Origin: Stutzerimonas balearica DSM 6083
GTDB lineage: Bacteria > Pseudomonadota > Gammaproteobacteria > Pseudomonadales > Pseudomonadaceae
DNA: 64,000 nucleotides
Assembly (NCBI RefSeq): GCF_000818015.1
Contig: NZ_CP007511.1
Location: 3,048,501 to 3,112,500 of the forward strand
Direction: 5' to 3'
The stretch's first letter is position 1. Each line of letters opens with the position of its first letter. The notes under the pieces were generated by a model, which saw only the letters and a program-made list of their open reading frames with translations, had not been told where the DNA came from and did not search any database. This document shows positions 1 through 64,000 of the stretch, in pieces. The position numbers were made by a program, and so were the translations under genes.

Positions 1-96
1 AAGTTCCCGGATTTGACGGATGCCGAGCTGGAGAGCATTCGCCACTTCGTTCGCCGGCAAGCGCATGACGGCGTGAAGTCGGGCGGAGGGCACTAG
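1..96 (+). CDS. C-terminal end of a cytochrome c-like protein (partial)
   Basis: The window opens inside a gene. The first frame reads 31 residues and stops at TAG (94-96). The segment LTDAELESIRHFVR is a typical last helix of a class I cytochrome c domain, as found at the end of quinohaemoprotein alcohol dehydrogenases and small periplasmic cytochromes. No haem motif lies inside the window, so the family is inferred from this helix alone. The 275 bases between this stop and the porin start (97-371) show no convincing gene or site. Confidence 0.45.
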   Translation, partial: KFPDLTDAELESIRHFVRRQAHDGVKSGGGH

Positions 97-371
97 TCCT
101 TCAACGCCAAACCGACCACTTAGCCGGTAATACCGAGAAGCGGTCGAGTTTGGCTGAGCCCGAACCCAAGTGATGGAACGTGCCGGCGACAGCCTTCAAT
201 CACGACCGGTTCGGGCTTTCAACTCGGTGGAACCGCCAACGCAGCCACCGTTACCGAGCCACAGGTAATGCCCCATGAGCACAAGCGCTTGCGAATACCG
301 TTCATGCCATAGGCCTTGCACCTGACGCTATTCGCGGCACTGCGCATCGTCACATCCGAAGGATCAGAACA

Positions 372-1640
372 ATGACAACAAGCCTGCGCTTCGGCAGCGG
401 CCTTCTCGCCGCCTGCCTGTTCACTTCTGCCCACGCGGCCGAATATTCACCCGACCAGTTCCTGTTCGGCGACTGGAACGGCAACCGCACCCGCCTGCAT
501 GAGGCCGGCGTCGACCTGCAGATCACCTACGTCAACGAGCTGGCCTGGAACACGCAGGGCGGCGATGACCACACCGGCACCTATGCCGACCAGGTGATGT
601 TCGACGCCGCGCTGGACCTGGACAAACTGCTGGGCTGGGCCGGCGCCGGCTTTCATTTCACGGTAGTCAACCGCAACGGCGAGAACCTCAACGCCGAAGC
701 CGACCTCGGCGTGCTGCTGCAGCCGCAGGAGATCTATGGCTATGGCAGCACCACCCGGCTGGTGCAGTTCTATTACCAGCAGGCGCTGCTCGACGACCGC
801 CTGCTGATCAAGCTCGGCCGGCTGCCCATGAGCGGGGACATCTACCCCTTCGCCTGCCCGTTCCAGAACCTCGGCTTCTGCGGCACGGTGCCCGGCTACG
901 TCACGCCCAACTGGTACACCTGGCCGATCAGCCAATGGGGCGCTACCGCGCGCTTCCAGCTGAACGAAGAATGGTCGTTGCAGACTGCGCTCTACCAGGT
1001 CAACCCGCGCTTCACCGAGCGCGAGCAGGGCCTGAATTTCGGCAGCCCCTCGGGCACCACCGGTTACCACGCGGTCGCCGAACTCGGCTGGACGCCAACC
1101 CTGGGCGGGCAACCCGGCGCCTATCGCCTGGGCCTGTGGCGCAACACCGGTGACTTCGAAGACCTCTACCGCGACGGTGCCGGCCGGCCCATGTCGCTAT
1201 CCGGCGCCGCGGCCGCCGAACACGACCACGCCACGGGCGGCTACCTGATGGCCGAGCAGCAGGTCTGGCAGAGCGCGGCGCTGCCGGCGCGACGGTTGAA
1301 GCTGTTTGCCAACTTCATCCAGTCCGACCCGGACGTGACCTATATCGAGCGCATCTGGCAGGTTGGCGGCAGCCTCTCGGCCCCCTTCGCCTCGCGCCCG
1401 GATGACGAACTCGGCCTCGGCCTCGGCCGCCTGGAAATCAACGACGACGCCCGCAAGCGCCTGCGCGAACAGGGCGAGCCGGTGCCCGACGTGGAATACC
1501 CCGCCGAGCTCTACTACCGCGTGGCGCTGACACCTGCGGTTTCGCTGACGCCAAACGTCCAGTACTTCCACCGGCCGGGCGGTTTCGACGAGGCGGAAGA
1601 CGTGGTGGTGTTCGGGCTGAAGACGGTGATCAGCTTCTGA
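372..1640 (+). CDS. oprB: OprB-family carbohydrate-selective porin
   Basis: 422 residues, predicted outer-membrane beta-barrel for passive uptake of sugars or related small solutes. The N-terminus is a signal peptide ending SAHA, with the mature protein starting AEYSP. The mature start FLFGDWNGNRTRLHEAG is the usual opening of OprB porins, and the chain ends in VISF, with the terminal phenylalanine typical of barrels handled by the Bam machinery. The start ATG has AAGGATC about 7 bases upstream. In pseudomonads such porins often sit next to quinoprotein dehydrogenases, which fits the cytochrome-like tail upstream. The substrate cannot be read from the sequence. Confidence 0.85.
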   Translation: MTTSLRFGSGLLAACLFTSAHAAEYSPDQFLFGDWNGNRTRLHEAGVDLQITYVNELAWNTQGGDDHTGTYADQVMFDAALDLDKLLGWAGAGFHFTVVNRNGENLNAEADLGVLLQPQEIYGYGSTTRLVQFYYQQALLDDRLLIKLGRLPMSGDIYPFACPFQNLGFCGTVPGYVTPNWYTWPISQWGATARFQLNEEWSLQTALYQVNPRFTEREQGLNFGSPSGTTGYHAVAELGWTPTLGGQPGAYRLGLWRNTGDFEDLYRDGAGRPMSLSGAAAAEHDHATGGYLMAEQQVWQSAALPARRLKLFANFIQSDPDVTYIERIWQVGGSLSAPFASRPDDELGLGLGRLEINDDARKRLREQGEPVPDVEYPAELYYRVALTPAVSLTPNVQYFHRPGGFDEAEDVVVFGLKTVISF

Positions 1641-1654
1641 CCGGCGCATGAAGC

Positions 1655-1682
1655 GCGGCGACCGCGCAAAGCCGGTCGCCGC
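1655..1682 (+). terminator. hairpin after the porin gene
   Basis: Arms GCGGCGACC (1655-1663) and GGTCGCCGC (1674-1682) are a perfect 9-bp inverted repeat with a 10-base loop, 14 bases after the porin stop. No T-run follows, so it may be a weak terminator or a 3'-end stabilising structure. Confidence 0.4.
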
Positions 1683-2061
1683 CTGCGCTTCGCTCAAGCC
1701 TTACTCCCCAGAGCTCCTCAATCTTCACCTTTGCGTACCCCCCCCGTGGGTGTGCCAAATCAGCGTGCTGCCGAATGAATATGGTCGTACCCGATCGATT
1801 GTCCCGATCGCCCGCAGCAAGACCAGCTGGCGTAGGGATTAACCGCAAGCAATTTGAAACCGGCGGGCGGGTCACCTCCTTTCACTGACTTGTTCCACTT
1901 GTTCTAACCGCGGCATCACCGACTGCGCCGCGTTGGGACGGTGTGACCCGGTGCGCACCATCGACGGGCGCCGAAGGGCTGGGAAGCCGCCTGATCAAGT
2001 GGTCAGCCGCAGGCCGAAATCCGTTCCCAAAACAGCAACATAGTTCCGATCCGCGGCGTTC

Positions 2062-2077
2062 TGGCACAGCCGGTGCA
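2062..2077 (+). promoter_or_regulatory. possible sigma-54 (-24/-12) promoter of the ABC importer
   Basis: TGGCAC at 2062-2067 and TGCA at 2074-2077 place the GG and GC pairs exactly 12 bases apart, as the RpoN -24/-12 consensus requires. The site is 63 bases before the start codon of the binding-protein gene. Sigma-54 control of sulfone use is known in Pseudomonas (SfnR), but no enhancer-binding protein gene lies nearby, so this is a pattern match only. Confidence 0.3.
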
Positions 2078-2139
2078 CCTTCAAAAGCAGGCGTCATGCC
2101 CTGTTAGTACAAGTTGCTCAACCGCCAAGGTGAAGACAA

Positions 2140-3510
2140 ATGGACAACCGGAATAGCCTGCTTGCGACCTCGTTACTCGGATCGGTACTGCTGTTCAGCG
2201 GCCCGCTGGCAGCGGAAACCATCCGCATCGGAATTGGCCATCAGAGCATGGTCACCAACACCGTTTCCGGCGGCATCGTGCTGGAGAAGCTCGACCTGCT
2301 GAACAAGCACCTGCCGCGAACCGGCAAGTATGCGGACGCCGACTACCGGATCGAGTTTCGCGACTACGACTCCGGCCCGCCGATCACCAACCAGATGCTC
2401 GCCGGCAAGCTCGACTTCGGTGTCATGGGCGACTACCCGCTGATCGTCAATGGCGCCAAGTTCCAGGCCACCGGCAAGCAGCAGACGCGCTTCATTGCCG
2501 TGACCGGCTACAACCTCAAGGGCACCGGCAACGGCATCGTGGTGCCCAAGGACTCACCCGTGCAGTCGCTTGCCGACCTCGCAGGCAAGAGCCTGTCCAC
2601 GCCGGTCGGCAGTGCGGCCTGGGGCATGACCCTGAAGGTGCTGCGCGACGCAGGGCTGTCCGACAAGGTGACGCTGGTCAACCAGAGCCCACCGGTGGGC
2701 GCGGCGAACATTGCCGCCGGCAAGATCGACGCGCATGCCGACTTCTGCCCCTGGTCAGAGATCATGGAGTTCCGCGGCACCGCGCGGAAGATCTACGACG
2801 GCAGCGAGGCCGGCATCCCCACCTTCCACGGCATCGTGGTGCGCGACGACTTCGCCAAGCAGTACCCCGAGGTGGTCGAGGGCGTGCTCAAGGCCACCCT
2901 GGCCGCGCAGCAATGGATCAGCGACGACCCACGGCGCGCCGCGGAAAAGGTCGCCGAGTGGACCGGCGTGGAGAAGGAAGTGCTGTATCTGTATTTCAGC
3001 CAGGGCGGCATTTCGACCATGGAGGCGAGCATCAAGCCGCAGTGGGTCGAGGCGATGAAATACGACCACGCCCTGCTGCAGCAGGAAATGCAGATCCCCG
3101 ATCTGGATTTCGCCGCCTGGATCGACGACAGCTACCTGAAGAAAGCCTACTCCGACATGGGCCTGGACTACGCCGCCGCGGTCGCCAGCGTGGTTAGCCC
3201 GGTCGCCCGCGCGCCAGGACGCAAACCGGCGGAGATCTGGTTCCAGGACCAGGGCATCGTCGCCTACGACAGCACCGCCGCCATGCTCGCTGCCGAAGCC
3301 AACGCCGAGGCGTCCGGCAACGCCATCAACGCCACCTACGTCTACGACAACCTCACCGGCCTGAAGCTGTTCGGCAAGGCGGCCTACCTGGTCAAGGACG
3401 CCAGCGGCGAGGTGCTGGCCTTCATGAAGAAAAGCGACTCGGAGCAGCACATCGCCCAGCACGGCGGCAGCGCCCTGCTGACCGATGCACCCGTGGCGAT
3501 GCTGGACTGA
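2140..3510 (+). CDS. ABC transporter periplasmic binding protein (SsuA/TauA/NrtA type) with extra C-terminal domain
   Basis: 456 residues with a signal peptide ending PLAAET. The core (about residues 25-350) is an NMT1/THI5-like, SsuA/TauA/NrtA-type solute binding domain: early IRIGIG strand, TNQMLAGKLDFGVMGDYP and the hinge segments are typical, as for nitrate, sulfonate or taurine importers. The last about 100 residues (from AEIWFQDQGIVAYDS) are not part of that fold. They weakly resemble NosL in the order F-D, YVYDN, AAYLV and a late HGG, without the NosL copper-ligand Met/Cys motif. The gene is first in a long plus-strand cluster, 51 bases before its permease. The ligand is unknown; the redox genes downstream favour a sulfur compound. 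Confidence 0.8.
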   Translation: MDNRNSLLATSLLGSVLLFSGPLAAETIRIGIGHQSMVTNTVSGGIVLEKLDLLNKHLPRTGKYADADYRIEFRDYDSGPPITNQMLAGKLDFGVMGDYPLIVNGAKFQATGKQQTRFIAVTGYNLKGTGNGIVVPKDSPVQSLADLAGKSLSTPVGSAAWGMTLKVLRDAGLSDKVTLVNQSPPVGAANIAAGKIDAHADFCPWSEIMEFRGTARKIYDGSEAGIPTFHGIVVRDDFAKQYPEVVEGVLKATLAAQQWISDDPRRAAEKVAEWTGVEKEVLYLYFSQGGISTMEASIKPQWVEAMKYDHALLQQEMQIPDLDFAAWIDDSYLKKAYSDMGLDYAAAVASVVSPVARAPGRKPAEIWFQDQGIVAYDSTAAMLAAEANAEASGNAINATYVYDNLTGLKLFGKAAYLVKDASGEVLAFMKKSDSEQHIAQHGGSALLTDAPVAMLD

Positions 3511-3561
3511 GCCCCTGCGCGGCCCGTGCCACGGGCCCGCCTCAAGCCGAGGAGTGACCGC

Positions 3562-4467
3562 ATGAGCGTCAAACCGACCCCCCTGTTCGATAGCGAACCG
3601 GCAACGCCAGAAGCCGACCGGCCGCTGCTCACCGCTGCGCCGGCTCCCCAGGCAGCGCCGGCTGCCACCGCTTCCGCGCCGCGTCGCCTGCCGCCGATGG
3701 CCGGGCGTTACCTGGTGCGCGTGCTGGCGCTGCTCGCAGCCGTGCTGATCTGGCACCTGGCGACCGCCACGGGCTTCAACCTGTTCATCAATTTCGAGAA
3801 CGTGCCGGCACCGCTGCTGGTGGGCCAGACGCTGATCCAGCAGCTGGGCAGCAGCGAGTTCTACCTGCACATCGTCCACAGCCTGGAACGCATCGCGCTG
3901 GCCTATGCCTACGCCGTGGTGCTCGGCATCCTTTGCGGCGTGCTGATCGGCCGTTCGCGCTGGGCCGAGGACATCCTGCTGCCCTACATCGAGCTGTTCC
4001 GACCGATTCCGGCGGTGGCCTGGATTCCGCTGGCGATCCTGATGCTACCGACTGAGCAGTCGAGCATCGTCTTCATCACCTTTCTCGGCGCCTTCTTCCC
4101 CATTGTGCTGAACACCGTGCACGGCGTGGAGCAGACGCCGGACGTGCTGGTGCGTGCCGCCCGCAGCCTGGGCGCCAGCGATCGGGCGATCCTCTGGCAC
4201 GTGGTGATTCCCGGTGCGATGCCAAGCATAGTCGCCGGCCTGGCGATCGGCATGGGCGTAGCCTGGTTCTCGCTGCTGGCCGGCGAAATCATCAGCGGCC
4301 AATACGGCATCGGCTACTTCACCTGGACCAGCTACACCCTGGTCAAGTACCCGGAAATCATCATCGGCATGCTCACCATCGGCGGGCTCGGCACGCTCTG
4401 CACGCTGCTCGTGCGCAAGGCCTGCGTGCCGCTGCTGCGCTGGCAGCAGCAGGGGGGCCGGTCATGA
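3562..4467 (+). CDS. ABC transporter permease (SsuC/TauC type)
   Basis: 301 residues from the ATG at 3562, which has GAGGAG upstream (3549-3554). A Pro/Ala-rich cytoplasmic N-terminus is followed by a first membrane segment (LALLAAVLIWHLA) and a BPD-type permease core. The coupling EAA-like loop is seen around ARSLGASDRAILWHVVIPGA. This is the single-permease layout of SsuC/TauC/NrtB importers. Its stop overlaps the ATPase start by 4 bases (4464-4467), so the two are translationally coupled. Confidence 0.88.
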   Translation: MSVKPTPLFDSEPATPEADRPLLTAAPAPQAAPAATASAPRRLPPMAGRYLVRVLALLAAVLIWHLATATGFNLFINFENVPAPLLVGQTLIQQLGSSEFYLHIVHSLERIALAYAYAVVLGILCGVLIGRSRWAEDILLPYIELFRPIPAVAWIPLAILMLPTEQSSIVFITFLGAFFPIVLNTVHGVEQTPDVLVRAARSLGASDRAILWHVVIPGAMPSIVAGLAIGMGVAWFSLLAGEIISGQYGIGYFTWTSYTLVKYPEIIIGMLTIGGLGTLCTLLVRKACVPLLRWQQQGGRS

Positions 4468-5336
4468 ATGCGATCGTCTCCGACAACCGCCTCGCCGTGC
4501 TCGATCACAGCCGGCTGCGCGCCAAGGCCGCGGCCAAGGGCGACGGGCGCGGCCATGTGAGCGTGCGTGCGCTGTCCATCGAATTCGACCACGCCGGCGG
4601 CAAGCGCGCCGCGGTGCAACAGGCCAGCCTGGAGATTCGCCCCGGCGAGTTCGTCTGCCTGCTCGGCCCCTCGGGTTGCGGCAAGTCGACGCTGATGAAC
4701 GCCATCGCCGGCTTCGTCAAACCCACCCGCGGCGAGCTGACCGTCGACGGTCAGCCCATCGCCGGACCCGGCCCGGACCGCGGCATGGTGTTCCAGCAGC
4801 ACTCGCTGTTCCCCTGGAAGACGGTGCGCGAGAACGTCGCCTTCGGCCCGCTGATGGCCGGCGCCTCGCGTAATGAGGCCACCGGCGTGGCGCGCACCTT
4901 CCTTTCGCTGGTGGGGCTCGCCGCCTTCGAGGACGCCTACCCCGGCACCCTGTCCGGTGGCATGCAGCAGCGCGTCGGCATCGCCCGCGCGCTCGCCAAC
5001 TACCCCAGCGTGCTGCTGATGGACGAGCCGTTCGGCGCACTGGACGCGCAGACCCGGATCATGATGCAGGAGAACCTGCTGGAGATCTGGCGCGAGTTCA
5101 GGAACACCGTGGTGTTCGTCACCCACGACATCGACGAGGCGGTGTTCCTCTCCGACCGCATCGTGGTGATGAGCGCCAGCCCCGGGCGGATCATCGCCGA
5201 CATCCGCGTCGAGCTGCCGCGACCGCGCGAGCAGAGCCTGCTCACCGACCCTGCCTTCATCGACTACAAGCGCCAGTGCCTGGACCTGATCCGCCAGGAA
5301 ACCCTGCGCGCCTTTCAGCAGCAGAACGGAGGCTGA
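4464..5336 (+). CDS. ABC transporter ATP-binding protein (SsuB/TauB type)
   Basis: 290 residues. Walker A GPSGCGKST, signature LSGGMQQRVGIARAL, Walker B VLLMDEPFGALD and the H-loop VTHDIDEA are all intact. VFQQHSLFPWKTV is the Q-loop region typical of the nitrate/sulfonate/taurine subfamily. An extra N-terminus of about 35 residues precedes the first ABC strand. It completes the importer with the two genes before it and is followed, after 71 bases, by the GntR regulator. Confidence 0.9.
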   Translation: MNAIVSDNRLAVLDHSRLRAKAAAKGDGRGHVSVRALSIEFDHAGGKRAAVQQASLEIRPGEFVCLLGPSGCGKSTLMNAIAGFVKPTRGELTVDGQPIAGPGPDRGMVFQQHSLFPWKTVRENVAFGPLMAGASRNEATGVARTFLSLVGLAAFEDAYPGTLSGGMQQRVGIARALANYPSVLLMDEPFGALDAQTRIMMQENLLEIWREFRNTVVFVTHDIDEAVFLSDRIVVMSASPGRIIADIRVELPRPREQSLLTDPAFIDYKRQCLDLIRQETLRAFQQQNGG

Positions 5337-5379
5337 GCCATGCATATCCGTCCTTTGCCTGCGCCCACGCCCGACATGA

Positions 5380-5393
5380 CCTGTCATGACAGG
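5380..5393. promoter_or_regulatory. perfect 14-bp palindrome, candidate GntR operator
   Basis: CCTGTCATGACAGG is self-complementary over all 14 bases. It ends 14 bases before the gntR start codon, inside the 71-base gap between the ATPase gene and gntR. HutC-type GntR proteins bind short palindromes like this and often regulate themselves. A 23-codon frame (5340-5410) runs across the site but looks incidental. Confidence 0.5.
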
Positions 5394-5407
5394 CTGGAGC
5401 CACGCCC

Positions 5408-6151
5408 ATGAGCCGCCTCGAACCGCTCGCCCCGGGTCAGTCGCCACTGCCGCTGTATGTGCAGATCCGCGACACCCTCAGACGCAAGATCCTCGAAGGC
5501 GACTATGCCGTGCATGAACGGCTGCCCTCGGAAAACGAGCTGATGACCGCCTTCGGCGTCAGCCGCATCACCATCCGCCAGGCGCTGCGCGACCTGCACA
5601 ACGAAGGGTTGGTGTTCAGCGCCCAGGGCAAGGGCACCTACGTCAGCAAGCCCAAGGCGGTGCAGAACGTGCAGCGCCTGCAGGGCTTCGGCGAGGCCAT
5701 GGCCGCCCAGGGCTACGAAGCGACCGCGCGGCTGCTGTCGATTCAGGAGCGCAAGCCACCCAAGCCGGCGGCTGCCGCGCTGAACCTCGCGCCCGGCGCG
5801 GATGTGGTCGAGGTCAAGCGCGTGCGCTTTCTCAACCGCGCCCCGGTGTGCCTGGAGCACAGCTACTTCCCCCTGGACATCGGCCAGCGCCTGTTCGGCC
5901 TGGACCTGTCCGGCGACATCTTCCCGCTGCTGGAGAACCGCTTCGGTATCGGCCTCGGCCATGCCGCCATCGGCCTCGACGCCACCCTGGCCGACGACGA
6001 ACACCAGCCCTACCTCGGCCTCAAGGCCGGTGAACCCATCCTGCGCGTCGAGCGGCTGACCCATGACCGCAGCGGTCGGCCGATCGATTTCGAATACCTG
6101 TGCTACCGCGGCGACGCCTTCAAGTACCAGTTCCGGGTCGACCGGAAATAG
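5408..6151 (+). CDS. GntR-family transcriptional regulator (HutC/UTRA subfamily)
   Basis: 247 residues. The N-terminal winged helix (about residues 10-80) carries the signature RLPSENELMTAFGVSRITIRQALRDL in pieces, e.g. LPSENELMTAFGVSR. The rest is a UTRA ligand-binding domain ending FEYLCYRGDAFKYQFRV, which usually senses the pathway substrate or product. It sits between the importer genes and the flavoprotein gene (11 bases to the next start), so it is the obvious local regulator. Confidence 0.9.
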   Translation: MSRLEPLAPGQSPLPLYVQIRDTLRRKILEGDYAVHERLPSENELMTAFGVSRITIRQALRDLHNEGLVFSAQGKGTYVSKPKAVQNVQRLQGFGEAMAAQGYEATARLLSIQERKPPKPAAAALNLAPGADVVEVKRVRFLNRAPVCLEHSYFPLDIGQRLFGLDLSGDIFPLLENRFGIGLGHAAIGLDATLADDEHQPYLGLKAGEPILRVERLTHDRSGRPIDFEYLCYRGDAFKYQFRVDRK

Positions 6152-6162
6152 AGGAGACCACC

Positions 6163-7899
6163 ATGACCACGATTCACGACATTCCCGTCATCGAAACCGA
6201 CGTGCTGGTGATCGGCGGTGGCACCGCCGGCCCGATGGCCGCCGTCACAGTCAAGGAGCAGGACCCGACGCTCAAGGTGCTGCTGCTGGAGAAGGCCAAC
6301 GTCAAGCGCTCCGGGGCGATCTCCATGGGCATGGACGGCCTGAACAACGCGGTCGTGCCCGGCCACGCCACGCCCGAGCAGTACGTCAAGGAAATCACCA
6401 TCGCCAACGACGGCATCGTTCACCAGCCGGCGCTGATGGCCTACGCCACGCGCTCGTTCTCGATGATCGAGCAGCTCGACGCCTGGGGCGTGCATTTCCA
6501 GAAGGACGAGACCGGCGACTACGACATGAAGAAGGTTCACCACCTCGGCACCTACGTGCTGCCGATGCCGGAGGGCCACAACGTCAAGAAGATCCTCTAC
6601 CGCCGCCTGCGCCGGGTGCGCGTGGACATCGAGAACCGCTTCATCGCCACCCGCCTGCTGAAGGACCCGGACGGCAACATCGCCGGCATGATCGGGGTGA
6701 ACACCCGCACCGCCGAGCCGATCATCATCCGTGCCAAAGCGGTGATCATGGCCACCGGTGCCGCAGGGCGCATCGGCCTGCCGAACTCGGGTTATCTCTT
6801 CGGCACCTACGAGAACCCGGCCAACTGCGGTGACGGCCACGCCATGGCCTACCACGCTGGTGCGGACCTGGCCAACCTCGAGTGCTTCCAGGTCAACCCG
6901 CTGCTCAAGGACTACAACGGCCCGGCCTGTGCCTATGTCACCGGCCCGCTCGGCGGCTTCACCGCCAACGCCTACGGCGAGCGCTTCATCGAGTGCGACT
7001 ACTGGTCCGGGCAGATGATGCTGGAGTTCTTCAAGGAGCTCGAATCCGGCACCGGCCCGGTGTTCCTCAAGCTCGACCACCTGGCCGAGGAAACGATTCA
7101 AGAGATCGAGACCGTCCTGCACACCAACGAGCGGCCTTCACGCGGACGCTTTCACGAAGGCCGGCACATCGACTACCGCCAGCGCATGGTGGAAATGCAC
7201 ATCTCCGAGATCGGTTTCTGCTCGGGCCACTCGGCCTCCGGCGTGTGGACCGACGAGACCGGCGCGACCACCGTGCCCGGGCTGTTCTGCGCCGGCGACA
7301 TGGCTTCGGTGCCACACAACTACATGCTCGGCGCCTTCGTTTACGGGCAGATCTGCGGCGAGAGCGCAGCGGCCTTCGTCAAGGACCGCGCCGAACCCCA
7401 GCTGGACGAAGCCTTCATCGCTGCCGAACTCGCCCGCATCCAGGCGCCGCTGAAAGTCACCGACGGCATCCCACCGGAGCAGATGGAATACAAGGTCCGC
7501 CGCCTGGTGAACGACTACCTGCAGCCGCCGAAAGTGACCAAGAAGATGGAGATCGGCCTGGAGCGCATCCTCGCCGTGCGCGAGGACGTCCCGCGGCTGG
7601 CCGCCGCCGATCCGCACGAACTGCTCCGTGCGCTGGAAGTGCAGTCGATCATTGACTGTGCCGAGATGGCCGCCCGCGCCTCGCTGTACCGCACCGAGTC
7701 GCGCTGGGGGCTGTACCACTACCGCGTCGACCACCCCGAGCAGAACAGCGCCGAGTGGTTCTGCCACACCCGCCTGTTCAAGGACGCTAACGGCCAGATG
7801 GCCCACGGCAAGCGACCCATCGCCGACTACATCGTGCCGCTCGGCGAAGAGAAGGACGCCTACAACCGCCTGCGCGTGAAGAAGGCCGCCAATGCCTGA
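6163..7899 (+). CDS. AprA-like FAD-dependent oxidoreductase (fumarate reductase / adenylylsulfate reductase flavoprotein family)
   Basis: 578 residues from the ATG at 6163, preceded by GAGGAG (6151-6156). The FAD motif VLVIGGGTAGPMAA is near residue 15, followed by EKANVKRSGAISMGMDG, which matches the adenylylsulfate reductase alpha pattern (RSGA...G.....N) better than succinate dehydrogenase. The second FAD segment GLFCAGDMA lies near residue 375. It is next to a two-cluster ferredoxin of AprB type, so the two likely form an AprAB-like complex. No sulfate-activation gene (ATP sulfurylase) is in the window, so the substrate is probably not APS itself. Catalytic identity is inferred; the family call is firm. 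Confidence 0.8.
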   Translation: MTTIHDIPVIETDVLVIGGGTAGPMAAVTVKEQDPTLKVLLLEKANVKRSGAISMGMDGLNNAVVPGHATPEQYVKEITIANDGIVHQPALMAYATRSFSMIEQLDAWGVHFQKDETGDYDMKKVHHLGTYVLPMPEGHNVKKILYRRLRRVRVDIENRFIATRLLKDPDGNIAGMIGVNTRTAEPIIIRAKAVIMATGAAGRIGLPNSGYLFGTYENPANCGDGHAMAYHAGADLANLECFQVNPLLKDYNGPACAYVTGPLGGFTANAYGERFIECDYWSGQMMLEFFKELESGTGPVFLKLDHLAEETIQEIETVLHTNERPSRGRFHEGRHIDYRQRMVEMHISEIGFCSGHSASGVWTDETGATTVPGLFCAGDMASVPHNYMLGAFVYGQICGESAAAFVKDRAEPQLDEAFIAAELARIQAPLKVTDGIPPEQMEYKVRRLVNDYLQPPKVTKKMEIGLERILAVREDVPRLAAADPHELLRALEVQSIIDCAEMAARASLYRTESRWGLYHYRVDHPEQNSAEWFCHTRLFKDANGQMAHGKRPIADYIVPLGEEKDAYNRLRVKKAANA

Positions 7900-7901
7900 C
7901 C

Positions 7902-7960
7902 GTGGGGGCGAACTCGTTCGCCCAACACCTGATGCCATGGGCGAATGAATTCGCCCCTAC
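7902..7960. repeat. REPIN: paired inverted REP palindromes
   Basis: Two 22-base elements (7902-7923 and 7939-7960) face each other across a 15-base spacer and match at 19 of 22 positions. The differences are compatible with G-U pairs in RNA. Each starts GTGGGG/GTAGGG and has the GCGAA..C.TTCGC core of Pseudomonas REP sequences. It separates the flavoprotein gene from its ferredoxin gene and would form a strong RNA hairpin between them. Confidence 0.75.
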
Positions 7961-7998
7961 AGGCCGGCAGCGAGCCGACCGTACCGAGGAGATCAACC

Positions 7999-8232
7999 AT
8001 GCCCGTCGCCACCCACCGCTCCGCCGTCCCGGTCATCGTGGACGAAGAAAAATGCATCGCCGAAAAGGGTTGCCGTGTCTGCATCGACGTCTGCCCGCTG
8101 GACGTCCTGTGGATCAACCCGGACACCGGCAAGGCGCACATGAAGTACGACGAATGCTGGTACTGCATGCCCTGCGAGGCGGACTGCCCGACCGATGCGG
8201 TGACAGTGAACATTCCCTACCTGCTGCGCTGA
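7999..8232 (+). CDS. AprB-like ferredoxin with two [4Fe-4S] clusters
   Basis: 77 residues from the ATG at 7999, chosen because CGAGGA lies 8 bases upstream; an in-frame ATG at 7945 would begin inside the REP element. The cysteines fall as C19, C25, C28, C32-Pro and C53, C56, C59, C63-Pro, giving two [4Fe-4S] sites. The longer spacing in the first motif and the CW.C..C...CP second motif are those of adenylylsulfate reductase beta. It is probably the electron-transfer partner of the flavoprotein upstream. Ten bases separate it from the HEAT gene. Confidence 0.85.
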   Translation: MPVATHRSAVPVIVDEEKCIAEKGCRVCIDVCPLDVLWINPDTGKAHMKYDECWYCMPCEADCPTDAVTVNIPYLLR

Positions 8233-8242
8233 GGGCCGACCA

Positions 8243-9202
8243 ATGAAAACCTACGACGACCCACTGCTGCAGGACATCGCCACCAACCTGACCTCGAGCG
8301 ACCCCGGCATCCGCCGCGTGGCCGTGCTCGAGCTGGTCGACAGCGGCGAACCGGAAGCCGCCGAGCTGCTGATCCTGGCGCTGAACGACCCGGACCCGTC
8401 GGTGCGCCAGGAGGCGGCCAAGGTGGTCGACGAGTTCGACGCCGCCGACATCGCCGACGCCCTGATCGCCGCCCTGCAGGACAGCGACGAGGTGGTGCGC
8501 AACGCCGCCGCCCACGCGCTGGCGGACCTAAAGGACCCCGCCGTCGCGTTGCCGCTGCTCGAAGCGTTGGCCGGCAGCGACGATCCCTTCGTCGTCGCCG
8601 GCATCCTCCGTGCGCTAAAGCCGCTGCGCCATCCACAGGCGCAGGCGCCGGCCCTGGTGCGGATGCAGCACGCCGACCCGGGCGTGCGCCGCGAAGCGGT
8701 GGCGGTGATCGGCTGGCTCAAGCAGCCGGCCAATCTGCCGGCGCTGATCGAGCGGGCGCAGCACGACGACGACGCCGACGTCCGCCGCGCCGCCACCGGC
8801 GCGCTGGTCTATGCCGCGCCCGAACAGGTCGGCCCGGCGCTGATCGGCATCCTGCGCGACGAACACTGGCAGGTGCGCGTCGAGGCCGCGGTGAGCATCG
8901 GCAAGCTCGACTACCAGGCCGCACTGCAGCCCCTGGTCGAGGCCACGCACGACAGTTTCTGGCAGGTCCGGGAAAAGGCCGTCGATGCGCTCGGCAAGCT
9001 CGGTGCGGTGGGTGCGATCCCGGCGCTCGGCGTCTGCGCCCGCGACCCGATGAGCAACCTGCGCAAGGCCGCCATCGGCGCGCTGGGCGCCATCGCACAC
9101 AACGATGGCCGCCCCTTCGTCGAACTGGCCATGGACGACCCCGACCCGGACGTGCGCAAGCTGGCGCGCTGGGCCATGTCCAAGCTCGACGCCGCGGCCT
9201 GA
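8243..9202 (+). CDS. HEAT-repeat protein (PBS-lyase HEAT-like)
   Basis: 319 residues built almost wholly of about 30-residue helical repeats of the type [14 protein letters not shown], recognisable at least eight times across the chain. There is no signal peptide or catalytic motif. HEAT-like proteins of this kind act as scaffolds or chaperones, for example in phycobilin attachment and beside Fe-S redox enzymes. Position directly after the ferredoxin suggests assembly or docking of the flavoprotein/Fe-S complex; this is inference. Confidence 0.85.
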
Positions 9203-9248
9203 TGGACCCACGCCGCAACGCCGCAGCCCGGGCCGCGCACCGACTGCC

Positions 9249-9271
9249 CCCTCTCCCCGCCGGGGAGAGGG
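9249..9271. repeat. 23-base GC palindrome in intergenic gap
   Basis: CCCTCTCCCCG and CGGGGAGAGGG are perfect 11-base arms around a single C. A further CTGGGGTGAGGGG follows. Such CCCTCTCCCC...GGGGAGAGGG elements occur as dispersed intergenic repeats in many proteobacteria. It lies in the 107-base gap between the HEAT gene and fdxA and could be a REP-like element or an internal mRNA stem. Confidence 0.5.
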
Positions 9272-9309
9272 CTGGGGTGAGGGGCCGCTACCACAAAGGA
9301 GCCAACGTC

Positions 9310-9633
9310 ATGACCTACGTCGTTACCGAGAACTGCATCCGCTGCAAATACACCGACTGCGTGGAAGTCTGCCCGGCCGACTGTTTTCACGAAGGCCCGA
9401 ACTTTCTCGTCATCAACCCCGAGACCTGCATCGACTGCAGCCTCTGCGCGCCGGAATGCCCGGCCGATGCGATCTTCGCGGACAACGCCTTGCCCGAAGG
9501 CCAACAGCACTTTCTCGAACTCAACGCCGAGCTGGCCGAAGTCTGGCCGGTGATCACCCAGAGCGCCTCGCCGCTGGCCGAGGCCGAAACCTGGGTGGAC
9601 CAGGGCGGCAAGCTGGCCTTTCTGGAGCGCTGA
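9310..9633 (+). CDS. fdxA: FdxA-type seven-iron ferredoxin (paralogue)
   Basis: 107 residues from the ATG at 9310 (AAAGGAG upstream), exactly the usual FdxA length. [24 protein letters not shown] and [12 protein letters not shown] carry C9, C12, C17, C21, C25 and C40, C43, C46, C50 for one [3Fe-4S] and one [4Fe-4S] cluster. The conserved tail [11 protein letters not shown] and final LER are present. Housekeeping fdxA genes normally lie elsewhere, so this is likely a pathway-dedicated copy, paired with the ferredoxin reductase at 11267. Confidence 0.9.
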
Positions 9634-9636
9634 AGC

Positions 9637-9834
9637 ATGCCCCAACTTGTCATGACGAGTGGGTTGCGCCACGGCGTACTGGCCCTGGTCACGGTCAGTG
9701 CCGCCGCGCTCGGCAGCGCCCGCCCGGTGGACACGCCGGAACGTTTCGTGCGAAGCCCGGAAGCACCCACGCTGCTCGTCAGCGGTGGCCCGGCGCCCAT
9801 GCCGCGCGGCTTCGTCATGCCGTTCATTCGCTAG
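9637..9834 (+). CDS. small hypothetical protein with possible signal sequence
   Basis: 65 residues starting 3 bases after the fdxA stop, in the direction and rhythm of the cluster. A hydrophobic stretch GVLALVTVSAAALGSA (residues 13-28) could be a signal peptide or membrane anchor; the rest is Pro/Arg rich (SGGPAPMPRGF). I recognise no family. Position and spacing argue for a real gene; composition alone does not. Confidence 0.4.
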   Translation: MPQLVMTSGLRHGVLALVTVSAAALGSARPVDTPERFVRSPEAPTLLVSGGPAPMPRGFVMPFIR

Positions 9835-9857
9835 AGGCCGCTGGCCCGGAGAGATTC

Positions 9858-10241
9858 ATGAACGCCTTCACCGCCTCGAATCACGACGCCAACCCCCACA
9901 TCGCACAGCCCCAGCGGCTGATCGACCCACCCCTCGAGATCCGCCTGCGCAAGGCGCAGCGCGTGCTGGAACTGACCTGGCCGGATGGCGCGCAGAGCCG
10001 CATCAGCTGCCTGACGCTGCGGCGGGCCTGCGCCTGCTCCAATTGCCAGCGCCTCCAGCAGACCGGCGCGCTGACGCTGATCGACGCCGAGGTCGGCGTG
10101 AACCGCCTGGAACTGTCCGGCATCAGCGGTCTGCAGTTGTATTTCAGCGACGGTCATTTCCGCGGCCTGTACCCCTGGGCCTACCTGCGTGACCTCGGCG
10201 CCCTCAGCGCCCCCGGCGACTCGAGAGGCGATCCGGCATGA
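9858..10241 (+). CDS. DUF971 (GBBH-like N-terminal domain) protein
   Basis: 127 residues from the ATG at 9858 (GGAGAG upstream). The core PLEIRLRKAQRVLELTWPDG..., LTLRRACACSNCQ and YLRDLG is DUF971, the domain also found at the N-terminus of gamma-butyrobetaine hydroxylase and in some ApbC/Mrp Fe-S carrier proteins. C58, C60 and C63 could bind zinc or an Fe-S cluster. The stop overlaps the next start by 4 bases. A role in Fe-S maturation for the local ferredoxins is plausible but unproven. Confidence 0.8.
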   Translation: MNAFTASNHDANPHIAQPQRLIDPPLEIRLRKAQRVLELTWPDGAQSRISCLTLRRACACSNCQRLQQTGALTLIDAEVGVNRLELSGISGLQLYFSDGHFRGLYPWAYLRDLGALSAPGDSRGDPA

Positions 10242-11236
10242 ATGCCCGGCTCGAGGCGCTCGCCCCGCCCGTCGCGCTGTGCCGCAAGCACTACCCAGGC
10301 CTGGCCCTGTGTTCAGTGCTGGCACTGGCCGGCAGCTTTCTCGCCGATCACTACGGCGCGCCCGCTCTGCTGATGGTGTTGCTGCTCGGCCTGGGTTTCG
10401 CCAGCCAGGGCAGCGAGGCACGCATGCAACCGGGCGTGGCGTTGTGCAGCCGGCAACTGCTGCGCATCGGCGTGGCGCTGCTAGGTGCGCGCATCGGCGT
10501 CGCACAGCTGGAAGCGGTCGGTGCGCGACCTTTATTGCTGGTGCTCGTCACGGTGCCGCTGGTGCTCGGCCTGGCGCTGCTGTTCGGCCGGCTGCTGCGG
10601 CTGCCGACCCTGCACAGCCTGGTGGCGGGCGCGGCTGTGGCGATCTGCGGCGTGTCGGCGGCGATTGCCGTGGCGGCGGTGATCCCGGCCGGGCGCCTGG
10701 AAGAGCGCCGGCTGCTCGCCGTGGTGGTCGGCGTGACAGCCCTCGGTACGCTGTCGATGCTGCTCTACCCGCCGCTGACCGGCCTGCTCGGGCTGGATGC
10801 GCTCGACAGCGGCCTGCTGCTCGGCGCCAGCATCCATGACGTCGCCCAGGCGGCCGGTGCCGGATACCTCGTATCGGATACCGCCGGCGACGTCGCGACC
10901 CTGACCAAGCTGCTGCGCGTCGCCCTGCTCGCGCCGCTGGTGCTGGTGCTCGGCCTGCTGCTGCGTCGGCAGGAGCCGGGCAGCCCGGACTTCCCGCTGT
11001 TCCTGCTCGGCTTTCTCGGTCTGTTCGCGCTGAACAGCCTCGGCTGGCTGCCGGCCGCGCTGCGCGAGGCGCTGGTCGCCGGCTCGCAGGCCTGCCTGCT
11101 GCTGACCATGGCCGCGCTCGGCATGCGCACCCGAGTCGGCGAACTGTTTGCCCAGGGCTGGCAGCCCTTCGCCCACCTGGCCCTGCTCAGCGTCGCGCTG
11201 TTACTGGCGACGAGCCTGCTGCTGACCCTGTTCTGA
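10238..11236 (+). CDS. YeiH-family membrane protein (putative sulfate/sulfite exporter family)
   Basis: 332 residues with about ten hydrophobic segments and the UPF0324 signatures VALLGARIGVAQL, AVAICGVSAAIAV and GASIHDVAQAAGAGY. Members include exporters encoded with sulfonate and cysteate degradation genes, where they are thought to expel sulfite or sulfate. Presence here is the best single argument that the importer and flavoprotein handle a sulfur compound. Translationally coupled to the DUF971 gene. Confidence 0.85.
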   Translation: MNARLEALAPPVALCRKHYPGLALCSVLALAGSFLADHYGAPALLMVLLLGLGFASQGSEARMQPGVALCSRQLLRIGVALLGARIGVAQLEAVGARPLLLVLVTVPLVLGLALLFGRLLRLPTLHSLVAGAAVAICGVSAAIAVAAVIPAGRLEERRLLAVVVGVTALGTLSMLLYPPLTGLLGLDALDSGLLLGASIHDVAQAAGAGYLVSDTAGDVATLTKLLRVALLAPLVLVLGLLLRRQEPGSPDFPLFLLGFLGLFALNSLGWLPAALREALVAGSQACLLLTMAALGMRTRVGELFAQGWQPFAHLALLSVALLLATSLLLTLF

Positions 11237-11266
11237 TCGACTCAAACCACGAGAGAGGAAGGCCCC

Positions 11267-12043
11267 ATGTCTGCACTCGGCACCGAAAGCGTTCTATCCG
11301 TGCATCACTGGAACGACACCCTGTTCAGCTTTCGCACCACCCGCGATCCGGCGCTGCGCTTCGAGAATGGCCACTTCGTGATGATCGGCCTGGAAGTCGA
11401 CAGCAAGCCGCTGATGCGCGCCTACAGCATCGTCAGCGCCAACCACGACGAGCACCTGGAATTCCTCAGCATCAAGGTGCCAGACGGCCCGCTGACCTCG
11501 CGCCTGCAACACCTGAAGGTCGGTGACTCGCTCATCGTCAGCCGCAAGCCGGTCGGCACCCTGGTGATGCATGACCTCAGGCCCGGCAAGCACCTCTACC
11601 TGCTCGGCACCGGCACGGGACTGGCGCCGTTCATGAGCATTGTTCGCGATCCGGAAGCCTACGAGCGTTTCGACAAGATCGTGCTCGTGCACGGGGTGCG
11701 CGAGGTCAGCGAGCTGGCCTACCACGACTACCTCACCCAGGAACTGCCGGCGCACGAATTCCTTGGCGAAGCGGTGCGGGCCAAGCTGCTCTATTACCCA
11801 ACAGTGACCCGCGAGGCGTTCCGCCACACCGGCCGCATCAATGCGCTGATCGAGACCGGCAAGCTCACCGACGATCTCGGCCTGCCGCGGCTGAACCCCG
11901 AGAGCGACCGCGTGATGCTCTGTGGCAGCCCGGCGATGCTCGACACCCTCACCAGCCAGCTCGAAGCCCTGGGCTTCCAGGCCTCGCCCAGTCAGGGCGT
12001 ACCGGGTGATTACGTCATCGAGCGGGCGTTCGTTGAAAAGTAA
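11267..12043 (+). CDS. fpr: ferredoxin-NADP(+) reductase (Fpr type)
   Basis: 258 residues, the normal Pseudomonas Fpr length. The FAD site RAYSIVSAN, the NADPH-binding GTGTGLAPFMS and LCGSPAML, and the C-terminal RAFVEK are all present. It would move electrons between NADPH and the FdxA-like ferredoxin in the same cluster. As housekeeping fpr is normally a stand-alone gene, this may be a second copy. GAGAGAGGAAGG precedes the start. Last gene before a strong hairpin. Confidence 0.92.
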   Translation: MSALGTESVLSVHHWNDTLFSFRTTRDPALRFENGHFVMIGLEVDSKPLMRAYSIVSANHDEHLEFLSIKVPDGPLTSRLQHLKVGDSLIVSRKPVGTLVMHDLRPGKHLYLLGTGTGLAPFMSIVRDPEAYERFDKIVLVHGVREVSELAYHDYLTQELPAHEFLGEAVRAKLLYYPTVTREAFRHTGRINALIETGKLTDDLGLPRLNPESDRVMLCGSPAMLDTLTSQLEALGFQASPSQGVPGDYVIERAFVEK

Positions 12044-12054
12044 GCGCATCTGGA

Positions 12055-12107
12055 ACAGGCGAGCCGGCTAGCGTCGCATCGAGGTGCTCACTAGCCGGCT
12101 CGCCTGT
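12055..12107. terminator. 17-bp stem hairpin between convergent genes
   Basis: ACAGGCGAGCCGGCTAG (12055-12071) and its exact reverse complement (12091-12107) enclose a 19-base loop, 12 bases after the fpr stop and facing the convergent truncated MFS gene. There is no T-run on either side, so it is a very stable end-of-transcript structure or a REP-like element. Confidence 0.6.
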
Positions 12108-12157
12108 CTGGACACCACGCCAGCCCTCGATCGCGATGCGCTTCGCACGCCGCCGTC

Positions 12158-12724
12158 TCAACAGGTGGCTTCTACTACTTCAGTCACCTCCGTTCGCCTG
12201 TCCGCCTGCTTGCCGAGCTGCCAGCCGAGATAGCCCCAGAGCAGTGCGCAGAGTGCGCCGGCCACGGCGACCAGACCGGCGCCCTGCCCGAACATGTCCA
12301 GCGCCGTCTTCCCCCAACCGCTGACGGCATCGCCGGCGCGGTAGACGACGGTGTCGATGACGTTCTTCGCCTTGTACTTACTCTCCGCATCCAGCGGCGC
12401 GAAGAGCATTTCGCGGCCGGGTCGGACGAAGGCGTACTCGCCGATGCGGCGCACGATCATCAGCGCCGCGAGCACGGCGAAACTGGGCATCAGCGCGAGG
12501 CCGACAAAGCCGACGCAGACCAGCAGTGGCACGATGGCCAGCAGCACGCGCACGCCGAGTTTCTGCGCCAGGCGCCCGGTGATGAACAGTTGCGACAGCA
12601 GCGCGCCCCCCTGGACGACCACATCGATGATGCCGAACACGCGAACCTGGGCGGCTCGGTCGGGGAACAGCTCGGCCACAAGGCGCGCCTGCTCGAAATA
12701 GAAGAAGGTGGCTGTTTTCCTCAA
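12158..12724 (-). pseudogene. C-terminal fragment of an MFS/nucleotide-carrier-like transporter
   Basis: About 188 residues with four to five membrane spans, opening at a TTG (LRKTATFFYFEQARLV) that looks like the middle of a longer protein. FEQARLVAELFPDR, RRIGEYAFVRPGREMLF and SKYKAKNVIDTVVYR are typical of the second half of ATP/ADP-antiporter-like MFS proteins of 400 or more residues. Upstream the frame stays open only to the stop codon of a GST-like remnant (12761-12811). The 5' half has therefore been lost, and there is no credible start or ribosome site. Confidence 0.7.
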
Positions 12725-12760
12725 GGCCGAGGGGCAAGAGCAGGCCTGACTCAGCGCAGG

Positions 12761-12811
12761 TCAGGGCTTGGGCAGATAACCCGGCAGAGCCTCCAGCCGC
12801 TTCATTCCAGC
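12761..12811 (-). pseudogene. 3'-end remnant of a glutathione S-transferase gene
   Basis: Read on the minus strand this segment encodes RLEALPGYLPKP and a stop. It matches, with about five differences and one indel in 51 bases, the end of the intact GST gene at 16001-16051 (RLEALPGYLPRP, stop). The remnant lies between the truncated MFS gene and the ThrH-like gene, whose last codons and stop run into it. Confidence 0.7.
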
Positions 12812-13416
12812 GCAGCTCTATCATGAACTAGTAAAGTAATAATCTCATCGACACTTGCCACAGTTTTGATATCTGGAGCAGCTGCGCGCGTCGCTGCAGA
12901 CGGGTTGACCAAATAACTTTTATTCGCCATTCGCAACATCGCAAGATCATTAAAGGCATCGCCTACTGCCAACACATAACGCCTTTCATAAAGCGCCTGG
13001 GCCACGTGGTCTTCCTTACCGGCACGCTTATAAAAACTGCAATCCGTCACAAAGCCAAAACGATCCACATTCAGGCGATGACACATAGCTGGCGGCCCGC
13101 CTAACAAGTCGAAGAGCGGCTTTGCCAATTCGAGAAAGCAGTCAGAAATAATGTTTATCTCGTATTCATTAAAAGCAAGCTCATCAAGGAACTGTCTGGC
13201 GCCGGGAACAGGCTCGACATCGGATAATATTCGGCTGACACAGCTGAGTCTTAAGCCATTGCCACGCAGAACCGCAATGCGATTTCGCATCAACAAATTG
13301 TAATCTGGCACATCACGCGTGGTCAGTGCCAGGGAATCGATGCCTGTACGCTCGGCAATGATTGGCCAAAGCTCCGGGACCAAAACACCCTCTAGATCTA
13401 TGCAGGCCAGTTTCAT
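12802..13416 (-). CDS. thrH: ThrH-like HAD phosphatase (phosphoserine phosphatase / homoserine phosphotransferase family)
   Basis: 204 residues from the ATG at 13416, chosen over a longer frame because AGGAGAGG sits just upstream. HAD motif I CIDLEGVLVPE has the Asp7/Leu/Glu9 form specific to ThrH. Motif II is IISDCFLE and motif IV is AVGDAFNDLAML. ThrH dephosphorylates phosphoserine and can pass phosphate to homoserine. Here it follows a LysE exporter and a dioxygenase gene, so it may be retuned to a modified amino acid. The final codons run into the GST remnant, so the natural C-terminus may have been replaced. Base use is clearly more AT-rich than the chromosome around it. Confidence 0.8.
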   Translation of the reverse strand: MKLACIDLEGVLVPELWPIIAERTGIDSLALTTRDVPDYNLLMRNRIAVLRGNGLRLSCVSRILSDVEPVPGARQFLDELAFNEYEINIISDCFLELAKPLFDLLGGPPAMCHRLNVDRFGFVTDCSFYKRAGKEDHVAQALYERRYVLAVGDAFNDLAMLRMANKSYLVNPSAATRAAAPDIKTVASVDEIITLLVHDRAALE

Positions 13417-13430
13417 AAGCCTCTCCTGAA

Positions 13431-14048
13431 TCATCGCCCAACGCCGGGCAATACTAAGCTCGCGCCAAGACCAATCAGTGCGGTACCAATAACCCGGTCA
13501 ACAATGTGCTGCTTTCTCAGTATGCTTCTACGCAGAGCTTCAGCGGAAAAGAATACCGCTACTAAGCTAAACCAAACCAAGTGAGCCAAGGACATAAATA
13601 TACCGTAAGCAAAATTAACGTATAGAGAGCTATCCACCCGTACTACCTGACTATAAGTTGCAACCACAAACAACATTGTTTTTGGATTGAGTGCATTAGT
13701 AAAAAAACCAGTTCGAAATGCTTTCCAAGCTGTCGACTCACGCCCGTCAGCCTCCCCTATCGTCAAGGCTCCAGCGTTCATCAACGATTTAATTCCCAAG
13801 TAAATGAGGTAGCCAGCGCCGAGCATCTTCATACTTATGAACAGCACGGGTGTGTGGGTAATTATTACAGCGACTCCGAAAACTGTGTAAAAAACATGGA
13901 CCTGCACGCCACAAGCAATACCTAGCGCAGCCGTCAAACCATTCCGGCGCCCGAACGAGTAACTATTACGGGTCACCATGGCAAAGTCGGGACCAGGACT
14001 GACAACAGCTAGAATAGTAATGGCGGCCACCGCAAACAATTCGTTCAT
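13431..14048 (-). CDS. LysE/RhtB-family amino-acid exporter
   Basis: 205 residues from the second ATG (14048), which is better spaced from CGGAG than the first at 14054. It has five to six membrane spans. AVVSPGPDFAMVTRNSYSFGRRNG is the RhtB/LysE start in pieces (e.g. VSPGPDFAMVTRN), followed by GAGYLIYLGIKSL and NPKTMLFVVATYSQV. It probably exports a neutral or modified amino acid. It lies between the dioxygenase gene (48-base gap) and the thrH-like gene (14-base gap), in one AT-rich operon. Confidence 0.88.
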   Translation of the reverse strand: MNELFAVAAITILAVVSPGPDFAMVTRNSYSFGRRNGLTAALGIACGVQVHVFYTVFGVAVIITHTPVLFISMKMLGAGYLIYLGIKSLMNAGALTIGEADGRESTAWKAFRTGFFTNALNPKTMLFVVATYSQVVRVDSSLYVNFAYGIFMSLAHLVWFSLVAVFFSAEALRRSILRKQHIVDRVIGTALIGLGASLVLPGVGR

Positions 14049-14096
14049 GTGCATTCTCCGAGGCGGTAAGACTAGCCTACCGCCAGGATTTATTAA

Positions 14097-14879
14097 TCAT
14101 CGCTTACTGAAGGTGATAACCAATACATCTCGATAAGCGGGCAGCTCTGGATCTATCTGAATGACCGGTGTTACACCATGCAGCACACGCTCGTCATTCA
14201 CGATGGCGGCTTCCAACTCATGTGCAAGTGTAAGGCTGCTTAACGGCCGTCTATCACGGTCATAGATAGACGTTTCTCCATTAACGATGTTGACGCGATT
14301 AACCAGCATCATGAAAACGAAGTTCACCCCATCACGATGAACGCCTTCAGGAGTTGGTGAGGCTGGAAGCTGCGAGGCATTTATCCTGAACTGGTGAACC
14401 TCGATGTGCCAAGAATAATACGGGGCTAGGCTACTAAAACTGGCACAACATAGCTTCAATGCAGAGCGCAACACTTTCCCTTCGCTTATTTCGCCCTCTA
14501 TCGGAGCAAAGTATCGGGGAATCCCGCCGTTGAGGCTGTTGTAGTCAGTGCTCTGAAAGTGCGGTTGGTGCGGCTCCATAACGGGGCACTGTATGCCAGG
14601 ACCAGCACTGTATGTCCCATGTCGGCGGAAACGGTACGTGCCGCCATCGCGCATAAATGCATCCTGCTCAAGGCGATTCCAGCTCTCCTGAAAAGCATGC
14701 CAATCATCCATGACGTCTGGGTCCATTGCAGTCAACAGCTTGGTAGTCTTTCGGCCAGCAAGGAAAATGAAATCTTTTTGTGCTACTTTTTCGCACAGAT
14801 TTCTAACCTCGGGCGACGGGCTAGTGAGTTGAGGGTGAAACATGACGGCATTTTGTATATCGCTTCGCATGTTATTCAT
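14097..14879 (-). CDS. 2-oxoglutarate/Fe(II)-dependent dioxygenase (PF10014-type, amino-acid hydroxylase-like)
   Basis: 260 residues from the ATG at 14879, which has a strong AGGAGG 6 bases upstream. The Fe(II) ligands fit H-x-D in GVHRDGVNF (about residues 180-182) and a distal His in DERVLHGVTP (about 235), with Arg in YRDVLVITF as the 2-oxoglutarate anchor. The order PEGVHRDG, NRVNIVNGETSIYD and LHGVTPV matches the family that includes bacterial L-isoleucine 4-hydroxylase. Members are often encoded with LysE/RhtB exporters, as here. Substrate unknown; a free amino acid is likely. Confidence 0.75.
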   Translation of the reverse strand: MNNMRSDIQNAVMFHPQLTSPSPEVRNLCEKVAQKDFIFLAGRKTTKLLTAMDPDVMDDWHAFQESWNRLEQDAFMRDGGTYRFRRHGTYSAGPGIQCPVMEPHQPHFQSTDYNSLNGGIPRYFAPIEGEISEGKVLRSALKLCCASFSSLAPYYSWHIEVHQFRINASQLPASPTPEGVHRDGVNFVFMMLVNRVNIVNGETSIYDRDRRPLSSLTLAHELEAAIVNDERVLHGVTPVIQIDPELPAYRDVLVITFSKR

Positions 14880-14955
14880 AGGTCCTCCTGATGGACATAC
14901 CACCGCTTTGACTCAAGTGGCAGCAGCAATCTTGCGGACCTACAAGCAATTAAAA

Positions 14956-14971
14956 AAACGATTTATCGTTT
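14956..14971. promoter_or_regulatory. inverted repeat between dioxygenase and lysR genes
   Basis: AAACGAT-TT-ATCGTTT has two perfect 7-base arms. It lies in the 120-base divergent gap, 28 bases before the LysR start and 76 bases before the dioxygenase start, where a LysR regulator would bind to control both genes. It is the only strong dyad in the gap. Confidence 0.5.
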
Positions 14972-14999
14972 CTGATATCTGTGAGAAAACGTCGTCTAT

Positions 15000-15944
15000 A
15001 TGAATTTACCTCCGCTAGCTTCGTTTCGGTTTTTCACTGTTGCAGCCAAAACTCAGAGCTTCGTCAAAGCAGCTGAGCAACTGCACGTAACTCACGGCGC
15101 CGTTAGTCGTCAGGTGCGGCTGCTGGAGGATGCGATCGGGGTCGAGTTATTTGATCGGCGTAACAGGGCAATATTTCTCAACCAGGCAGGCCAACTCCTT
15201 CTTAACGTGACAGCACCCCTGTTCGATCAGCTGGAAGATGTGGTTTATCGATTGCAGCGGGAAGGTCGGGAAGACGTCCTTGTGCTTTCCTGTGAGCCCA
15301 CCATCGCCATGAAGTGGCTGATCCCTCGACTACCTGCTTTTCATGAAGCACATCCGAACCTGCAAATCCAATTATTGGCCGCCGGCGGGCCGATTGATTT
15401 CGCCCGCTCAGGGGCTGATCTCGCAATCCGCCGCGATGACTTTCACTGGGGAAATTCTGTACACAGCGTGAAAATTTGCGAAGAGTGGATCGGGCCGGTT
15501 TGTACGCCGCCGAATACTCCCGACAAGAAACGGCTAGACAAATTAAGTCTGTTACACAGCAAGACTCGCCCGATGGCATGGGATAATTGGCTACGCCTTA
15601 CGGGAGTCGATCTCTCTGGCTCTATAAAAGTCGACTATGAGCATTTCTACCTGTCCATTCAGGCGGCGACGTCAGGATTAGGAGTGGGCATGGCGTCCCT
15701 ATTTATGGTTCAAGCCGAACTGGAGTCCGGCCAGCTAGTCGCGCCGTATGGCTTTATTAGAGACGGTTCAACATATTGCCTTTTATCACCCAAAGCTTTT
15801 GATGAAAGTTCCAAGTGCAATATATTCAAGAGCTGGATAACGGAACAACTTGATCACTACATTGAGCTTATGGGTGGTGAGCTGCCGCCAACAGCTAACT
15901 CGACGAGCAGCCCACATCCCGCGGTATTTTCTTATAGGCCATAA
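15000..15944 (+). CDS. LysR-family regulator (GcvA-like)
   Basis: 314 residues. The helix-turn-helix (residues about 5-65) reads FFTVAAKTQSFVKAAEQL, VTHGAVSRQVRLLED and LFDRRNRAIFL, closest to GcvA/AmpR-type LysR proteins. A periplasmic-binding-like effector domain follows. It is divergent from the dioxygenase-LysE-ThrH operon and shares its AT-rich composition, so it is the likely regulator, probably responding to the amino acid substrate. Confidence 0.88.
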   Translation: MNLPPLASFRFFTVAAKTQSFVKAAEQLHVTHGAVSRQVRLLEDAIGVELFDRRNRAIFLNQAGQLLLNVTAPLFDQLEDVVYRLQREGREDVLVLSCEPTIAMKWLIPRLPAFHEAHPNLQIQLLAAGGPIDFARSGADLAIRRDDFHWGNSVHSVKICEEWIGPVCTPPNTPDKKRLDKLSLLHSKTRPMAWDNWLRLTGVDLSGSIKVDYEHFYLSIQAATSGLGVGMASLFMVQAELESGQLVAPYGFIRDGSTYCLLSPKAFDESSKCNIFKSWITEQLDHYIELMGGELPPTANSTSSPHPAVFSYRP

Positions 15945-16000
15945 CTCGGAATGCTGGCCGACAGCAGTTTTGTCAGTAGACCTGCCTACCTGATCGACAC

Positions 16001-16588
16001 TCAGGGCCTGGGCAGATAACCCGGCAACGCTTCCAGCCGCTCGATCCAGCGGGCGACATGGCTGTACGGCGTGAGATCCACATCCCCTTCCGGCGCCAGC
16101 ACCACGTAGGGGTAGACGGCGCAATCAGCGATGGTCGGCCGCCCCATCGCCAGCCAATCGTTGGCTTGCAGATGCGCATCGAGCACCCCGAGCACCGTTG
16201 GCGCCTTCGCCAGCGCCGCGGCCTTGTCCAGCGGGTAGCCGAACTTCTCCACCAGCCGCGCCGCGCACAGGCTGTGCTGGATCTCGTTGGCCGCGAAAGA
16301 CAGCCACTGCACGATCTCGGCCTGCCCGCGGGCGTGCTCCGGCCACCAGGCCAGGCCGCCGTAAGTGCCGGCGAGGTAGACCAGAATGGCCTGCGAGTCG
16401 CGGACGATATGCCCGCCATCATCCAGAATCGGCAACTGCCCCAGCGGGTTCAGCTCGGACAGCGGCGGCTTCTTGTGCGCACCATTGGCGAAATCAACCG
16501 CTACCCGCTCCAGCTCGATGTCGGCCAGCGCCGCGAACAGCCGCACCTTGTAGCAGTTGCCGGATGGCCCCAGGTCATACAGTTTCAT
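16001..16588 (-). CDS. glutathione S-transferase family protein
   Basis: 195 residues. The N-terminal thioredoxin-like domain MKLYDLGPSGNCYKVRLF and GQLPILDDGGHIVRDSQAIL (cis-Pro loop and glutathione-binding Asp-Ser) is followed by an all-helical C-terminal domain ending YLPRP. It probably conjugates or reduces substrates with glutathione. The start overlaps the stop of the glyoxalase-like gene (ATGA at 16585-16588), so the two form an operon. A degraded copy of its 3' end lies at 12761-12811. Confidence 0.9.
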   Translation of the reverse strand: MKLYDLGPSGNCYKVRLFAALADIELERVAVDFANGAHKKPPLSELNPLGQLPILDDGGHIVRDSQAILVYLAGTYGGLAWWPEHARGQAEIVQWLSFAANEIQHSLCAARLVEKFGYPLDKAAALAKAPTVLGVLDAHLQANDWLAMGRPTIADCAVYPYVVLAPEGDVDLTPYSHVARWIERLEALPGYLPRP

Positions 16589-17013
16589 TGCGCATCTCCT
16601 CTGACGAGCTGATTGAATTCGAGAACGTTGCCGTCCGGGTCGCGGATGAACAGCGCGACCCGCCGCGGGCCGATGGGGTGCGGCCCTTCGGTGATGGCGA
16701 TGCCCTCCTCGCCCAGCCAGCGCTGCAGCGCCTGGAGGTCATCGACGATGAACGCCGGATGGGTCATGCCCGGGCGCTTGATTGGCGCGTCCAGCAACAC
16801 GTTGTGCGCATCGGCCGCACGCGCGCCGTTGAAGATCAGGTTGATGCGCACGCCATCCGGGCTGAGCATCTCGTTGGCCTCGAACAGCGGAAAGCTCGCG
16901 CTCTCGACGAAGCCCAGCGCCTGGTAGAAGGCCATGGCGCGGCGGCGGTCGCTGACACGGATGCCGATATGGTCGTAGGCCAGGATGCGCGAGGGGTTGG
17001 ATGGTTGGGCCAT
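16585..17013 (-). CDS. glyoxalase/VOC superfamily protein
   Basis: 142 residues from the ATG at 17013; a longer frame to 17070 lacks the conserved start. The two beta-alpha-beta modules DHIGIRVSDRRRAMAFYQALGF and LFIRDPDGNVLEFNQLV (in pieces, e.g. DPDGNVLEFN) supply the metal-binding His and Glu of the VOC fold. With the coupled GST it suggests a small detoxification operon. The divergent LysR gene at 17127 is the likely regulator. The exact reaction is unknown. Confidence 0.88.
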   Translation of the reverse strand: MAQPSNPSRILAYDHIGIRVSDRRRAMAFYQALGFVESASFPLFEANEMLSPDGVRINLIFNGARAADAHNVLLDAPIKRPGMTHPAFIVDDLQALQRWLGEEGIAITEGPHPIGPRRVALFIRDPDGNVLEFNQLVRGDAQ

Positions 17014-17126
17014 GCTCCACACTCCGTAAGACTCTTGGCCCTGAAGTCTCGGCCCTAATGCGGGTTTCACCTATACCGTCGGCCTGACAACATCTATGCA
17101 GCAATCGCACAAATCCAGGGGTGGCA

Positions 17127-18026
17127 ATGGACAAGCTCAAGGCAATGGCCAACTTCGTGCGCATCGTCGACAGCGGCAGCCTGAGCTCGGCCGCCGACGT
17201 CACCGGGCAATCCGTGGCCTCGGTAGTGCGCTCACTGGCCGCGCTGGAACGCTACCTCGGCGTGCGCCTGCTCAACCGCAGCACGCGGCGCATGGCCCTG
17301 ACCGACGAGGGTGCCGAGTACCTGGCCTGGAGCCGGCGCATGCTGGCGGACTTCGCCGACATGGAACAGCGCCTGGAAGCCAGCGACGGCGCCGTCCGCG
17401 GCCTGCTGCGCATCACCGCGCCGGTCGAGTTCGGCCAGCGCTACATCGCGCCGCTGGTGAACGAGTTTCTCAGGGAACATGCAGAGATCCGGGTCGAGCT
17501 GAACCTGAGCGACCAGATCGTCCCGCTGCTCGACGAACGCCTCGACCTCGCCCTGCGCATCGGCCACCTGCCCGACTCGGCCATGGTCGCCCGGCAGATC
17601 GGCAACACCCGGCTGGTCACCTGCGCCAGCCCCGAGTACCTGAGCAGCGCCCCCGCCCTCGACACCCCGGCGGCGCTGGAGGACCACGCCTGCATCCTCT
17701 TCGCCGCCCAGGGCCGCCACTGGTACTACCGCCGCGGCGAAAGGGAACAGGCTGAAGAGATCACCCCACGCCTGACCTGCAACCAGATCCGCACCGCCCG
17801 CCTGGCCTGCGTGCAAGGCTTGGGCATCACCCGCCTGCTGCACTACCAGGTCGCCGATGAACTGGCTGATGGTCGTCTGGTAAGAGTGCTTAGGGAATAC
17901 GAGCCGAAGGACCTGCCAATCCAACTGGTCTACCCGCACGCCTTGCAGCTATCGCCAAGGGTGCGGGCGTTTGTGGAGTGGGTTTGTCCGAGGCTGGAGA
18001 GGGGGTTGCCGGAGTTAGATGGTTAA
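17127..18026 (+). CDS. LysR-family transcriptional regulator
   Basis: 299 residues from the ATG at 17127, which has AGGGG 5 bases upstream; a GTG at 17121 is the alternative. The N-terminal HTH reads FVRIVDSGSLSSAADVTG and SVASVVRSLAALERYLG, of the CrgA/DsdC-like group, followed by an effector domain. It is divergent from the VOC-GST pair, with 113 bases between starts. The stop is followed at once by a 16-base tandem duplication. Confidence 0.9.
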   Translation: MDKLKAMANFVRIVDSGSLSSAADVTGQSVASVVRSLAALERYLGVRLLNRSTRRMALTDEGAEYLAWSRRMLADFADMEQRLEASDGAVRGLLRITAPVEFGQRYIAPLVNEFLREHAEIRVELNLSDQIVPLLDERLDLALRIGHLPDSAMVARQIGNTRLVTCASPEYLSSAPALDTPAALEDHACILFAAQGRHWYYRRGEREQAEEITPRLTCNQIRTARLACVQGLGITRLLHYQVADELADGRLVRVLREYEPKDLPIQLVYPHALQLSPRVRAFVEWVCPRLERGLPELDG

Positions 18027-18058
18027 TAGAGGGCGGCTTTCGTAGAGGGCGGCTTTCG
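18027..18058. repeat. perfect 16-base tandem duplication
   Basis: TAGAGGGCGGCTTTCG occurs twice in a row (18027-18042 and 18043-18058), immediately after the LysR stop codon. It marks the left edge of the AT-richer segment that carries the AAA ATPase gene. Confidence 0.8.
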
Positions 18059-18118
18059 GCCATAACCAGTCAGTCGCGATAGGTATCTATCGACACGGAA
18101 CTCCCAGTTGAAAGCGAC

Positions 18119-18307
18119 ATGAGCCAGCCCAGACGTAGTTATTTGAACGAAGCAGATTTCATCCCTTCGGCTCATTTAGCTAGTGCCCACGACCTGCACT
18201 TCATTTGGCCGGTCAGTGGAGACGGCTGCTGGAGTGATGATACTTGGCCGTGGTATGACTGTTTCTACCCCATAAATGCGGAGATCAGGGATGTCGAGTC
18301 TGGCTAA
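18119..18307 (+). CDS. hypothetical small protein upstream of the AAA ATPase
   Basis: 62 residues, rich in Trp, Tyr, Asp and Ser (e.g. DGCWSDDTWPWYDCFYP). The frame starts after GAAAGCGAC, a weak ribosome site, and its end overlaps the ATPase start by 17 bases, which suggests coupling. There are no membrane segments and no family that I recognise. It could be a real partner of the ATPase or a chance frame. Confidence 0.4.
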   Translation: MSQPRRSYLNEADFIPSAHLASAHDLHFIWPVSGDGCWSDDTWPWYDCFYPINAEIRDVESG

Positions 18308-20888
18308 CGGAGTGGTGTACGTAGACGATTTCGAAAAGTGGTTGAGCGAGCGAGGTCGCTGGCTACAGACAGCAGCAAAGAAGCTCATCGAGCAGAAGCG
18401 GCCGCCTAATGCGGAGGAGCTTGCCGAGCTAGTTCGCCTCTGCAAGCTCGAGGCTGCCAAGCAGCAGGATCCGGGATTCGCGAACGTAGCTCCGGGATCA
18501 TTCTCTGCAGCAACCGTACGGCCGGTCGTTAGAGTTGAAGGGGTTAGCCAAGTCTTTGGCGTTAATGCGATCAAGCCGGGCGCGTCTCTTCAGTTCGGAG
18601 CGGGCGGCTTGACCGTGATTTACGGCCAAAATGGTTCGGGGAAGAGTGGTTATGCCCGGCTGCTCAAACAGCTCTGTGGGTCGCGCTCAAAGGATGAAAT
18701 CCGTCCAAACGTCTTCAGCGATGAGGAGCACGCATGCAGTGCGCAATGCCGAATCACTATCGATGGCACCCCCCGAGATATCAACTGGCAGCCTAATGCC
18801 GAGCCGCATCCTCAGCTTAAACATGCGCAGGTATTCGATTCAAAGGCCGCGTCTCAATACATGGGGAAAACAGAGTCGAGCTACGAGCCCAGCAGCATGC
18901 GGTTCATCACTCTGCTCATTCAGGTATCGGACAAAGTTTCTGCGGAGTTGGCCTCTGAGAAGGCAAAGCTTGTCAGCTCCCTTCCACAGTTTCCCGCTGA
19001 TCTGGCAGACACTGCGGGAAAAGGCTGGCTGGCCTCTTTGAAGGCTTCGGTCTCCGCCGAGAAAATTGAAGCGTATTGCCAATTCCCTAAAGAGTTGGAT
19101 GAGGAACGGATCAAGGCTGAAGGCCTGCTGGCGGAAAAGGACATTGCGGGCAGACTAGTTTCCATTGGGAAAGAGAAGGTTGCGACCGACAGCATTAGGC
19201 AGGCGATGCGCACTCTGAAAGAGGGCCTGTCGGATGAGAAAGCTGCTGCGCTATTCAAGTCGAAGAGTGATGCAGCGGTAGCTAGGAAGGCAGCCAATGA
19301 CGTCGCGCAACAGGCTTTCGCCAATGCGCCTCTCCAGGGCGTTGGCGAGGCTGCTTGGATGCTGATGTGGGAGCAGGCGCGCAACTACTCAGTTGCTAAT
19401 GCTTACCCTGCCCACGAGTTCCCTGTGACCTCGGATGGTGCGCACTGCGTGCTATGCCAACAGGTGCTTACGGCAGACGCCGCATCACGACTCAAGAGTT
19501 TCGAATCATTCGTTACTGCCGGCCTCGAGACTGCGGCAAAAACTAAAGAAAGCGCTAATGCAGCTCTTGTTGCGGAAATAGTCCAGTTACCATCCATTGA
19601 AGATTGGATCTCAAGATTGGCTCAGCTGCAGTTCGACGAACTGGTTGCTCGTAGCTGGTATGAGTCATTGAAAAGCAGGCGTGCTCAGTTTGTTGAATGT
19701 GCTGCTGCGGTCGACCTATTGAGATTCGACTGGGAAGCTATTGATAATGCCTTGGAAAAGCGCGCTGCCGATCTGCTCGTAGAGGAAGCCGACCTTACTC
19801 AACTGCAGCAAGATGGTAAGCGGCAAGAGCTCGAAAATCGGGTGAGGCAGCTCAAGGCGCTACAGTGGTTATCCGAGAACAAGCCGGCCATCCTAGCGGA
19901 GCGTCAGCGGCTGGCCTCGATGGAGCTGCTGGATAAAGCTGCGAGGCTGACCGCAACCAATGCTCTGACGACCAAGCGCAATGAGCTCGCGAAAACTGAA
20001 CTTGACGCTGGCTATCAGGCTCGTTTTGCTGCCGAGTTGAAAATGCTTGGTGGTAGTCGGTTACCCGTGGCACCGCAGAGCAAGGCTCAAGGAAAGGGGG
20101 TAATCACCTTTGGACTCACTCTTGTCGGGGCTCGGGTAAATCATTCACCTGAGGTCGTACTCAGCGAGGGTGAAGCGCGAATCGTCGCATTGGCTGCGTT
20201 TCTGGCAGATACAACTGGCTCTAACCAGCTAGCTCCTTTCATCTTCGATGATCCGATTTCCTCCCTGGATCAGGACTTCGAAGAGCGGGTTGTGGCCAGG
20301 CTTGTTGAGCTGGCGAAGACTAGACAGGTCATCATCTTCACGCACCGCCTATCGTTGATCGCTCTGGTCGAATCTGCGCTCAAAAAGCATGCGGAGAACC
20401 CAGGCAACCAAAAGATCAACCACACAGTGCTATCGCTTCGGCGGTTGAATAAGGTCGCGGGAATCTTGGCGCAGCACAACTTGCGTGATGCCAGGCCCGA
20501 CAAGGCTATTAATGTAATTCGAGATCAGGTTATTCCGCAGCTAAAAAAACTTCAGGCTCAGGCCGATGCGGATGGATATGACCTGGCCGTGAAGAGTGCC
20601 TGTAGTGATTTCCGGATTATCCTTGAGCGGACGGTTGAGTTCATCCTTCTGCACGATGTCGTTGCTCGATTCAGAAGGGATGTCATGACCAAAGGGAAAT
20701 TAAGAGGAGTCGCCAAGGTTACGGCTGTCGACTGCGATTACCTTGATCGGCTGATGACCACTTACTCAATGTACGAGCACTCACAGGCAGATGAACTGCC
20801 TCAAGTCCCAGTTGAGCTCGACGTTTTCGAGCAAGATGTGTTGGAGCTGGTAACGTGGATGGATGAGTTCAAGGAGCGCGTTGTATAG
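18291..20888 (+). CDS. AAA (PF13166-type) ATPase, PrrC/RloC-like putative anticodon nuclease
   Basis: 865 residues from the ATG at 18291 (GGAG at 18279). An ABC-type head is split by a long coiled coil: Walker A GQNGSGKSG (about residue 112), signature LSEGEAR (about 623), Walker B FIFDDPISSLD (about 650) and IIFTHRLSL (about 680). A CxxC zinc-hook motif HCVLCQQ sits mid-coil (about 385), as in RloC and Rad50. The C-terminal domain has R-x3-E in DFRIILERTVEF and a His in YSMYEHSQ 51 residues later. PrrC/RloC nucleases also use an R, E, H set. No restriction-modification genes are adjacent, as is usual for RloC. Likely phage defence; nuclease activity is inferred. Confidence 0.7.
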   Translation: MSSLANGVVYVDDFEKWLSERGRWLQTAAKKLIEQKRPPNAEELAELVRLCKLEAAKQQDPGFANVAPGSFSAATVRPVVRVEGVSQVFGVNAIKPGASLQFGAGGLTVIYGQNGSGKSGYARLLKQLCGSRSKDEIRPNVFSDEEHACSAQCRITIDGTPRDINWQPNAEPHPQLKHAQVFDSKAASQYMGKTESSYEPSSMRFITLLIQVSDKVSAELASEKAKLVSSLPQFPADLADTAGKGWLASLKASVSAEKIEAYCQFPKELDEERIKAEGLLAEKDIAGRLVSIGKEKVATDSIRQAMRTLKEGLSDEKAAALFKSKSDAAVARKAANDVAQQAFANAPLQGVGEAAWMLMWEQARNYSVANAYPAHEFPVTSDGAHCVLCQQVLTADAASRLKSFESFVTAGLETAAKTKESANAALVAEIVQLPSIEDWISRLAQLQFDELVARSWYESLKSRRAQFVECAAAVDLLRFDWEAIDNALEKRAADLLVEEADLTQLQQDGKRQELENRVRQLKALQWLSENKPAILAERQRLASMELLDKAARLTATNALTTKRNELAKTELDAGYQARFAAELKMLGGSRLPVAPQSKAQGKGVITFGLTLVGARVNHSPEVVLSEGEARIVALAAFLADTTGSNQLAPFIFDDPISSLDQDFEERVVARLVELAKTRQVIIFTHRLSLIALVESALKKHAENPGNQKINHTVLSLRRLNKVAGILAQHNLRDARPDKAINVIRDQVIPQLKKLQAQADADGYDLAVKSACSDFRIILERTVEFILLHDVVARFRRDVMTKGKLRGVAKVTAVDCDYLDRLMTTYSMYEHSQADELPQVPVELDVFEQDVLELVTWMDEFKERVV

Positions 20889-20901
20889 GGTATTTGCCGA
20901 T

Positions 20902-20933
20902 AGGTGAGCCGTGCCTGTAGTCGCGGCTCACCT
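20902..20933. terminator. hairpin after the AAA ATPase gene
   Basis: AGGTGAGCCG (20902-20911) and CGGCTCACCT (20924-20933) are perfect 10-base arms with a 12-base loop, 13 bases after the ATPase stop. No T-run follows. It probably ends the ATPase transcript before the convergent LysE gene. Confidence 0.5.
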
Positions 20934-21054
20934 GCTGTGATGGCGAGGTCAAGTTCTAAGTCTCTGGTTATCGGGGCGAATGTCCCGTTCTGGCCGTTAG
21001 CAGCCGTGCCTTTCCCTAAAACGTGTCAGACAGAGCAGCCAGAAATCACTTCCC

Positions 21055-21684
21055 TCACGCCCCACTCGAAGCCGCCAACCGCACCCCAAACGCCACCAGC
21101 ACCCCACCCGTCAATCGGTCCAGCGCCCTGGTCAGCGCAGGCCGGCGCAACAGCGCCCCGAGCGGAATCGTCGCGGCGATCAGCACGGCGAACCAGGCCA
21201 GGGACAACAGCACGTGCAGGCACGCAAGGAAGAACGAATAACCCGCCACATCGGCGCCGAGCGGGACGAACTGGGGCAGGAAGGTGACGTAGAACACGCC
21301 CACTTTCGGATTCAGCAGGTTGGTCAGCAAGCCGCGCCAGAAGGCCTGGCCGCTCGCTGCAGAGGGCCTCTCGGCCGGGCCTGAGTCGAACGAGGCGCGC
21401 GGGTTGAACAGCAGTCTGGAGCCGAGCCAGATCAGGTAGGCGGCGCCGGCGAACTTGACCACCGTATAGGCCAGTTCCGAGGCCTGCAGCAGCGCACCCA
21501 GCCCGAGCGACACCGCCACACCCCAGGCCAGGCAGCCCAGGCAGATGCCCGCCGCGGCCAGCACGGCCTGGCGCCGCCCTTCCAGCGTGGCGGTGCGCAG
21601 CACGATGGCCGTATCCACGCCCGGCGTGACGGTCAGCAGCGCGGCGGCTGCAGCAAAGGCGAGCAACAGCGGAAGGTCGATCAT
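21055..21684 (-). CDS. LysE/RhtB-family exporter
   Basis: 209 residues from the ATG at 21684 (GGGAGC upstream); longer frames reach into the intergenic region. LLTVTPGVDTAIVLRTATLEGRR is the family N-terminus in pieces (e.g. VTPGVDTAIVLR), then KFAGAAYLIWLGSRLL and NLLNPKVGVFYVTFLPQF, with five to six spans. It probably exports an amino acid. It is a second, GC-rich member unrelated in composition to the exporter at 13431. It is divergent from the PEP-mutase-like gene; the 231-base gap between them has no obvious operator. Confidence 0.88.
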   Translation of the reverse strand: MIDLPLLLAFAAAAALLTVTPGVDTAIVLRTATLEGRRQAVLAAAGICLGCLAWGVAVSLGLGALLQASELAYTVVKFAGAAYLIWLGSRLLFNPRASFDSGPAERPSAASGQAFWRGLLTNLLNPKVGVFYVTFLPQFVPLGADVAGYSFFLACLHVLLSLAWFAVLIAATIPLGALLRRPALTRALDRLTGGVLVAFGVRLAASSGA

Positions 21685-21915
21685 CGGTAGTGCTCCCTGG
21701 TTTCGTAGCCTGTCGGCCGAACACTGGAGGGCAGGCGGCGTGACGGGAACTGCCGGTGTTCGGGGCGGCCTGATGTGCGTTGTATCAGGCAAGCGTGTTA
21801 ACGGCCAAATCGCCAATTTCGTGCAAGTCGGCGCTCCCTGGGTGGCGTCGCGGTGGCGCATCACGCTCACGGTGGGCTATAGGATGACGACAAGCCCCCT
21901 GCTCCCGGAGCCATC

Positions 21916-22752
21916 ATGACCCGCCCCACCGTAAGCGATAAACGCGCGGCCTTTCGCGAGATGCACCGCGCGGGGTGCTTCCTGCTGCCCAACCCCTGGG
22001 ACGCCGGCGGTGCTCGCCTGCTCGAGCGCCTCGGCTACCGGGCCCTGGCAACCACCAGCGCAGGCTATGCCTGGTCTCAGGGCCAGGCGGACGGGCAACT
22101 GTCACGCGACGATACCCTGGCGCACATGCGCTACATGGCGGCCATGAGCGACCTGCCGATCAACGCGGATTTCGAGAGCGGCTTCGGGGCCACGCCCGAG
22201 GCGGTCTTCGACAGTGTCAGCCTGGCGCTGGAGACCGGCGTGGCGGGCCTGTCCATCGAGGATTCGACCGGCGATCCCGCCCAGCCGGTGCGCGACAAGG
22301 CGCAGGCTGTCGAGCGCCTGCAGGCGGCGCGCGCCGCCATCGATGCCGGCGGCGGCGACACCCTGCTGGTGGGGCGTGCGGAAAACTACTTCGTCGGCCG
22401 CCCCGACCTGGACGACACGGTCGAGCGCCTGCTCGCCTATTCGCAGGCCGGGGCCGACTGCCTGTACGCGCCGGGTCTCAGGACGCGGGAGGAAATTCAG
22501 ACGGTCGTCCAGGCCGTCGCGCCGAAGCCGGTGAACGTGCTGATCGGCTGGAACAGCGAGCTGACGGTCGAGGCGCTGGCCGAGCTTGGCGTCAGGCGCA
22601 TCAGTGTCGGCGGAGCGCTGGCGCGCGCGGCCTGGGGCGGGTTCATCGACGCGGCGCGGAGGATGATCGAACAGGGCCGGTTCGATGGCTTCGGCGGCAC
22701 GCCCTCGGGCGCCGAACTCAACGAGCTGATGCGCCACACGGAACCGCGCTGA
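21916..22752 (+). CDS. isocitrate lyase / phosphoenolpyruvate mutase family protein
   Basis: 278 residues; CGGAG lies 6 bases before the ATG. The fold is marked by NPWDAGGARLLERLGY, the metal site NADFESGFG, LSIEDSTGDP and a late NVLIGWNSELT. The isocitrate-lyase catalytic Cys motif (KRCGH) is absent, so cleavage or mutase chemistry on another 2-oxo or 2-hydroxy acid is more likely. Stand-alone members of this kind are common in pseudomonads and mostly uncharacterised. Confidence 0.85.
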   Translation: MTRPTVSDKRAAFREMHRAGCFLLPNPWDAGGARLLERLGYRALATTSAGYAWSQGQADGQLSRDDTLAHMRYMAAMSDLPINADFESGFGATPEAVFDSVSLALETGVAGLSIEDSTGDPAQPVRDKAQAVERLQAARAAIDAGGGDTLLVGRAENYFVGRPDLDDTVERLLAYSQAGADCLYAPGLRTREEIQTVVQAVAPKPVNVLIGWNSELTVEALAELGVRRISVGGALARAAWGGFIDAARRMIEQGRFDGFGGTPSGAELNELMRHTEPR

Positions 22753-22807
22753 CCGGGCAGGCCGGCTCCGTCGCCCAGGTACCGGCAGGCGGCTTTCCGC
22801 TCGGGCG

Positions 22808-23383
22808 CTAGCCGTGGCCCTCGGCCAGCCTGCGCTCGGCAGCGTGCAGATCGTCGAGGCGATCGATGTCCAGAGCGATGCCGGGGTCAGCCACCGGCAG
22901 CTCGAGCACGCCCCCGGCGCGGCGGTGCGCCTGGACCACGGCTTTCGCTCCGGCATCCCCAGCAAGCGCCGCCAGCGCGGTGAAGCAGCCACTGGCAAAA
23001 CCGACCGGATGCCCCGGCCGGCCCTGGAACGTCGGCACGACGACGGCGTGCCCGGCCAGCCCGGCGGCCACCGCGGCGATCGTCTCGGCCCGGACCAGCG
23101 GCAGGTCGCCGGGCAGGATCAGCCAGCCTGCGGCATCGGGCGTTGCGCGCACGCCCATGGCGATCGACTCGCCCATGCCGGAGGTCCCGCCCGGCGGCCG
23201 CACCAGCTGTGGCTCGAAGCCGGCGCGGCGCACGGTCTCGAGCACATGCGCCAGCACCGGCCTGCCGGCAAGCGGTGCGTCCAGCTTGTGCATGCGCCCG
23301 CCGGACGCGATGAAGCGCTCGCCGCGGCCGGCCGCCAGCACAATGACACTGACCGGGCCGGCGGCGGGTTCGGCTGAAGCCAT
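22808..23383 (-). CDS. MobA/MocA-like nucleotidyltransferase
   Basis: 191 residues. VIVLAAGRGERF, KLDAPLAGRPVLAHVLETV and ILPGDLPLV are the nucleotide-binding loop and metal-binding Asp of the MobA-like NTP transferase family. The MocA branch adds CMP to molybdopterin for xanthine-dehydrogenase-type enzymes, and this protein is of that size. No molybdoenzyme gene is in the window. It starts 31 bases downstream of the DUF3047 gene end, on the same strand. Confidence 0.8.
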   Translation of the reverse strand: MASAEPAAGPVSVIVLAAGRGERFIASGGRMHKLDAPLAGRPVLAHVLETVRRAGFEPQLVRPPGGTSGMGESIAMGVRATPDAAGWLILPGDLPLVRAETIAAVAAGLAGHAVVVPTFQGRPGHPVGFASGCFTALAALAGDAGAKAVVQAHRRAGGVLELPVADPGIALDIDRLDDLHAAERRLAEGHG

Positions 23384-23414
23384 GTGCGTGCTCCTTTACA
23401 GAGGGGAAAGGCGC

Positions 23415-24570
23415 TCAGTAGAGGCGCTTTTCGATATCGACATCCCGGAGCAGGATATCGCCGAACGTCGCCTCCCCTTCGCCATGCTGGAACAGGCTGA
23501 CCCCGATCAGCCAGACCCGCCGGATGCGTGCTGGCGGCTCGCCGCCAATGGCGGTGCGGTAGTGGTCCAGTATGTTCTGCTCCTCGCTCAGCCACTGGCC
23601 GAGATCGGCGGTGCCCGAACGCACCACGACATGCGTCTCGCGGTCGTGCCAGCCGGGCAGCGGGCAATGGAAGTGCGTGCCTTCGGGAATCCCGGCTCCA
23701 GTAGAAGGTGAGGTCGCGGCCGTTGTCGAACTCCACGGCGATGCTCAGGTAGTCGTGGGTGTGGATCTGGTCTTCGGCGACCGACGAGGGCAACCGGTCG
23801 ACCTTCCACTTCCAGCTCAGCGTGGTGTTCGCGCTCAGCGGCAGGTCGGCGTCTTTCTGCAGGATGGAGACATCGTCACGGGTATGCAGGCGGATGGCCT
23901 GTGTCGGCGCCCGACCCGCCTGGGCCGGCGTGACAGCGGAGAACACCGTGGACGGCCCCAGCTCCCAGAGTTCCTGCCAGCCACCAGGCAAGGGCGCACG
24001 CGGTGTACGCAGGCGCGCCAGCTCGCGGCTGGCCCAGTGCGCGGCGTCGCGACCGGCCGCCGCCTGGCCCAGCACCTCGGCGACATCGGTGCCGGGCCGC
24101 CAGTGGATGATGCCGACATTGACGCCGCCGCCCTCGTCGGGGTTGAACGCGGGCGGCTCGCCACGGTAGCGGCCGCTGGCATCGAGCCAACGGTCGCGCG
24201 GGTAGAGCTTGAGCTGCAGGGGGCCGTCCTGCTCCACCGTGAAGCTCTGGGTGTCGTGCAGCGCGCGGAAGATCGGCCCCCGCTCGCCGATGCGTGCCCA
24301 GGTCGCCAGCTCCGCCGAGTAGCGGATGCCCAGCGCCCGGGAGACCTCAACGCCGCCCTCGAGCACGAAGGTCAGCCGATCGCCGGCCTTTACCTGCAGG
24401 CCGGTGTCCAGCCAGGACCCGACGCGCCAGGACAAGTACAGCGCGCGCAGCCCGAGCACCGCCTCGCCCGCCAGCGGCGCCGCGATGTCGGTTAGCTGGG
24501 CCTCGAATTGCGCCGGCGTCGACACAGAGCCGGTACTGGCGAGGGGCTCGAGCGGGATGGTGTTTGTCAT
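23415..24570 (-). pseudogene. DUF3047 protein gene interrupted by a frameshift
   Basis: The start ATG is at 24570 with GGAGG upstream. The frame reads a DUF3047-like chain up to LTFYWSRDS and then falls into shadow sequence. Near 23690-23700 the other frame resumes with G-I-P-E-G-T-H-F-H-C-P and runs to a natural end, IEKRLY, at 23415. One missing base in the run around AGCCGGG (coding strand) explains the break; restoring it gives about 385 residues. It is either a recent inactivation or a sequencing error. Function of DUF3047 unknown. Divergent from the AraC gene. Confidence 0.75.
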
Positions 24571-24696
24571 TGTTTTTCCTCCGTGCGGGTGCGGACGCCT
24601 GAGCCTGGCTTTCGGCGCCAAAGTACGATGTCCGGATGCTAGGGCCGGCTGCTAGCGTGAGGCTTGTAAAAACGAGCTGACCTGAGGAGCCCGGGC

Positions 24697-25440
24697 ATGC
24701 TGCCTTCGCACCTGCTGATGTGGCCGGACATGCTGCTGTACTTCGGCCCGCTGCGGCATCTGGACAGACGCGTCAACGGCGCCGCGGTGCTCATGGTCGG
24801 CCTCTATCGCCCGCTTGTGCTGCAACTGGCGGGCACCGCCCTGCCCTGCCGGGCCGTGGTGGTACCCGCCGGTGTGGCGCATGCGGTGGATGCACAGGGT
24901 GGCGTGCTGGCCAAGCTGTTCGTCGAGCGCGACAGCGGGCTGTACGGGCGTTTCGTGCAACGCTTTGCCTGGCGCCCCGGGCAATGCGCGCTACCGCTGC
25001 ACGATCCCGTGCTGATCGATACGCTGACCGCGCTCTACGAAGAGGCGCCGAGCAAGGAGCAGACCCGGCAGACCCTGCTGGCGCTGATGCCCGCCGCGAG
25101 CGATGCAGCCGCCGCGGGCCGCCTGACGCCGGTATTCGAGCTGTTGCGCCAGGAGGGCGACGTCAACCACGCGCTGGCACAGGCCGCCTCGCTGGTGCAC
25201 CTCTCTCCCTCGCGCATGGCGCACCTGTTCCGTGCCGAAACCGGCATGAGCTACCGCGGCTTCCGCATCTGGAAGCGCCTGCTGCTCGCCGCCGAGCACC
25301 TGCAGCGGACGGACTGCCTGACGCGGGCGGCCGTCGATGCGGGTTTCGCCGATGCCAGCCATTTCAGCAATTGCTACAAGCGCTATATCGGCGCCACCCC
25401 CGCGCAGGTCTTTCGCAGCCTGCAGCGGTTCGAGCGCTGA
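24697..25440 (+). CDS. AraC-family transcriptional regulator
   Basis: 247 residues. The N-terminal half (MLPSHLLMWPDMLLYFGP...) is a cupin-like sensor domain. The C-terminal two helix-turn-helix units span about residues 150-245, with LAQAASLVHLSPSRMAHLFR and AAVDAGFADASHFSNCYKRY. It is divergent from the DUF3047 gene (126-base gap), which is its most likely target. The 230 bases from its stop to the kinase start hold nothing clear. Confidence 0.9.
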   Translation: MLPSHLLMWPDMLLYFGPLRHLDRRVNGAAVLMVGLYRPLVLQLAGTALPCRAVVVPAGVAHAVDAQGGVLAKLFVERDSGLYGRFVQRFAWRPGQCALPLHDPVLIDTLTALYEEAPSKEQTRQTLLALMPAASDAAAAGRLTPVFELLRQEGDVNHALAQAASLVHLSPSRMAHLFRAETGMSYRGFRIWKRLLLAAEHLQRTDCLTRAAVDAGFADASHFSNCYKRYIGATPAQVFRSLQRFER

Positions 25441-25670
25441 CTGTCGCGGGGGGCACCTGGACGCAGCTTGCTATCGCTGACGGCCGATGACCAATACCAT
25501 GCCGCGGGCGTGACGACCCGACGGTTCGTTGGAACACTCTCGCTTGCTTGTAGTCCGCTCAAAGACAGATGCGTAGCGCGCTGTCCGCTTGTGGGCAGCC
25601 GCGTTGCTTCGCTCGGCCGATCAGGAGGGATGCTGATCGGACTACCCCATCAGAAAGGCGCAATAACGAC

Positions 25671-27761
25671 ATGGCAGGCGGAACCGCGGAAGCAAATCGC
25701 ATCCTTCTCGGCATGCGCGACAGTGCGGAACGACGCGAACTCGCCACCTGGCTGACGGTCGAGGGCTACCACGTCGGCCACTGCACCGACCAGGCGGGCC
25801 TGGCACAGCGGATCGACGCGACGGTAGAGGTGGTGATACTCGCCGACGAGCTGGCAGCGGGGCCATTGGATGAGGTGAACGCCGCGCTCGAGAGGCTGCC
25901 AGCTGGCAGTGCCATCCCGTTCATTCTGCTGAGCCGCGACGCCGAGCCCTATGCCGCGCTCAGGGCCCGTCTGCCAGCGGCAATCAACGACTTCGTGGTG
26001 CTGGAAGAGCCGGTCTGGCCGGCCACCCTGCTGAGTTGCCTGGCCACCTGTCTGCGCCTGCACCAGCAGCAGCGCGCGCACCACGCCGAGGTGATCGAGC
26101 GGGCCGACCAGCGGGCCCGTTTCGAACGACTGATCGTGAATCTGCCGATCGGCGTCAGCTTCATCGACACCCATGGCAACACCCTGCTCAGCAACCCCAA
26201 GTACGACGAATACGTGCCCAACCGGAAGATTCCTTCGGCGGCGCTCGAGCGGGCACGCCGCTGGGTCGGGCTGGACAGCCAGGGGCAGGTCATACCGCCA
26301 AGCCAGTACGTCGGCGCCCGCGCCCTGCGCGGCGAACAGGTCAATGGCCAGGACTACCGTTACTACCCCGAGGAAGGCGGCGAGCGCTGGCTGCGCCTGA
26401 GCGGCGTGCCGCTCTACGACCACGCCGAGCAGTTGATGGGCGCGGCCGTGGTGATCATCGACGTCGACGCCGAGCGGCGCAACGAGGTCATGCTGCGCCA
26501 GTTCAACCATGCGCTGGAGCATGAGGTCGACCTGCGCACCCAGGCCCTGCAGGAGGCCCTCGACCGACTGACCGTGGAGATCCAGGAACGCAACCACGCC
26601 GAGGAGCTGCTGCGGCACTCGCAGAAAATGGAAGCGGTCGGCCAGCTCACCGGGGGCATCGCCCATGACTTCAACAACATGCTGACCGGCATCATCGGCG
26701 CGCTGGACCTGATCCGCATGCGCCTGGACGCCGGGCGCCACGACGACCTGCCGCGCTACCTGGACGCGGCGCACGGCTCGGCACAGCGCGCCGCGGCACT
26801 GACCCAGCGGCTGCTGGCCTTTTCCCGGCGGCAATCGCTGCAGACACGTCCGACCGAGGTCAACGCCCTGATCAGGGCGATGGCCGACCTGCTGCAACGC
26901 AGCCTGAGCGAGACCACCGGCTTCGAACTCGAGCTGGACGAGGCGGCGGGCCTTGCGCTGGCCGACCCCAACCAGCTGGAGAACGCGCTGCTGAACCTCA
27001 CGCTGAACGCCCGCGACGCCATGCCGGGCGGCGGCACGCTGCGCATCGAGACCAGCCGGCTGCGGATCGACGCTGAACAGGCGGCGCAGCACGCTGTGCC
27101 AGCTGATGAATATGTGCGCTTGAGGATTATCGATACGGGCGCCGGCATTGCCCCGGGACTGCTCGACAAGGTGTTCGAGCCCTTCTTCACCACCAAGCCG
27201 CTGGGCCAGGGCACCGGGCTCGGGCTGTCGATGGTCTATGGCTTCGTTCGCCAGAGCGGCGGCTTCGTCAGCGTCGACAGTCGCCTGGGCCAGGGCACCG
27301 TCATTGCGCTGCACCTGCCAGCGGCGGCGGCCGATGTGCGCGAAGTGCCGGCCAGCCGTGAGCCGCGCAAGGCGAGCGCGGGGGATGGGCAGTCGATTCT
27401 GATCGTCGAGGATGACGATGCCGTGCGCCTGCTGTTGCAAACCGCGCTCGAGGACCTCGGCTATCAGGTGCATCTGGCCGCTGACAGCCAGCGCGCGCTC
27501 AGCCTGGCCGCCCGCCTCGACTCACTCGACCTGCTGCTCAGTGACGTCGGCCTGCCCGGGCTCAACGGCCGCCAACTGGCCGAAATGCTGCAGCAGGAGC
27601 GCCCTGGGCTGCCGGTGGTGCTGATCACCGGCTACACCGAGCAGGCCAGCAGCCGTGCCGAATTCCTCGGCCCGGGGATGCGCCTGATGACCAAGCCGTT
27701 CACCCTCGAGCTGCTCGCCGAAACCGTGGCCGGCGCACTCGCCAGCCCGGCCCTGGCCTAG
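25671..27761 (+). CDS. hybrid sensor histidine kinase (degenerate receiver - PAS - HisKA - HATPase - receiver)
   Basis: 696 residues from the ATG at 25671; longer in-frame starts lie in non-coding-like sequence. There is no membrane span, so it is a cytosolic kinase. Residues 1-120 look like a receiver domain lacking the usual acidic pair, then a PAS domain (about 145-265). The HisKA dimerisation helix has the phospho-His in [11 protein letters not shown] (about 332). The ATPase has N-box [17 protein letters not shown] and [16 protein letters not shown]. The C-terminal receiver has [10 protein letters not shown], the phospho-Asp in [10 protein letters not shown] and MTKPF. No partner output regulator is adjacent. 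Confidence 0.9.
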
Positions 27762-27763
27762 CC

Positions 27764-28339
27764 CTACTGCTCGCTGCGCACGGCCTGGCCGATCGCATAG
27801 AACTGCCCGCCCGCCACGTGGTGCAGCGTGCGCCAGGCGGGATCGACATCCTCGAACCGCCAGCGGCCGTCACGGAACACGCGGCCATCGGCCCAGGCCG
27901 CCTCGACCTCGCCAATGAACAGATCGTGGCATTGCTGGTTGTGCGGCTCGCAGAGCAGCCGGCAGGCGAGCCAGGCCGCGCAGCCTTCGACGAAGGGCAG
28001 CGCATGCCCCGGTTGCTCGAAGGTCGAGACGCCGAAGCGGGCGAGCTTGTCGGGCATGTCGGCCAGGCTGTGGCTGCCCACGCCGACGACCAGATCGAGC
28101 TGGGCCCGCGTCGGCACCTGAATCACGAAGCGCCCGCTCGCCTCGACCAGTGCGCGGGTGCGGGTGGCCTTGTCGAGCACGACGGTCAGCTTCGGCGGCT
28201 GGAAGTCCAGCGCACAGGCCCAGGCTGCAGCCATGACGTCGTCAACGCCGGCGTGCCGCGCCGAGACCAGGACGGTCGGCCCGTGGGTGATCAGCCGGTA
28301 CGCCTTGTCGAGCGCGACCGGCGCGATGAATTCATGCAT
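27764..28339 (-). CDS. flavin reductase-like domain protein
   Basis: 191 residues; GGAGAGG precedes the ATG. The FMN-binding split-barrel pattern is seen in TVLVSARHAGVDDVMAAAW, FQPPKLTVVLD and RFVIQVPTR. Proteins of this family are NAD(P)H:flavin reductases or FMN-binding oxidoreductases. It ends 2 bases from the stop of the convergent kinase gene and starts 13 bases after the end of hrpA on the same strand, so it is probably co-transcribed with hrpA. Confidence 0.85.
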   Translation of the reverse strand: MHEFIAPVALDKAYRLITHGPTVLVSARHAGVDDVMAAAWACALDFQPPKLTVVLDKATRTRALVEASGRFVIQVPTRAQLDLVVGVGSHSLADMPDKLARFGVSTFEQPGHALPFVEGCAAWLACRLLCEPHNQQCHDLFIGEVEAAWADGRVFRDGRWRFEDVDPAWRTLHHVAGGQFYAIGQAVRSEQ

Positions 28340-28352
28340 CTGCCTCTCCGAC

Positions 28353-31300
28353 TCAGGGCTGCGTCTGCGCCCATTGCTTGTTCAGGCGCTTGTCCGAGAC
28401 CGGTATCTTCGTGCCCAGCTGCTGCGCCCAGAGCGAGACGCGATACTCCTCGAGCATCCAGCGATACAGGGCCAGTTCCGGGTCGCGCTTGCCTTCCTGC
28501 TGGTGCTTGTGCAACCGTGCCTGGTACTGCTCCCAGTAGCCGGCCAGCTCGCCGGACCAGACCCGGTCGCGCTGCAGCTGCGCGCCGATCTTCTCGAAGC
28601 GCTGCTCGATGGCCTTCAGATAGCGCGGATACTCCTTCAGCCACTCGGCCGGCGTCTCGCGAACGAAGTGCGGATAGACCAGGTTGGCGAGCTGCGCCTT
28701 GATGTCGTTGAGCGCCACCGCCTGGGCCAGGTCGATCTTGCCCTTGAAGCGCTTCTGCAGGCCGTGCCAGTGCTTGAGGATTTCCAGCGTCAGGCGCGCC
28801 AGCCGTTCGGCATGCGCGGCCCAGTCGCCGCGCTTGCGCTCGGCCAGGGACGCCAGCGCGGCGCCATCACGCGGTAGCTGGGCTTCGCCGTCGAGGATGC
28901 AGCTGTCCAGGCTGGCCAGCAGGATGTCCTCGACCAGCGCATCGACCTTGCCCATGTCACGGTAGAGCAGGCCCAGTTCGGTGAGCCCCGGCAGCTTGTT
29001 GCGCAGGTACTTGGCGGGTTCCGCCAGCTGTTGCAGCAACAGGCGCTGCAGGGCGCGGCGGTGCTGCCAGTCGGCCTCGGCCTGGGTCGGGAAGCGCGCC
29101 TCCTTGACCACCCCGCCCTCCTCGACCAGCGCCGGGTAGACCGTCATCGACAGGCCGGCCATCTTCGCCTGCGCCTTTTCCGCGACCTGGGCAAAACCCT
29201 TGGCCTCGACCGGCTTCTGCTCGGCCTTCTGCTGCGGCGGCTCCAGCGCGGCCTGGCTGGCCTCGGCGAAGCGCGCGGTCAGCTCGGCCAGGTCGCGGCC
29301 TTCGCCGAGGAACTTGCCGCGCGCATCGACCACCTCGATGTTCATCTTCAGGTGGCTTTCCAGCCCGGCAGCGGCCTCGGCCCAGGCCTCATCCGGCACA
29401 CGGGCGCCGGTCATGCGGGTGAGCTCGCGGCCCAGCGCCTCGGGCAAGGCGCCTTCGCCAAAGCTGATCTTGGCCAGCGCCGCGCCGACGAAGTCCGGCA
29501 CCGGCACGAAGTTCTTGCGGATCGCCTTCGGCAGGCCGCGCACCAGCGCGATCGCCTTGGCCTCGATGAGGCCGGGCACCAGCCAGTCGAGCCGCTCGCG
29601 GCGCAGTTGCGGCAGCAGCGGCGCCGGCACGCGCAGGGTCACGCCATCGCGCGGGTGGTTGGGTTCGAAGTGGTATTCCAGCGGCAACTGCAGCTCGCCG
29701 ATGCGCAGGTGGTCCGGATACTGCGCGGCGGTGACTTCGCGCGCCTCGCGGGCGAGCACGTCTTCCTCGCGCATGATCAACAGCTGCGGGTCTTTCTGGC
29801 TCTCGCGCTTGTACCAGTTCTCGAAACCGGCGGTCTGGTAGATGTCCGCTGGCACACGCGCATCGTAATAGCCGAACAGGGTTTCCTCGTCGGCGAGGAT
29901 GTCGCGGCGCCGTGCCTTGGCCTCCAGCTCGTCCATGCGCTCGAGCAGCTCGCGGTTGGCCGCCAGCGCGCGGGCACGGCTGTTGATCTCGCCACGCACC
30001 AGGCCTTCGCGGATGAACAGCTCGCGCGCCGCCGGCGGGTCGATGGGCCCGTAGTGCACCGGGCGGCGGCCGACCACGATCAGCCCGTAGAGCGTCACCT
30101 GTTCGTAGGCCACCACCTGGCCGCGCTTCTTCTCCCAATGCGGCTCGAAGTGGTTCTTCTTGACCAGGTGGCCGGCCAGCGGCTCGATCCACTCCGGTTC
30201 GATCTTGGCCACCATGCGCGCGAACAGCTTGGTGGTTTCCACGAGTTCCGCGGCCATCAGCCAGTTGGGTTTCTTGCGCCCGATCACGCTGGAAGGATGC
30301 ACCCAGAAGCGTCGCTGGCGAGCACCGAGGAAGTCGCCCTCCTCGGTCTTGTTGCCGATCTGGCTGAGCAGGCCGGCGAGGATCGCCTTGTGCACCGCGG
30401 CGTAACCCTTGGCCTTCTGCGCGGCCTCGCTGGCTTCGGCCTGCTGGGCCAGCTTGGCATTGACGCGCTTATCGGTGGTACGCACCGGCTCGCCCGTGGC
30501 GCTGTCGTAGGAGCGAGCTTGCTCGCGAACCGGCCCCCCAGTGTTGCCACCTTCGCGAGCAAGCTCGCTCCTACGTGAGTCCGCAAGGGCGCGGCCATCG
30601 CGGCCACGCGCTTCGGCACCGAGCTTGAGTTCGCGCACGATCAGCGTCAGCTGGCGATGGGCGTCGCGCCACTCGCGCAGGCGCAGGTAGTTGAGGAAGT
30701 TCTTCCGGCACCAGCTGCGCAGCGCGTTGGAGCCCAGCGCCTGGCGTTGCTCCTCGAAACCGCGCCAGAGGTTGATCAGTGCGGCGAAGTCCGAGTCCGG
30801 GTCCTTCCATTGCGCATGGGCCTGGTCGGCGGCCTGCTGGCGGTCGGCCGGGCGCTCGCGCACATCCTGCACCGACAGCGCGCTGGCGACGATTAGCACC
30901 TCGGCCAGGCTGCCCTGCTGCGCGGCTTCGAGCAGCATGCGGCCCAGCCGCGGGTCGATCGGCAGGCGCGCCAGCTGGCGGCCCAGCGGGGTCAGCTGGT
31001 TCTCACGGTTGACCGCCGAGAGCTCCTGCAGGAGGTTGAAGCCGTCGCTGATGGCCTTGCCATCCGGCGGCTCGATAAAGGGGAAATCCTGGATATCACC
31101 CAGGCGCAGATGCAGCATCTGCAGGATCACCGCGGCGAGGTTGGTGCGCAGGATCTCCGGATCGGTGAATGCCGGCCGACCGAGGAAATCCTCCTCGCTG
31201 TACAGGCGAATGCAGATACCCGGCTCGACCCGCCCGCAGCGGCCCTTGCGCTGGTTGGCGCTGGCCTGGGACACGGCCTCGATCGGCAAACGCTGAACCT

Positions 31301-32456
31301 TGGCGCGGTAACTGTAGCGGCTGATACGCGCGGTGCCGGAATCGACCACATAGCGGATGCCCGGCACGGTCAGCGAGGTCTCGGCGACGTTGGTGGCCAG
31401 CACGATCTTGCGCCCCGGTCGCGGCTGGAAGATCTTCTGCTGCTCGGCCGGCGTCAGCCGCGCATACAGCGGCAGCACCTCGGTGAACTTCAGATTGGCC
31501 TTGCGCAACACCTCGGCGGCGTCGCGGATTTCCCGCTCGCCAGGGAGGAACACCAGCACGTCACCAGGACGCTGCCCAACGCTGCGCTCGTGGGCGGCAA
31601 TCTCGTCCAGCGCGGCGAGGATGCCCTGGTCGACGGTGAGGTCGTCCTCAATGCGGTTGCCGTCCTCGTCGATCTCGGCGGCCAGCGGGCGATACCAGGT
31701 TTCCACCGGGTAGGTGCGCCCGGAAACCTCGATGATCGGCGCGTCGTTGAAATGTTTGCTGAAGCGCTCCAGATCGATGGTCGCCGAAGTGATGATGACC
31801 TTCAGATCCGGCCGGCGCGGCAGCAGCGTCTTCAGGAAGCCCAGCAGGAAGTCGATGTTCAGCGAACGCTCGTGGGCTTCGTCGACGATGATCGTGTCGT
31901 ACTTTTCCAGAAAGCGATCGTGCTGCGTCTCGGCCAGCAGGATGCCGTCGGTCATCAGCTTGATCAGCGTGCGCTCGGTGCTCTGGTCCTCGAAGCGCAC
32001 CTGATAGCCCACCAGCTCGCCCAGCGGCGCACCGAGCTCCTCGGCGACGCGGGTGGCGACGCTGCGCGCGGCCAGGCGCCGCGGCTGGGTATGGCCGATC
32101 AGCCCGTGTACGCCCCGGCCGATCTCCAGACAGATCTTCGGCAGCTGGGTGGTCTTGCCCGAGCCGGTCTCGCCGGCAATCACCAGCACCTGATGCTTTT
32201 CCAGCGCGGCCTTGATCTCGTCGCGCTTGGCGGCAATCGGCAGCGCATCGTCGTAGCGAATGGCCGGCACGCTCTGTCGGCGCGCCTCGACCTTGGCGGC
32301 GGAGGCCTGGAAGCGCTCGAGCCAGCCGGCGAGTTTCGCCTCGTCCGGCTTTTTCCTCAGCTCATGCAGCTGCCGGCGCAGGCGGTGGCGGTCGGCGCTG
32401 AAGGCGTGGTCGAGATTCTTGTGCAGGGTGTCGAAGGCGGGCGTTGCGTCGGTCAT
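28353..32456 (-). CDS. hrpA: ATP-dependent RNA helicase HrpA (DEAH box)
   Basis: 1367 residues from the ATG at 32456 (MTDATPAFDTL). Motif I GETGSGKTTQLPK, motif II DEAHERS, SATIDLERF and QRKGRCGR mark a full DEAH helicase core in the first about 600 residues, followed by the oligosaccharide-binding fold and long C-terminal DUF3418 region. HrpA helps process mRNA and rescue stalled ribosomes. A variable linker (about residues 627-650) is encoded by a REP palindrome pair (30506-30575) that keeps the frame open. Confidence 0.93.
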   Translation of the reverse strand: MTDATPAFDTLHKNLDHAFSADRHRLRRQLHELRKKPDEAKLAGWLERFQASAAKVEARRQSVPAIRYDDALPIAAKRDEIKAALEKHQVLVIAGETGSGKTTQLPKICLEIGRGVHGLIGHTQPRRLAARSVATRVAEELGAPLGELVGYQVRFEDQSTERTLIKLMTDGILLAETQHDRFLEKYDTIIVDEAHERSLNIDFLLGFLKTLLPRRPDLKVIITSATIDLERFSKHFNDAPIIEVSGRTYPVETWYRPLAAEIDEDGNRIEDDLTVDQGILAALDEIAAHERSVGQRPGDVLVFLPGEREIRDAAEVLRKANLKFTEVLPLYARLTPAEQQKIFQPRPGRKIVLATNVAETSLTVPGIRYVVDSGTARISRYSYRAKVQRLPIEAVSQASANQRKGRCGRVEPGICIRLYSEEDFLGRPAFTDPEILRTNLAAVILQMLHLRLGDIQDFPFIEPPDGKAISDGFNLLQELSAVNRENQLTPLGRQLARLPIDPRLGRMLLEAAQQGSLAEVLIVASALSVQDVRERPADRQQAADQAHAQWKDPDSDFAALINLWRGFEEQRQALGSNALRSWCRKNFLNYLRLREWRDAHRQLTLIVRELKLGAEARGRDGRALADSRRSELAREGGNTGGPVREQARSYDSATGEPVRTTDKRVNAKLAQQAEASEAAQKAKGYAAVHKAILAGLLSQIGNKTEEGDFLGARQRRFWVHPSSVIGRKKPNWLMAAELVETTKLFARMVAKIEPEWIEPLAGHLVKKNHFEPHWEKKRGQVVAYEQVTLYGLIVVGRRPVHYGPIDPPAARELFIREGLVRGEINSRARALAANRELLERMDELEAKARRRDILADEETLFGYYDARVPADIYQTAGFENWYKRESQKDPQLLIMREEDVLAREAREVTAAQYPDHLRIGELQLPLEYHFEPNHPRDGVTLRVPAPLLPQLRRERLDWLVPGLIEAKAIALVRGLPKAIRKNFVPVPDFVGAALAKISFGEGALPEALGRELTRMTGARVPDEAWAEAAAGLESHLKMNIEVVDARGKFLGEGRDLAELTARFAEASQAALEPPQQKAEQKPVEAKGFAQVAEKAQAKMAGLSMTVYPALVEEGGVVKEARFPTQAEADWQHRRALQRLLLQQLAEPAKYLRNKLPGLTELGLLYRDMGKVDALVEDILLASLDSCILDGEAQLPRDGAALASLAERKRGDWAAHAERLARLTLEILKHWHGLQKRFKGKIDLAQAVALNDIKAQLANLVYPHFVRETPAEWLKEYPRYLKAIEQRFEKIGAQLQRDRVWSGELAGYWEQYQARLHKHQQEGKRDPELALYRWMLEEYRVSLWAQQLGTKIPVSDKRLNKQWAQTQP
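30506..30575. repeat. REPIN inside the hrpA coding sequence
   Basis: Two perfect 24-base inverted copies (30506-30529 and 30552-30575), each with the core GGAGCGAGCTTGCTCGCG, flank a 22-base spacer. This is the standard Pseudomonas REP doublet, normally intergenic. Here it is read through on the minus strand as part of HrpA, giving the residues RRSELARE...PVREQARSYD. Confidence 0.85.
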
Positions 32457-32567
32457 GGACAGCCATGGGCAATCTGTGAAGGACGCGATTGTCGCAGATT
32501 GCCAGGCTGGCCGCAGGGCCTGGCGGACCGCTGGACCGCGCCGGCGCACCGGCGCGGTGTTCAGACG

Positions 32568-34169
32568 CTAGCGGATCCAGTGACCCCAGCGCGACTTCTC
32601 CTGCACCTGCTGGCTGCGCAGCATCCGCTGGTTGGCGGCCGCGGCGATCTCGTCATCGATCGCCTTGGTCGACAGCGACAACCAGCTGGTGGCGAACGCC
32701 AGCGCATCGCCGTGCAGCTCCAGAGCTTCGCGGGAGATGTTGCCCAGGTCGTCGCACTCGCTGTGATAGCAGGGGTCGTAGGCCTGCCCGGCCGCCCCGC
32801 CATAGCGCTGCGCCTGCTCCTCGCTCTTGATGCCTTCGGCACCGGTGAACAGGCCGCCGAACGGAATGCCGACCTCGAAGAACTGTGCGTAGTCCGAGCG
32901 GAAGTCGATCTCGGTGCCCTCGGACGGCTGGTTGCGCAGGTCGAAGTACGCCCGCAGCAGGCGTTCGATGGCCGCCGAACCGGGCGGGCCCTGCAGACCG
33001 AAGTCCGAGCCGTCACCGTCATAGATGAAGTTCGCGAAGTTCGGCGAACCCACCATGTCGGCGTTCAAATAGGCCTTGATCCGCCCGCGCTCGTCCTCGG
33101 AGAGCTGATTGACGTAATAGGTCGAACCGACCAGCCCCGACTCCTCGGCACCCCACCAGGCGAAGCGCACCTTGTTCAGCGGATGCGCCTTGCCCATCAG
33201 CACGGCCATCTCCAGCAGCGTGGCGCTGCCCGAACCGTTGTCGTTGATGCCCGGCCCCTCGAACACCGAGTCCAGGTGCGCACCGACCATCACCACGTTG
33301 TCCGGGTTGCCGCGGCGGGTCTCGGCGACCACGTTGTAGGTCTCCGTCCGCTCACGCACCACGTCGGTGGTCATGGCCAGCTCCAGGCCATCGGTCTGCG
33401 CCCAGGTCGCACCGTTGTCGTAGGTGGCGAAGAGCACCGGAATGCCACCGGCATAGTCCTCGCCGAGGGTCGCGCTCATCAGCCCCTTGCGATCCTCGGT
33501 GTCCCCCTGGTTGAAGATGATCACCCCGGCGGCCCCGGCATTGGCGGCGTTGGTCGCCTTCTCGCCAAAGGTACAGGTGCCGCGCTGCACCAGGGCGATG
33601 GCACCCGCCGGGAAGTTGGCGAAGTCCTCCGCCTCGCAGCCGCTGGTCGAGGTGTTACCGGCCCCCAGCGCGACATCGACCGCCACCGCGGGGGCGGTCA
33701 CGCTGCCCGGATCGGTCTGTTCGAGGTAGGTGAAATCTTCTTCCCAGACGTACTGGGTCTGCTGCGGCGCGACGCTGGCCAGCATGCCGGGGCCGCTGGG
33801 GTAGAACGCCAGGAAGGGAAACGGCTGGACCTGCACGCGATAGCCGGCGCGCTCGAGCGTGCGCCGAACGTAGTCCACCGAGGCCTGATAGCCCGGCTGG
33901 CCGGACGCGCGGTTGCCGCCATTGCTGGTAGCGATGTTCTGCAAAGATTCCAGGCGCGAGAGGATGTTCTCGGCCTGCATGCAGCGCGGCAGGCCGAGCG
34001 GCGTGCCGACCATCAGCGGCGAACGGCACAGGGCGCGGTCCAGCTTGCCGGGGCTCCAGAAGTCATGGAAGCGCTCGGTCTGCGCGTCCGGCGCGGCCAG
34101 GGCGGAGGCGGCGGCAACCGCCAATGAGAGAGAAACAACTACCCGAACGACATTATTTTTCTTGTGCAT
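32568..34169 (-). CDS. secreted M28-family aminopeptidase with PA domain (PaAP-like)
   Basis: 533 residues from the ATG at 34169; a longer frame to 34493 has no coding character. The signal peptide MHKKNNVVRVVVSLSLAVAA ends ALA-AP. A protease-associated domain (about 130-260) is inserted before the zinc peptidase core. Zinc ligands and catalytic Glu fit VGAHLDSV, GINDNGSGS, WWGAEESGLVG, NADMVG and CYHSECDD. Size and order match the secreted leucine aminopeptidase of P. aeruginosa. It probably releases N-terminal residues from peptides outside the cell. Confidence 0.92.
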   Translation of the reverse strand: MHKKNNVVRVVVSLSLAVAAASALAAPDAQTERFHDFWSPGKLDRALCRSPLMVGTPLGLPRCMQAENILSRLESLQNIATSNGGNRASGQPGYQASVDYVRRTLERAGYRVQVQPFPFLAFYPSGPGMLASVAPQQTQYVWEEDFTYLEQTDPGSVTAPAVAVDVALGAGNTSTSGCEAEDFANFPAGAIALVQRGTCTFGEKATNAANAGAAGVIIFNQGDTEDRKGLMSATLGEDYAGGIPVLFATYDNGATWAQTDGLELAMTTDVVRERTETYNVVAETRRGNPDNVVMVGAHLDSVFEGPGINDNGSGSATLLEMAVLMGKAHPLNKVRFAWWGAEESGLVGSTYYVNQLSEDERGRIKAYLNADMVGSPNFANFIYDGDGSDFGLQGPPGSAAIERLLRAYFDLRNQPSEGTEIDFRSDYAQFFEVGIPFGGLFTGAEGIKSEEQAQRYGGAAGQAYDPCYHSECDDLGNISREALELHGDALAFATSWLSLSTKAIDDEIAAAANQRMLRSQQVQEKSRWGHWIR

Positions 34170-34392
34170 CGGTAACTGTCCTAGACAAGTTGATGGGTAG
34201 GCCGCACAGGCATACACCACCATTCCCCGCGGACAGCCAGGGAAGCGGCCATGGAGAGCTAGACCGGGGTCGATGTCGTTGCGTTCAGGCGAGTCGCCGG
34301 CCGGTAGCACCGCCGGTCGGAACGGAGGGAACTCGCGATTTCCTGACCGTCGGGCCAGCTCGGCGGCGAGCATTGCGCCCGCCGCCCTGGAG

Positions 34393-36078
34393 TCAGACGC
34401 GGAACTGACGGACCAGGCCCTGCAGACGCTCGGCCAGCGCATTGAGGTCGCGCGCGGTCTGCGCCCCCTGCGAGGCATCGCTGGCCACGCCATCTACGGC
34501 ATCGGCGATATGGTGCACGCTGCGGTTGATCTCTTCGGCAACGGCCGTCTGTTCCTCGGCGGCACTGGCGATCTGCGCGTTCATCGAGTTGATGGTGCCG
34601 ATCAGCGCGGCGATGGCGTCGAGCGACTCGCCGGCCTGATTGGCCTGCTGCTGGGTGCTCTCGCCCTTCTCGCCGGCGCGCAGCATGGTCGAGACGGTAT
34701 GGGTGGTGGCGCTCTGCAAGCGGTCGATCATGCCCTGGATCTCGCCGGTGCTCTGCTGCGTGCGGCTGGCCAGCGCACGCACCTCGTCGGCGACCACGGC
34801 AAAGCCGCGCCCGGCCTCACCCGCGCGCGCCGCCTCGATCGCTGCGTTGAGTGCGAGCAGGTTGGTCTGCTCGGCGATCGCGCGAATCACGTCGAGCACG
34901 CCGACGATACCCTTGACGTCCTGCTGCAGCCCCTCGAGCGATTCGCCGCTGCCGCGCAGTTCGCCGACCAGCTCGTGAATCTGGCGGATACTCTGATCGA
35001 CCACCTGCTTGGCCAGCTGGCCCTGCTGATCGGTCTCGCGGGCGGCTTCAGCGGCGCGCTGGGCACTCATCGCCACTTCACTGGCGGCGGCCGACATCTC
35101 GTTGATGGCCGTGGCCACCTGGTCGGTTTCGCTGCGCTGGCCGGCCATCGCCTGCTCCGAACGCTGCGCCTGGGTGGCGACCGCACCGACCAGACCGGTG
35201 AGCTGGGTGGTGGTGCCCGCCACTTGCTGCACCAGCGAGTGAATCTTCTCGACGAAGCGGTTGAACGAGCGCGCCAGTTCGCCGAGCTCGTCCTCGCTGG
35301 TGATCGGCAGCCGGTGGGTCAGGTCGCCATCGCCTTGCGCCATGTCGTCGAGGTTGCGTTTGATCAGCAGCAGCGGGCGCAGCAGCGCATTGCTCATCAG
35401 CATCGCCAGCAAGCCGATCACCGCCAGCAAGGCGACCGCCGAGCCAAGCATGATGCCGACCAGGGTGTCGATGCGGTCCTGGAACTCGGCGCGCGCGGCC
35501 TGTACGTCACGCTCGACGCCGTCGAGGTTGAGCGCCGTACCGAAAATCATGTCCCACTTGGGCAGGTGCAACGAATAGCCGACCTTCGGCACGATCACCT
35601 TGTCGGCGCCGAGCACGAAGCTGTAGTGCACGTAGTGGCTGCCGTCGACGCCGGCCTTGACCAGCTCGCGGATGGGATAGTTGCCCTGAGCATCCTTGAA
35701 GTCATAGAAGCTCTGGCCGACCTTGTCGCCGGTGTTGCCCTGGAAGAGCCGCACGGTCTTGGTGTCGTAGCCCCAGAAGTAGCCTTCCTTGCCGTAGTTG
35801 AGCTCCTGCAGCACGGCAACGGCTTCGGCGCGAGCCTGCATGTCCTGCGCGGCAGAGGCTTCGTAGATCGGCTTGATCGCGTTGTAGGCGATGCCGACGT
35901 AGTGCTCCAGCTCGGCCTGGCGATCGCGGATGAGGCTCTGGCGCGTCTGCACCTCCTGCGCTTCGGCCAGGTGCTGCAGGCGCAGCACGGTGATCCCGCT
36001 GAGCAGGATGGTCAACAGCAGGATCGGCCCCAGGGCCAAGAGCAGCAATTTGGTTCTAAGACGCAGGTTCGAGAGCAT
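34393..36078 (-). CDS. methyl-accepting chemotaxis protein with single Cache domain
   Basis: 561 residues: first span [18 protein letters not shown] (about 11-31), a periplasmic sCache_2 ligand domain with [10 protein letters not shown] and [10 protein letters not shown], second span (about 210-232), HAMP ([20 protein letters not shown]...), then the methylation and signalling helices with hairpin tip [20 protein letters not shown]. It has no C-terminal CheR-binding pentapeptide. Such sCache receptors typically sense small organic acids. The 223 bases to the aminopeptidase start hold a GC-rich hairpin-like segment but no gene. Confidence 0.93.
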
Positions 36079-36231
36079 GTCGTTTATCCCTAAGGCTCAC
36101 AAGGCGGCCGTGCCGCGCAAAAGGCATCGCCTATAGTTGTCGACCGGAACGGCTCTTTTCTTAACCTCGATCAGGAAAAACCGCTCTGCAACGGGCCATA
36201 CGGAGCGCTTGCGGGGTAATGACGGCGGTAA

Positions 36232-36239
36232 AAAAAAAA
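36232..36239. repeat. left 8-base target duplication of the ISL3 element
   Basis: AAAAAAAA directly before the left inverted repeat of the insertion sequence, part of a 10-A run. The same 8 bases follow the right end at 37547-37554. ISL3 elements generally make 8-base duplications and favour A/T targets. Confidence 0.8.
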
Positions 36240-36270
36240 GGTTCTTCACGGAATCCCGGGAAAGATAGAA

Positions 36271-36336
36271 ACAAGAACGCCGGTTTGATGGATGATGTTC
36301 GTGCGAGCAAACATATCTACAAACCGGCGTTCTTGT
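36271..36336 (+). promoter_or_regulatory. 17-bp stem-loop covering the transposase start
   Basis: ACAAGAACGCCGGTTTG (36271-36287) and its exact reverse complement (36320-36336) enclose 32 bases. The right arm ends on the first two bases of the GTG start codon (36335-36337). In RNA entering from outside the element this stem would hide the start; transcripts beginning inside the loop would not form it. This is a known way for insertion sequences to limit transposase made from read-through. Confidence 0.6.
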
Positions 36337-37540
36337 GCACGATGTTAATACGTTCCTGCCCTTTTGGGAGGGCTTTTCTGTCATTGGCATCAGACCTGAC
36401 GGCGAAGCGCTGTTGATCGATCTGATCCCAAATCCCAGCAGATTCCCTACTTGCAGCGGCTGCCATCAGCCCAGCACCACCATCCATGAATACTGTCAGC
36501 GCTCGATCCGTGACTTGCCCATTCTTGGCCGTTCGGTGCGATTGAATGTGGAGCTGCGACGCGTCGAATGTGGCGCATGCGGTAAGCGAATGGAGTCAGT
36601 TAGCTGGCTTGACCGCTATTCGCGGATGACCAGACGGCTGGCCGAAGCGGTGACTCAGGCTTGCCGGCGGTTGCCCACACTGCACGTCGCTGAGCTGTTC
36701 GGCTTGCACTGGGATAGCGTGCGTTTGCTGGAGCGACGAGCGTTACAAGCCGCCTTGGAGAAGCTACCGAAAGCTCAGCCGAAGCGCTTGGTGATGGATG
36801 AGTTCGCCTTGTTCAAAGGGCATCGCTACGCCAGCGTTGTGCTGGATGCCGATACCCGACGGGTACTGTGGATTGGCGAAGGACGCAGTCGAGCTGCCAT
36901 CAGGCCGTTCTTTGAAGAGCTGGGGCCGGAAGGCTGCGCTCGGATAGAAGCAGTGGCGATGGACATGAATACTGCGTTTGACTTGGAGGTGCGCCAACAC
37001 TGCCCGCAGGCGCGGGTGGTCTATGACCTGTTTCATGTGGTCGCCAAGTACGGTCGAGAAGTGATTGATCGAGTGCGAGTGGATGAAGCCAACCGTCTGC
37101 GGCATGACAAGCCTGCACGTAAGGTCATCAAGCAAGCGCGGTGGCTGTTGCTGCGCAATCCAGAGAACCTCAAACGCGAAGAGCAGCAACTACGCCTACA
37201 GGATCTACTGGCCGCTAACCAGTCGCTGATGACGGTTTACCTGATGAAAGCCGAACTTAAAACGCTCTGGTCGCCCACCACTGCCTGGGGCTGGCGATCA
37301 GCCTGGAAGCAATGGCTGCGCTTGGCTGGAGAAAGCGAGATACCAGCACTGAAGCAGTTTGCTAAACGACTGAGGGGCTACTGGCGCGGCATCCTGAGCC
37401 GAGTGCGCTGGCCCATGCACACGGGTCAGCTAGAAGGGATTAACAACCGGATCAAGGTCATCAAACGGATGGCTTACGGCTACCGGGACAGCGAATTCTT
37501 CTTTATGAAGATCAAGAATAACTTCCCCGGTAATCCGTGA
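36335..37540 (+). CDS. ISL3-family transposase
   Basis: 401 residues from GTG at 36335. It has an N-terminal zinc-finger-like CxxC pair (FPTCSGCHQ and VECGACGK) and a helix-turn-helix region. The DDE catalytic residues fit RLVMDEFALFKG, AVAMDMNTAFD and the Glu in TGQLEGINNRIK. Full length for the family (about 400), with no stop or frameshift, so probably functional. It ends 6 bases from the end of the element. Confidence 0.95.
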   Translation: MHDVNTFLPFWEGFSVIGIRPDGEALLIDLIPNPSRFPTCSGCHQPSTTIHEYCQRSIRDLPILGRSVRLNVELRRVECGACGKRMESVSWLDRYSRMTRRLAEAVTQACRRLPTLHVAELFGLHWDSVRLLERRALQAALEKLPKAQPKRLVMDEFALFKGHRYASVVLDADTRRVLWIGEGRSRAAIRPFFEELGPEGCARIEAVAMDMNTAFDLEVRQHCPQARVVYDLFHVVAKYGREVIDRVRVDEANRLRHDKPARKVIKQARWLLLRNPENLKREEQQLRLQDLLAANQSLMTVYLMKAELKTLWSPTTAWGWRSAWKQWLRLAGESEIPALKQFAKRLRGYWRGILSRVRWPMHTGQLEGINNRIKVIKRMAYGYRDSEFFFMKIKNNFPGNP

Positions 37541-37546
37541 AGAACC

Positions 37547-37578
37547 AAAAAAAAGCCCCGCGGCATGCGGGGCTTTTT
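37547..37578 (-). terminator. fadD1 intrinsic terminator, U-tract adjoining the IS
   Basis: AGCCCCGC (37554-37561) and GCGGGGCT (37567-37574) form a stem, extended by the A-run and TTTTT to about 12 pairs. On the minus strand it follows the fadD1 stop by 15 bases and ends in eight T, which are the right target duplication of the insertion sequence. The same stem has TTTTT on the plus strand, so it can also stop transcripts leaving the IS. Confidence 0.8.
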
Positions 37579-37593
37579 CCTGGAACGACGGGG

Positions 37594-39285
37594 TTAAGCC
37601 GTCGCCGCCTGTTTCTTCAGCTCCTGGTCGCGCAGCTCGCGGCGCAGGATCTTGCCGACATTGGTGGTCGGCAGGCTGTCACGGAACTCGATGTAGCGCG
37701 GCCGCTTGTAGCCGGTCAGGTTGTCGTGCATATGCTGCATGACCTGCTCCTTGGTCAGGCTCTCGCCTGGCTTGGCCACCACGAACAGCTTGATCGCCTC
37801 GCCCGATTTCTCGTCCGGCACGCCGATGGCAGCACATTGCAGCACGCCCGGCAGGGTGGCCAGCACGTCCTCCAGCTCGTTCGGATACACGTTGAAGCCG
37901 GACACCAGGATCATGTCCTTCTTCCGGTCGACGATGCGCATGTAGCCGTCTTCCTGGATCACGCCAATGTCGCCGGTCTTCAGCCAGCCGTCGGCGCTGA
38001 GGATCTCGGCGGTCGCCTCGGGGCGCTGCCAGTAACCCTTCATGACCTGCGGGCCACGCACGCAGAGCTCACCGATCGAGCCCATGGGCAGGTCGTTGCC
38101 CTCGTCGTCGATCACCTTGCACTCGGTCGACGGCAGCGGAATGCCGATGGTGCCGAGCTTGATGTGCTTGATCGGGTTGACCGATACCACCGGGCTGGTT
38201 TCGGTCATGCCGAAGCCTTCGGCGATGTCGCAACCGGTCACGGCCTTCCAGCGCTCGGCCGTCGCCAGCTGCAGCGCCATGCCGCCGGACACCGTGAGCT
38301 TCAGGCCGGAAAAGTCCAGTGCGCGGAAACTGTCGTTGTTGCACAGCGCGACAAACAGCGTGTTGAGGCCGACGAAACCGGTGAAGCGGTACTTGGAGAG
38401 GTCCTTGACCATCGTCGGCAGGTCGCGCGGGTTGGTGATCAGGATGTTGTGCGCGCCGATCAGCATCATCGCCATGCAGTGAAAGGTGAAGGCGTAGATG
38501 TGATACAGCGGCAGCGGCGCGATCATCACCTCGGTGCCTTCCTGCAGCTCGCTACCCATCAGTGCGCGGTTCTGCAGCATGTTGGCGACGATGTTGCGGT
38601 GCGTGAGCATGGCGCCCTTGGCCACGCCGGTGGTGCCGCCGGTGTACTGCAGCACGGCGACGTCGTCGCCCTGCGGGCAGGCTTCCCTGAGTGACTTGCC
38701 GCGGCCGCCGGCCAGCGCGTCGGTGAACTTGATCGCCTTGGGCAGGCTGTAGCTGGGCACCATCTTCTTGACGTGCTTGACCACGGCATTGACCAGCAGG
38801 CGCTTGATCGGCGGCAACATATCGCCGACCTCGGTGACGATCACGTGCTTGATGCCGGTGCGCGGCAGCACTTCCTCGGCCAGGTGCGCCATGTTGGCCA
38901 GACACACCAGCGCCTTGGCGCCGGCATCGTTGAACTGGTGCTCCATCTCCCGCGCGGTATAGAGCGGATTGGTATTGACCACGATGAGCCCGGCACGCAT
39001 GGCGCCGAACACCACCACCGGATACTGCAGCACGTTCGGCAGCTGCACGGCGATGCGGTCGCCGGGTTCCAGGCCCGGGAGTTGCTGGAGGTAGGCGGCA
39101 AACTCGCCAGAGAGCCGATACAGCTCGCCATAGGTGAGGGTCTTGCCGAGGTTGCTGAAGGCCGGCTTGTCGGCGAATCGCTCGCACGACTGCTTAAGCA
39201 CCGCCTGGATGTTCTGGTATTCGTCGGGATTGATTTCGCTTGCAACCCCAACAGGATATTTATCCTTCCAGAAGTTATCGGTCAT
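37594..39285 (-). CDS. fadD1: long-chain fatty acid-CoA ligase FadD1
   Basis: 563 residues from the ATG at 39285 (TAGGAG upstream). The adenylation motif YTGGTTGVAKGAMLTHRN (P-loop), GFGMTETSPV and the A8 hinge DRKKDMILVSGFNVYP are intact, with the catalytic Lys near the end in LPTTNVGKILRREL. It activates fatty acids to acyl-CoA at the inner membrane for beta-oxidation or PHA precursor supply. It follows fadD2 on the same strand after 208 bases, as in P. aeruginosa, so a separate promoter is likely. Confidence 0.95.
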   Translation of the reverse strand: MTDNFWKDKYPVGVASEINPDEYQNIQAVLKQSCERFADKPAFSNLGKTLTYGELYRLSGEFAAYLQQLPGLEPGDRIAVQLPNVLQYPVVVFGAMRAGLIVVNTNPLYTAREMEHQFNDAGAKALVCLANMAHLAEEVLPRTGIKHVIVTEVGDMLPPIKRLLVNAVVKHVKKMVPSYSLPKAIKFTDALAGGRGKSLREACPQGDDVAVLQYTGGTTGVAKGAMLTHRNIVANMLQNRALMGSELQEGTEVMIAPLPLYHIYAFTFHCMAMMLIGAHNILITNPRDLPTMVKDLSKYRFTGFVGLNTLFVALCNNDSFRALDFSGLKLTVSGGMALQLATAERWKAVTGCDIAEGFGMTETSPVVSVNPIKHIKLGTIGIPLPSTECKVIDDEGNDLPMGSIGELCVRGPQVMKGYWQRPEATAEILSADGWLKTGDIGVIQEDGYMRIVDRKKDMILVSGFNVYPNELEDVLATLPGVLQCAAIGVPDEKSGEAIKLFVVAKPGESLTKEQVMQHMHDNLTGYKRPRYIEFRDSLPTTNVGKILRRELRDQELKKQAATA

Positions 39286-39493
39286 GAACCCACTCCTAAG
39301 CGACAGCTTTGTCACTGCACTCAATGGCAGCTGTTTTGTTGTGATTTGTAAACTTTTGTACTGCAAATAGCAGCAGAAAGCGGCCCGAGGTTAGCAGCTT
39401 TAAAACAGGCCGAACAGGGCCTCAGAAGCCCCATACAGGCACAAAATGACCACCAATCAACTTGCAGTCACGTGCCTGCGGGGGCTCGAGGTG

Positions 39494-41182
39494 TCAGGCG
39501 AGGTCGCGCAATTCGCGCCGCAGGATCTTGCCCACCGGGGTCATTGGCAGGGACTCGCGGAACACGTAATGGCGGGGCATCTTGTAGCCGGTGAAGTTCT
39601 CCCGGCAGTAGGCGTGCAACTCGGCCTCGGTGAGATCGGGCGCGCTCGGCACCACGAACAGCTTGACCGCCTCGCCCGATTTTTCGTCCTGTACACCGAT
39701 GGCGGCGCAGGCTGCGACCTTGGGATGCGCCATCACCACTTCTTCGATCTCGTTGGGATAGACGTTGAAGCCCGAGACGATGATCAGGTCCTTCTTGCGG
39801 TCGACGATACTGACAAAGCCCTCAGCGTCGATCACCGCGATGTCGCCGGTGCGCAGCCAGCCCTCGGCGTCCAGCACCTCGGCGGTCGCCTCGGGGCGCT
39901 GCCAGTAGCCGACCATCACCTGCGGGCCCTTGACGCAGAGTTCGCCGCGATCGCCCAGCGGCAGGGTGTTGCCGGCCTCGTCGATCACCTTCAACTGCGT
40001 GCCCGGCACCGGCAGGCCGACCGTGCCCAGGCGCGACTTCTCGCCGTGCGGATTGGCGCAGACCACCGGCGATGTCTCCGTCAGCCCATAGCCTTCCATC
40101 ACCGTGCAGCCGGTCAGGCTCTTCCAGCGCTCGGCCACTGCCGACATCAGCGCAGTGCCGCCCGAGTTGGTGCCCTTGAGGCGGGAGAAATCGATCTTGC
40201 CGAACTCCGGGTGACTCATCAGTGCAACGAACAGCGTGTTCAGCCCGAGAAAACCGGAGAACTGCCAGCGTTGCAGCTCCTTGACGAAAGCGTTGATGTC
40301 GCGTGGATTGGTGATTAGCACGTTATGGTTGCCCGTGACCATCATGCACATGCAGTTCACCGTAAATGCATAGATGTGATACAGCGGCAGCGGCGCGATC
40401 ATCACCTCCTGTCCTTCGCGGATCACCGGGTGGCCCTGCGCGTCGAGCTGCTGCATGTTGGCCTTGACCTGCTGCATGTTGGCGACCAGGTTGCCGTGGC
40501 TGAGCATCGCGCCCTTGGCCACGCCCGTAGTGCCGCCGGTGTACTGCAGCACGGCGATGTCCTCGAGCGCCAGCGACACCGGGCGCAAGCCGGCACCGGC
40601 CCCCTCGCGCAGCAGACGCTTGAACGAAACCGCCTGCGGCAGGTTGTAGGCGGGCACCATCTTTTTCACGTGCTTGACCGCGGTGTTGACCAACAGCCCC
40701 TTGAATGAGGGCAACAGGTCGCCGATCTGCGCTTCGATCAGATACTCGATCTCGGTGTCAGCCAGCACTTCCTGCACCTGCTTGCCAAAGGTGTTCAGGT
40801 ACACCAGCGCCCGCGCCCCGGCATCCCGGAACTGGTGGCGCATTTCACGCACGGTATACAAGGGGTTGGTGTTGACCACGATCAGCCCCGCCCGCAGCGC
40901 ACCGAACACGGCGATGGGATATTGCAAGAGGTTCGGCATCTGCACCGCGATGCGATCGCCCGGCTTGAGATCGGTGTGGTTCTGCAGCCAGGCCGCGAAG
41001 GCCGCCGAATGGCGCTCCAGATCGGCGTAATTGAGGGTCACACCCATGTTGGTGAATGCCGGACGGTCCGCATGCTGCCGGCAAGCGCGCTCGAACACAT
41101 CGACGACCGAGCGGTAACCGCCCATGTCGATTTCGTTGGGCACGCCCGCCGGCCGTTTGTCGCTCCAGAAATCAGGTTGCAT
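39494..41182 (-). CDS. fadD2: long-chain fatty acid-CoA ligase FadD2
   Basis: 562 residues with the same motif set: YTGGTTGVAKGAMLSHGN, GYGLTETSPV, DRKKDLIIVSGFNVYP and LPMTPVGKILRREL. It is clearly a tandem paralogue of FadD1 with changed details. In P. aeruginosa the two enzymes prefer different chain lengths. It is divergent from phaJ1 with a 244-base gap in which I see no clear PsrA or FadR-type site. Confidence 0.93.
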   Translation of the reverse strand: MQPDFWSDKRPAGVPNEIDMGGYRSVVDVFERACRQHADRPAFTNMGVTLNYADLERHSAAFAAWLQNHTDLKPGDRIAVQMPNLLQYPIAVFGALRAGLIVVNTNPLYTVREMRHQFRDAGARALVYLNTFGKQVQEVLADTEIEYLIEAQIGDLLPSFKGLLVNTAVKHVKKMVPAYNLPQAVSFKRLLREGAGAGLRPVSLALEDIAVLQYTGGTTGVAKGAMLSHGNLVANMQQVKANMQQLDAQGHPVIREGQEVMIAPLPLYHIYAFTVNCMCMMVTGNHNVLITNPRDINAFVKELQRWQFSGFLGLNTLFVALMSHPEFGKIDFSRLKGTNSGGTALMSAVAERWKSLTGCTVMEGYGLTETSPVVCANPHGEKSRLGTVGLPVPGTQLKVIDEAGNTLPLGDRGELCVKGPQVMVGYWQRPEATAEVLDAEGWLRTGDIAVIDAEGFVSIVDRKKDLIIVSGFNVYPNEIEEVVMAHPKVAACAAIGVQDEKSGEAVKLFVVPSAPDLTEAELHAYCRENFTGYKMPRHYVFRESLPMTPVGKILRRELRDLA

Positions 41183-41426
41183 TGTTATTGGCCTCTTTAC
41201 CTGAGTGGTCCGAGCCGCGAGGGGCTAGAGCGAACTTATCAGCTCGGCTTGCCGGCGCAACCGAGATGGCCTTGCATCCATGTCGTGAATTTCGGATCAC
41301 GCAGCGTGACCGGTCAGTCAGGACAAGCGCGCCTGCAGTCACTAGAATGCGCGCTTCGCCCGCAGAGCCGCGAAGACGCCCGAGCGCTGTTGCAGCGCTG
41401 CTCAATCACCTGCATGGACCTACCCC

Positions 41427-41897
41427 ATGACCCGCATCAGCAACACGCCTTACTCCGCATTGGAAGTCGGCCAGAAGGCCAGCTACGAGAAGACCGTCGA
41501 CGAGCGCGACATCCAGCTGTTCGCCGCCATGTCCGGCGACCGCAACCCCGTGCACCTGGACGCCGACTATGCCGCCGGGACGTTATTCAAGGAGCGTATC
41601 GCCCATGGCATGTTCAGCGGGGCGCTGATCAGCGCGGCGGTCGCCTGCACCCTGCCCGGCCCAGGCACCATCTATCTGGGCCAGACAATGAAGTTCACCC
41701 GGCCGGTGAAGCTGGGTGACACCCTGGTGGTGCGTCTGGAGATCCTCGAGAAGCTGCCGAAGAACCGTGTGCGCGTCGCCACCCAGGTCTACAACCAGAA
41801 CGAGGAAATCGTGGTCGACGGCGAAGCCGAAGTGCTGGCCCCGCGCAAGCAGGAAACCGTCGAACTCAAGGAGCTGCCACCGATCAGCTTCGGCTGA
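41427..41897 (+). CDS. phaJ1: (R)-specific enoyl-CoA hydratase, PhaJ1-like (MaoC domain)
   Basis: 156 residues, the exact size of P. aeruginosa PhaJ1. The hot-dog fold hydratase motif DRNPVHLDADYA, with its catalytic Asp and His, and RIAHGMFSGALIS are present, then LPGPGTIYLGQTMKFTRPV and LPPISFG at the end. It hydrates trans-2-enoyl-CoA from beta-oxidation to (R)-3-hydroxyacyl-CoA for polyhydroxyalkanoate. Its place beside fadD2/fadD1 fits that link. A 16-base palindrome (CCGCGAAGCTTCGCGG, 41915-41930) follows the stop. Confidence 0.92.
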   Translation: MTRISNTPYSALEVGQKASYEKTVDERDIQLFAAMSGDRNPVHLDADYAAGTLFKERIAHGMFSGALISAAVACTLPGPGTIYLGQTMKFTRPVKLGDTLVVRLEILEKLPKNRVRVATQVYNQNEEIVVDGEAEVLAPRKQETVELKELPPISFG

Positions 41898-41982
41898 CCC
41901 AGCGGGAGGGAAGACCGCGAAGCTTCGCGGGTCGCTACGCACGGGCTGCGCCGCGGCCCGCGCGAGGCGAAGAATCGAAGGC

Positions 41983-42007
41983 AAAAAAAAGGCGACCTGA
42001 GGTCGCC
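41983..42007 (-). terminator. intrinsic terminator of the 37-residue membrane protein gene
   Basis: GGCGACC-TGA-GGTCGCC (41991-42007) with eight A at 41983-41990, which is a run of eight T on the minus strand. It is a textbook rho-independent terminator lying 30 bases beyond the stop of the small gene at 42038-42151. Confidence 0.85.
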
Positions 42008-42037
42008 TAAATGCCTTGCGTGCTCTGTATCAGCGGG

Positions 42038-42151
42038 TCAGCTGCGCTTCTTCTTCGAGTCCCGCCAGATGAAATAAGCAACACCGCCCAGGAAAACGAC
42101 CATCAGGCCGACCGTGACCACCCCTGCGAGTACTACGCTATCGACGAACAT
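42038..42151 (-). CDS. 37-residue single-span membrane protein
   Basis: ATG at 42151 with a good GGAGG 7 bases upstream and stop at 42038. The peptide starts MFVDSVVLAGVV, has one hydrophobic segment of about 20 residues (to AYFIW) and ends in a basic tail RDSKKKRS, so it should sit N-out, C-in in the inner membrane. Ribosome site, membrane topology and dedicated terminator together make it a real gene. I believe similar mini-proteins occur beside phaJ1 in other pseudomonads, but I cannot name a function. Confidence 0.75.
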   Translation of the reverse strand: MFVDSVVLAGVVTVGLMVVFLGGVAYFIWRDSKKKRS

Positions 42152-42285
42152 GAGACCGTCCTCCGAATCCGTTGCGATGTCCGATGGGTGAACGTTAAAC
42201 CCGCCCCACCCCAGCAAAATTGACCCGGGTCAATAGCAGCGGGAGCACGACGGAAAGCTGTTCGGGCGACTGATCTGGATCAAGA

Positions 42286-42310
42286 AAAACCGGCCTCTGA
42301 GGCCGGTTTT
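42286..42310 (-). terminator. intrinsic terminator of the alkB operon
   Basis: A perfect 12-base-pair stem: AAAACCGGCCTC (42286-42297), loop T, GAGGCCGGTTTT (42299-42310). It lies 30 bases beyond the stop at 42341 of the last minus-strand gene, with T-rich sequence following on that strand. Confidence 0.8.
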
Positions 42311-42340
42311 CGGGTTGTTTGGCAAAGCCGGGCGGTGAGC

Positions 42341-42502
42341 TCAGCGCTTCTTTGGCTTCTTGCGAGCCTTCTTGCGGCCATTGCCCAGCGGCAGGGCCTG
42401 CTCGAAGGCCTTGCGCATGTCGTCCAGCCGCTTGTCGTTGAGATCGTGGATGCGCTTGCTGCGCTCGGCATCGAAATCGATCAGGTTGCTGTCCTTACTC
42501 AT
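42341..42502 (-). CDS. small basic-tailed protein coupled to alkB
   Basis: 53 residues starting MSKDSNLIDFDAERSKRIHD and ending in a Lys/Arg tail (NGRKKARKKPKKR), which suggests nucleic acid or ribosome binding. The start ATG overlaps the stop of alkB (ATGA at 42499-42502) and the operon terminator follows. I recognise it as a conserved pseudomonad small protein of unknown function. Confidence 0.75.
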   Translation of the reverse strand: MSKDSNLIDFDAERSKRIHDLNDKRLDDMRKAFEQALPLGNGRKKARKKPKKR

Positions 42503-43095
42503 CTGTCTGTACGGCTCGCGATGATCTGGCGGAAGGTCAGGTTGACGCGCGGGGCATGCACCCGGGTCGTGCGCGCGATCTGGTGCTGCCAATGATGCTG
42601 GGTCAACCCGCCCATGACCAGCAGTGAGCCGTGTTCCAGCTCCAAAGAATGTGCGATGCGCGTCTGGCCCTTGCGACGCAGGTCGAAGCGCCGCGTCGCG
42701 CCCAGGCTGAGCGAAGCGACCAGCGGATCGCCGCCCAGCTCGGGCTCGTCATCGCTGTGCCAGCCCATGGCGTCCTGCCCATCGCGATAATGGTTGACCA
42801 GCACACCGTTAAATGGCCGGCCAAGCTCGCGCTCGAGGCGTTGGCGAATCGCGGCCAGCAGGGGGGGCCAGGGCGACGGCTGGTTATCCAGCCCGGAGTA
42901 GCGGTACCGGGCCTCGGGGTCGCCGATCCAGGCGACCTCGCGCGGCACCTTCACCTGTCTGCCGAACAGGCGGATCGACGGCTGCGACCAGGGCAACGTG
43001 GCGATCAGCTCGCGCAGCCATCGATCGGCCTCTTGTGGCGGGCACCAGGCGCGGCAGTAGAGCAGCTCGGCATCGGCGAGTTCGATTCGCTGCAT
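42499..43095 (-). CDS. alkB: AlkB-like 2-oxoglutarate/Fe(II) dioxygenase
   Basis: 198 residues from the ATG at 43095, which overlaps the stop of the gene before it. The iron ligands are H and D in GWHSDDEPELG and a later His in WQHQIARTT, with Arg in RVNLTFRQI for 2-oxoglutarate. GSLLVMGGLTQHHWQH is characteristic of the AlkB superfamily. It probably repairs alkylated bases in DNA or RNA by oxidative demethylation. Middle gene of a three-gene coupled operon. Confidence 0.9.
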   Translation of the reverse strand: MQRIELADAELLYCRAWCPPQEADRWLRELIATLPWSQPSIRLFGRQVKVPREVAWIGDPEARYRYSGLDNQPSPWPPLLAAIRQRLERELGRPFNGVLVNHYRDGQDAMGWHSDDEPELGGDPLVASLSLGATRRFDLRRKGQTRIAHSLELEHGSLLVMGGLTQHHWQHQIARTTRVHAPRVNLTFRQIIASRTDR

Positions 43096-43406
43096 CAGAC
43101 TTCCACGTCGACCCAACGCCCCTGGCGTGGCGGTTCGTCGGGTTCACCGGGCAGAGCCTCGACCGCAGCAACCTCGCCCGTCGGCCCATCGCCTTGTGCG
43201 TCGTCCGAAGGGTCGCGGCGCTGACGTCGGCGCTGCTCTTCACGCAGGCGCATCTGCGCATCCTGCGGATGGCGACGGTCCAGGCTCACCGCGCTTTCCT
43301 GGGCCGAGGCCTGCACCGGCGTTACCGGTGCCACGTCCGGGCGCGGCTTGACCGCATCCTGCTGGGCGGTCACCGGAATCACACCGGACGGAATGGGTGG
43401 CAGCAT
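43095..43406 (-). CDS. conserved low-complexity protein upstream of alkB
   Basis: 103 residues from the ATG at 43406 (AGAGGA upstream). It starts MLPPIPSGVIPVTAQQD, is rich in Pro, Gln, Arg and Asp, and carries a charged stretch RLREEQRRRQRRD. It is probably disordered. Homologues in Pseudomonas are sometimes labelled aspartate-semialdehyde dehydrogenase, but nothing in the sequence supports that enzyme. First gene of the alkB operon, divergent from rapA. Confidence 0.7.
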   Translation of the reverse strand: MLPPIPSGVIPVTAQQDAVKPRPDVAPVTPVQASAQESAVSLDRRHPQDAQMRLREEQRRRQRRDPSDDAQGDGPTGEVAAVEALPGEPDEPPRQGRWVDVEV

Positions 43407-43547
43407 CGTTGATTCCTCTTGTTCGTCGCCGTTGGCGCAACGTGCCGGACCGCGCCCGCTACACTGACGCCTGGCAGCGGCATCGGCGTCGCTCTCGCTG
43501 CGGCGTTCCGTTAACATAGCCGGCTTTTTTCGACAGCGGGAGGCAGC

Positions 43548-46397
43548 ATGGCGCAGCAGTATCTACCGGGACAACGCTGGATCAGCGACAGCGAAGCGGA
43601 ACTGGGTCTCGGCACCATCCTCACACAGGATGGACGCATGCTCACCGTGCTCTATCCAGCGACCGGCGAAACCCGCCAATACGCGGTGCGCAGCGCCCCG
43701 CTGACGCGCGTGCGCTTCGTCCCCGGCGACGAGATCACCCACTTCGAAGGCTGGAAGATGACCGTGCGCGAGGTCGACGACGTCGACGGCCTGCTGGTCT
43801 ACCACGGCCTGACCGCACACAACGAAGCCCGCACCCTGCCGGAAACCCAGCTGTCGAACTTCATCCAGTTCCGCCTGGCCAGCGACCGCCTCTTCGCCGG
43901 CCAGATCGACCCGCTGGCCTGGTTCTCCCTGCGCTATCACACCCTGCAGCATCAGAGCGCACAGCTGCAGTCGTCGCTCTGGGGCCTCGGCGGCGCCCGT
44001 GCACAGCCCATCGCGCACCAGCTGCACATCGCCCGCGAGGTTGCCGACCGCATCGCTCCACGCGTGCTGCTGGCCGACGAGGTGGGCCTGGGCAAAACCA
44101 TCGAGGCCGGCCTGGTCATCCATCGCCAGCTGCTCTCCGGCCGCGCCAGCCGGGTGCTGATCCTGGTGCCGGAAAACCTCCAGCACCAGTGGCTGGTAGA
44201 GATGCGTCGACGCTTCAACCTCGACGTCGCCCTGTTCGACGCCGAGCGCTTCATCGAGAGCGATGCCAGCAACCCGTTCGAGGACGCCCAGCTGGCGCTC
44301 GTCTCGCTGGAGTGGCTCAAGGGCGACGAGCGCGCCCAGGATGCGGCCTTTGCCGCCGGCTGGGACCTGCTGGTGGTCGACGAGGCACACCATCTGGTCT
44401 GGCACCCGGAGGGCGCGAGCCCCGAGTACCGCCTGGTCGAGCAATTGGCCGAGGTCATCCCCGGCGTACTGCTGCTCACCGCCACCCCCGAACAACTGGG
44501 CCTGGACAGCCACTTCGCGCGGCTGCGCCTGCTCGACCCGAACCGCTTCCACGACCTGGAGGCCTTCCGCGCCGAGAGCAACCACTATCAGCCCGTGGCC
44601 GAAGCCGTGCAGGAGCTGCTCGACGAAGGCCGGCTGTCGATGAAATCGCACCAGACCATCCACGAATTTCTCGGCAGCGAAGGCGAAGCGCTGCTGGCCG
44701 CCGTCACCGATGGCGACATCGAGGCCAGCAACCGGCTGGTGCGCGAGCTGCTCGACCGCCACGGCACCGGCCGCCTGCTGTTCCGCAACACGCGCGCCGC
44801 GGTCAAGGGCTTCCCCGAGCGCCAGCTGCATCCCTACCCGCTGCCCTGCCCGGTCGAATACCTCGAGCTGCCTGTCGGCGAACAGGCCGAGCTCTATCCG
44901 GAGGTCTCGTTCCAGAGCCAGCAGGAACCGGGCGACGAGCAGAACCGCTGGTGGCAGTTCGATCCGCGGGTCGAATGGCTGATCGACACCCTGAAAATGC
45001 TGAAGAAGTACAAGGTGCTGGTCATCTGCGCCCATGCCGAGACCGCACTCGATCTCGAAGATGCCCTGCGCGTACGCTCCGGCATCCCGGCCACGGTGTT
45101 CCACGAGGGCATGAGCATTCTCGAGCGCGACCGCGCCGCCGCCTACTTCGCCGACGAGGAATTCGGCGCGCAGGTGCTGATCTGCTCGGAAATCGGCTCC
45201 GAGGGACGCAACTTCCAGTTCGCCCATCACCTGGTGCTGTTCGACCTGCCGGCCCACCCGGATTTGCTCGAACAGCGCATCGGCCGCCTCGACCGGATCG
45301 GCCAGAAGCACACCATTCAGCTGCACGTCCCCTATCTGGAAACCAGCCCCCAGGAGCGCCTGTTCCGCTGGTACCACGACGCGCTCAACGCCTTCCTGGC
45401 CACCTGCCCGACCGGCAATGCCCTGCAACACCAGTTCGGCGCGCAGCTGCTGGATCAGCTGGAGGCCAACGATGACGAGGCCTTCGGGGCACTGATCGAT
45501 GCCGCCCGCGGCGAGCGCGAGCGACTCGAGGGCGAGCTGCACAAGGGCCGCGACCGCCTGCTGGAGCTGAATTCGGCCGGTGGCGACAAAGGCGCCGCGC
45601 TGGTCGAAGCCATTGCCGAGCAGGACGACCAGTTCGCCCTGCCGATCTATATGGAAAAGCTCTTCGATGCCTTTGGTATCGACAGCGAGGACCATTCCGA
45701 GAACGCCCTGGTGCTGCGCCCGAGCGAGAAGATGCTCGATGCCAGCTTCCCGCTGGGCGACGACGAGGCCGTGACGGTCACCTACGACCGCCAGCAGGCC
45801 CTGGCACGCGAAGACATGCAGTTCCTCACCTGGGAGCATCCGATGGTCCGCGGCGGCATGGATCTGGTGCTGTCCGGCTCGATGGGCAATACCGCCGTGG
45901 CGCTGATCAAGAACAAGGCCCTCAAGCCCGGCACCGTTCTGCTCGAGTTGCTCTATGTCAGCGAAGTGGTGGCTCCGCGTGCGCTGCAGCTGTCGCGCTT
46001 TCTGCCGCCGATGGCGCTGCGCTGCCTGCTCGATGCCAATGGCAACGACCTGGCGGCCAAGGTCGCCTTCGACACCCTCAACGACCAGCTCGAAAGCGTG
46101 CCGCGCTCGAGCGCCAACAAGTTCGTCCAGGCTCAGCGCGACCAGCTGGGTGCGCAGATCAATGCGGCCGAAGCCAGGGTTGCGCCGCGCCATGCCGCCC
46201 GCGTCGCCGAGGCCCAGCAACGCCTGACCGCCGAACTGGACGAAGAGCTGGCGCGCCTGATCGCCCTGCAGGCGGTCAACCCGAGCGTGCGCGACAGCGA
46301 GATCGAAGCCCTGCGCCGCCAGCGAGAGGACGGCCTGGCGATGCTGGAGAAGGCCGCCCTGCGCCTGGAGGCCATTCGCGTGCTGGTGGCTGGCTGA
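43548..46397 (+). CDS. rapA: RNA polymerase-associated SNF2-type ATPase RapA (HepA)
   Basis: 949 residues (E. coli RapA is 968); GGGAGG lies 5 bases before the ATG. It has N-terminal Tudor-like domains ([18 protein letters not shown]), then motif [16 protein letters not shown], motif II DEAHH and motif VI-like [11 protein letters not shown] of the Swi2/Snf2 motor, and the long RapA-specific C-terminal part. RapA recycles RNA polymerase stalled after transcription. It is divergent from the alkB operon, with a 141-base gap. Confidence 0.95.
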
Positions 46398-46460
46398 CGC
46401 CAGCAACACCGGGCCGGCGCCTCGCTGTTTCCGCCCGAGGCGGACGCCGCCAGGCCCGTG

Positions 46461-47363
46461 CTACCCGGCCCGCGCGATCCGCCAGTAGCGCTGCCAGCGC
46501 TGGGTGAGCGCGCCGGGCTTTTCCGCGTAGAGTCGCGCACCGAGGGTGAATGCCTCGGCCTGCAGCGCCGCCCGGCGCTTGTCGATCAGGCGCAGCAGGC
46601 GCTCGCGCGTCGCTGCCGAGCCGAACAGCTCGGGATCGGCCTGCAGCAACGCCAGCATCATCGCCAGGTCGTGGTCGTCGCCCAGCGCATCGGACAGGCG
46701 CTTGAGCTGGCCGCTGCGAAAGTCGAAGGCGTCTGGCCAGAGCGGCGTCAGCAACTGGCTGTGATACCACTGATCCTTGACCCGCTTGCGCCACTCGTGA
46801 AGGCGCTCGTCGCTTGGCTCGCGACGCGCCAGCGCCAGGTCGCGCCGGCCGTCGCGATAGGTACGGGCGAGGCCCGGCTGCAGCAACGCAAACCCCTTGC
46901 CTTCCAGCGACCAGCGCTCGATCTCGCCGGCCAGTGCCTGCAACTGCGCCTGCACCTCAGCCAGGTGCGCGGCCCAGTCATCCGCCTGCCCGGCTGACGC
47001 CTTCGCACGGCCCTCGAGGCGGTGGCGCACCTGGCGGAAGGATTCGGTGGCAAAGGTCGCATGATGCTCCTTGGCCAGGGCGTCCCAGCTCTCCAGCATG
47101 GCCGCCGCATCGCGCGACTCGGCCAAGGCACGGCCGAGATCGCGCACCGCCAGGTTGAACCGGGTGAACGACTTGCCCAGCGGTTCGCGCACCAGGCGCA
47201 GCAGTGCGCGCAATTCCTTGAAGCGCTTGCGCGCCTGGTGCACGCCCTCGGCACGCCGCTCGGCCGGCAGCGCCAGGGCCTGCAAGGCCGCACTGATACG
47301 GTCGAGCGCCGCCTTGCGGACCTGACGCGATGCCTTGCGTCTGGGGTTGATACGGTAGGCCAT
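46461..47363 (-). CDS. CHAD-domain protein
   Basis: 300 residues, almost entirely helical and rich in Arg and Lys. VHQARKRFKELRALLRLVR, EWRKRVKDQWYHSQLL and GDDHDLAMM carry the conserved His, Arg and Lys positions of CHAD domains, which bind inorganic polyphosphate and often coat polyP granules. The CYTH partner domain is absent here. Between it and rapA (46398-46460) a GC-rich inverted repeat probably ends both convergent transcripts. Confidence 0.88.
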   Translation of the reverse strand: MAYRINPRRKASRQVRKAALDRISAALQALALPAERRAEGVHQARKRFKELRALLRLVREPLGKSFTRFNLAVRDLGRALAESRDAAAMLESWDALAKEHHATFATESFRQVRHRLEGRAKASAGQADDWAAHLAEVQAQLQALAGEIERWSLEGKGFALLQPGLARTYRDGRRDLALARREPSDERLHEWRKRVKDQWYHSQLLTPLWPDAFDFRSGQLKRLSDALGDDHDLAMMLALLQADPELFGSAATRERLLRLIDKRRAALQAEAFTLGARLYAEKPGALTQRWQRYWRIARAG

Positions 47364-47419
47364 GGCGTAGAACCTCTCCCGGCTATAGGTGGACCTGGCA
47401 GCCGGACGAGCCGGCCCGC

Positions 47420-48685
47420 TTAACCGTAGCGCTTGTGCGCCTCGATCGCCAAACCGCTGCCGATACTGCCAAAGCGGTTGCCCTCGACCTGGCGGGCTCC
47501 GGGCAGGCGGCTCGCGACGCAGCGTCGCAGTGCCGGTACCGCACTCGAGCCGCCGGTGAAGAACACGGTGTCGACCCCGTCCCGCGCAAGACCCGCCGCC
47601 AGCAGCAACTCGTCGATACTGCGACCGATGCGCTCGAGCAGCGGTTCGATCGCCGTATCGAAGTCATCCCGGCGGAGTTCGGCCTGCAGCTGCGGTTCGA
47701 TGCGGGCGAAGTCGATGACATGCCGCTCGGCTTCGGTCAGCTCGATCTTGCCCTGCTCGACCTGCATCGCCAGCCAGTGCCCGGCGCGCTGCTCGATCAG
47801 GCTGAACAGGCGATCGATGCCGGTGGGGTCGACGATGTCGTAGCGCATGCTCTGCAGCGCACGCTGCGAAGCCGGGGCATAGACCGCATTGATGGTGTGC
47901 CAGGTGGCGAGGTTGAGGTGCGTGCTGGTGGGCATCGGCGCGTCGCTCTTCATCCGGCTGCCGTAGCCGAACAGCGGCATCACGCCGGCCAGGCTGAGCT
48001 GCTTGTCGAAGTCGGTGCCGCCGATGTGCACGCCGCCGGTGGCGAGGATGTCGGCCTGACGGTCGTCCAGCACGCGGCGCTCGGGCGACAGGCGCACCAG
48101 CGAGAAGTCCGAGGTACCGCCGCCGATGTCGACGATCAGCACGCGCTCCTCGCGGCTGATGCGTGATTCGTAGTCAAAGGCCGCGGCAATGGGCTCGAAC
48201 TGGAAGGAAACCTCACTGAAGCCGAGCTTGCGGGCGGCGGCCTCGAGCATCTCGGTCGCCTCGCGGTCAGCCTGCGGATCGTCGTCGACGAAGAATACCG
48301 GGCGGCCCAGCACCACCTGCTCGAACGAACGCCCGGCGACGGTCTCGGCGCGTGTCTTCAGCGTGCCGAGGAACAGCCCGAGGATGTCGCGGAACGGCAT
48401 GGCGCTGCCGAGCACGGTGGTCTCGCTCTTGAGCAACTTGGAGCCCAGCAGGCTCTTGAGCGAGCGCATCAGGCGACCTTCGTAGCCTTCGAGGTATTCG
48501 GCCAGCGCCTGGCGGCCATAGACCGGGCGGCGCTCTTCCAGGTTGAAGAACACTACCGAGGGCAGGGTTGGCTCCTCGCCCTCGAGGGCGATCAGCGGGT
48601 CCTGCCCGGGGCGCCACCAGCCGACGGTGGAGTTGGAGGTGCCGAAGTCGATGCCACAGGCGCGGGCGGGTACTGCTGGCTGCAT
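47420..48685 (-). CDS. yegD: Hsp70-family protein, YegD-like
   Basis: 421 residues. The actin-like ATPase fold is marked by the phosphate-1 loop ACGIDFGTSNSTVGWW, phosphate-2 VLIVDIGGGTSDFSLV and the adenosine loop VFFTGGSSAVPALR. It lacks the C-terminal substrate domain of DnaK, as usual for YegD. Probably a specialised chaperone-like ATPase; clients unknown. It starts 118 bases from the end of the MFS gene, on the same strand. Confidence 0.9.
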   Translation of the reverse strand: MQPAVPARACGIDFGTSNSTVGWWRPGQDPLIALEGEEPTLPSVVFFNLEERRPVYGRQALAEYLEGYEGRLMRSLKSLLGSKLLKSETTVLGSAMPFRDILGLFLGTLKTRAETVAGRSFEQVVLGRPVFFVDDDPQADREATEMLEAAARKLGFSEVSFQFEPIAAAFDYESRISREERVLIVDIGGGTSDFSLVRLSPERRVLDDRQADILATGGVHIGGTDFDKQLSLAGVMPLFGYGSRMKSDAPMPTSTHLNLATWHTINAVYAPASQRALQSMRYDIVDPTGIDRLFSLIEQRAGHWLAMQVEQGKIELTEAERHVIDFARIEPQLQAELRRDDFDTAIEPLLERIGRSIDELLLAAGLARDGVDTVFFTGGSSAVPALRRCVASRLPGARQVEGNRFGSIGSGLAIEAHKRYG

Positions 48686-48803
48686 GAACGGGTCCGGATC
48701 GAAAGGGCCGCGCAGTTTACGTCAGCCCCGGCGCCATTGCAGGCCGAACCTCGCCCGCCCGGCGGATGGCCCCGGCACGCGCCGGCAGCCTTCCGGCTCA
48801 TCC

Positions 48804-50156
48804 TCAGGCGGGCACAGCCTGGCCGGTGGCCTCGGCCTCGCGCGCGGCCATGCCGGCGGTCATCCGCGCCGCGTCGCGGCTGAAGCTGCGCGAGGCCATG
48901 AGCAGAAAGACCATGGTCATCAGCAGCGTCGCCGGAATCAGATACATCGCATCGTGCAGACCAATGGCGCGGAATGCCTCGCTCATCGCGCCGGCCCCGG
49001 CGGCCAGCATCGCCGCCTCGGCGAAATGGTCGGACAGCAACCCCACCACCACCGTGCCCATGCCGCCACCGAGCAGGTACAGCCCGGCAAAGAACAGCGC
49101 CATGGCCGTGGCCCGCAGGCGCGGCTCTACCACGTCCTGAATCGCCGTATAGACGCAGGTATAGAAGTTGTACGAGAACAACCAACCCACGCTGAACACC
49201 GCGACGAAGACGCCGAGTTCGACGCGCCCGGCCAACAGCGCATAGCCGGTGGCCAGCGTCGCGACGACCATGCTCGCCGCGGCGAACAGCAGACGGCCAC
49301 GCTCGAAGCGCGCGTGGATGCGATCGGCCACCCAGCCGCCAAAGGTCAGGCCGATCAGCCCGGTGAGCCCGACGATCACCCCGGTAGCCACCGAGGCCTG
49401 CACCAGCGGCGCGCCGAAATAGCGCATCAGCAGCGGCACCATGAAGGCGTTGCAGGCATAGGTGGCGAAGTTGAACGCCAGCCCGGCGAGCACCAGCCAC
49501 CAGAACGTGGGGATCGCCAGGACCTTGCGCACCGGGTTTTCCACCGGCGTCTGCGCCACCTTCACGCTTTCCGCCGCGCCACGCTCGGGTTCGCGGATGA
49601 AGAACAGGAACAGCGCCAGTACCAGCCCGGGCACCGCCGCGATGAAGAACGGTGCGCGCCAGCTGCCAAAGGCTTCGACCATCAAGCCGATGGTGAAGAA
49701 GGCCAGCAGCAGCCCCAGCGGCAGCCCGAGCATGAAGATGCCCATGGCACGGGCGCGCTTGTGCGCCGGAAACAGGTCGCCGATCAGCGAGTTGGCTGCC
49801 GGCGCGTAACTGGCCTCGCCGACGCCGATGCCCATGCGGATCAGGAGGAAACTCCAGAAATTCCAGGCCAGCCCATTGACCGCCGTCAGCCCGCTCCACA
49901 CCGTAAGGCCCCAGCCCATGATCTTGCGCCGCGAACCGCTGTCGGCCATGCGTCCCAGGGGGACGCCGGCGATTGCATAGATGATGGTGAACGCGGTGCC
50001 GATCAGGCCGAGCTGGAAGTCGTTGAGGTTCCACTCCAGGCGGATCGGCTCGGTGATGATCGCCGGAATGGTGCGATCGAAGAAGTTGAACAGGTTGGCG
50101 AGAAACAGCAGGAACAGGACGCGCCAGGCGTTCGCGGCTTGGGTCGAAGGCTGCAT
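48804..50156 (-). CDS. MFS transporter (spinster-like)
   Basis: 450 residues from the ATG at 50156, just before NAWRVLFLLFLANLFNFFDRT. About 12 membrane spans; GVPLGRMADSGSRRKIM is the signature loop between spans 2 and 3, and GIGVGEASYAPAANSLIGD marks the spinster/exuT-like group. It follows the hydroxypyruvate isomerase gene by 121 bases on the same strand, so it may carry glycerate, glyoxylate, hydroxypyruvate or a related acid; that is inference. Confidence 0.85.
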   Translation of the reverse strand: MQPSTQAANAWRVLFLLFLANLFNFFDRTIPAIITEPIRLEWNLNDFQLGLIGTAFTIIYAIAGVPLGRMADSGSRRKIMGWGLTVWSGLTAVNGLAWNFWSFLLIRMGIGVGEASYAPAANSLIGDLFPAHKRARAMGIFMLGLPLGLLLAFFTIGLMVEAFGSWRAPFFIAAVPGLVLALFLFFIREPERGAAESVKVAQTPVENPVRKVLAIPTFWWLVLAGLAFNFATYACNAFMVPLLMRYFGAPLVQASVATGVIVGLTGLIGLTFGGWVADRIHARFERGRLLFAAASMVVATLATGYALLAGRVELGVFVAVFSVGWLFSYNFYTCVYTAIQDVVEPRLRATAMALFFAGLYLLGGGMGTVVVGLLSDHFAEAAMLAAGAGAMSEAFRAIGLHDAMYLIPATLLMTMVFLLMASRSFSRDAARMTAGMAAREAEATGQAVPA

Positions 50157-50277
50157 GTTGTCGGTCTCATTGTTGTTATAGGTGCCGGCCACACGCCAGC
50201 CGGGACTCGACCGTGACTCTAGAGTCTGCTCTTCGGGTTGTCTGTCACCATCAGCCGGGCTTATGCCCGGCAATGCC

Positions 50278-51060
50278 TCAGCGACTGCGCCATTGCTCGA
50301 GCCAGCCGAGGCTCGCCTCGGTGCCGGCTTCGCCGGGTCGATATTCGGCGCCCAGCCAGCCCTGATAGCCGCTGCTCACCAGTGCTTCGCGGGCAGCGAC
50401 GAAGTCCAGCGTGCCGCTACCCGGCGCGCCGCGCCCGGGGCAATCGGCGAACTGCACGTGGCCCAGGCGCCCGGCCAGCCGCGCGATGCAGGTCGGCAGA
50501 TCGAGCCCCTGGCGCGCCATGTGATAGAAGTCGAGCTGCGCCTGGCAATTGGGATGATCGACCCGCTCGAGCAGCTCGACCAGCTCGTCGGCGGTGTTGA
50601 TCAGAAAGCCCGGCATATCCAGCGGGTTGATCGCCTCGCAGAGCACACCGATGCCGAGAATGTCGAACGCCTCGGCGGTCTTCCACAGGTTGCGTTCGAG
50701 CGTCGCCAACGCCGCCTCGCGCTCGACGCCCTCGGCCAGCCGGCCCGGCAGCACGTTGATGAAGGCCGGGCGGACCATCGCCGCATAGGTGGCCGCCGCC
50801 TGCAGCGCCTGGTCGAAGGCTTCCTGGCGCTCCGGCACTGCGGCCAGGCCCGGGCCGCCGCTCATCAGGTCGCCGGCCGGCAGATTGATCAGGATCAGCG
50901 GCAGGTCGGCGCGGTCGAGCAGGCCCTTGAGCAGCACGGCCGGCAGCTCATAGGGGAACTGGATTTCCACGCCGTCGAAGCCGGCGACCCGGGCGGCCAG
51001 CACACGCTCGGCCAGCGGCAGTTCGGTGAACAACAGCGACAGGTTGGCTGCGATCTTCAT
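50278..51060 (-). CDS. hyi: hydroxypyruvate isomerase family protein
   Basis: 260 residues from the ATG at 51060, which overlaps the stop of the reductase gene upstream. It has the AP-endonuclease-2-like TIM barrel opening MKIAANLSLLFTELPL, with ARVAGFDGVEIQFPYE, LCEAINPLDMPGF (metal Glu), LDFYHMARQG and VQFADCPGRGAPG. Hyi interconverts hydroxypyruvate and tartronate semialdehyde. With the coupled reductase it feeds glycerate formation. No glyoxylate carboligase (gcl) gene is in the window. Confidence 0.88.
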   Translation of the reverse strand: MKIAANLSLLFTELPLAERVLAARVAGFDGVEIQFPYELPAVLLKGLLDRADLPLILINLPAGDLMSGGPGLAAVPERQEAFDQALQAAATYAAMVRPAFINVLPGRLAEGVEREAALATLERNLWKTAEAFDILGIGVLCEAINPLDMPGFLINTADELVELLERVDHPNCQAQLDFYHMARQGLDLPTCIARLAGRLGHVQFADCPGRGAPGSGTLDFVAAREALVSSGYQGWLGAEYRPGEAGTEASLGWLEQWRSR

Positions 51061-51944
51061 GCCTGGGCCTCCCGGAACAGTTCGACCAGCGTCGCCGGGT
51101 CGCGCGCAAGATTGCCCTGGCTGCCGTGCAGGCGCATCAGTTGCGCGGCCAACCCACTCATCGGTGTCGACGAGCCCTGCTCGCGCGACAGCTTGACGGC
51201 GGTGTCCAGGTCCTTGAGCAGCGTGCGCACGTGCCACTTCACCGGTTCGAACGCGCTCGCCGCCATCTGCGGGGCGAGGATCTGCAGCGGCTTCGAATCG
51301 GCAAAGCCGCCGGCCAGCGCCGGTGCCAGCAGGCCGGCATCGACCCCGGCGCGCTCGGCCAGCGCCACGACCTCGGCGATCACCAGCGCATTGCAGGCAA
51401 CGATCATCTGGTTGCACACCTTGCTCACCTGCCCGGCACCGACATCGCCCATGTGCGTCAGCCGCTGGCCCAGGTGCATCAGCACCGGACGTACCCGCTC
51501 GATATCCTCGGCACGCCCGCCGGCCATGATCGCCAGACTGCCCGCCTCGGCCCCGGCCGTCCCGCCGGATACCGGGGCATCGACCCAATGGGTGCCACAG
51601 CGAAACGCCAGCTCGGCGGCCATGTCGCGGGTGGCGGCCGGCTCCAGGCTGGAATGGTCGACCAGCAGCTGGCCCTTGCGCGCGCCCTCGGCGATGCCCC
51701 GCGGGCCGAACACCACGTCGCGCACCACCTGGGTATCAGCCAGGCACAGCAGCACGATGTCGGTGTTGGCACAGAGTTCGGCCGGCGTATCGACGCGCTC
51801 GGCACCCAGTTCGACCAGCGGTGCGCACTTGTCCGGCGTGCGGTTCCAGACCTTCAGCCGATAGCCCGCCGCCAGCAGACGGCGACACATCGGCAGGCCC
51901 ATCAGGCCGATACCGGCAAAGCCCAGGGTTGGCAGCTCGGACAT
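51057..51944 (-). CDS. glxR: 2-hydroxy-3-oxopropionate (tartronate semialdehyde) reductase family protein
   Basis: 295 residues; GAGGAG lies 7 bases before the ATG. It has a beta-hydroxyacid dehydrogenase fold: LGFAGIGLMGLPMCRRL (NAD(P)H loop), VDAPVSGGTAGAEAGSLAIM (substrate Ser-Gly-Gly) and GAGQVSKVCNQMIV with the catalytic Lys. It could also be a 3-hydroxyisobutyrate dehydrogenase, but coupling to a hydroxypyruvate isomerase favours tartronate semialdehyde as substrate. Confidence 0.87.
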   Translation of the reverse strand: MSELPTLGFAGIGLMGLPMCRRLLAAGYRLKVWNRTPDKCAPLVELGAERVDTPAELCANTDIVLLCLADTQVVRDVVFGPRGIAEGARKGQLLVDHSSLEPAATRDMAAELAFRCGTHWVDAPVSGGTAGAEAGSLAIMAGGRAEDIERVRPVLMHLGQRLTHMGDVGAGQVSKVCNQMIVACNALVIAEVVALAERAGVDAGLLAPALAGGFADSKPLQILAPQMAASAFEPVKWHVRTLLKDLDTAVKLSREQGSSTPMSGLAAQLMRLHGSQGNLARDPATLVELFREAQA

Positions 51945-52014
51945 GCTCAGACTCCTCGATTCGACGAATCGCCGATTCTAGCGCCGGCCCCGGCATGCGC
52001 GCCAAGCGCCACCG

Positions 52015-52365
52015 TTACAGGAGCGAGCCGAGAAAGGCCACGCCGACCAGCAGCGCGACGAGGCTGGCGACCAGCACCGCACCGGCGGCGATATCCTTCA
52101 CCGCGCCGACCGCCGGGTGGCGCGCCGGATGCAGGTGGTCGAGCAACCCTTCGAGCGCACTGTTGAGCAACTCGGCCACCAGTACCAGGCCAACGGCCAG
52201 CGACAGCACGGCCCACCAGATCGCCGCGGGCCGCGTGAGCAACAGCAGCAAAAGCACGGCAGCCGCCGCCAACAGGTGACTGCGCAGGCTGCGCTCGCCG
52301 CGCACGGCCTGCCGCAGGCCCTGCAGGGCGAAGCCGAAACGCCTGCCGAAGGGAAGTCCTTTCAT
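52015..52365 (-). CDS. dgkA: prokaryotic diacylglycerol kinase family protein
   Basis: 116 residues from the ATG at 52365 (GGAGTCGAGC upstream). It has three membrane segments and the DgkA core RSLRSHLLAAAAV, ELLNSALEGLLDHL (catalytic Glu) and AVGAVKDIAAGAVL. It phosphorylates diacylglycerol, recycling lipid from membrane glycan synthesis. It is divergent from the phosphonate-type transporter, with a 114-base gap that probably holds promoters for both. Confidence 0.9.
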   Translation of the reverse strand: MKGLPFGRRFGFALQGLRQAVRGERSLRSHLLAAAAVLLLLLLTRPAAIWWAVLSLAVGLVLVAELLNSALEGLLDHLHPARHPAVGAVKDIAAGAVLVASLVALLVGVAFLGSLL

Positions 52366-52479
52366 GCTCGACTCCTCGAACCCGCCAATGCTACCCAGCG
52401 AGTCTAGCCGCCGCTGGGCAGCGCCGGCTGCGGCGCCTATAATCGCGCCGCTTTTTCCGCTATTGAACCGGAGAACCCC

Positions 52480-53331
52480 ATGCTCAAGCGCACCCTGGCA
52501 GCCGTCGCCGGCCTTGCCCTGTCCCTGTCCGTCACCGCCATCCATGCTGCCGAAACCCTGCGGGTTTCCGCGATTCCCGACGAAGCCCCCACCGAACTGA
52601 TCCGCAAGTTCAAGCCACTGGGTGAATACCTCGAAAAAGAGCTGGGCATGCCGGTGAAGTTCACCCCGGTCTCCGACTATGCCGCGGTCGTCGAGGCGCT
52701 GGCTTCGGATCGGCTGGACATGGCCTGGCTCGGTGGTTTCACCTTCGTCCAGGCGCGCCTGAAGACCGGCAATGCCATCCCGCTGGTCCAGCGCGAGCAG
52801 GACGAGCAGTTCACCAGCAAGTTCATCACTGCCGACCCCGAGGTGAAAACGCTCAAGGACCTGGAAGGCAAGACCTTTGCGTTCGGCTCGGTCTCCTCGA
52901 CGTCTGGCAGCCTGATGCCGCGCTACTTCATGCTCAAGGACGGTATCGAGCCGGAGAAATTCTTCAAGCGCATCGCCTACTCTGGCGCGCATGACGCCAC
53001 TGCAGCCTGGGTACAGGCCGGCAAGGCCGACGGTGGCGTGCTCAACGCCTCGGTGTGGGACAAGCTGGTCGCCGCTGGCAAGGTCGATACCAGCAAGGTC
53101 CGCGTAATCGGCACCACCCCGACCTACTACGACTACAACTGGACGGTGCGCGGCACCCTCGACCCGGCGCTGACCGAAAAGATCAAGGCAGCCTTCCTCG
53201 CCCTCGACCCGGCCAACCCGGAGCACAAGGCGATTCTCGACCTGCAGGCCGCCTCGCGCTTCATCGAGACCAAGCCGGAAAACTACGAAGGCATCGAGGA
53301 GGCTGCGCGCGCGGCCGGCCTGCTGAAGTGA
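52480..53331 (+). CDS. phnD: phosphonate/phosphite-type ABC transporter binding protein (PhnD-like)
   Basis: 283 residues; signal peptide ending [53 protein letters not shown] in pieces (e.g. [12 protein letters not shown]) and [13 protein letters not shown] (phosphonate oxygen-binding loop) mark the PhnD/PtxB/HtxB family. These bind phosphonates, phosphite or hypophosphite. No phosphite dehydrogenase or C-P lyase gene is in the window, so the ligand is open. The stop overlaps the ATPase start. Confidence 0.88.
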
Positions 53332-54131
53332 CATTGCGCCTGTCCGGCGTGGCCTATCGCCACGCCAACGGCCAGGCGGCCCTGCACGACCTCGACCTGC
53401 AGGTCACCCAGGGCGAACGAATCGCCATCATCGGCCCCTCGGGCGCCGGCAAGACCACGCTGTTGCGCCTGCTGGCCAGCCATCTGCGCCCTGCAGCCGG
53501 GCAGGTCGAAGTGCTCGGCCAGGCGCCCTGGCAGCTGTCGACCAGGGCGCGGCAGCAATTGCGCAGCCGCATCGGCCTGATCCACCAGGCGCCGCCGCTG
53601 CCACCCCGCCAGCGTGTGGTCACTGCCGTACTGGCCGGCCGGCTTGGCCAGTGGTCCCTGCCGCGCAGCCTGCTGAGCCTCGTCTACCCGCTGGACCCGC
53701 AGGGTGCACGCCAGGCCCTGGCGCGCCTGGACTTGCAGGACAAGCTGTTCCAGCGCTGCGACCAGCTTTCCGGCGGCCAGCTGCAGCGCGTGGGCATCGC
53801 CCGGGTGCTGTACCAGGCGCCGGAGCTGATCCTCGCCGACGAGCCGGTTTCGGCGATGGACCCGGTGCTGGCGGCCCACTCGCTGGAGCTGCTCACGCAG
53901 GAAGCGCAGGCGCGCCAGGCGACGCTGCTGGCCAGCCTGCACGCCGTGGAGCTGGCCCTGGCGCACTTTCCACGCGTGATCGGCGTGCGTGACGGGCGCA
54001 TCGCCTTCGACAAGGCCGCCGAGGCGGTCAGTGCAGCCGAGCTCGAAGCGCTCTACGCCAACGAGCAGCTCTCGCCCCGGCCGCCGAGCGTGGCGCCCGT
54101 TGGCCAGAGCGTGCATATCCCGCGATGCTGA
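53328..54131 (+). CDS. phnC: phosphonate-type ABC transporter ATP-binding protein (PhnC-like)
   Basis: 267 residues starting at a GTG (53328) that overlaps the phnD stop; a much longer frame upstream is the shadow of phnD. Walker [15 protein letters not shown], signature [15 protein letters not shown], Walker [14 protein letters not shown] and the H-loop [11 protein letters not shown] are intact. [18 protein letters not shown] is the PhnC-like Q-loop. The end overlaps the first permease by 7 bases. Confidence 0.88.
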
Positions 54132-54958
54132 CAGCCGCTGCCCCGCCCCGCGACCCGGCGGCGCTGCCGCGCCTGCTGCTGACGCTCGTCGTGCTCGCGC
54201 TGCTGTGGCCAGGCATCCGGCTGAGCGAGCTGGACCTTGGCGTGCTCTTCGACGGCAGCAACGCCGAAACCATGGGTGGCTTCCTCTCGGCCTTCTGGCC
54301 GCCGGAGCATGGTTCCGAGTTTCTTGCCCTGCTGCTGCAGGCCACACTGGAAACCCTGGCGATCGCCACCGCTGGCATGAGCCTGGCCCTGCTGATCGCG
54401 CTGCCGGCGGCACTGGTCGCCACCCGAGCCTTGTCGCTGTCGGCGCTGATCCATGGCGGACGGCCGCATTGGTGGGCCTCCGCGCTGCGCTGGCCGGTGC
54501 GCGTGCTGCTGATCGTCCTGCGTAGCGTGCCGGAAATCGTCTGGGCCCTGCTCTTCGTCCGCGCGGTGGGCCTCGGGCCAACGGCCGGCGTGCTGGCCAT
54601 CGCCATCACCTATGCGGGAATGCTGGGCAAGGTCTACGCAGAGATTTTCGAGTCGGTCGATGCCGGCCCGGCCCGCGCGCTGCTCGGCGCAGGCAGTTCG
54701 CGCCTGCAGGCCTTTGCCTACGGTGTCCTGCCACAGGCGGCCGGCGAGATGCTCTCCTACTCGGTGTACCGCTGGGAGTGCGCCGTGCGTGCCTCGGTGG
54801 TCATGGGCTTCGTCGGCGCCGGCGGGCTGGGCCAGCAGATGGATTTGTCGATGCGCATGTTCGCCGGCGGAGAAGTGGCGAGCATGCTGCTGACCTTTCT
54901 GCTCCTCGTGCTGCTGGCCGACGTGCTCAGCCGCCTGTTGCGGGGGCGCTACGCATGA
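54125..54958 (+). CDS. phnE: phosphonate-type ABC transporter permease 1 (PhnE-like)
   Basis: 277 residues with about six spans. The coupling segment [28 protein letters not shown] (core [12 protein letters not shown]) and [20 protein letters not shown] are the usual PhnE signatures. [20 protein letters not shown] opens the permease domain. The stop overlaps the second permease start by 4 bases. The paired permeases likely form a heterodimer. Confidence 0.9.
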
Positions 54959-55722
54959 ACCGACTGTCGCGCCTGCTGCTGCCGCTCGGCCTGCTTGCCG
55001 CCGTGGTTGCCGCCTTTGCCTTCCTGCAACTGGACGCCGGTGCCCTGCTCAGCCGCGACGGGCTGGGCGCGATGGGCGAATACGCTGCACGTTTCCTGCA
55101 ACCGGATTTCTCCGCGCCACACCTGCGTGCCATCGGCTTCGCCGCGCTGGAAACCCTGGCGATGTCGGCCATCGGCACACTGCTCGCGGCCCTGCTGGGG
55201 CTGGCCCTGGCACTGCCAGCCGCGGGGCGCTTCGGCCTGCCCGCCCAGGCCGGCGCCCGCCTGCTGCTCAATGCGCTACGGGCGATTCCGGAGCTGGTCT
55301 GGGCCGCGCTGATGGTACTGGCCGCCGGGCTAGGACCGAACGCGGGGACGCTGGCGCTGGCGCTGCACACCACCGGCGTGCTCGGGCGTCTATTCGCCGA
55401 GGCGCTGGAAAATACCCCGGCGGCGCCGACCGAGGCGCTGCGCCTGGCCGGTAGCGACCGCATCGCAGCGTTCTGCTACGGCACGCTGCCGTCTCTCTGG
55501 CCGCAATTGGTGGCCTACTCGCTGTACCGCTGGGAAAACAATATCCGCATGGCCAGCGTGCTGGGCTTCGTCGGCGCCGGCGGCCTGGGGCAGATGCTCT
55601 ACATGAGCCTCAGCCTGTTCCAGGAAGCCCAGGCCTCGACCGTCATCCTCGCGATGCTGATGATGGTCCTGGTCGTCGATGCCACCAGTGGCTGGATGCG
55701 CATGCGCTGGGTCCGCGGCTGA
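54955..55722 (+). CDS. phnE2: phosphonate-type ABC transporter permease 2 (PhnE-like)
   Basis: 255 residues from the ATG at 54955. Same layout as the preceding permease: ETLAMSAIGTLLAALLGLAL, AIPELVWAALMVLAAGLGPN, LRLAGSDRIAAFCYGTLP and YRWENNIRMASVLGFVGAGG. It is a tandem duplicate of phnE, a pattern known from several phosphonate importers. It ends 10 bases before the convergent atpG stop. Confidence 0.9.
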   Translation: MNRLSRLLLPLGLLAAVVAAFAFLQLDAGALLSRDGLGAMGEYAARFLQPDFSAPHLRAIGFAALETLAMSAIGTLLAALLGLALALPAAGRFGLPAQAGARLLLNALRAIPELVWAALMVLAAGLGPNAGTLALALHTTGVLGRLFAEALENTPAAPTEALRLAGSDRIAAFCYGTLPSLWPQLVAYSLYRWENNIRMASVLGFVGAGGLGQMLYMSLSLFQEAQASTVILAMLMMVLVVDATSGWMRMRWVRG

Positions 55723-55740
55723 GGCCAGCCGCTCAGCCGC
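55715..55740. terminator. shared hairpin spanning both convergent stop codons
   Basis: GCGGCTGA (55715-55722) and TCAGCCGC (55733-55740) are exact inverted arms with a 10-base loop. The left arm ends in the TGA of phnE2 and the right arm begins with the TCA that is the atpG stop. No T-run. It probably acts as a two-way transcript end. Confidence 0.5.
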
Positions 55741-56581
55741 CGCCCGCCGGGCTACGCGGCGTGAGCTCGATGATTTCCTCGGTGATCTCGTCCTGGCGCA
55801 GGCGCCGGTATTCGCCGAGCAGAGACTCGCGGCGCTCCTGCAGATGCCCCTCGGCCGAAATCATCGCCTGCATCCGCGCTTCGTTTTCCGCGGCATAGGC
55901 CAACACCAACGCTTCGCACAGTTCAGCGAACAGGTACTCGTCAGCCAGACCGGCCACCAGCGCCGCCGACGACAGGTGCGTGCAGGGCGCGGACCCGCGG
56001 CCGGCCTGGGGGAAGCGGCCATAGTCGAACGGCAGCAGACGTCGTGACAGCAGGGTTGGCGGCCCGGCTTCACCTGGCTGGGCATGCAGCAGACTGAAAT
56101 GCAGCGGCCGCTCATCGAGCCCGGCGTAGATGCGCTCGAGCAAAGTTGTGGCGAGCTCCGGCACATCGTCCAGATGCACCGCCATGGACGCGCTCCACGT
56201 CGGTACCAGCCGGTGCTCGGGCGCTGCGACCTGCCCGCGCTCGCCCAGCAACCAGAGCTCGGTATCCGCGTCCAGGCTACCGGCCAGGGTTTCCAGCAAC
56301 CTCGCATCGAAGCCGCCGACGAAGCCCTGCTCGGCACAGATCGCCAGGACCACCTGCCGCGGCTGCCTTGCCGTGGGCAGCTCGTCCGCCGGCTCGCGCG
56401 GCAAGGCCATCGCCTCACCGATGGCGATTCCGAGCGTCTGCGCGTAGTCGCGTACCGCCGCCAGCGAGCGCTGCGCCTCGCGCGAGCGCGCCGAAGCGAT
56501 CGCGCGCATGGCGCCAATCACCAGCCCGAGTTCGCGGGTGGTCTCGAGGTGGCGCGCAACCTCACCCAGCCGACCGCTCAT
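55733..56581 (-). CDS. atpG: N-ATPase gamma subunit
   Basis: 282 residues from the ATG at 56581, which overlaps the atpA stop. The N-terminal helix [21 protein letters not shown] and the C-terminal helix [18 protein letters not shown] form the rotor shaft; the central segment [20 protein letters not shown] is the family Rossmann-like part. It couples rotation of the c-ring to the alpha/beta head. Last gene of the atpDCQRBEFAG operon. Confidence 0.9.
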
Positions 56582-58110
56582 GCCCCACCCTGCTGCAGCT
56601 CGTCGCACAGCGCGGCCACCGTCTGCACCAGCCGCTGCCGAGCGGCATCGTCCAGCTCGCCACCCTGCTCCAGGGTCTCACGCAACGTCGGCGCATGGGC
56701 ATCGAGCCAACCCGGCAGACGCTGCTGCAGCGGAGCGATCACGCTGACCGGGCGCTCATCGAAGGTGCCTGCGGCCAGGGCGGCGAGCAAGGCGATCTGA
56801 TCGCTGCGCCGCAGGGCGGTGAAGCGCGGCTGAACCAGCAGCGCGCGGATCCGCTCGCCGCGGGTCATCTGCTGCCGCACCCGGGCATCGCCCAGACCGC
56901 CGAAGCGGGTGAACATTTCCAGCTCGAGGAACTGCGAATACTCCAGGCGCAAGCGCCCGGCCACCTGACGCAGCGCCTTGGGCTGCGCCTTGCCGCCGAC
57001 CCGGCTGACCGACAGGCCGGTCTCGACCGCCGGGCGCTGATTGGCCGCCGCCAGGTGGCTGTCCAGAACGATCTGGCCATCAGTGATCGAAATGAGGTTG
57101 GTGGGAATGTAGGCGGCCAGGTTGCCCGCTTCGGTCTGAGCGATCGGCAGGGCGGTCAGCGAGCCGCCGCCACGCTCGGGCGACAGCCGGGCCGCCCGTT
57201 CGAGCAGGCGCGCGTGCAGGTAGAAGATATCGCCAGGAAAGGCCTCGCGGCCCGGCGGCGCGTGGGTCAGCAAGGCCAGTTCGCGATGGGTGGCGGCATG
57301 TTTGCTGAGGTCGTCGATGACGATCAACGCATGCTGGCCACGGTCGCGGAAATACTCAGCAATGCTGAACCCGGCGAAGGGCGCCAACCACTGCAGGCCC
57401 GCGCTGTCGGCCGCAGTGGCGACGACGAACACGCAGCGCTCCGGCGCACCCTGCCGGCGCACGGCTTCGATGGCCTGCTGCACCGCCGCGCTACGCTGGC
57501 CGACGGCGACGTAGACGCAGATCACGTCCGAGTGCTTCTGGTTGACGATCGCGTCCAGCGCCAGGGAGGTCTTGCCCGTGGCCCGGTCGCCGATGATCAG
57601 CTCACGCTGGCCGCGGCCGATGGCGAACAGGGCGTCGACGATCAGCACGCCGGTGTCGAGCGGCTCGCTGACCAAGGCTCGCTCGATGATTGCCGGGGCC
57701 GGTCGCTCGACCGGCAACCAGTCGGCCGTCTCTGGCGCGGCGCGATCGTCCAGCGGACGCCCGAGCGGGTCGACGACCCGCCCGAGCAGCGCCGGGCCGA
57801 CCGGCACCTGCAGCACCTGACCGGTACCGAAGACGGGCATGCCGGCCGCCAACGTCGTCTGACGATCGAGCAGCACGGCCGCCAGGTGCCCCTCCTCCAG
57901 GCTCATGACGAAGCCGAGGCTGCCATCGGCGAAGCGCAGCAGCTCGTCGAGGCGGACGCTAGGCAGGCCGCTGACATGGGCGATGCCATCGGCGACCTGC
58001 TCGACGCGCCCGGTCTCGAGACCCTCGCTGCCGACCAGCGCCCGGGCCAGCGCTGCCCGCTGGCGTGCCAGCCAGCCATCGTTCGGCTTATCGAGGTCAT
58101 CCTGCGCCAT
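56578..58110 (-). CDS. atpA: N-ATPase alpha subunit
   Basis: 510 residues. P-loop [32 protein letters not shown] in the beta-barrel start and [19 protein letters not shown] of the C-terminal domain are typical F-type alpha. It forms the non-catalytic nucleotide sites of the head. It overlaps atpF by 14 bases and atpG by 4, all on the minus strand. It is a divergent alpha, distinct from housekeeping F-ATPase alpha. Confidence 0.93.
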
Positions 58111-58837
58111 GCTGCAACTCCTGCTGCACCCGGGCGAGATCGGCCCGCAGACTGTTATGCACCTGCGCAGTACGCCCCTGGAGTTCGAGCCCGGCGATGA
58201 GGCTCGGATCGACCCGCACCTCGAGCGTCGGTCGGCGCCCGAGTACGCCAGTCAGGGCATCGAGGCAGGCCGCCAGCTCGGCTTCGTCCAGCGCACGCGC
58301 GGCGTGCAGCACAAGCGCGTCCGACTGCTCCGCCAGGCCCTGGCGCACCGCTTCGGGCAAGCGCGCGGTAGCCTCGGCAAGCCCCTCGATAAAGCCGTTC
58401 ACACGCGCCGACTCCGGCAGGCGTTGCAGCAGGCGTGCAGCGATTTCCAGGGCCAACTGCGCAGCCTGTGCTTCGAGCGTCTGCCGCACCTGCGCCTGCT
58501 GGGTCTGCCATTGTGCTTCAGCCAGGCGACGGTGCTCGTCGGCCTCTGCCCGAGCGGCCTGCAACAGCTGCTCACGTGCCTGCTGCACGTCCTGCTCGAC
58601 CTGCGCCAGGGCGGCGTCGCGCTGCGCCTGCAGCGCCTGGTGCTCGGCCTCGATCCGCGTGCGCGTCTCGTCGGCTGCCTGGCGCGCCTGGTCCGCCTCG
58701 GCCAGCAGGTGCTCGGCGGCCTGTTGTCGCTCGGCGATGATCCGCGCGACCGGTTTGAACAGGAAACGCGACAGCAGCCAGACCAGAACGACGACATTGA
58801 TCGTCTGCAGGCCAAGGGTCCACCAGTCCAGGCTCAT
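58097..58837 (-). CDS. atpF: N-ATPase b subunit with delta-like C-terminus
   Basis: 246 residues against about 156 for an ordinary b subunit. One N-terminal span ([20 protein letters not shown]) leads into a long Ala/Gln/Arg coiled coil (about 30-165). The last about 80 residues, with [22 protein letters not shown] and [12 protein letters not shown], match the C-terminal domain of the delta subunit. The operon has no separate atpH, so this fused part probably replaces delta as the stator cap. Confidence 0.9.
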
Positions 58838-58844
58838 TCGCGCC

Positions 58845-59093
58845 TCACTGCACGAAGGGGTTGGCGAACAGCAGCAACACGGCGATCACCAGGCAGTAGA
58901 TGGCCATGGTTTCGATCATCGCCAGACCGACGAACAACGTTCGCGAGAGCGTGCCGGCGGCCTCCGGCTGGCGCGCGATGGCGTCCATCGTGGCGGCGAC
59001 CGCCTTGCCTTCGGCCAGCGCCGGGCCGATGGCACCAAAGGACACCGCCAGGGCGGCGCCAAGAATGCTGACGATCTGAATCATGTTGTCCAT
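58845..59093 (-). CDS. atpE: N-ATPase c subunit with sodium-site residues
   Basis: 82 residues, two membrane helices with the polar loop IARQPEA. E28 in helix 1 (GPALAEGKAV) replaces the Gln of the Ilyobacter Na+ site, and helix 2 has E61-T62 and Y66 (MIETMAIYCLV), matching Glu65, Ser66 and Tyr70 there. The residue equivalent to Thr67 is Met. This pattern of two Glu plus T/Y is that described for N-type Na+-translocating ATPases. The c-ring carries the ion. Confidence 0.93.
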   Translation of the reverse strand: MDNMIQIVSILGAALAVSFGAIGPALAEGKAVAATMDAIARQPEAAGTLSRTLFVGLAMIETMAIYCLVIAVLLLFANPFVQ

Positions 59094-59115
59094 GGCAAGA
59101 CTCCGAGGGGGTTGT

Positions 59116-59781
59116 TCAGTCGCCGCCGACCGCGGCGCCAATGAAGACCATCGCCAGCACGCTGAAGATGTAGGCCTGGATGGCGCCGGTCAGTACGTCC
59201 AGCGCCATGAAAGGAATCGGCACCAGCAAGCCGGCCAATGACAGCGCGATGCCGATGACGAACACGCCGCTCATCACGTTGCCGAACAGCCGCACGGTGA
59301 GCGAAAAGGTCCGGGTGATCTGCTCCACCAGGTTGAGCGGGACCATCAGCCAGCTGGGCTCGGCAAAGGCACGCAGGTAACGGCGCAGGCCACGCCGTGC
59401 GATGCCGTAGCCAACGCTGGCGACCAGCACCAGCAGCGCCAGCGCGGTGTCGGTCTCGAGATTCGCGGTCGGCGGCTCGATGCCGGGCACCAGCTCGCTC
59501 CAGTTGGCGGCGAGAATGAACAGGAACAGCGAGCCGATCAGCCCGCGGTAGGGCCCCGCCGCCGCAACCTGCATGGTGTCCCTGATCTGCGCGTCGAGCG
59601 TGGTCACCAGCAGCTCGAGCACGGCCTGCAGGCGCGACGGATGCAGCGCCAGGCGACGCGTCAGCCACCAGCTGCCGACGCCGAGCAGGGCCATCAGTGC
59701 CCAGGTGACGGCCACCGCGTGGCTGATCGGCAGCGGGCCGATCCAGAACAGCGTTTCATGGGTCAGGGGTGAATGGATCAT
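59116..59781 (-). CDS. atpB: N-ATPase a subunit
   Basis: 221 residues from the ATG at 59781, which overlaps the atpR stop; the longer frame upstream is the shadow of atpR. It has five spans. The essential Arg is in FSLTVRLFGNVMSG, and the last helix carries LTGAIQAYIFSVLAMVFIG. The N-terminus is short. It forms the ion half-channels beside the c-ring. Confidence 0.92.
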   Translation of the reverse strand: MIHSPLTHETLFWIGPLPISHAVAVTWALMALLGVGSWWLTRRLALHPSRLQAVLELLVTTLDAQIRDTMQVAAAGPYRGLIGSLFLFILAANWSELVPGIEPPTANLETDTALALLVLVASVGYGIARRGLRRYLRAFAEPSWLMVPLNLVEQITRTFSLTVRLFGNVMSGVFVIGIALSLAGLLVPIPFMALDVLTGAIQAYIFSVLAMVFIGAAVGGD

Positions 59782-60044
59782 GAGGCCGGCCCTCGCCGGC
59801 GAATCAGCTGCCAGCGCGCCAGCAGCAGGCCCAGGCAACCGCCGAACAAGGCGCCCAATCCCAGGTTTATCAGTGAGGCCAGCAGGGCCACGCTGAGCCC
59901 GATACGCAGCCACTGCAGCGCCAGCGCCGCGGCGAGCCGCCCTTCGCCGAACAGGCGCAGGTTGAAGGCCAGCCCCGAGAAGTGCAGCCATCCGGTGAGC
60001 CACCCGACAACGGCGCCGGTCAGCCAGAACGACCATGTCGGCAT
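59778..60044 (-). CDS. atpR: N-ATPase subunit AtpR
   Basis: 88 residues from the ATG at 60044, with GAGGAGAGG just upstream. It has three hydrophobic segments (WLTGAVVGWLTGWLHF, ALALQWLRIGLSVALLASL and LGLGALFGGCLGLLLA). AtpR is found only in N-ATPase operons, between atpQ and atpB. It has been proposed to interact with subunit c through membrane charges. Function not established experimentally as far as I know. Confidence 0.85.
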   Translation of the reverse strand: MPTWSFWLTGAVVGWLTGWLHFSGLAFNLRLFGEGRLAAALALQWLRIGLSVALLASLINLGLGALFGGCLGLLLARWQLIRRRGPAS

Positions 60045-60054
60045 CAGCCTCTCC

Positions 60055-60335
60055 TCATTGTCGATGCATCCAGCGCCAGGCCGACCACAGGCCGAGCCCC
60101 GCACCGGCGACCACCAGGGCCGCCGAGAACAGCACCCCGCTGCCGAGTAGACGATCCAGCCAGCGCCCCACCAGCAGCCCCAGCAGCAACGGCGTGACGA
60201 TCATCCAGCCGAGCAGACCGACCTGGCCGAGTCGCCGCGCCAGGGAGGGTTCGGGGTCCTCGCGCGCCAGGGTCTCCCGCCGCTGCGCTTGCCGCGCCGC
60301 GTCGCCGAGCCGATCAGCCGAAGACGCTGGTCGCT

Positions 60336-60339
<4 letters not shown>
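60055..60339 (-). CDS. atpQ: N-ATPase AtpQ (AtpI-like) protein
   Basis: 94 residues: a charged N-terminus (about 40 residues), then two membrane segments, GLLGWMIVTPLLLGLLVGRW and FSAALVVAGAGLGLWSAW. This resembles the AtpI/YtxG-type assembly proteins of F-ATPases, here the AtpQ variant. It starts overlapping the atpC stop by 4 bases. A role in c-ring assembly is inferred from AtpI. Confidence 0.87.
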
Positions 60340-62197
<1,858 letters not shown>

Positions 62198-62281
62198 CTA
62201 GGTCCAATGGGTCTCAGCAAAGTGCACTACCGGACAGGCGAACCCGCAAGCGCGGCGACGCCGCAGGCCATCACGGCACCA

Positions 62282-62593
62282 TCATGGTGCGGTGGCGGTA
62301 CGCTCCTGCACCAGCACCCAGGGTGCCACGACCACCGCCCACAGATCCGGCCGACGCTCGGCCCAGTCCATGGCTTGCTCGGCAGTCATCTTGGCCAGTT
62401 CGCCACTGGTCAACCAGACTTCGACCTTGCTTCGATCGTCTTCGGCCACCGCGGTTGCCACGGCTACCAGGTCGGCCTCGCCTGCAACCCGTAGTAGAGC
62501 CCCGCGTGCGAAGAACGGCTCGAGTTCTGGCCAGCTGATTGCCGCCGTCTCGCCCAGGAGCTTGGCATAGAGAGTGCTTGCTTCGTCGTTCAT
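62282..62593 (-). CDS. DUF2288 family protein
   Basis: 103 residues starting MNDEASTLYAKLLGETAAISW. The family core LYAKLLGETA, ELEPFFARGALLRV and EVWLTSGELAKMT is recognisable. It is a small cytosolic protein found widely in gamma-proteobacteria and cyanobacteria, function unknown. It is transcribed away from the BraC-like gene, whose start is 200 bases off, and in the direction of the atp operon, 99 bases ahead of it. Confidence 0.8.
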   Translation of the reverse strand: MNDEASTLYAKLLGETAAISWPELEPFFARGALLRVAGEADLVAVATAVAEDDRSKVEVWLTSGELAKMTAEQAMDWAERRPDLWAVVVAPWVLVQERTATAP

Positions 62594-62691
62594 GGGGCTA
62601 CCCGTCGCGAAAAGTGCGCAATGATAGCGTCGCCCGTCGTCGCTTCAAGCGAAGCGGTAACCGGCTGTGCAAACGTAGAAGACACTTCTAC

Positions 62692-62707
62692 ACTGTACCG
62701 GTACAGT
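62692..62707. promoter_or_regulatory. perfect 16-bp palindrome upstream of the amino-acid binding protein
   Basis: ACTGTACCGGTACAGT is fully self-complementary. It lies 85 bases before the braC-like start and 98 bases before the DUF2288 start, in the divergent control region. Length and symmetry fit a dimeric repressor or activator site; the regulator is unknown. Confidence 0.5.
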
Positions 62708-62792
62708 TGCCGCACCGTTTCGGGACGTTCGCCCCTTAACGACTCTGCGACACGCAGGATCAAACAATTAAAACGATGCAAGTGGAGCGCTT

Positions 62793-63911
62793 ATGAAGAA
62801 CAAGCAGCGTCTGTCGAAGCTATTTTTGGCCATGGCCCTGAGCGGTGCCGCCAGCTACTCGCTCGCCGCGGATACCATCCGCATCGCCTTGGCCGGCCCG
62901 GTGACGGGTGCGGTCGCACAGTATGGCGACATGCAGTTCATCGGTGCCGAGATGGCCATCGAGCAGATCAACAAGGCCGGCGGGGTGAACGGCCAGCAAC
63001 TGGAAGGCGTTCGCTACGACGACGCCTGTGACCCGAAGCAGGCCGTCGCGGTGGCAAACAAGATCGTCAACGACGGCGTGCAATTCGTGGTCGGCCACCT
63101 GTGTTCCAGCTCCACGCAGCCGGCGTCCGATATCTACGAGGACGAAGGCATCCTGATGATCACCGCCGCCTCGACCAGCCCCGAGATCACTTCGCGCGGT
63201 TACCAGCTGATCTTCCGCACCATCGGCCTGGATAGCCTGCAGGGCCCGACCGCCGGCAACTTCATTGCCGAGCACATCAAGCCGAAGAACGTCGCGGTCA
63301 TCCACGACAAGCAGCAGTACGGTGAAGGCATCGCCACCGCCGTCAAGCAGACGCTCGAAGACAAGGGCGTCAAGGTCTCGATGTTCGAAGGCATCAACGC
63401 CGGCGACAACGACTTCTCCTCGCTGATCGCGCGTCTCAAGCGCGAGGGCGTGGACTTCGTCTATTACGGCGGCTACCACCCCGAGCTGGGCCTGCTCCTG
63501 CGCCAGTCCAAGGAAAAGGGTCTGAACGTCCGCTTCATGGGGCCGGAGGGCGTCGGCAACTCGGAAATCTCGGCAATCGCCGGTCCCGCTTCCGAAGGCA
63601 TGTACGTCACCCTGCCCAAGTCGTTCGACCAGGATCCGAAGAACCAGCAGCTGGTCGAGGCCTTCAAGGCCAAGAAGCAGGATCCGAGCGGCCCGTTCGT
63701 GTTCCCCGCCTACGCCGCGGTCCAGGTGATCGCTGAAGGGATCGAGAAAGCCGGCAGCACCGACACCGACAAGGTGGCCGAGGCGCTGCGCAGCAACAGC
63801 TTCGACACCCCGACCGGCACTCTGGAGTTCGATGAGAAGGGCGACCTGAAGAACTTCAACTTCGTGGTCTACGAGTGGCACCAGGACGGCACCAAGACCG
63901 AAGCCAAGTAA
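62793..63911 (+). CDS. braC: branched-chain amino acid ABC transporter binding protein (BraC/LivK type)
   Basis: 372 residues; GGAG precedes the ATG. The signal peptide ends YSLAAD. The type I periplasmic fold opens DTIRIALAGPVTGAVAQYGDMQ and continues with GAEMAIEQINKAGGVNG and VGHLCSSSTQPASDIY (ligand Ser/Thr loop). C54 and C79-type cysteines typical of BraC are seen (YDDACDPKQ and GHLCSS). It captures Leu/Ile/Val and related amino acids for a LivHMGF-type importer, whose genes would be downstream of the window. A terminator follows the gene at once, as is usual for binding proteins made in excess. Confidence 0.93.
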   Translation: MKNKQRLSKLFLAMALSGAASYSLAADTIRIALAGPVTGAVAQYGDMQFIGAEMAIEQINKAGGVNGQQLEGVRYDDACDPKQAVAVANKIVNDGVQFVVGHLCSSSTQPASDIYEDEGILMITAASTSPEITSRGYQLIFRTIGLDSLQGPTAGNFIAEHIKPKNVAVIHDKQQYGEGIATAVKQTLEDKGVKVSMFEGINAGDNDFSSLIARLKREGVDFVYYGGYHPELGLLLRQSKEKGLNVRFMGPEGVGNSEISAIAGPASEGMYVTLPKSFDQDPKNQQLVEAFKAKKQDPSGPFVFPAYAAVQVIAEGIEKAGSTDTDKVAEALRSNSFDTPTGTLEFDEKGDLKNFNFVVYEWHQDGTKTEAK

Positions 63912-63930
63912 GGGATCTTCATCCAGTCGA

Positions 63931-63963
63931 CAAAGCCCATGCCACGGTATGGGCTTTGTTTTA
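63931..63963 (+). terminator. intrinsic terminator after braC
   Basis: ACAAAGCCCAT and ATGGGCTTTGT form an 11-base-pair stem (63931-63960) around an 8-base loop and run into TTTT. It starts 19 bases after the stop. The remaining bases to the window end hold no gene. Confidence 0.88.
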
Positions 63964-64000
63964 GCGGCGGCCCCGCCAAAAGCATCGGGCCGCCCTGCCA

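Follow-up and report, generated by a model that had tools for sequence, protein, structure and literature searches.

The window considered here is a 64,000-nucleotide stretch of the genome of Stutzerimonas balearica DSM 6083. The host is a bacterium of soil and water. Eleven plus-strand genes lie in a row between positions 2140 and 12043, encoding a substrate-binding protein (SBP) with an ABC permease and ATPase, a GntR-UTRA regulator, an AprA-like FAD flavoprotein (hereafter FP), a small 2x[4Fe-4S] ferredoxin, a HEAT-repeat protein, FdxA, a DUF971 protein, a YeiH-family exporter and Fpr (Table 1). Profile matches and open reading frames confirmed all of the gene content, strand and place claimed in an earlier note. 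Of the "eleven or twelve" genes counted there, eleven are upheld; the twelfth candidate, a 66-codon ORF at about 9637-9834, was rejected as an unlikely gene because the conserved operator at 9645-9660 falls within its first codons.

Table 1. Genes and sites of the cluster (positions within the window)
Feature	Position	Strand	Basis
Weak sigma-54-like -24/-12 match CTGGCACAGCCGGTGCA	2061..2077	+	3 mismatches
Degenerate operator-like site CCCTGTTAGTACAAGT before SBP	2099..2114	.	>2 mismatches to pattern
SBP	2140..3510	+	NMT1; SsuA/TauA-type domain ~25-350 and NosL-like C-terminal extension
ABC permease	about 3568..4467 (ORF open from 3526)	+	BPD_transp_1, 90 bits
ABC ATPase	4464..5336	+	ABC_tran, 120 bits; does not reach the NtrCD and TauB cut-offs
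GntR-type operator 1 ACCTGTCATGACAGGC	5379..5394	.	Whole-genome scan; conserved in kin
GntR-UTRA regulator	5408..6151	+	UTRA and GntR domains
AprA-like FAD flavoprotein (FP)	6163..7899	+	NF006131, 1038.6 bits; trees, residues, fold
Small 2x[4Fe-4S] ferredoxin	7999..8232	+	Cys motifs; PDB matches
HEAT-repeat protein	8243..9202	+	HEAT_2, 182 bits
FdxA, seven-iron-type ferredoxin	9310..9633	+	NF045490, 162.3 bits (above cut-off 135)
GntR-type operator 2 ACTTGTCATGACGAGT, before DUF971-YeiH-Fpr	9645..9660	.	Whole-genome scan
DUF971 (now GBBH-like_N in Pfam)	9858..10241	+	PF06155, 74.5 bits
YeiH-family exporter, presumed sulfite	10238..11236	+	PF03601, 205.5 bits (cut-off 24.5)
Fpr, ferredoxin-NADP reductase	11267..12043	+	NF008178, 157.8 bits, best model (below cut-off 390)

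Genes for FP, the small ferredoxin and the HEAT-repeat protein occur together in 80/80 named loci, which are the best 80 of at least 594 confirmed matches and therefore a sample biased to the window's kin; this co-occurrence is not chance. Within the same best 80, GntR is found in 70, SBP in 67 and DUF971 in 66. Relatives are found in three phyla, Proteobacteria, Cyanobacteria and Actinobacteria. FP and the HEAT-repeat protein are fused in two actinobacterial records (L114 and L122), and an Mrp/NBP35 protein takes the DUF971 position in three cyanobacterial loci. The HEAT-repeat protein is presumably a scaffold, and the DUF971/GBBH-like_N protein presumably a helper of Fe-S maturation. No description of the cluster was recognised in the open literature searched.

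Lineage and active site of the flavoprotein

FP passes the curated NF006131/PRK08275 model at 1038.6 bits (cut-off 587) and is named fumarate reductase/succinate dehydrogenase flavoprotein by NCBI. That name would suit a fumarate-reductase-like oxidoreductase acting on an imported carbon or nitrogen compound, with YeiH and TauE exporting some other anion, but the tree argues against such a reading. FP, AprA and the PAPS reductases (PAPSR) are split from SDH/FRD-type and NadB-type proteins at 100/100, with an outgroup of E. coli FrdA, six SDH/FRD-type and five NadB-type rows, the latter two sets being named by motif, and the same split is recovered without E. coli FrdA. A position among fumarate reductases or aspartate oxidases, which the earlier note had named as evidence against its own proposal, did not occur. 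Where SDH/FRD have the motif RSHT with its covalent-FAD histidine, FP has RSGA, with Gly at position 51 in 118/118 sequences; the catalytic Arg of SdhA/FrdA is missing as well. Identity with fumarate reductase was rejected on the split and the missing histidine, and identity with aspartate oxidase on the split; FP is, on sequence, a sister lineage to the APS/PAPS reductases.

From its lineage and fold, FP might be a genuine APS or PAPS reductase that assimilates sulfate, an identity that we consider very improbable and that was rejected on lost arginines and on model scores. FP lies far below the cut-off of the AprA model TIGR02061 (165.1 bits, cut-off 641.75) and below that of the PAPSR-like PRK06854 model NF005331 (279.4 bits, cut-off 557), and the small ferredoxin is likewise below the AprB model TIGR02060 (27.6 bits, cut-off 135.65). 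At the position of the AprA substrate arginine R265 (Archaeoglobus numbering, counted off the 2fja alignment), Leu is present in 118/118 FP sequences, compared with Arg in 17/17 AprA and 2/2 PAPSR-type rows. The region of a second substrate arginine, R317, corresponds to FP 276-289, where Arg is found in 0/118; the alignment is gapped there, and 22/118 carry Arg at 290, 291 or 297. FP N61 and H356 are present in 118/118, matching the AprA active-site Asn and His (N74 and H398). Judged by its pocket, FP is not an APS reductase, since the R265 position is Leu throughout and four cysteines (Cys 241, 256, 353 and 499) have become invariant in the alignment of 118 FP sequences. Moreover, none of the cluster's eleven genes encodes ATP sulfurylase (sat), APS kinase or aprM, and to our knowledge nucleotides are not cargo of SsuA-type importers. 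The label "AprAB-like" given earlier, taken as APS chemistry, is accordingly unsupported: key residues are lost in 118/118, and the AprA, AprB and PRK06854 scores are far below cut-off.

The best fold match of FP is MtPAPSR of Methanothermococcus (8a8o), in a model with pLDDT <50 in several active-site stretches. MtPAPSR shares with FP the fold and length of the FAD alpha-subunit and a small 2x[4Fe-4S] partner, but it keeps Arg at the R265 position and lacks all four invariant cysteines. Dissimilatory AprAB resembles the FP system in having no covalent-FAD His, in its active-site Asn/His pair and in its 2x[4Fe-4S] partner, and differs from it in the substrate arginines, missing from FP, and in sat and aprM. 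The small ferredoxin has the motifs C-x5-C-x2-C-x3-CP and C-x2-C-x2-C-x3-CP in 93/93 sequences, and its best PDB match is the FwdF polyferredoxin (53 bits), followed by AprB (34) and the PAPSR beta subunit (30). By analogy with AprB and AprA, it is presumed to be the partner of FP, itself a presumed catalytic subunit or electron-transfer partner.

Operators and linkage to putative sulfite exporters

In the window the GntR-FP and DUF971-YeiH-Fpr gene groups have an operator in common, whose pattern, allowing at most one mismatch, has only two matches in the whole genome, both in the cluster. The GntR-UTRA regulator is presumed to bind these palindromic sites. In some gammaproteobacterial loci, sites before SBP are closer to the pattern than CCCTGTTAGTACAAGT.

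The exporter passes PF03601 and not the narrower TIGR00698 (122.6 bits, cut-off 232.6). Within the genus, a YeiH of the window's type adjoins FP in 11/12 FP-positive genomes and is absent from 25/25 FP-negative ones (Fisher 1.4e-8). More widely, a YeiH/TauE homologue was seen in 23/80 FP loci and 0/20 control stretches (p 0.003, not corrected for kinship); that it is seen in just 23 of the 80 counts against the reading preferred below. Azoarcus (8022-8037 of locus L039, the TauE match running from 8074) and Methyloversatilis (4577-4592 of L194) each have an operator match without mismatches where a TauE gene starts. In Marinobacter L196 a site at 3265-3280 stands at the start of a TauE gene unlinked to FP; it is a single match with 1 mismatch, and a control pattern also gives one in the same genome. 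Sulfite resistance of Salmonella requires YeiH (PMC12880088) and a Hyphomicrobium YeiH is termed a sulfite exporter (PMC12423496). It is this linkage that points to sulfite as a product.

Sulfite exporters would also suit the opposite direction, in which FP would detoxify sulfite by oxidising it or by attaching it to an imported acceptor, and YeiH would serve as a safety valve. A LysR regulator with similarity to YeiE adjoins YeiH in three loci, and AprAB is described as reversible. Against the reading preferred below, the LysR beside YeiH in two loci matches a selenium-linked LysR model better than the YeiE model, neither at cut-off; all selenium-linked transporter models (Sao) are below cut-off. 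A dedicated importer and a low-potential FdxA/Fpr chain better fit uptake and reduction, and for PAPSR, the nearest fold, a reverse reaction was not measurable; we find the opposite direction decidedly improbable. Compared with YeiE-YeiH/TauE sulfite export, the cluster shares the exporter family and, in a few loci, the YeiE-resembling LysR, but places its exporter at a GntR-type operator together with importer and redox genes.

Importer, oxygenases and a candidate reductive route

SBP is nearest to SsuA in sequence, scoring 128.6 bits with the SsuA model TIGR01728 (SsuA_fam), below its cut-off of 163.5, and its fold is SsuA-like. The predicted ligand is a sulfonate-type anion. Nitrate and bicarbonate binding proteins (NrtA, CmpA) have the same fold at nearly equal Z, which would also suit import of a non-sulfur compound, as would the sigma-54-like promoters of some loci, compatible with nitrogen control too, and Burkholderia locus L072, which adjoins apparent ureide-catabolism genes (read by eye). 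Against these stand, besides the tree and the missing SdhA/FrdA residues, the linkage to sulfite exporters and a Nostoc locus with metX and an O-acetylhomoserine sulfhydrylase gene less than 10 kb away, and a non-sulfur substrate is improbable.

The cluster shares an SsuA/TauA-type importer with SsuEADCB and TauABCD, but has a flavoprotein and Fe-S chain in the oxygenase's stead. The earlier observation that SsuD is missing holds for the cluster and also genome-wide, where the best score is 35.3 bits against a cut-off of 518; the corresponding statement on TauD holds for the cluster and not for the genome, in which a single TauD-family protein, above cut-off at 72.9 bits, is encoded outside the cluster. 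Exclusion of SsuD was rejected as support for an FP route, SsuD being present in 2/12 FP-positive and 7/25 FP-negative genomes of the genus (p 0.69).

An oxygenase encoded elsewhere is central to another reading, in which FP, the ferredoxin and SBP are AsfA, AsfB and AsfC, forming an arylsulfonate importer and an electron chain that feeds it. In review descriptions, asf comprises a binding protein, an ABC transporter, a reductase/ferredoxin and a LysR regulator, is required for aromatic and not aliphatic sulfonates in Pseudomonas putida S-313, and serves an oxygenase. AsfA and AsfB carry adjacent locus tags in Cupriavidus metallidurans, and asfA is reported from taxa that overlap the FP family. 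The order FP-ferredoxin-SBP-permease-ATPase is frequent in betaproteobacterial and Pseudomonas loci, while in the window the importer genes precede FP, and flavin-dependent monooxygenase-type genes adjoin the cluster in a Cupriavidus and a Sinorhizobium plasmid. However, the window has GntR where AsfRABC, going by its descriptions, has the LysR protein AsfR, and a LysR in GntR's place was found in 0/42 short loci (GntR itself scored in 27/42 within the limits set); two cyanobacterial loci have a divergent LysR. HEAT, FdxA, DUF971, YeiH and Fpr belong to the cluster, whereas the asf descriptions consulted name none of them. No AsfA-named protein appeared among the matches listed (120 per search, of thousands), and 10/12 FP-positive genomes of the genus, like this genome, are without SsuD. 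FMN (LLM) monooxygenases, as candidate partners of FP, were not supported, being found in 7/80 loci and 1/20 controls, and one Rieske oxygenase query had no matches near FP. We regard an Asf-type system as the main alternative, though an unlikely one.

The reading we prefer, with about even confidence, is a GntR-repressed sulfur-acquisition regulon in which an imported sulfonate-type compound is reductively cleaved and sulfite expelled. Of the sulfur-redox route first proposed, it keeps a dedicated importer with a redox chain and an exporter for sulfite, supported by the shared operator, the TauE sites and the SsuA-like fold of SBP, and drops APS chemistry. The binding protein and ABC importer would take up the anion, and electrons would pass from NADPH through Fpr, FdxA and the small ferredoxin to the non-covalent FAD of FP. 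The presence of FdxA and Fpr, the sister position of FP to the APS/PAPS reductases and its fold match to PAPSR speak for such a reductive chain. Held on the HEAT-repeat protein, FP would cleave the S-X bond of the substrate by two-electron reduction and free sulfite, with DUF971 aiding Fe-S loading. Sulfite would be assimilated and its surplus expelled through YeiH, or TauE in some other genomes. More tentatively, FP and the small ferredoxin may be an O2-independent flavin/[4Fe-4S] desulfonating reductase for imported sulfonates or S-/N-sulfo compounds, its pocket being that of an APS reductase remodelled by Leu in place of the substrate Arg and by the newly invariant cysteines, in Proteobacteria, Cyanobacteria and Actinobacteria. 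Several points count against the preferred reading. For a flavin, nucleophilic attack on a simple alkyl sulfonate is difficult chemistry, whereas S-S, N-S or aryl leaving groups are easier, and the cluster is present in the sulfur oxidiser Acidithiobacillus caldus, for which scarce sulfur is unlikely. The near-equal NrtA/CmpA folds, the SsuA score under its cut-off, the sigma-54-like promoters and the oxygenase that reviews assign to the look-alike Asf system weigh in the same direction.

The operator, exporter linkage and residue pattern make the hypothesis directly testable. If true, it would assign a role to a large family that currently bears the name fumarate reductase; were the reductive route widespread, organosulfur use would have to be predicted differently from genomes, and if AsfAB belong to the family of FP and its ferredoxin, their accepted role as oxygenase electron supplier would need re-examination. 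Among other loci, YeiH and TauE are both present in Pseudanabaena and Leptolyngbya, in favour of sulfite as product, and, in favour of the reductive chain, the distal operator lies instead at an FAD/FNR-like protein in four (Thiobacillus, Hydrogenophilales, Halothiobacillus and a proteobacterial MAG).

Conservation and gene order of the cluster

The cluster is genuine and conserved, and its regulation is tight. All eleven genes listed in an earlier note were found on the plus strand and in the order claimed there, in a genome of 4.38 Mb on one contig. Its AprA-like flavoprotein (FP) is 100% identical (rounded) over the full length in four Stutzerimonas records (L013, L014, L015 and L026). A scan of one genome per species with the FP protein gave at least 594 confirmed matches, of which the best 80 loci, a sample skewed toward the window's kin, were searched in all six frames with profiles made from the window genes. 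FP, the small 2x[4Fe-4S] ferredoxin (Fd) and HEAT were present in all 80 of these best matches, followed by GntR (70), the importer's ATPase (68), its permease and substrate-binding protein (SBP; 67 each), DUF971 (66), FdxA (37), Fpr (24) and YeiH (20); some absences are contig ends, since 12 of the 80 loci span less than 18 kb. FP occurs in 75 of 248 Pseudomonadaceae genomes, and 54 of the 55 plasmid-collection records matched carry FP or a piece of one, the last holding a distant APS-reductase-like protein (28% identity).

Most gammaproteobacterial loci read SBP-permease-ATPase-GntR-FP-Fd-HEAT-FdxA-DUF971-YeiH-Fpr, many Burkholderiales and Pseudomonas loci GntR-FP-Fd-SBP-permease-ATPase-HEAT-DUF971, and Thiobacillus-type loci GntR-FP-Fd-HEAT-FdxA-SBP-permease-ATPase. 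Two cyanobacterial plasmids hold SBP-permease-ATPase, FP-Fd-HEAT and YeiH together with TauE, an Mrp/NBP35 protein standing where DUF971 would be. In Tsukamurella and Nonomuraea FP and HEAT lie within a single reading frame, the best evidence for their joint action.

At the window's cluster edges, a porin ORF directly precedes the importer, its family (cluster 54) recurring in L013 and L015 only, and the short ORF adjoining Fpr resembles the tail of a truncated gene. An annotated OprD porin adjoins the FP cluster of A. caldus. GNAT and amidase genes, present at the Nostoc locus, likewise follow FP-Fd-HEAT in Methylocystis; the imported compound might thus be an amide or an amine.

Coordinates of features in the window and in other fetched loci
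Feature	Position	Strand	Remark
Cluster	window 2140-12043	plus	eleven genes
FP	window 6163-7899	plus	
Operator site 1	window 5379-5394		at most 1 mismatch
Operator site 2	window 9645-9660		at most 1 mismatch
Porin ORF	window 372-1640		OprB-like, named by eye
Short ORF	window 12158-12724	minus	transporter-like, TTG start, by eye
GltD/FNR-like protein	L069:16824-20405		1194 residues; NF005128 584 bits, cut-off 1072
Nostoc FP locus	L113:11692-19411		two HAD hydrolases, methyltransferase, two GNATs, amidase
Cyanobacterial LysR	L118:7661-9661		240 bits to SBP profile; also NMT1_2
Cyanobacterial LysR	L121:7397-9433		253 bits to SBP profile
Methyloversatilis second FP copy	L194 (G368:C31:34000-42000)		LysR, YeiH, TauE, two operator matches
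Caballeronia operator match	L195 (G366:C28:44500-52500)		perfect match

Putative operator and promoters

We infer that GntR binds a palindromic operator, ACYTGTYATRACARGT, which lies upstream of its gene. Of 81 loci (the 80 named and the window), 60 have the palindrome, with no more than two mismatches, in the 1.3 kb ahead of the FP frame; all 42 short loci (two sets, 30 and 12) have it with at most one. Across the entire genome of the window this stricter threshold leaves just two matches, both inside the cluster, and one further place with two mismatches brings the total to three; as a reversed-pattern control gives four, it is the placing of the matches, not their count, that is telling. 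Across 20 other FP-bearing genomes, 26 places in 19 genomes match with at most one mismatch, against 8 places in 8 genomes for the control, and 14 of the 20 have exactly one, the site inside the fetched FP locus. In gammaproteobacterial loci the second site precedes DUF971-YeiH-Fpr; four loci (L029, L037, L040 and L063) have it at an FAD/FNR-like protein about 1,190 residues long. Both forms of the electron supplier thus have this operator in common. Sigma-54-like promoters (at most two mismatches) precede GntR in 15 of 74 loci and SBP in 7 of 65, with matches in under 1% of mononucleotide shuffles; the window's own match has three mismatches.

Relatives of the L069 GltD/FNR-like protein, which may stand in for Fpr, lie downstream in nine fetched loci, including Thiobacillus, Hydrogenophilales and Halothiobacillus. 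The Caballeronia match lies near a different GntR gene, beside a TauD-like dioxygenase and an aldehyde dehydrogenase (all by eye), and perhaps reflects a paralogous regulator with a similar operator.

Probable sulfite release and putative exporters

Sulfite is probably a product of the system. Within the genus, 11 of 12 FP-bearing genomes have a cluster-type YeiH (200-213 bits) no more than about 4 kb from FP, and none of the 25 genomes lacking FP has one; another YeiH type (282-290 bits) occurs in 6 of those 25 and in the window's genome too. YeiH or TauE homologues accompany 23 of 80 FP loci against none of 20 control stretches (20 kb each, chosen at round positions from 8 genomes with FP), with p 0.003, a generous value, the loci being kin. 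One study reports that yeiH deletion makes Salmonella sulfite-sensitive (PMC12880088). In L039 and the second Methyloversatilis FP copy, a LysR gene, YeiH, operator, TauE, GntR and FP follow in succession; LysR of L080 and L194 scores 179-187 bits against the YeiE model (cut-off 480) and 212-220 against a selenium-linked LysR model (cut-off 250). Marinobacter's sole operator site outside the cluster sits at a TauE gene, though one match in that genome is expected by chance. The Nostoc locus carries metX and an O-acetylhomoserine sulfhydrylase within 10 kb. The exporter is missing from Thiobacillus-type FP loci, as would be expected if these cells oxidise sulfite on their own.

Predicted reaction and substrate

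The substrate would be imported, reduced by electrons passing along NADPH-Fpr-FdxA-Fd-FAD and cleaved at sulfur, and sulfite would be exported. We give this whole scheme an even chance, lean modestly toward the reductive direction, and regard FP only tentatively as an oxygen-independent desulfonating reductase across three phyla. The strongest rival on mechanism comes from AsfRABC, the arylsulfonate system of Pseudomonas putida S-313, since later papers describe it as an electron-transfer kit serving an oxygenase. As described there, it is built from components of the same types, and the gene order of betaproteobacterial and Pseudomonas FP loci fits its name order; SsuD is absent from the window's whole genome, so any Asf-type partner would be another enzyme. 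By analogy, AsfRABC is also the strongest lead for a substrate class, aryl sulfonates. Chemically, a thiolate, amine, phenolate or activated carbon should leave more readily than an alkyl carbanion, and S-sulfo, N-sulfo or arylsulfonate compounds are therefore first guesses, among which the data choose none.

SBP consists of an SsuA/TauA-type domain followed by a C-terminal extension weakly similar to NosL (E 0.0036, below gathering). A full-length profile, with the extension, takes in the members from Pseudanabaena, Leptolyngbya, Tsukamurella and Nonomuraea. SsuA is the closest match in both sequence and fold, although SBP scores below the cut-off of the SsuA model; in fold, binding proteins for nitrate and bicarbonate follow closely. 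The cyanobacterial LysR regulators adjoining FP match the SBP profile with their C-terminal domain and are perhaps one-component sensors of the imported compound.
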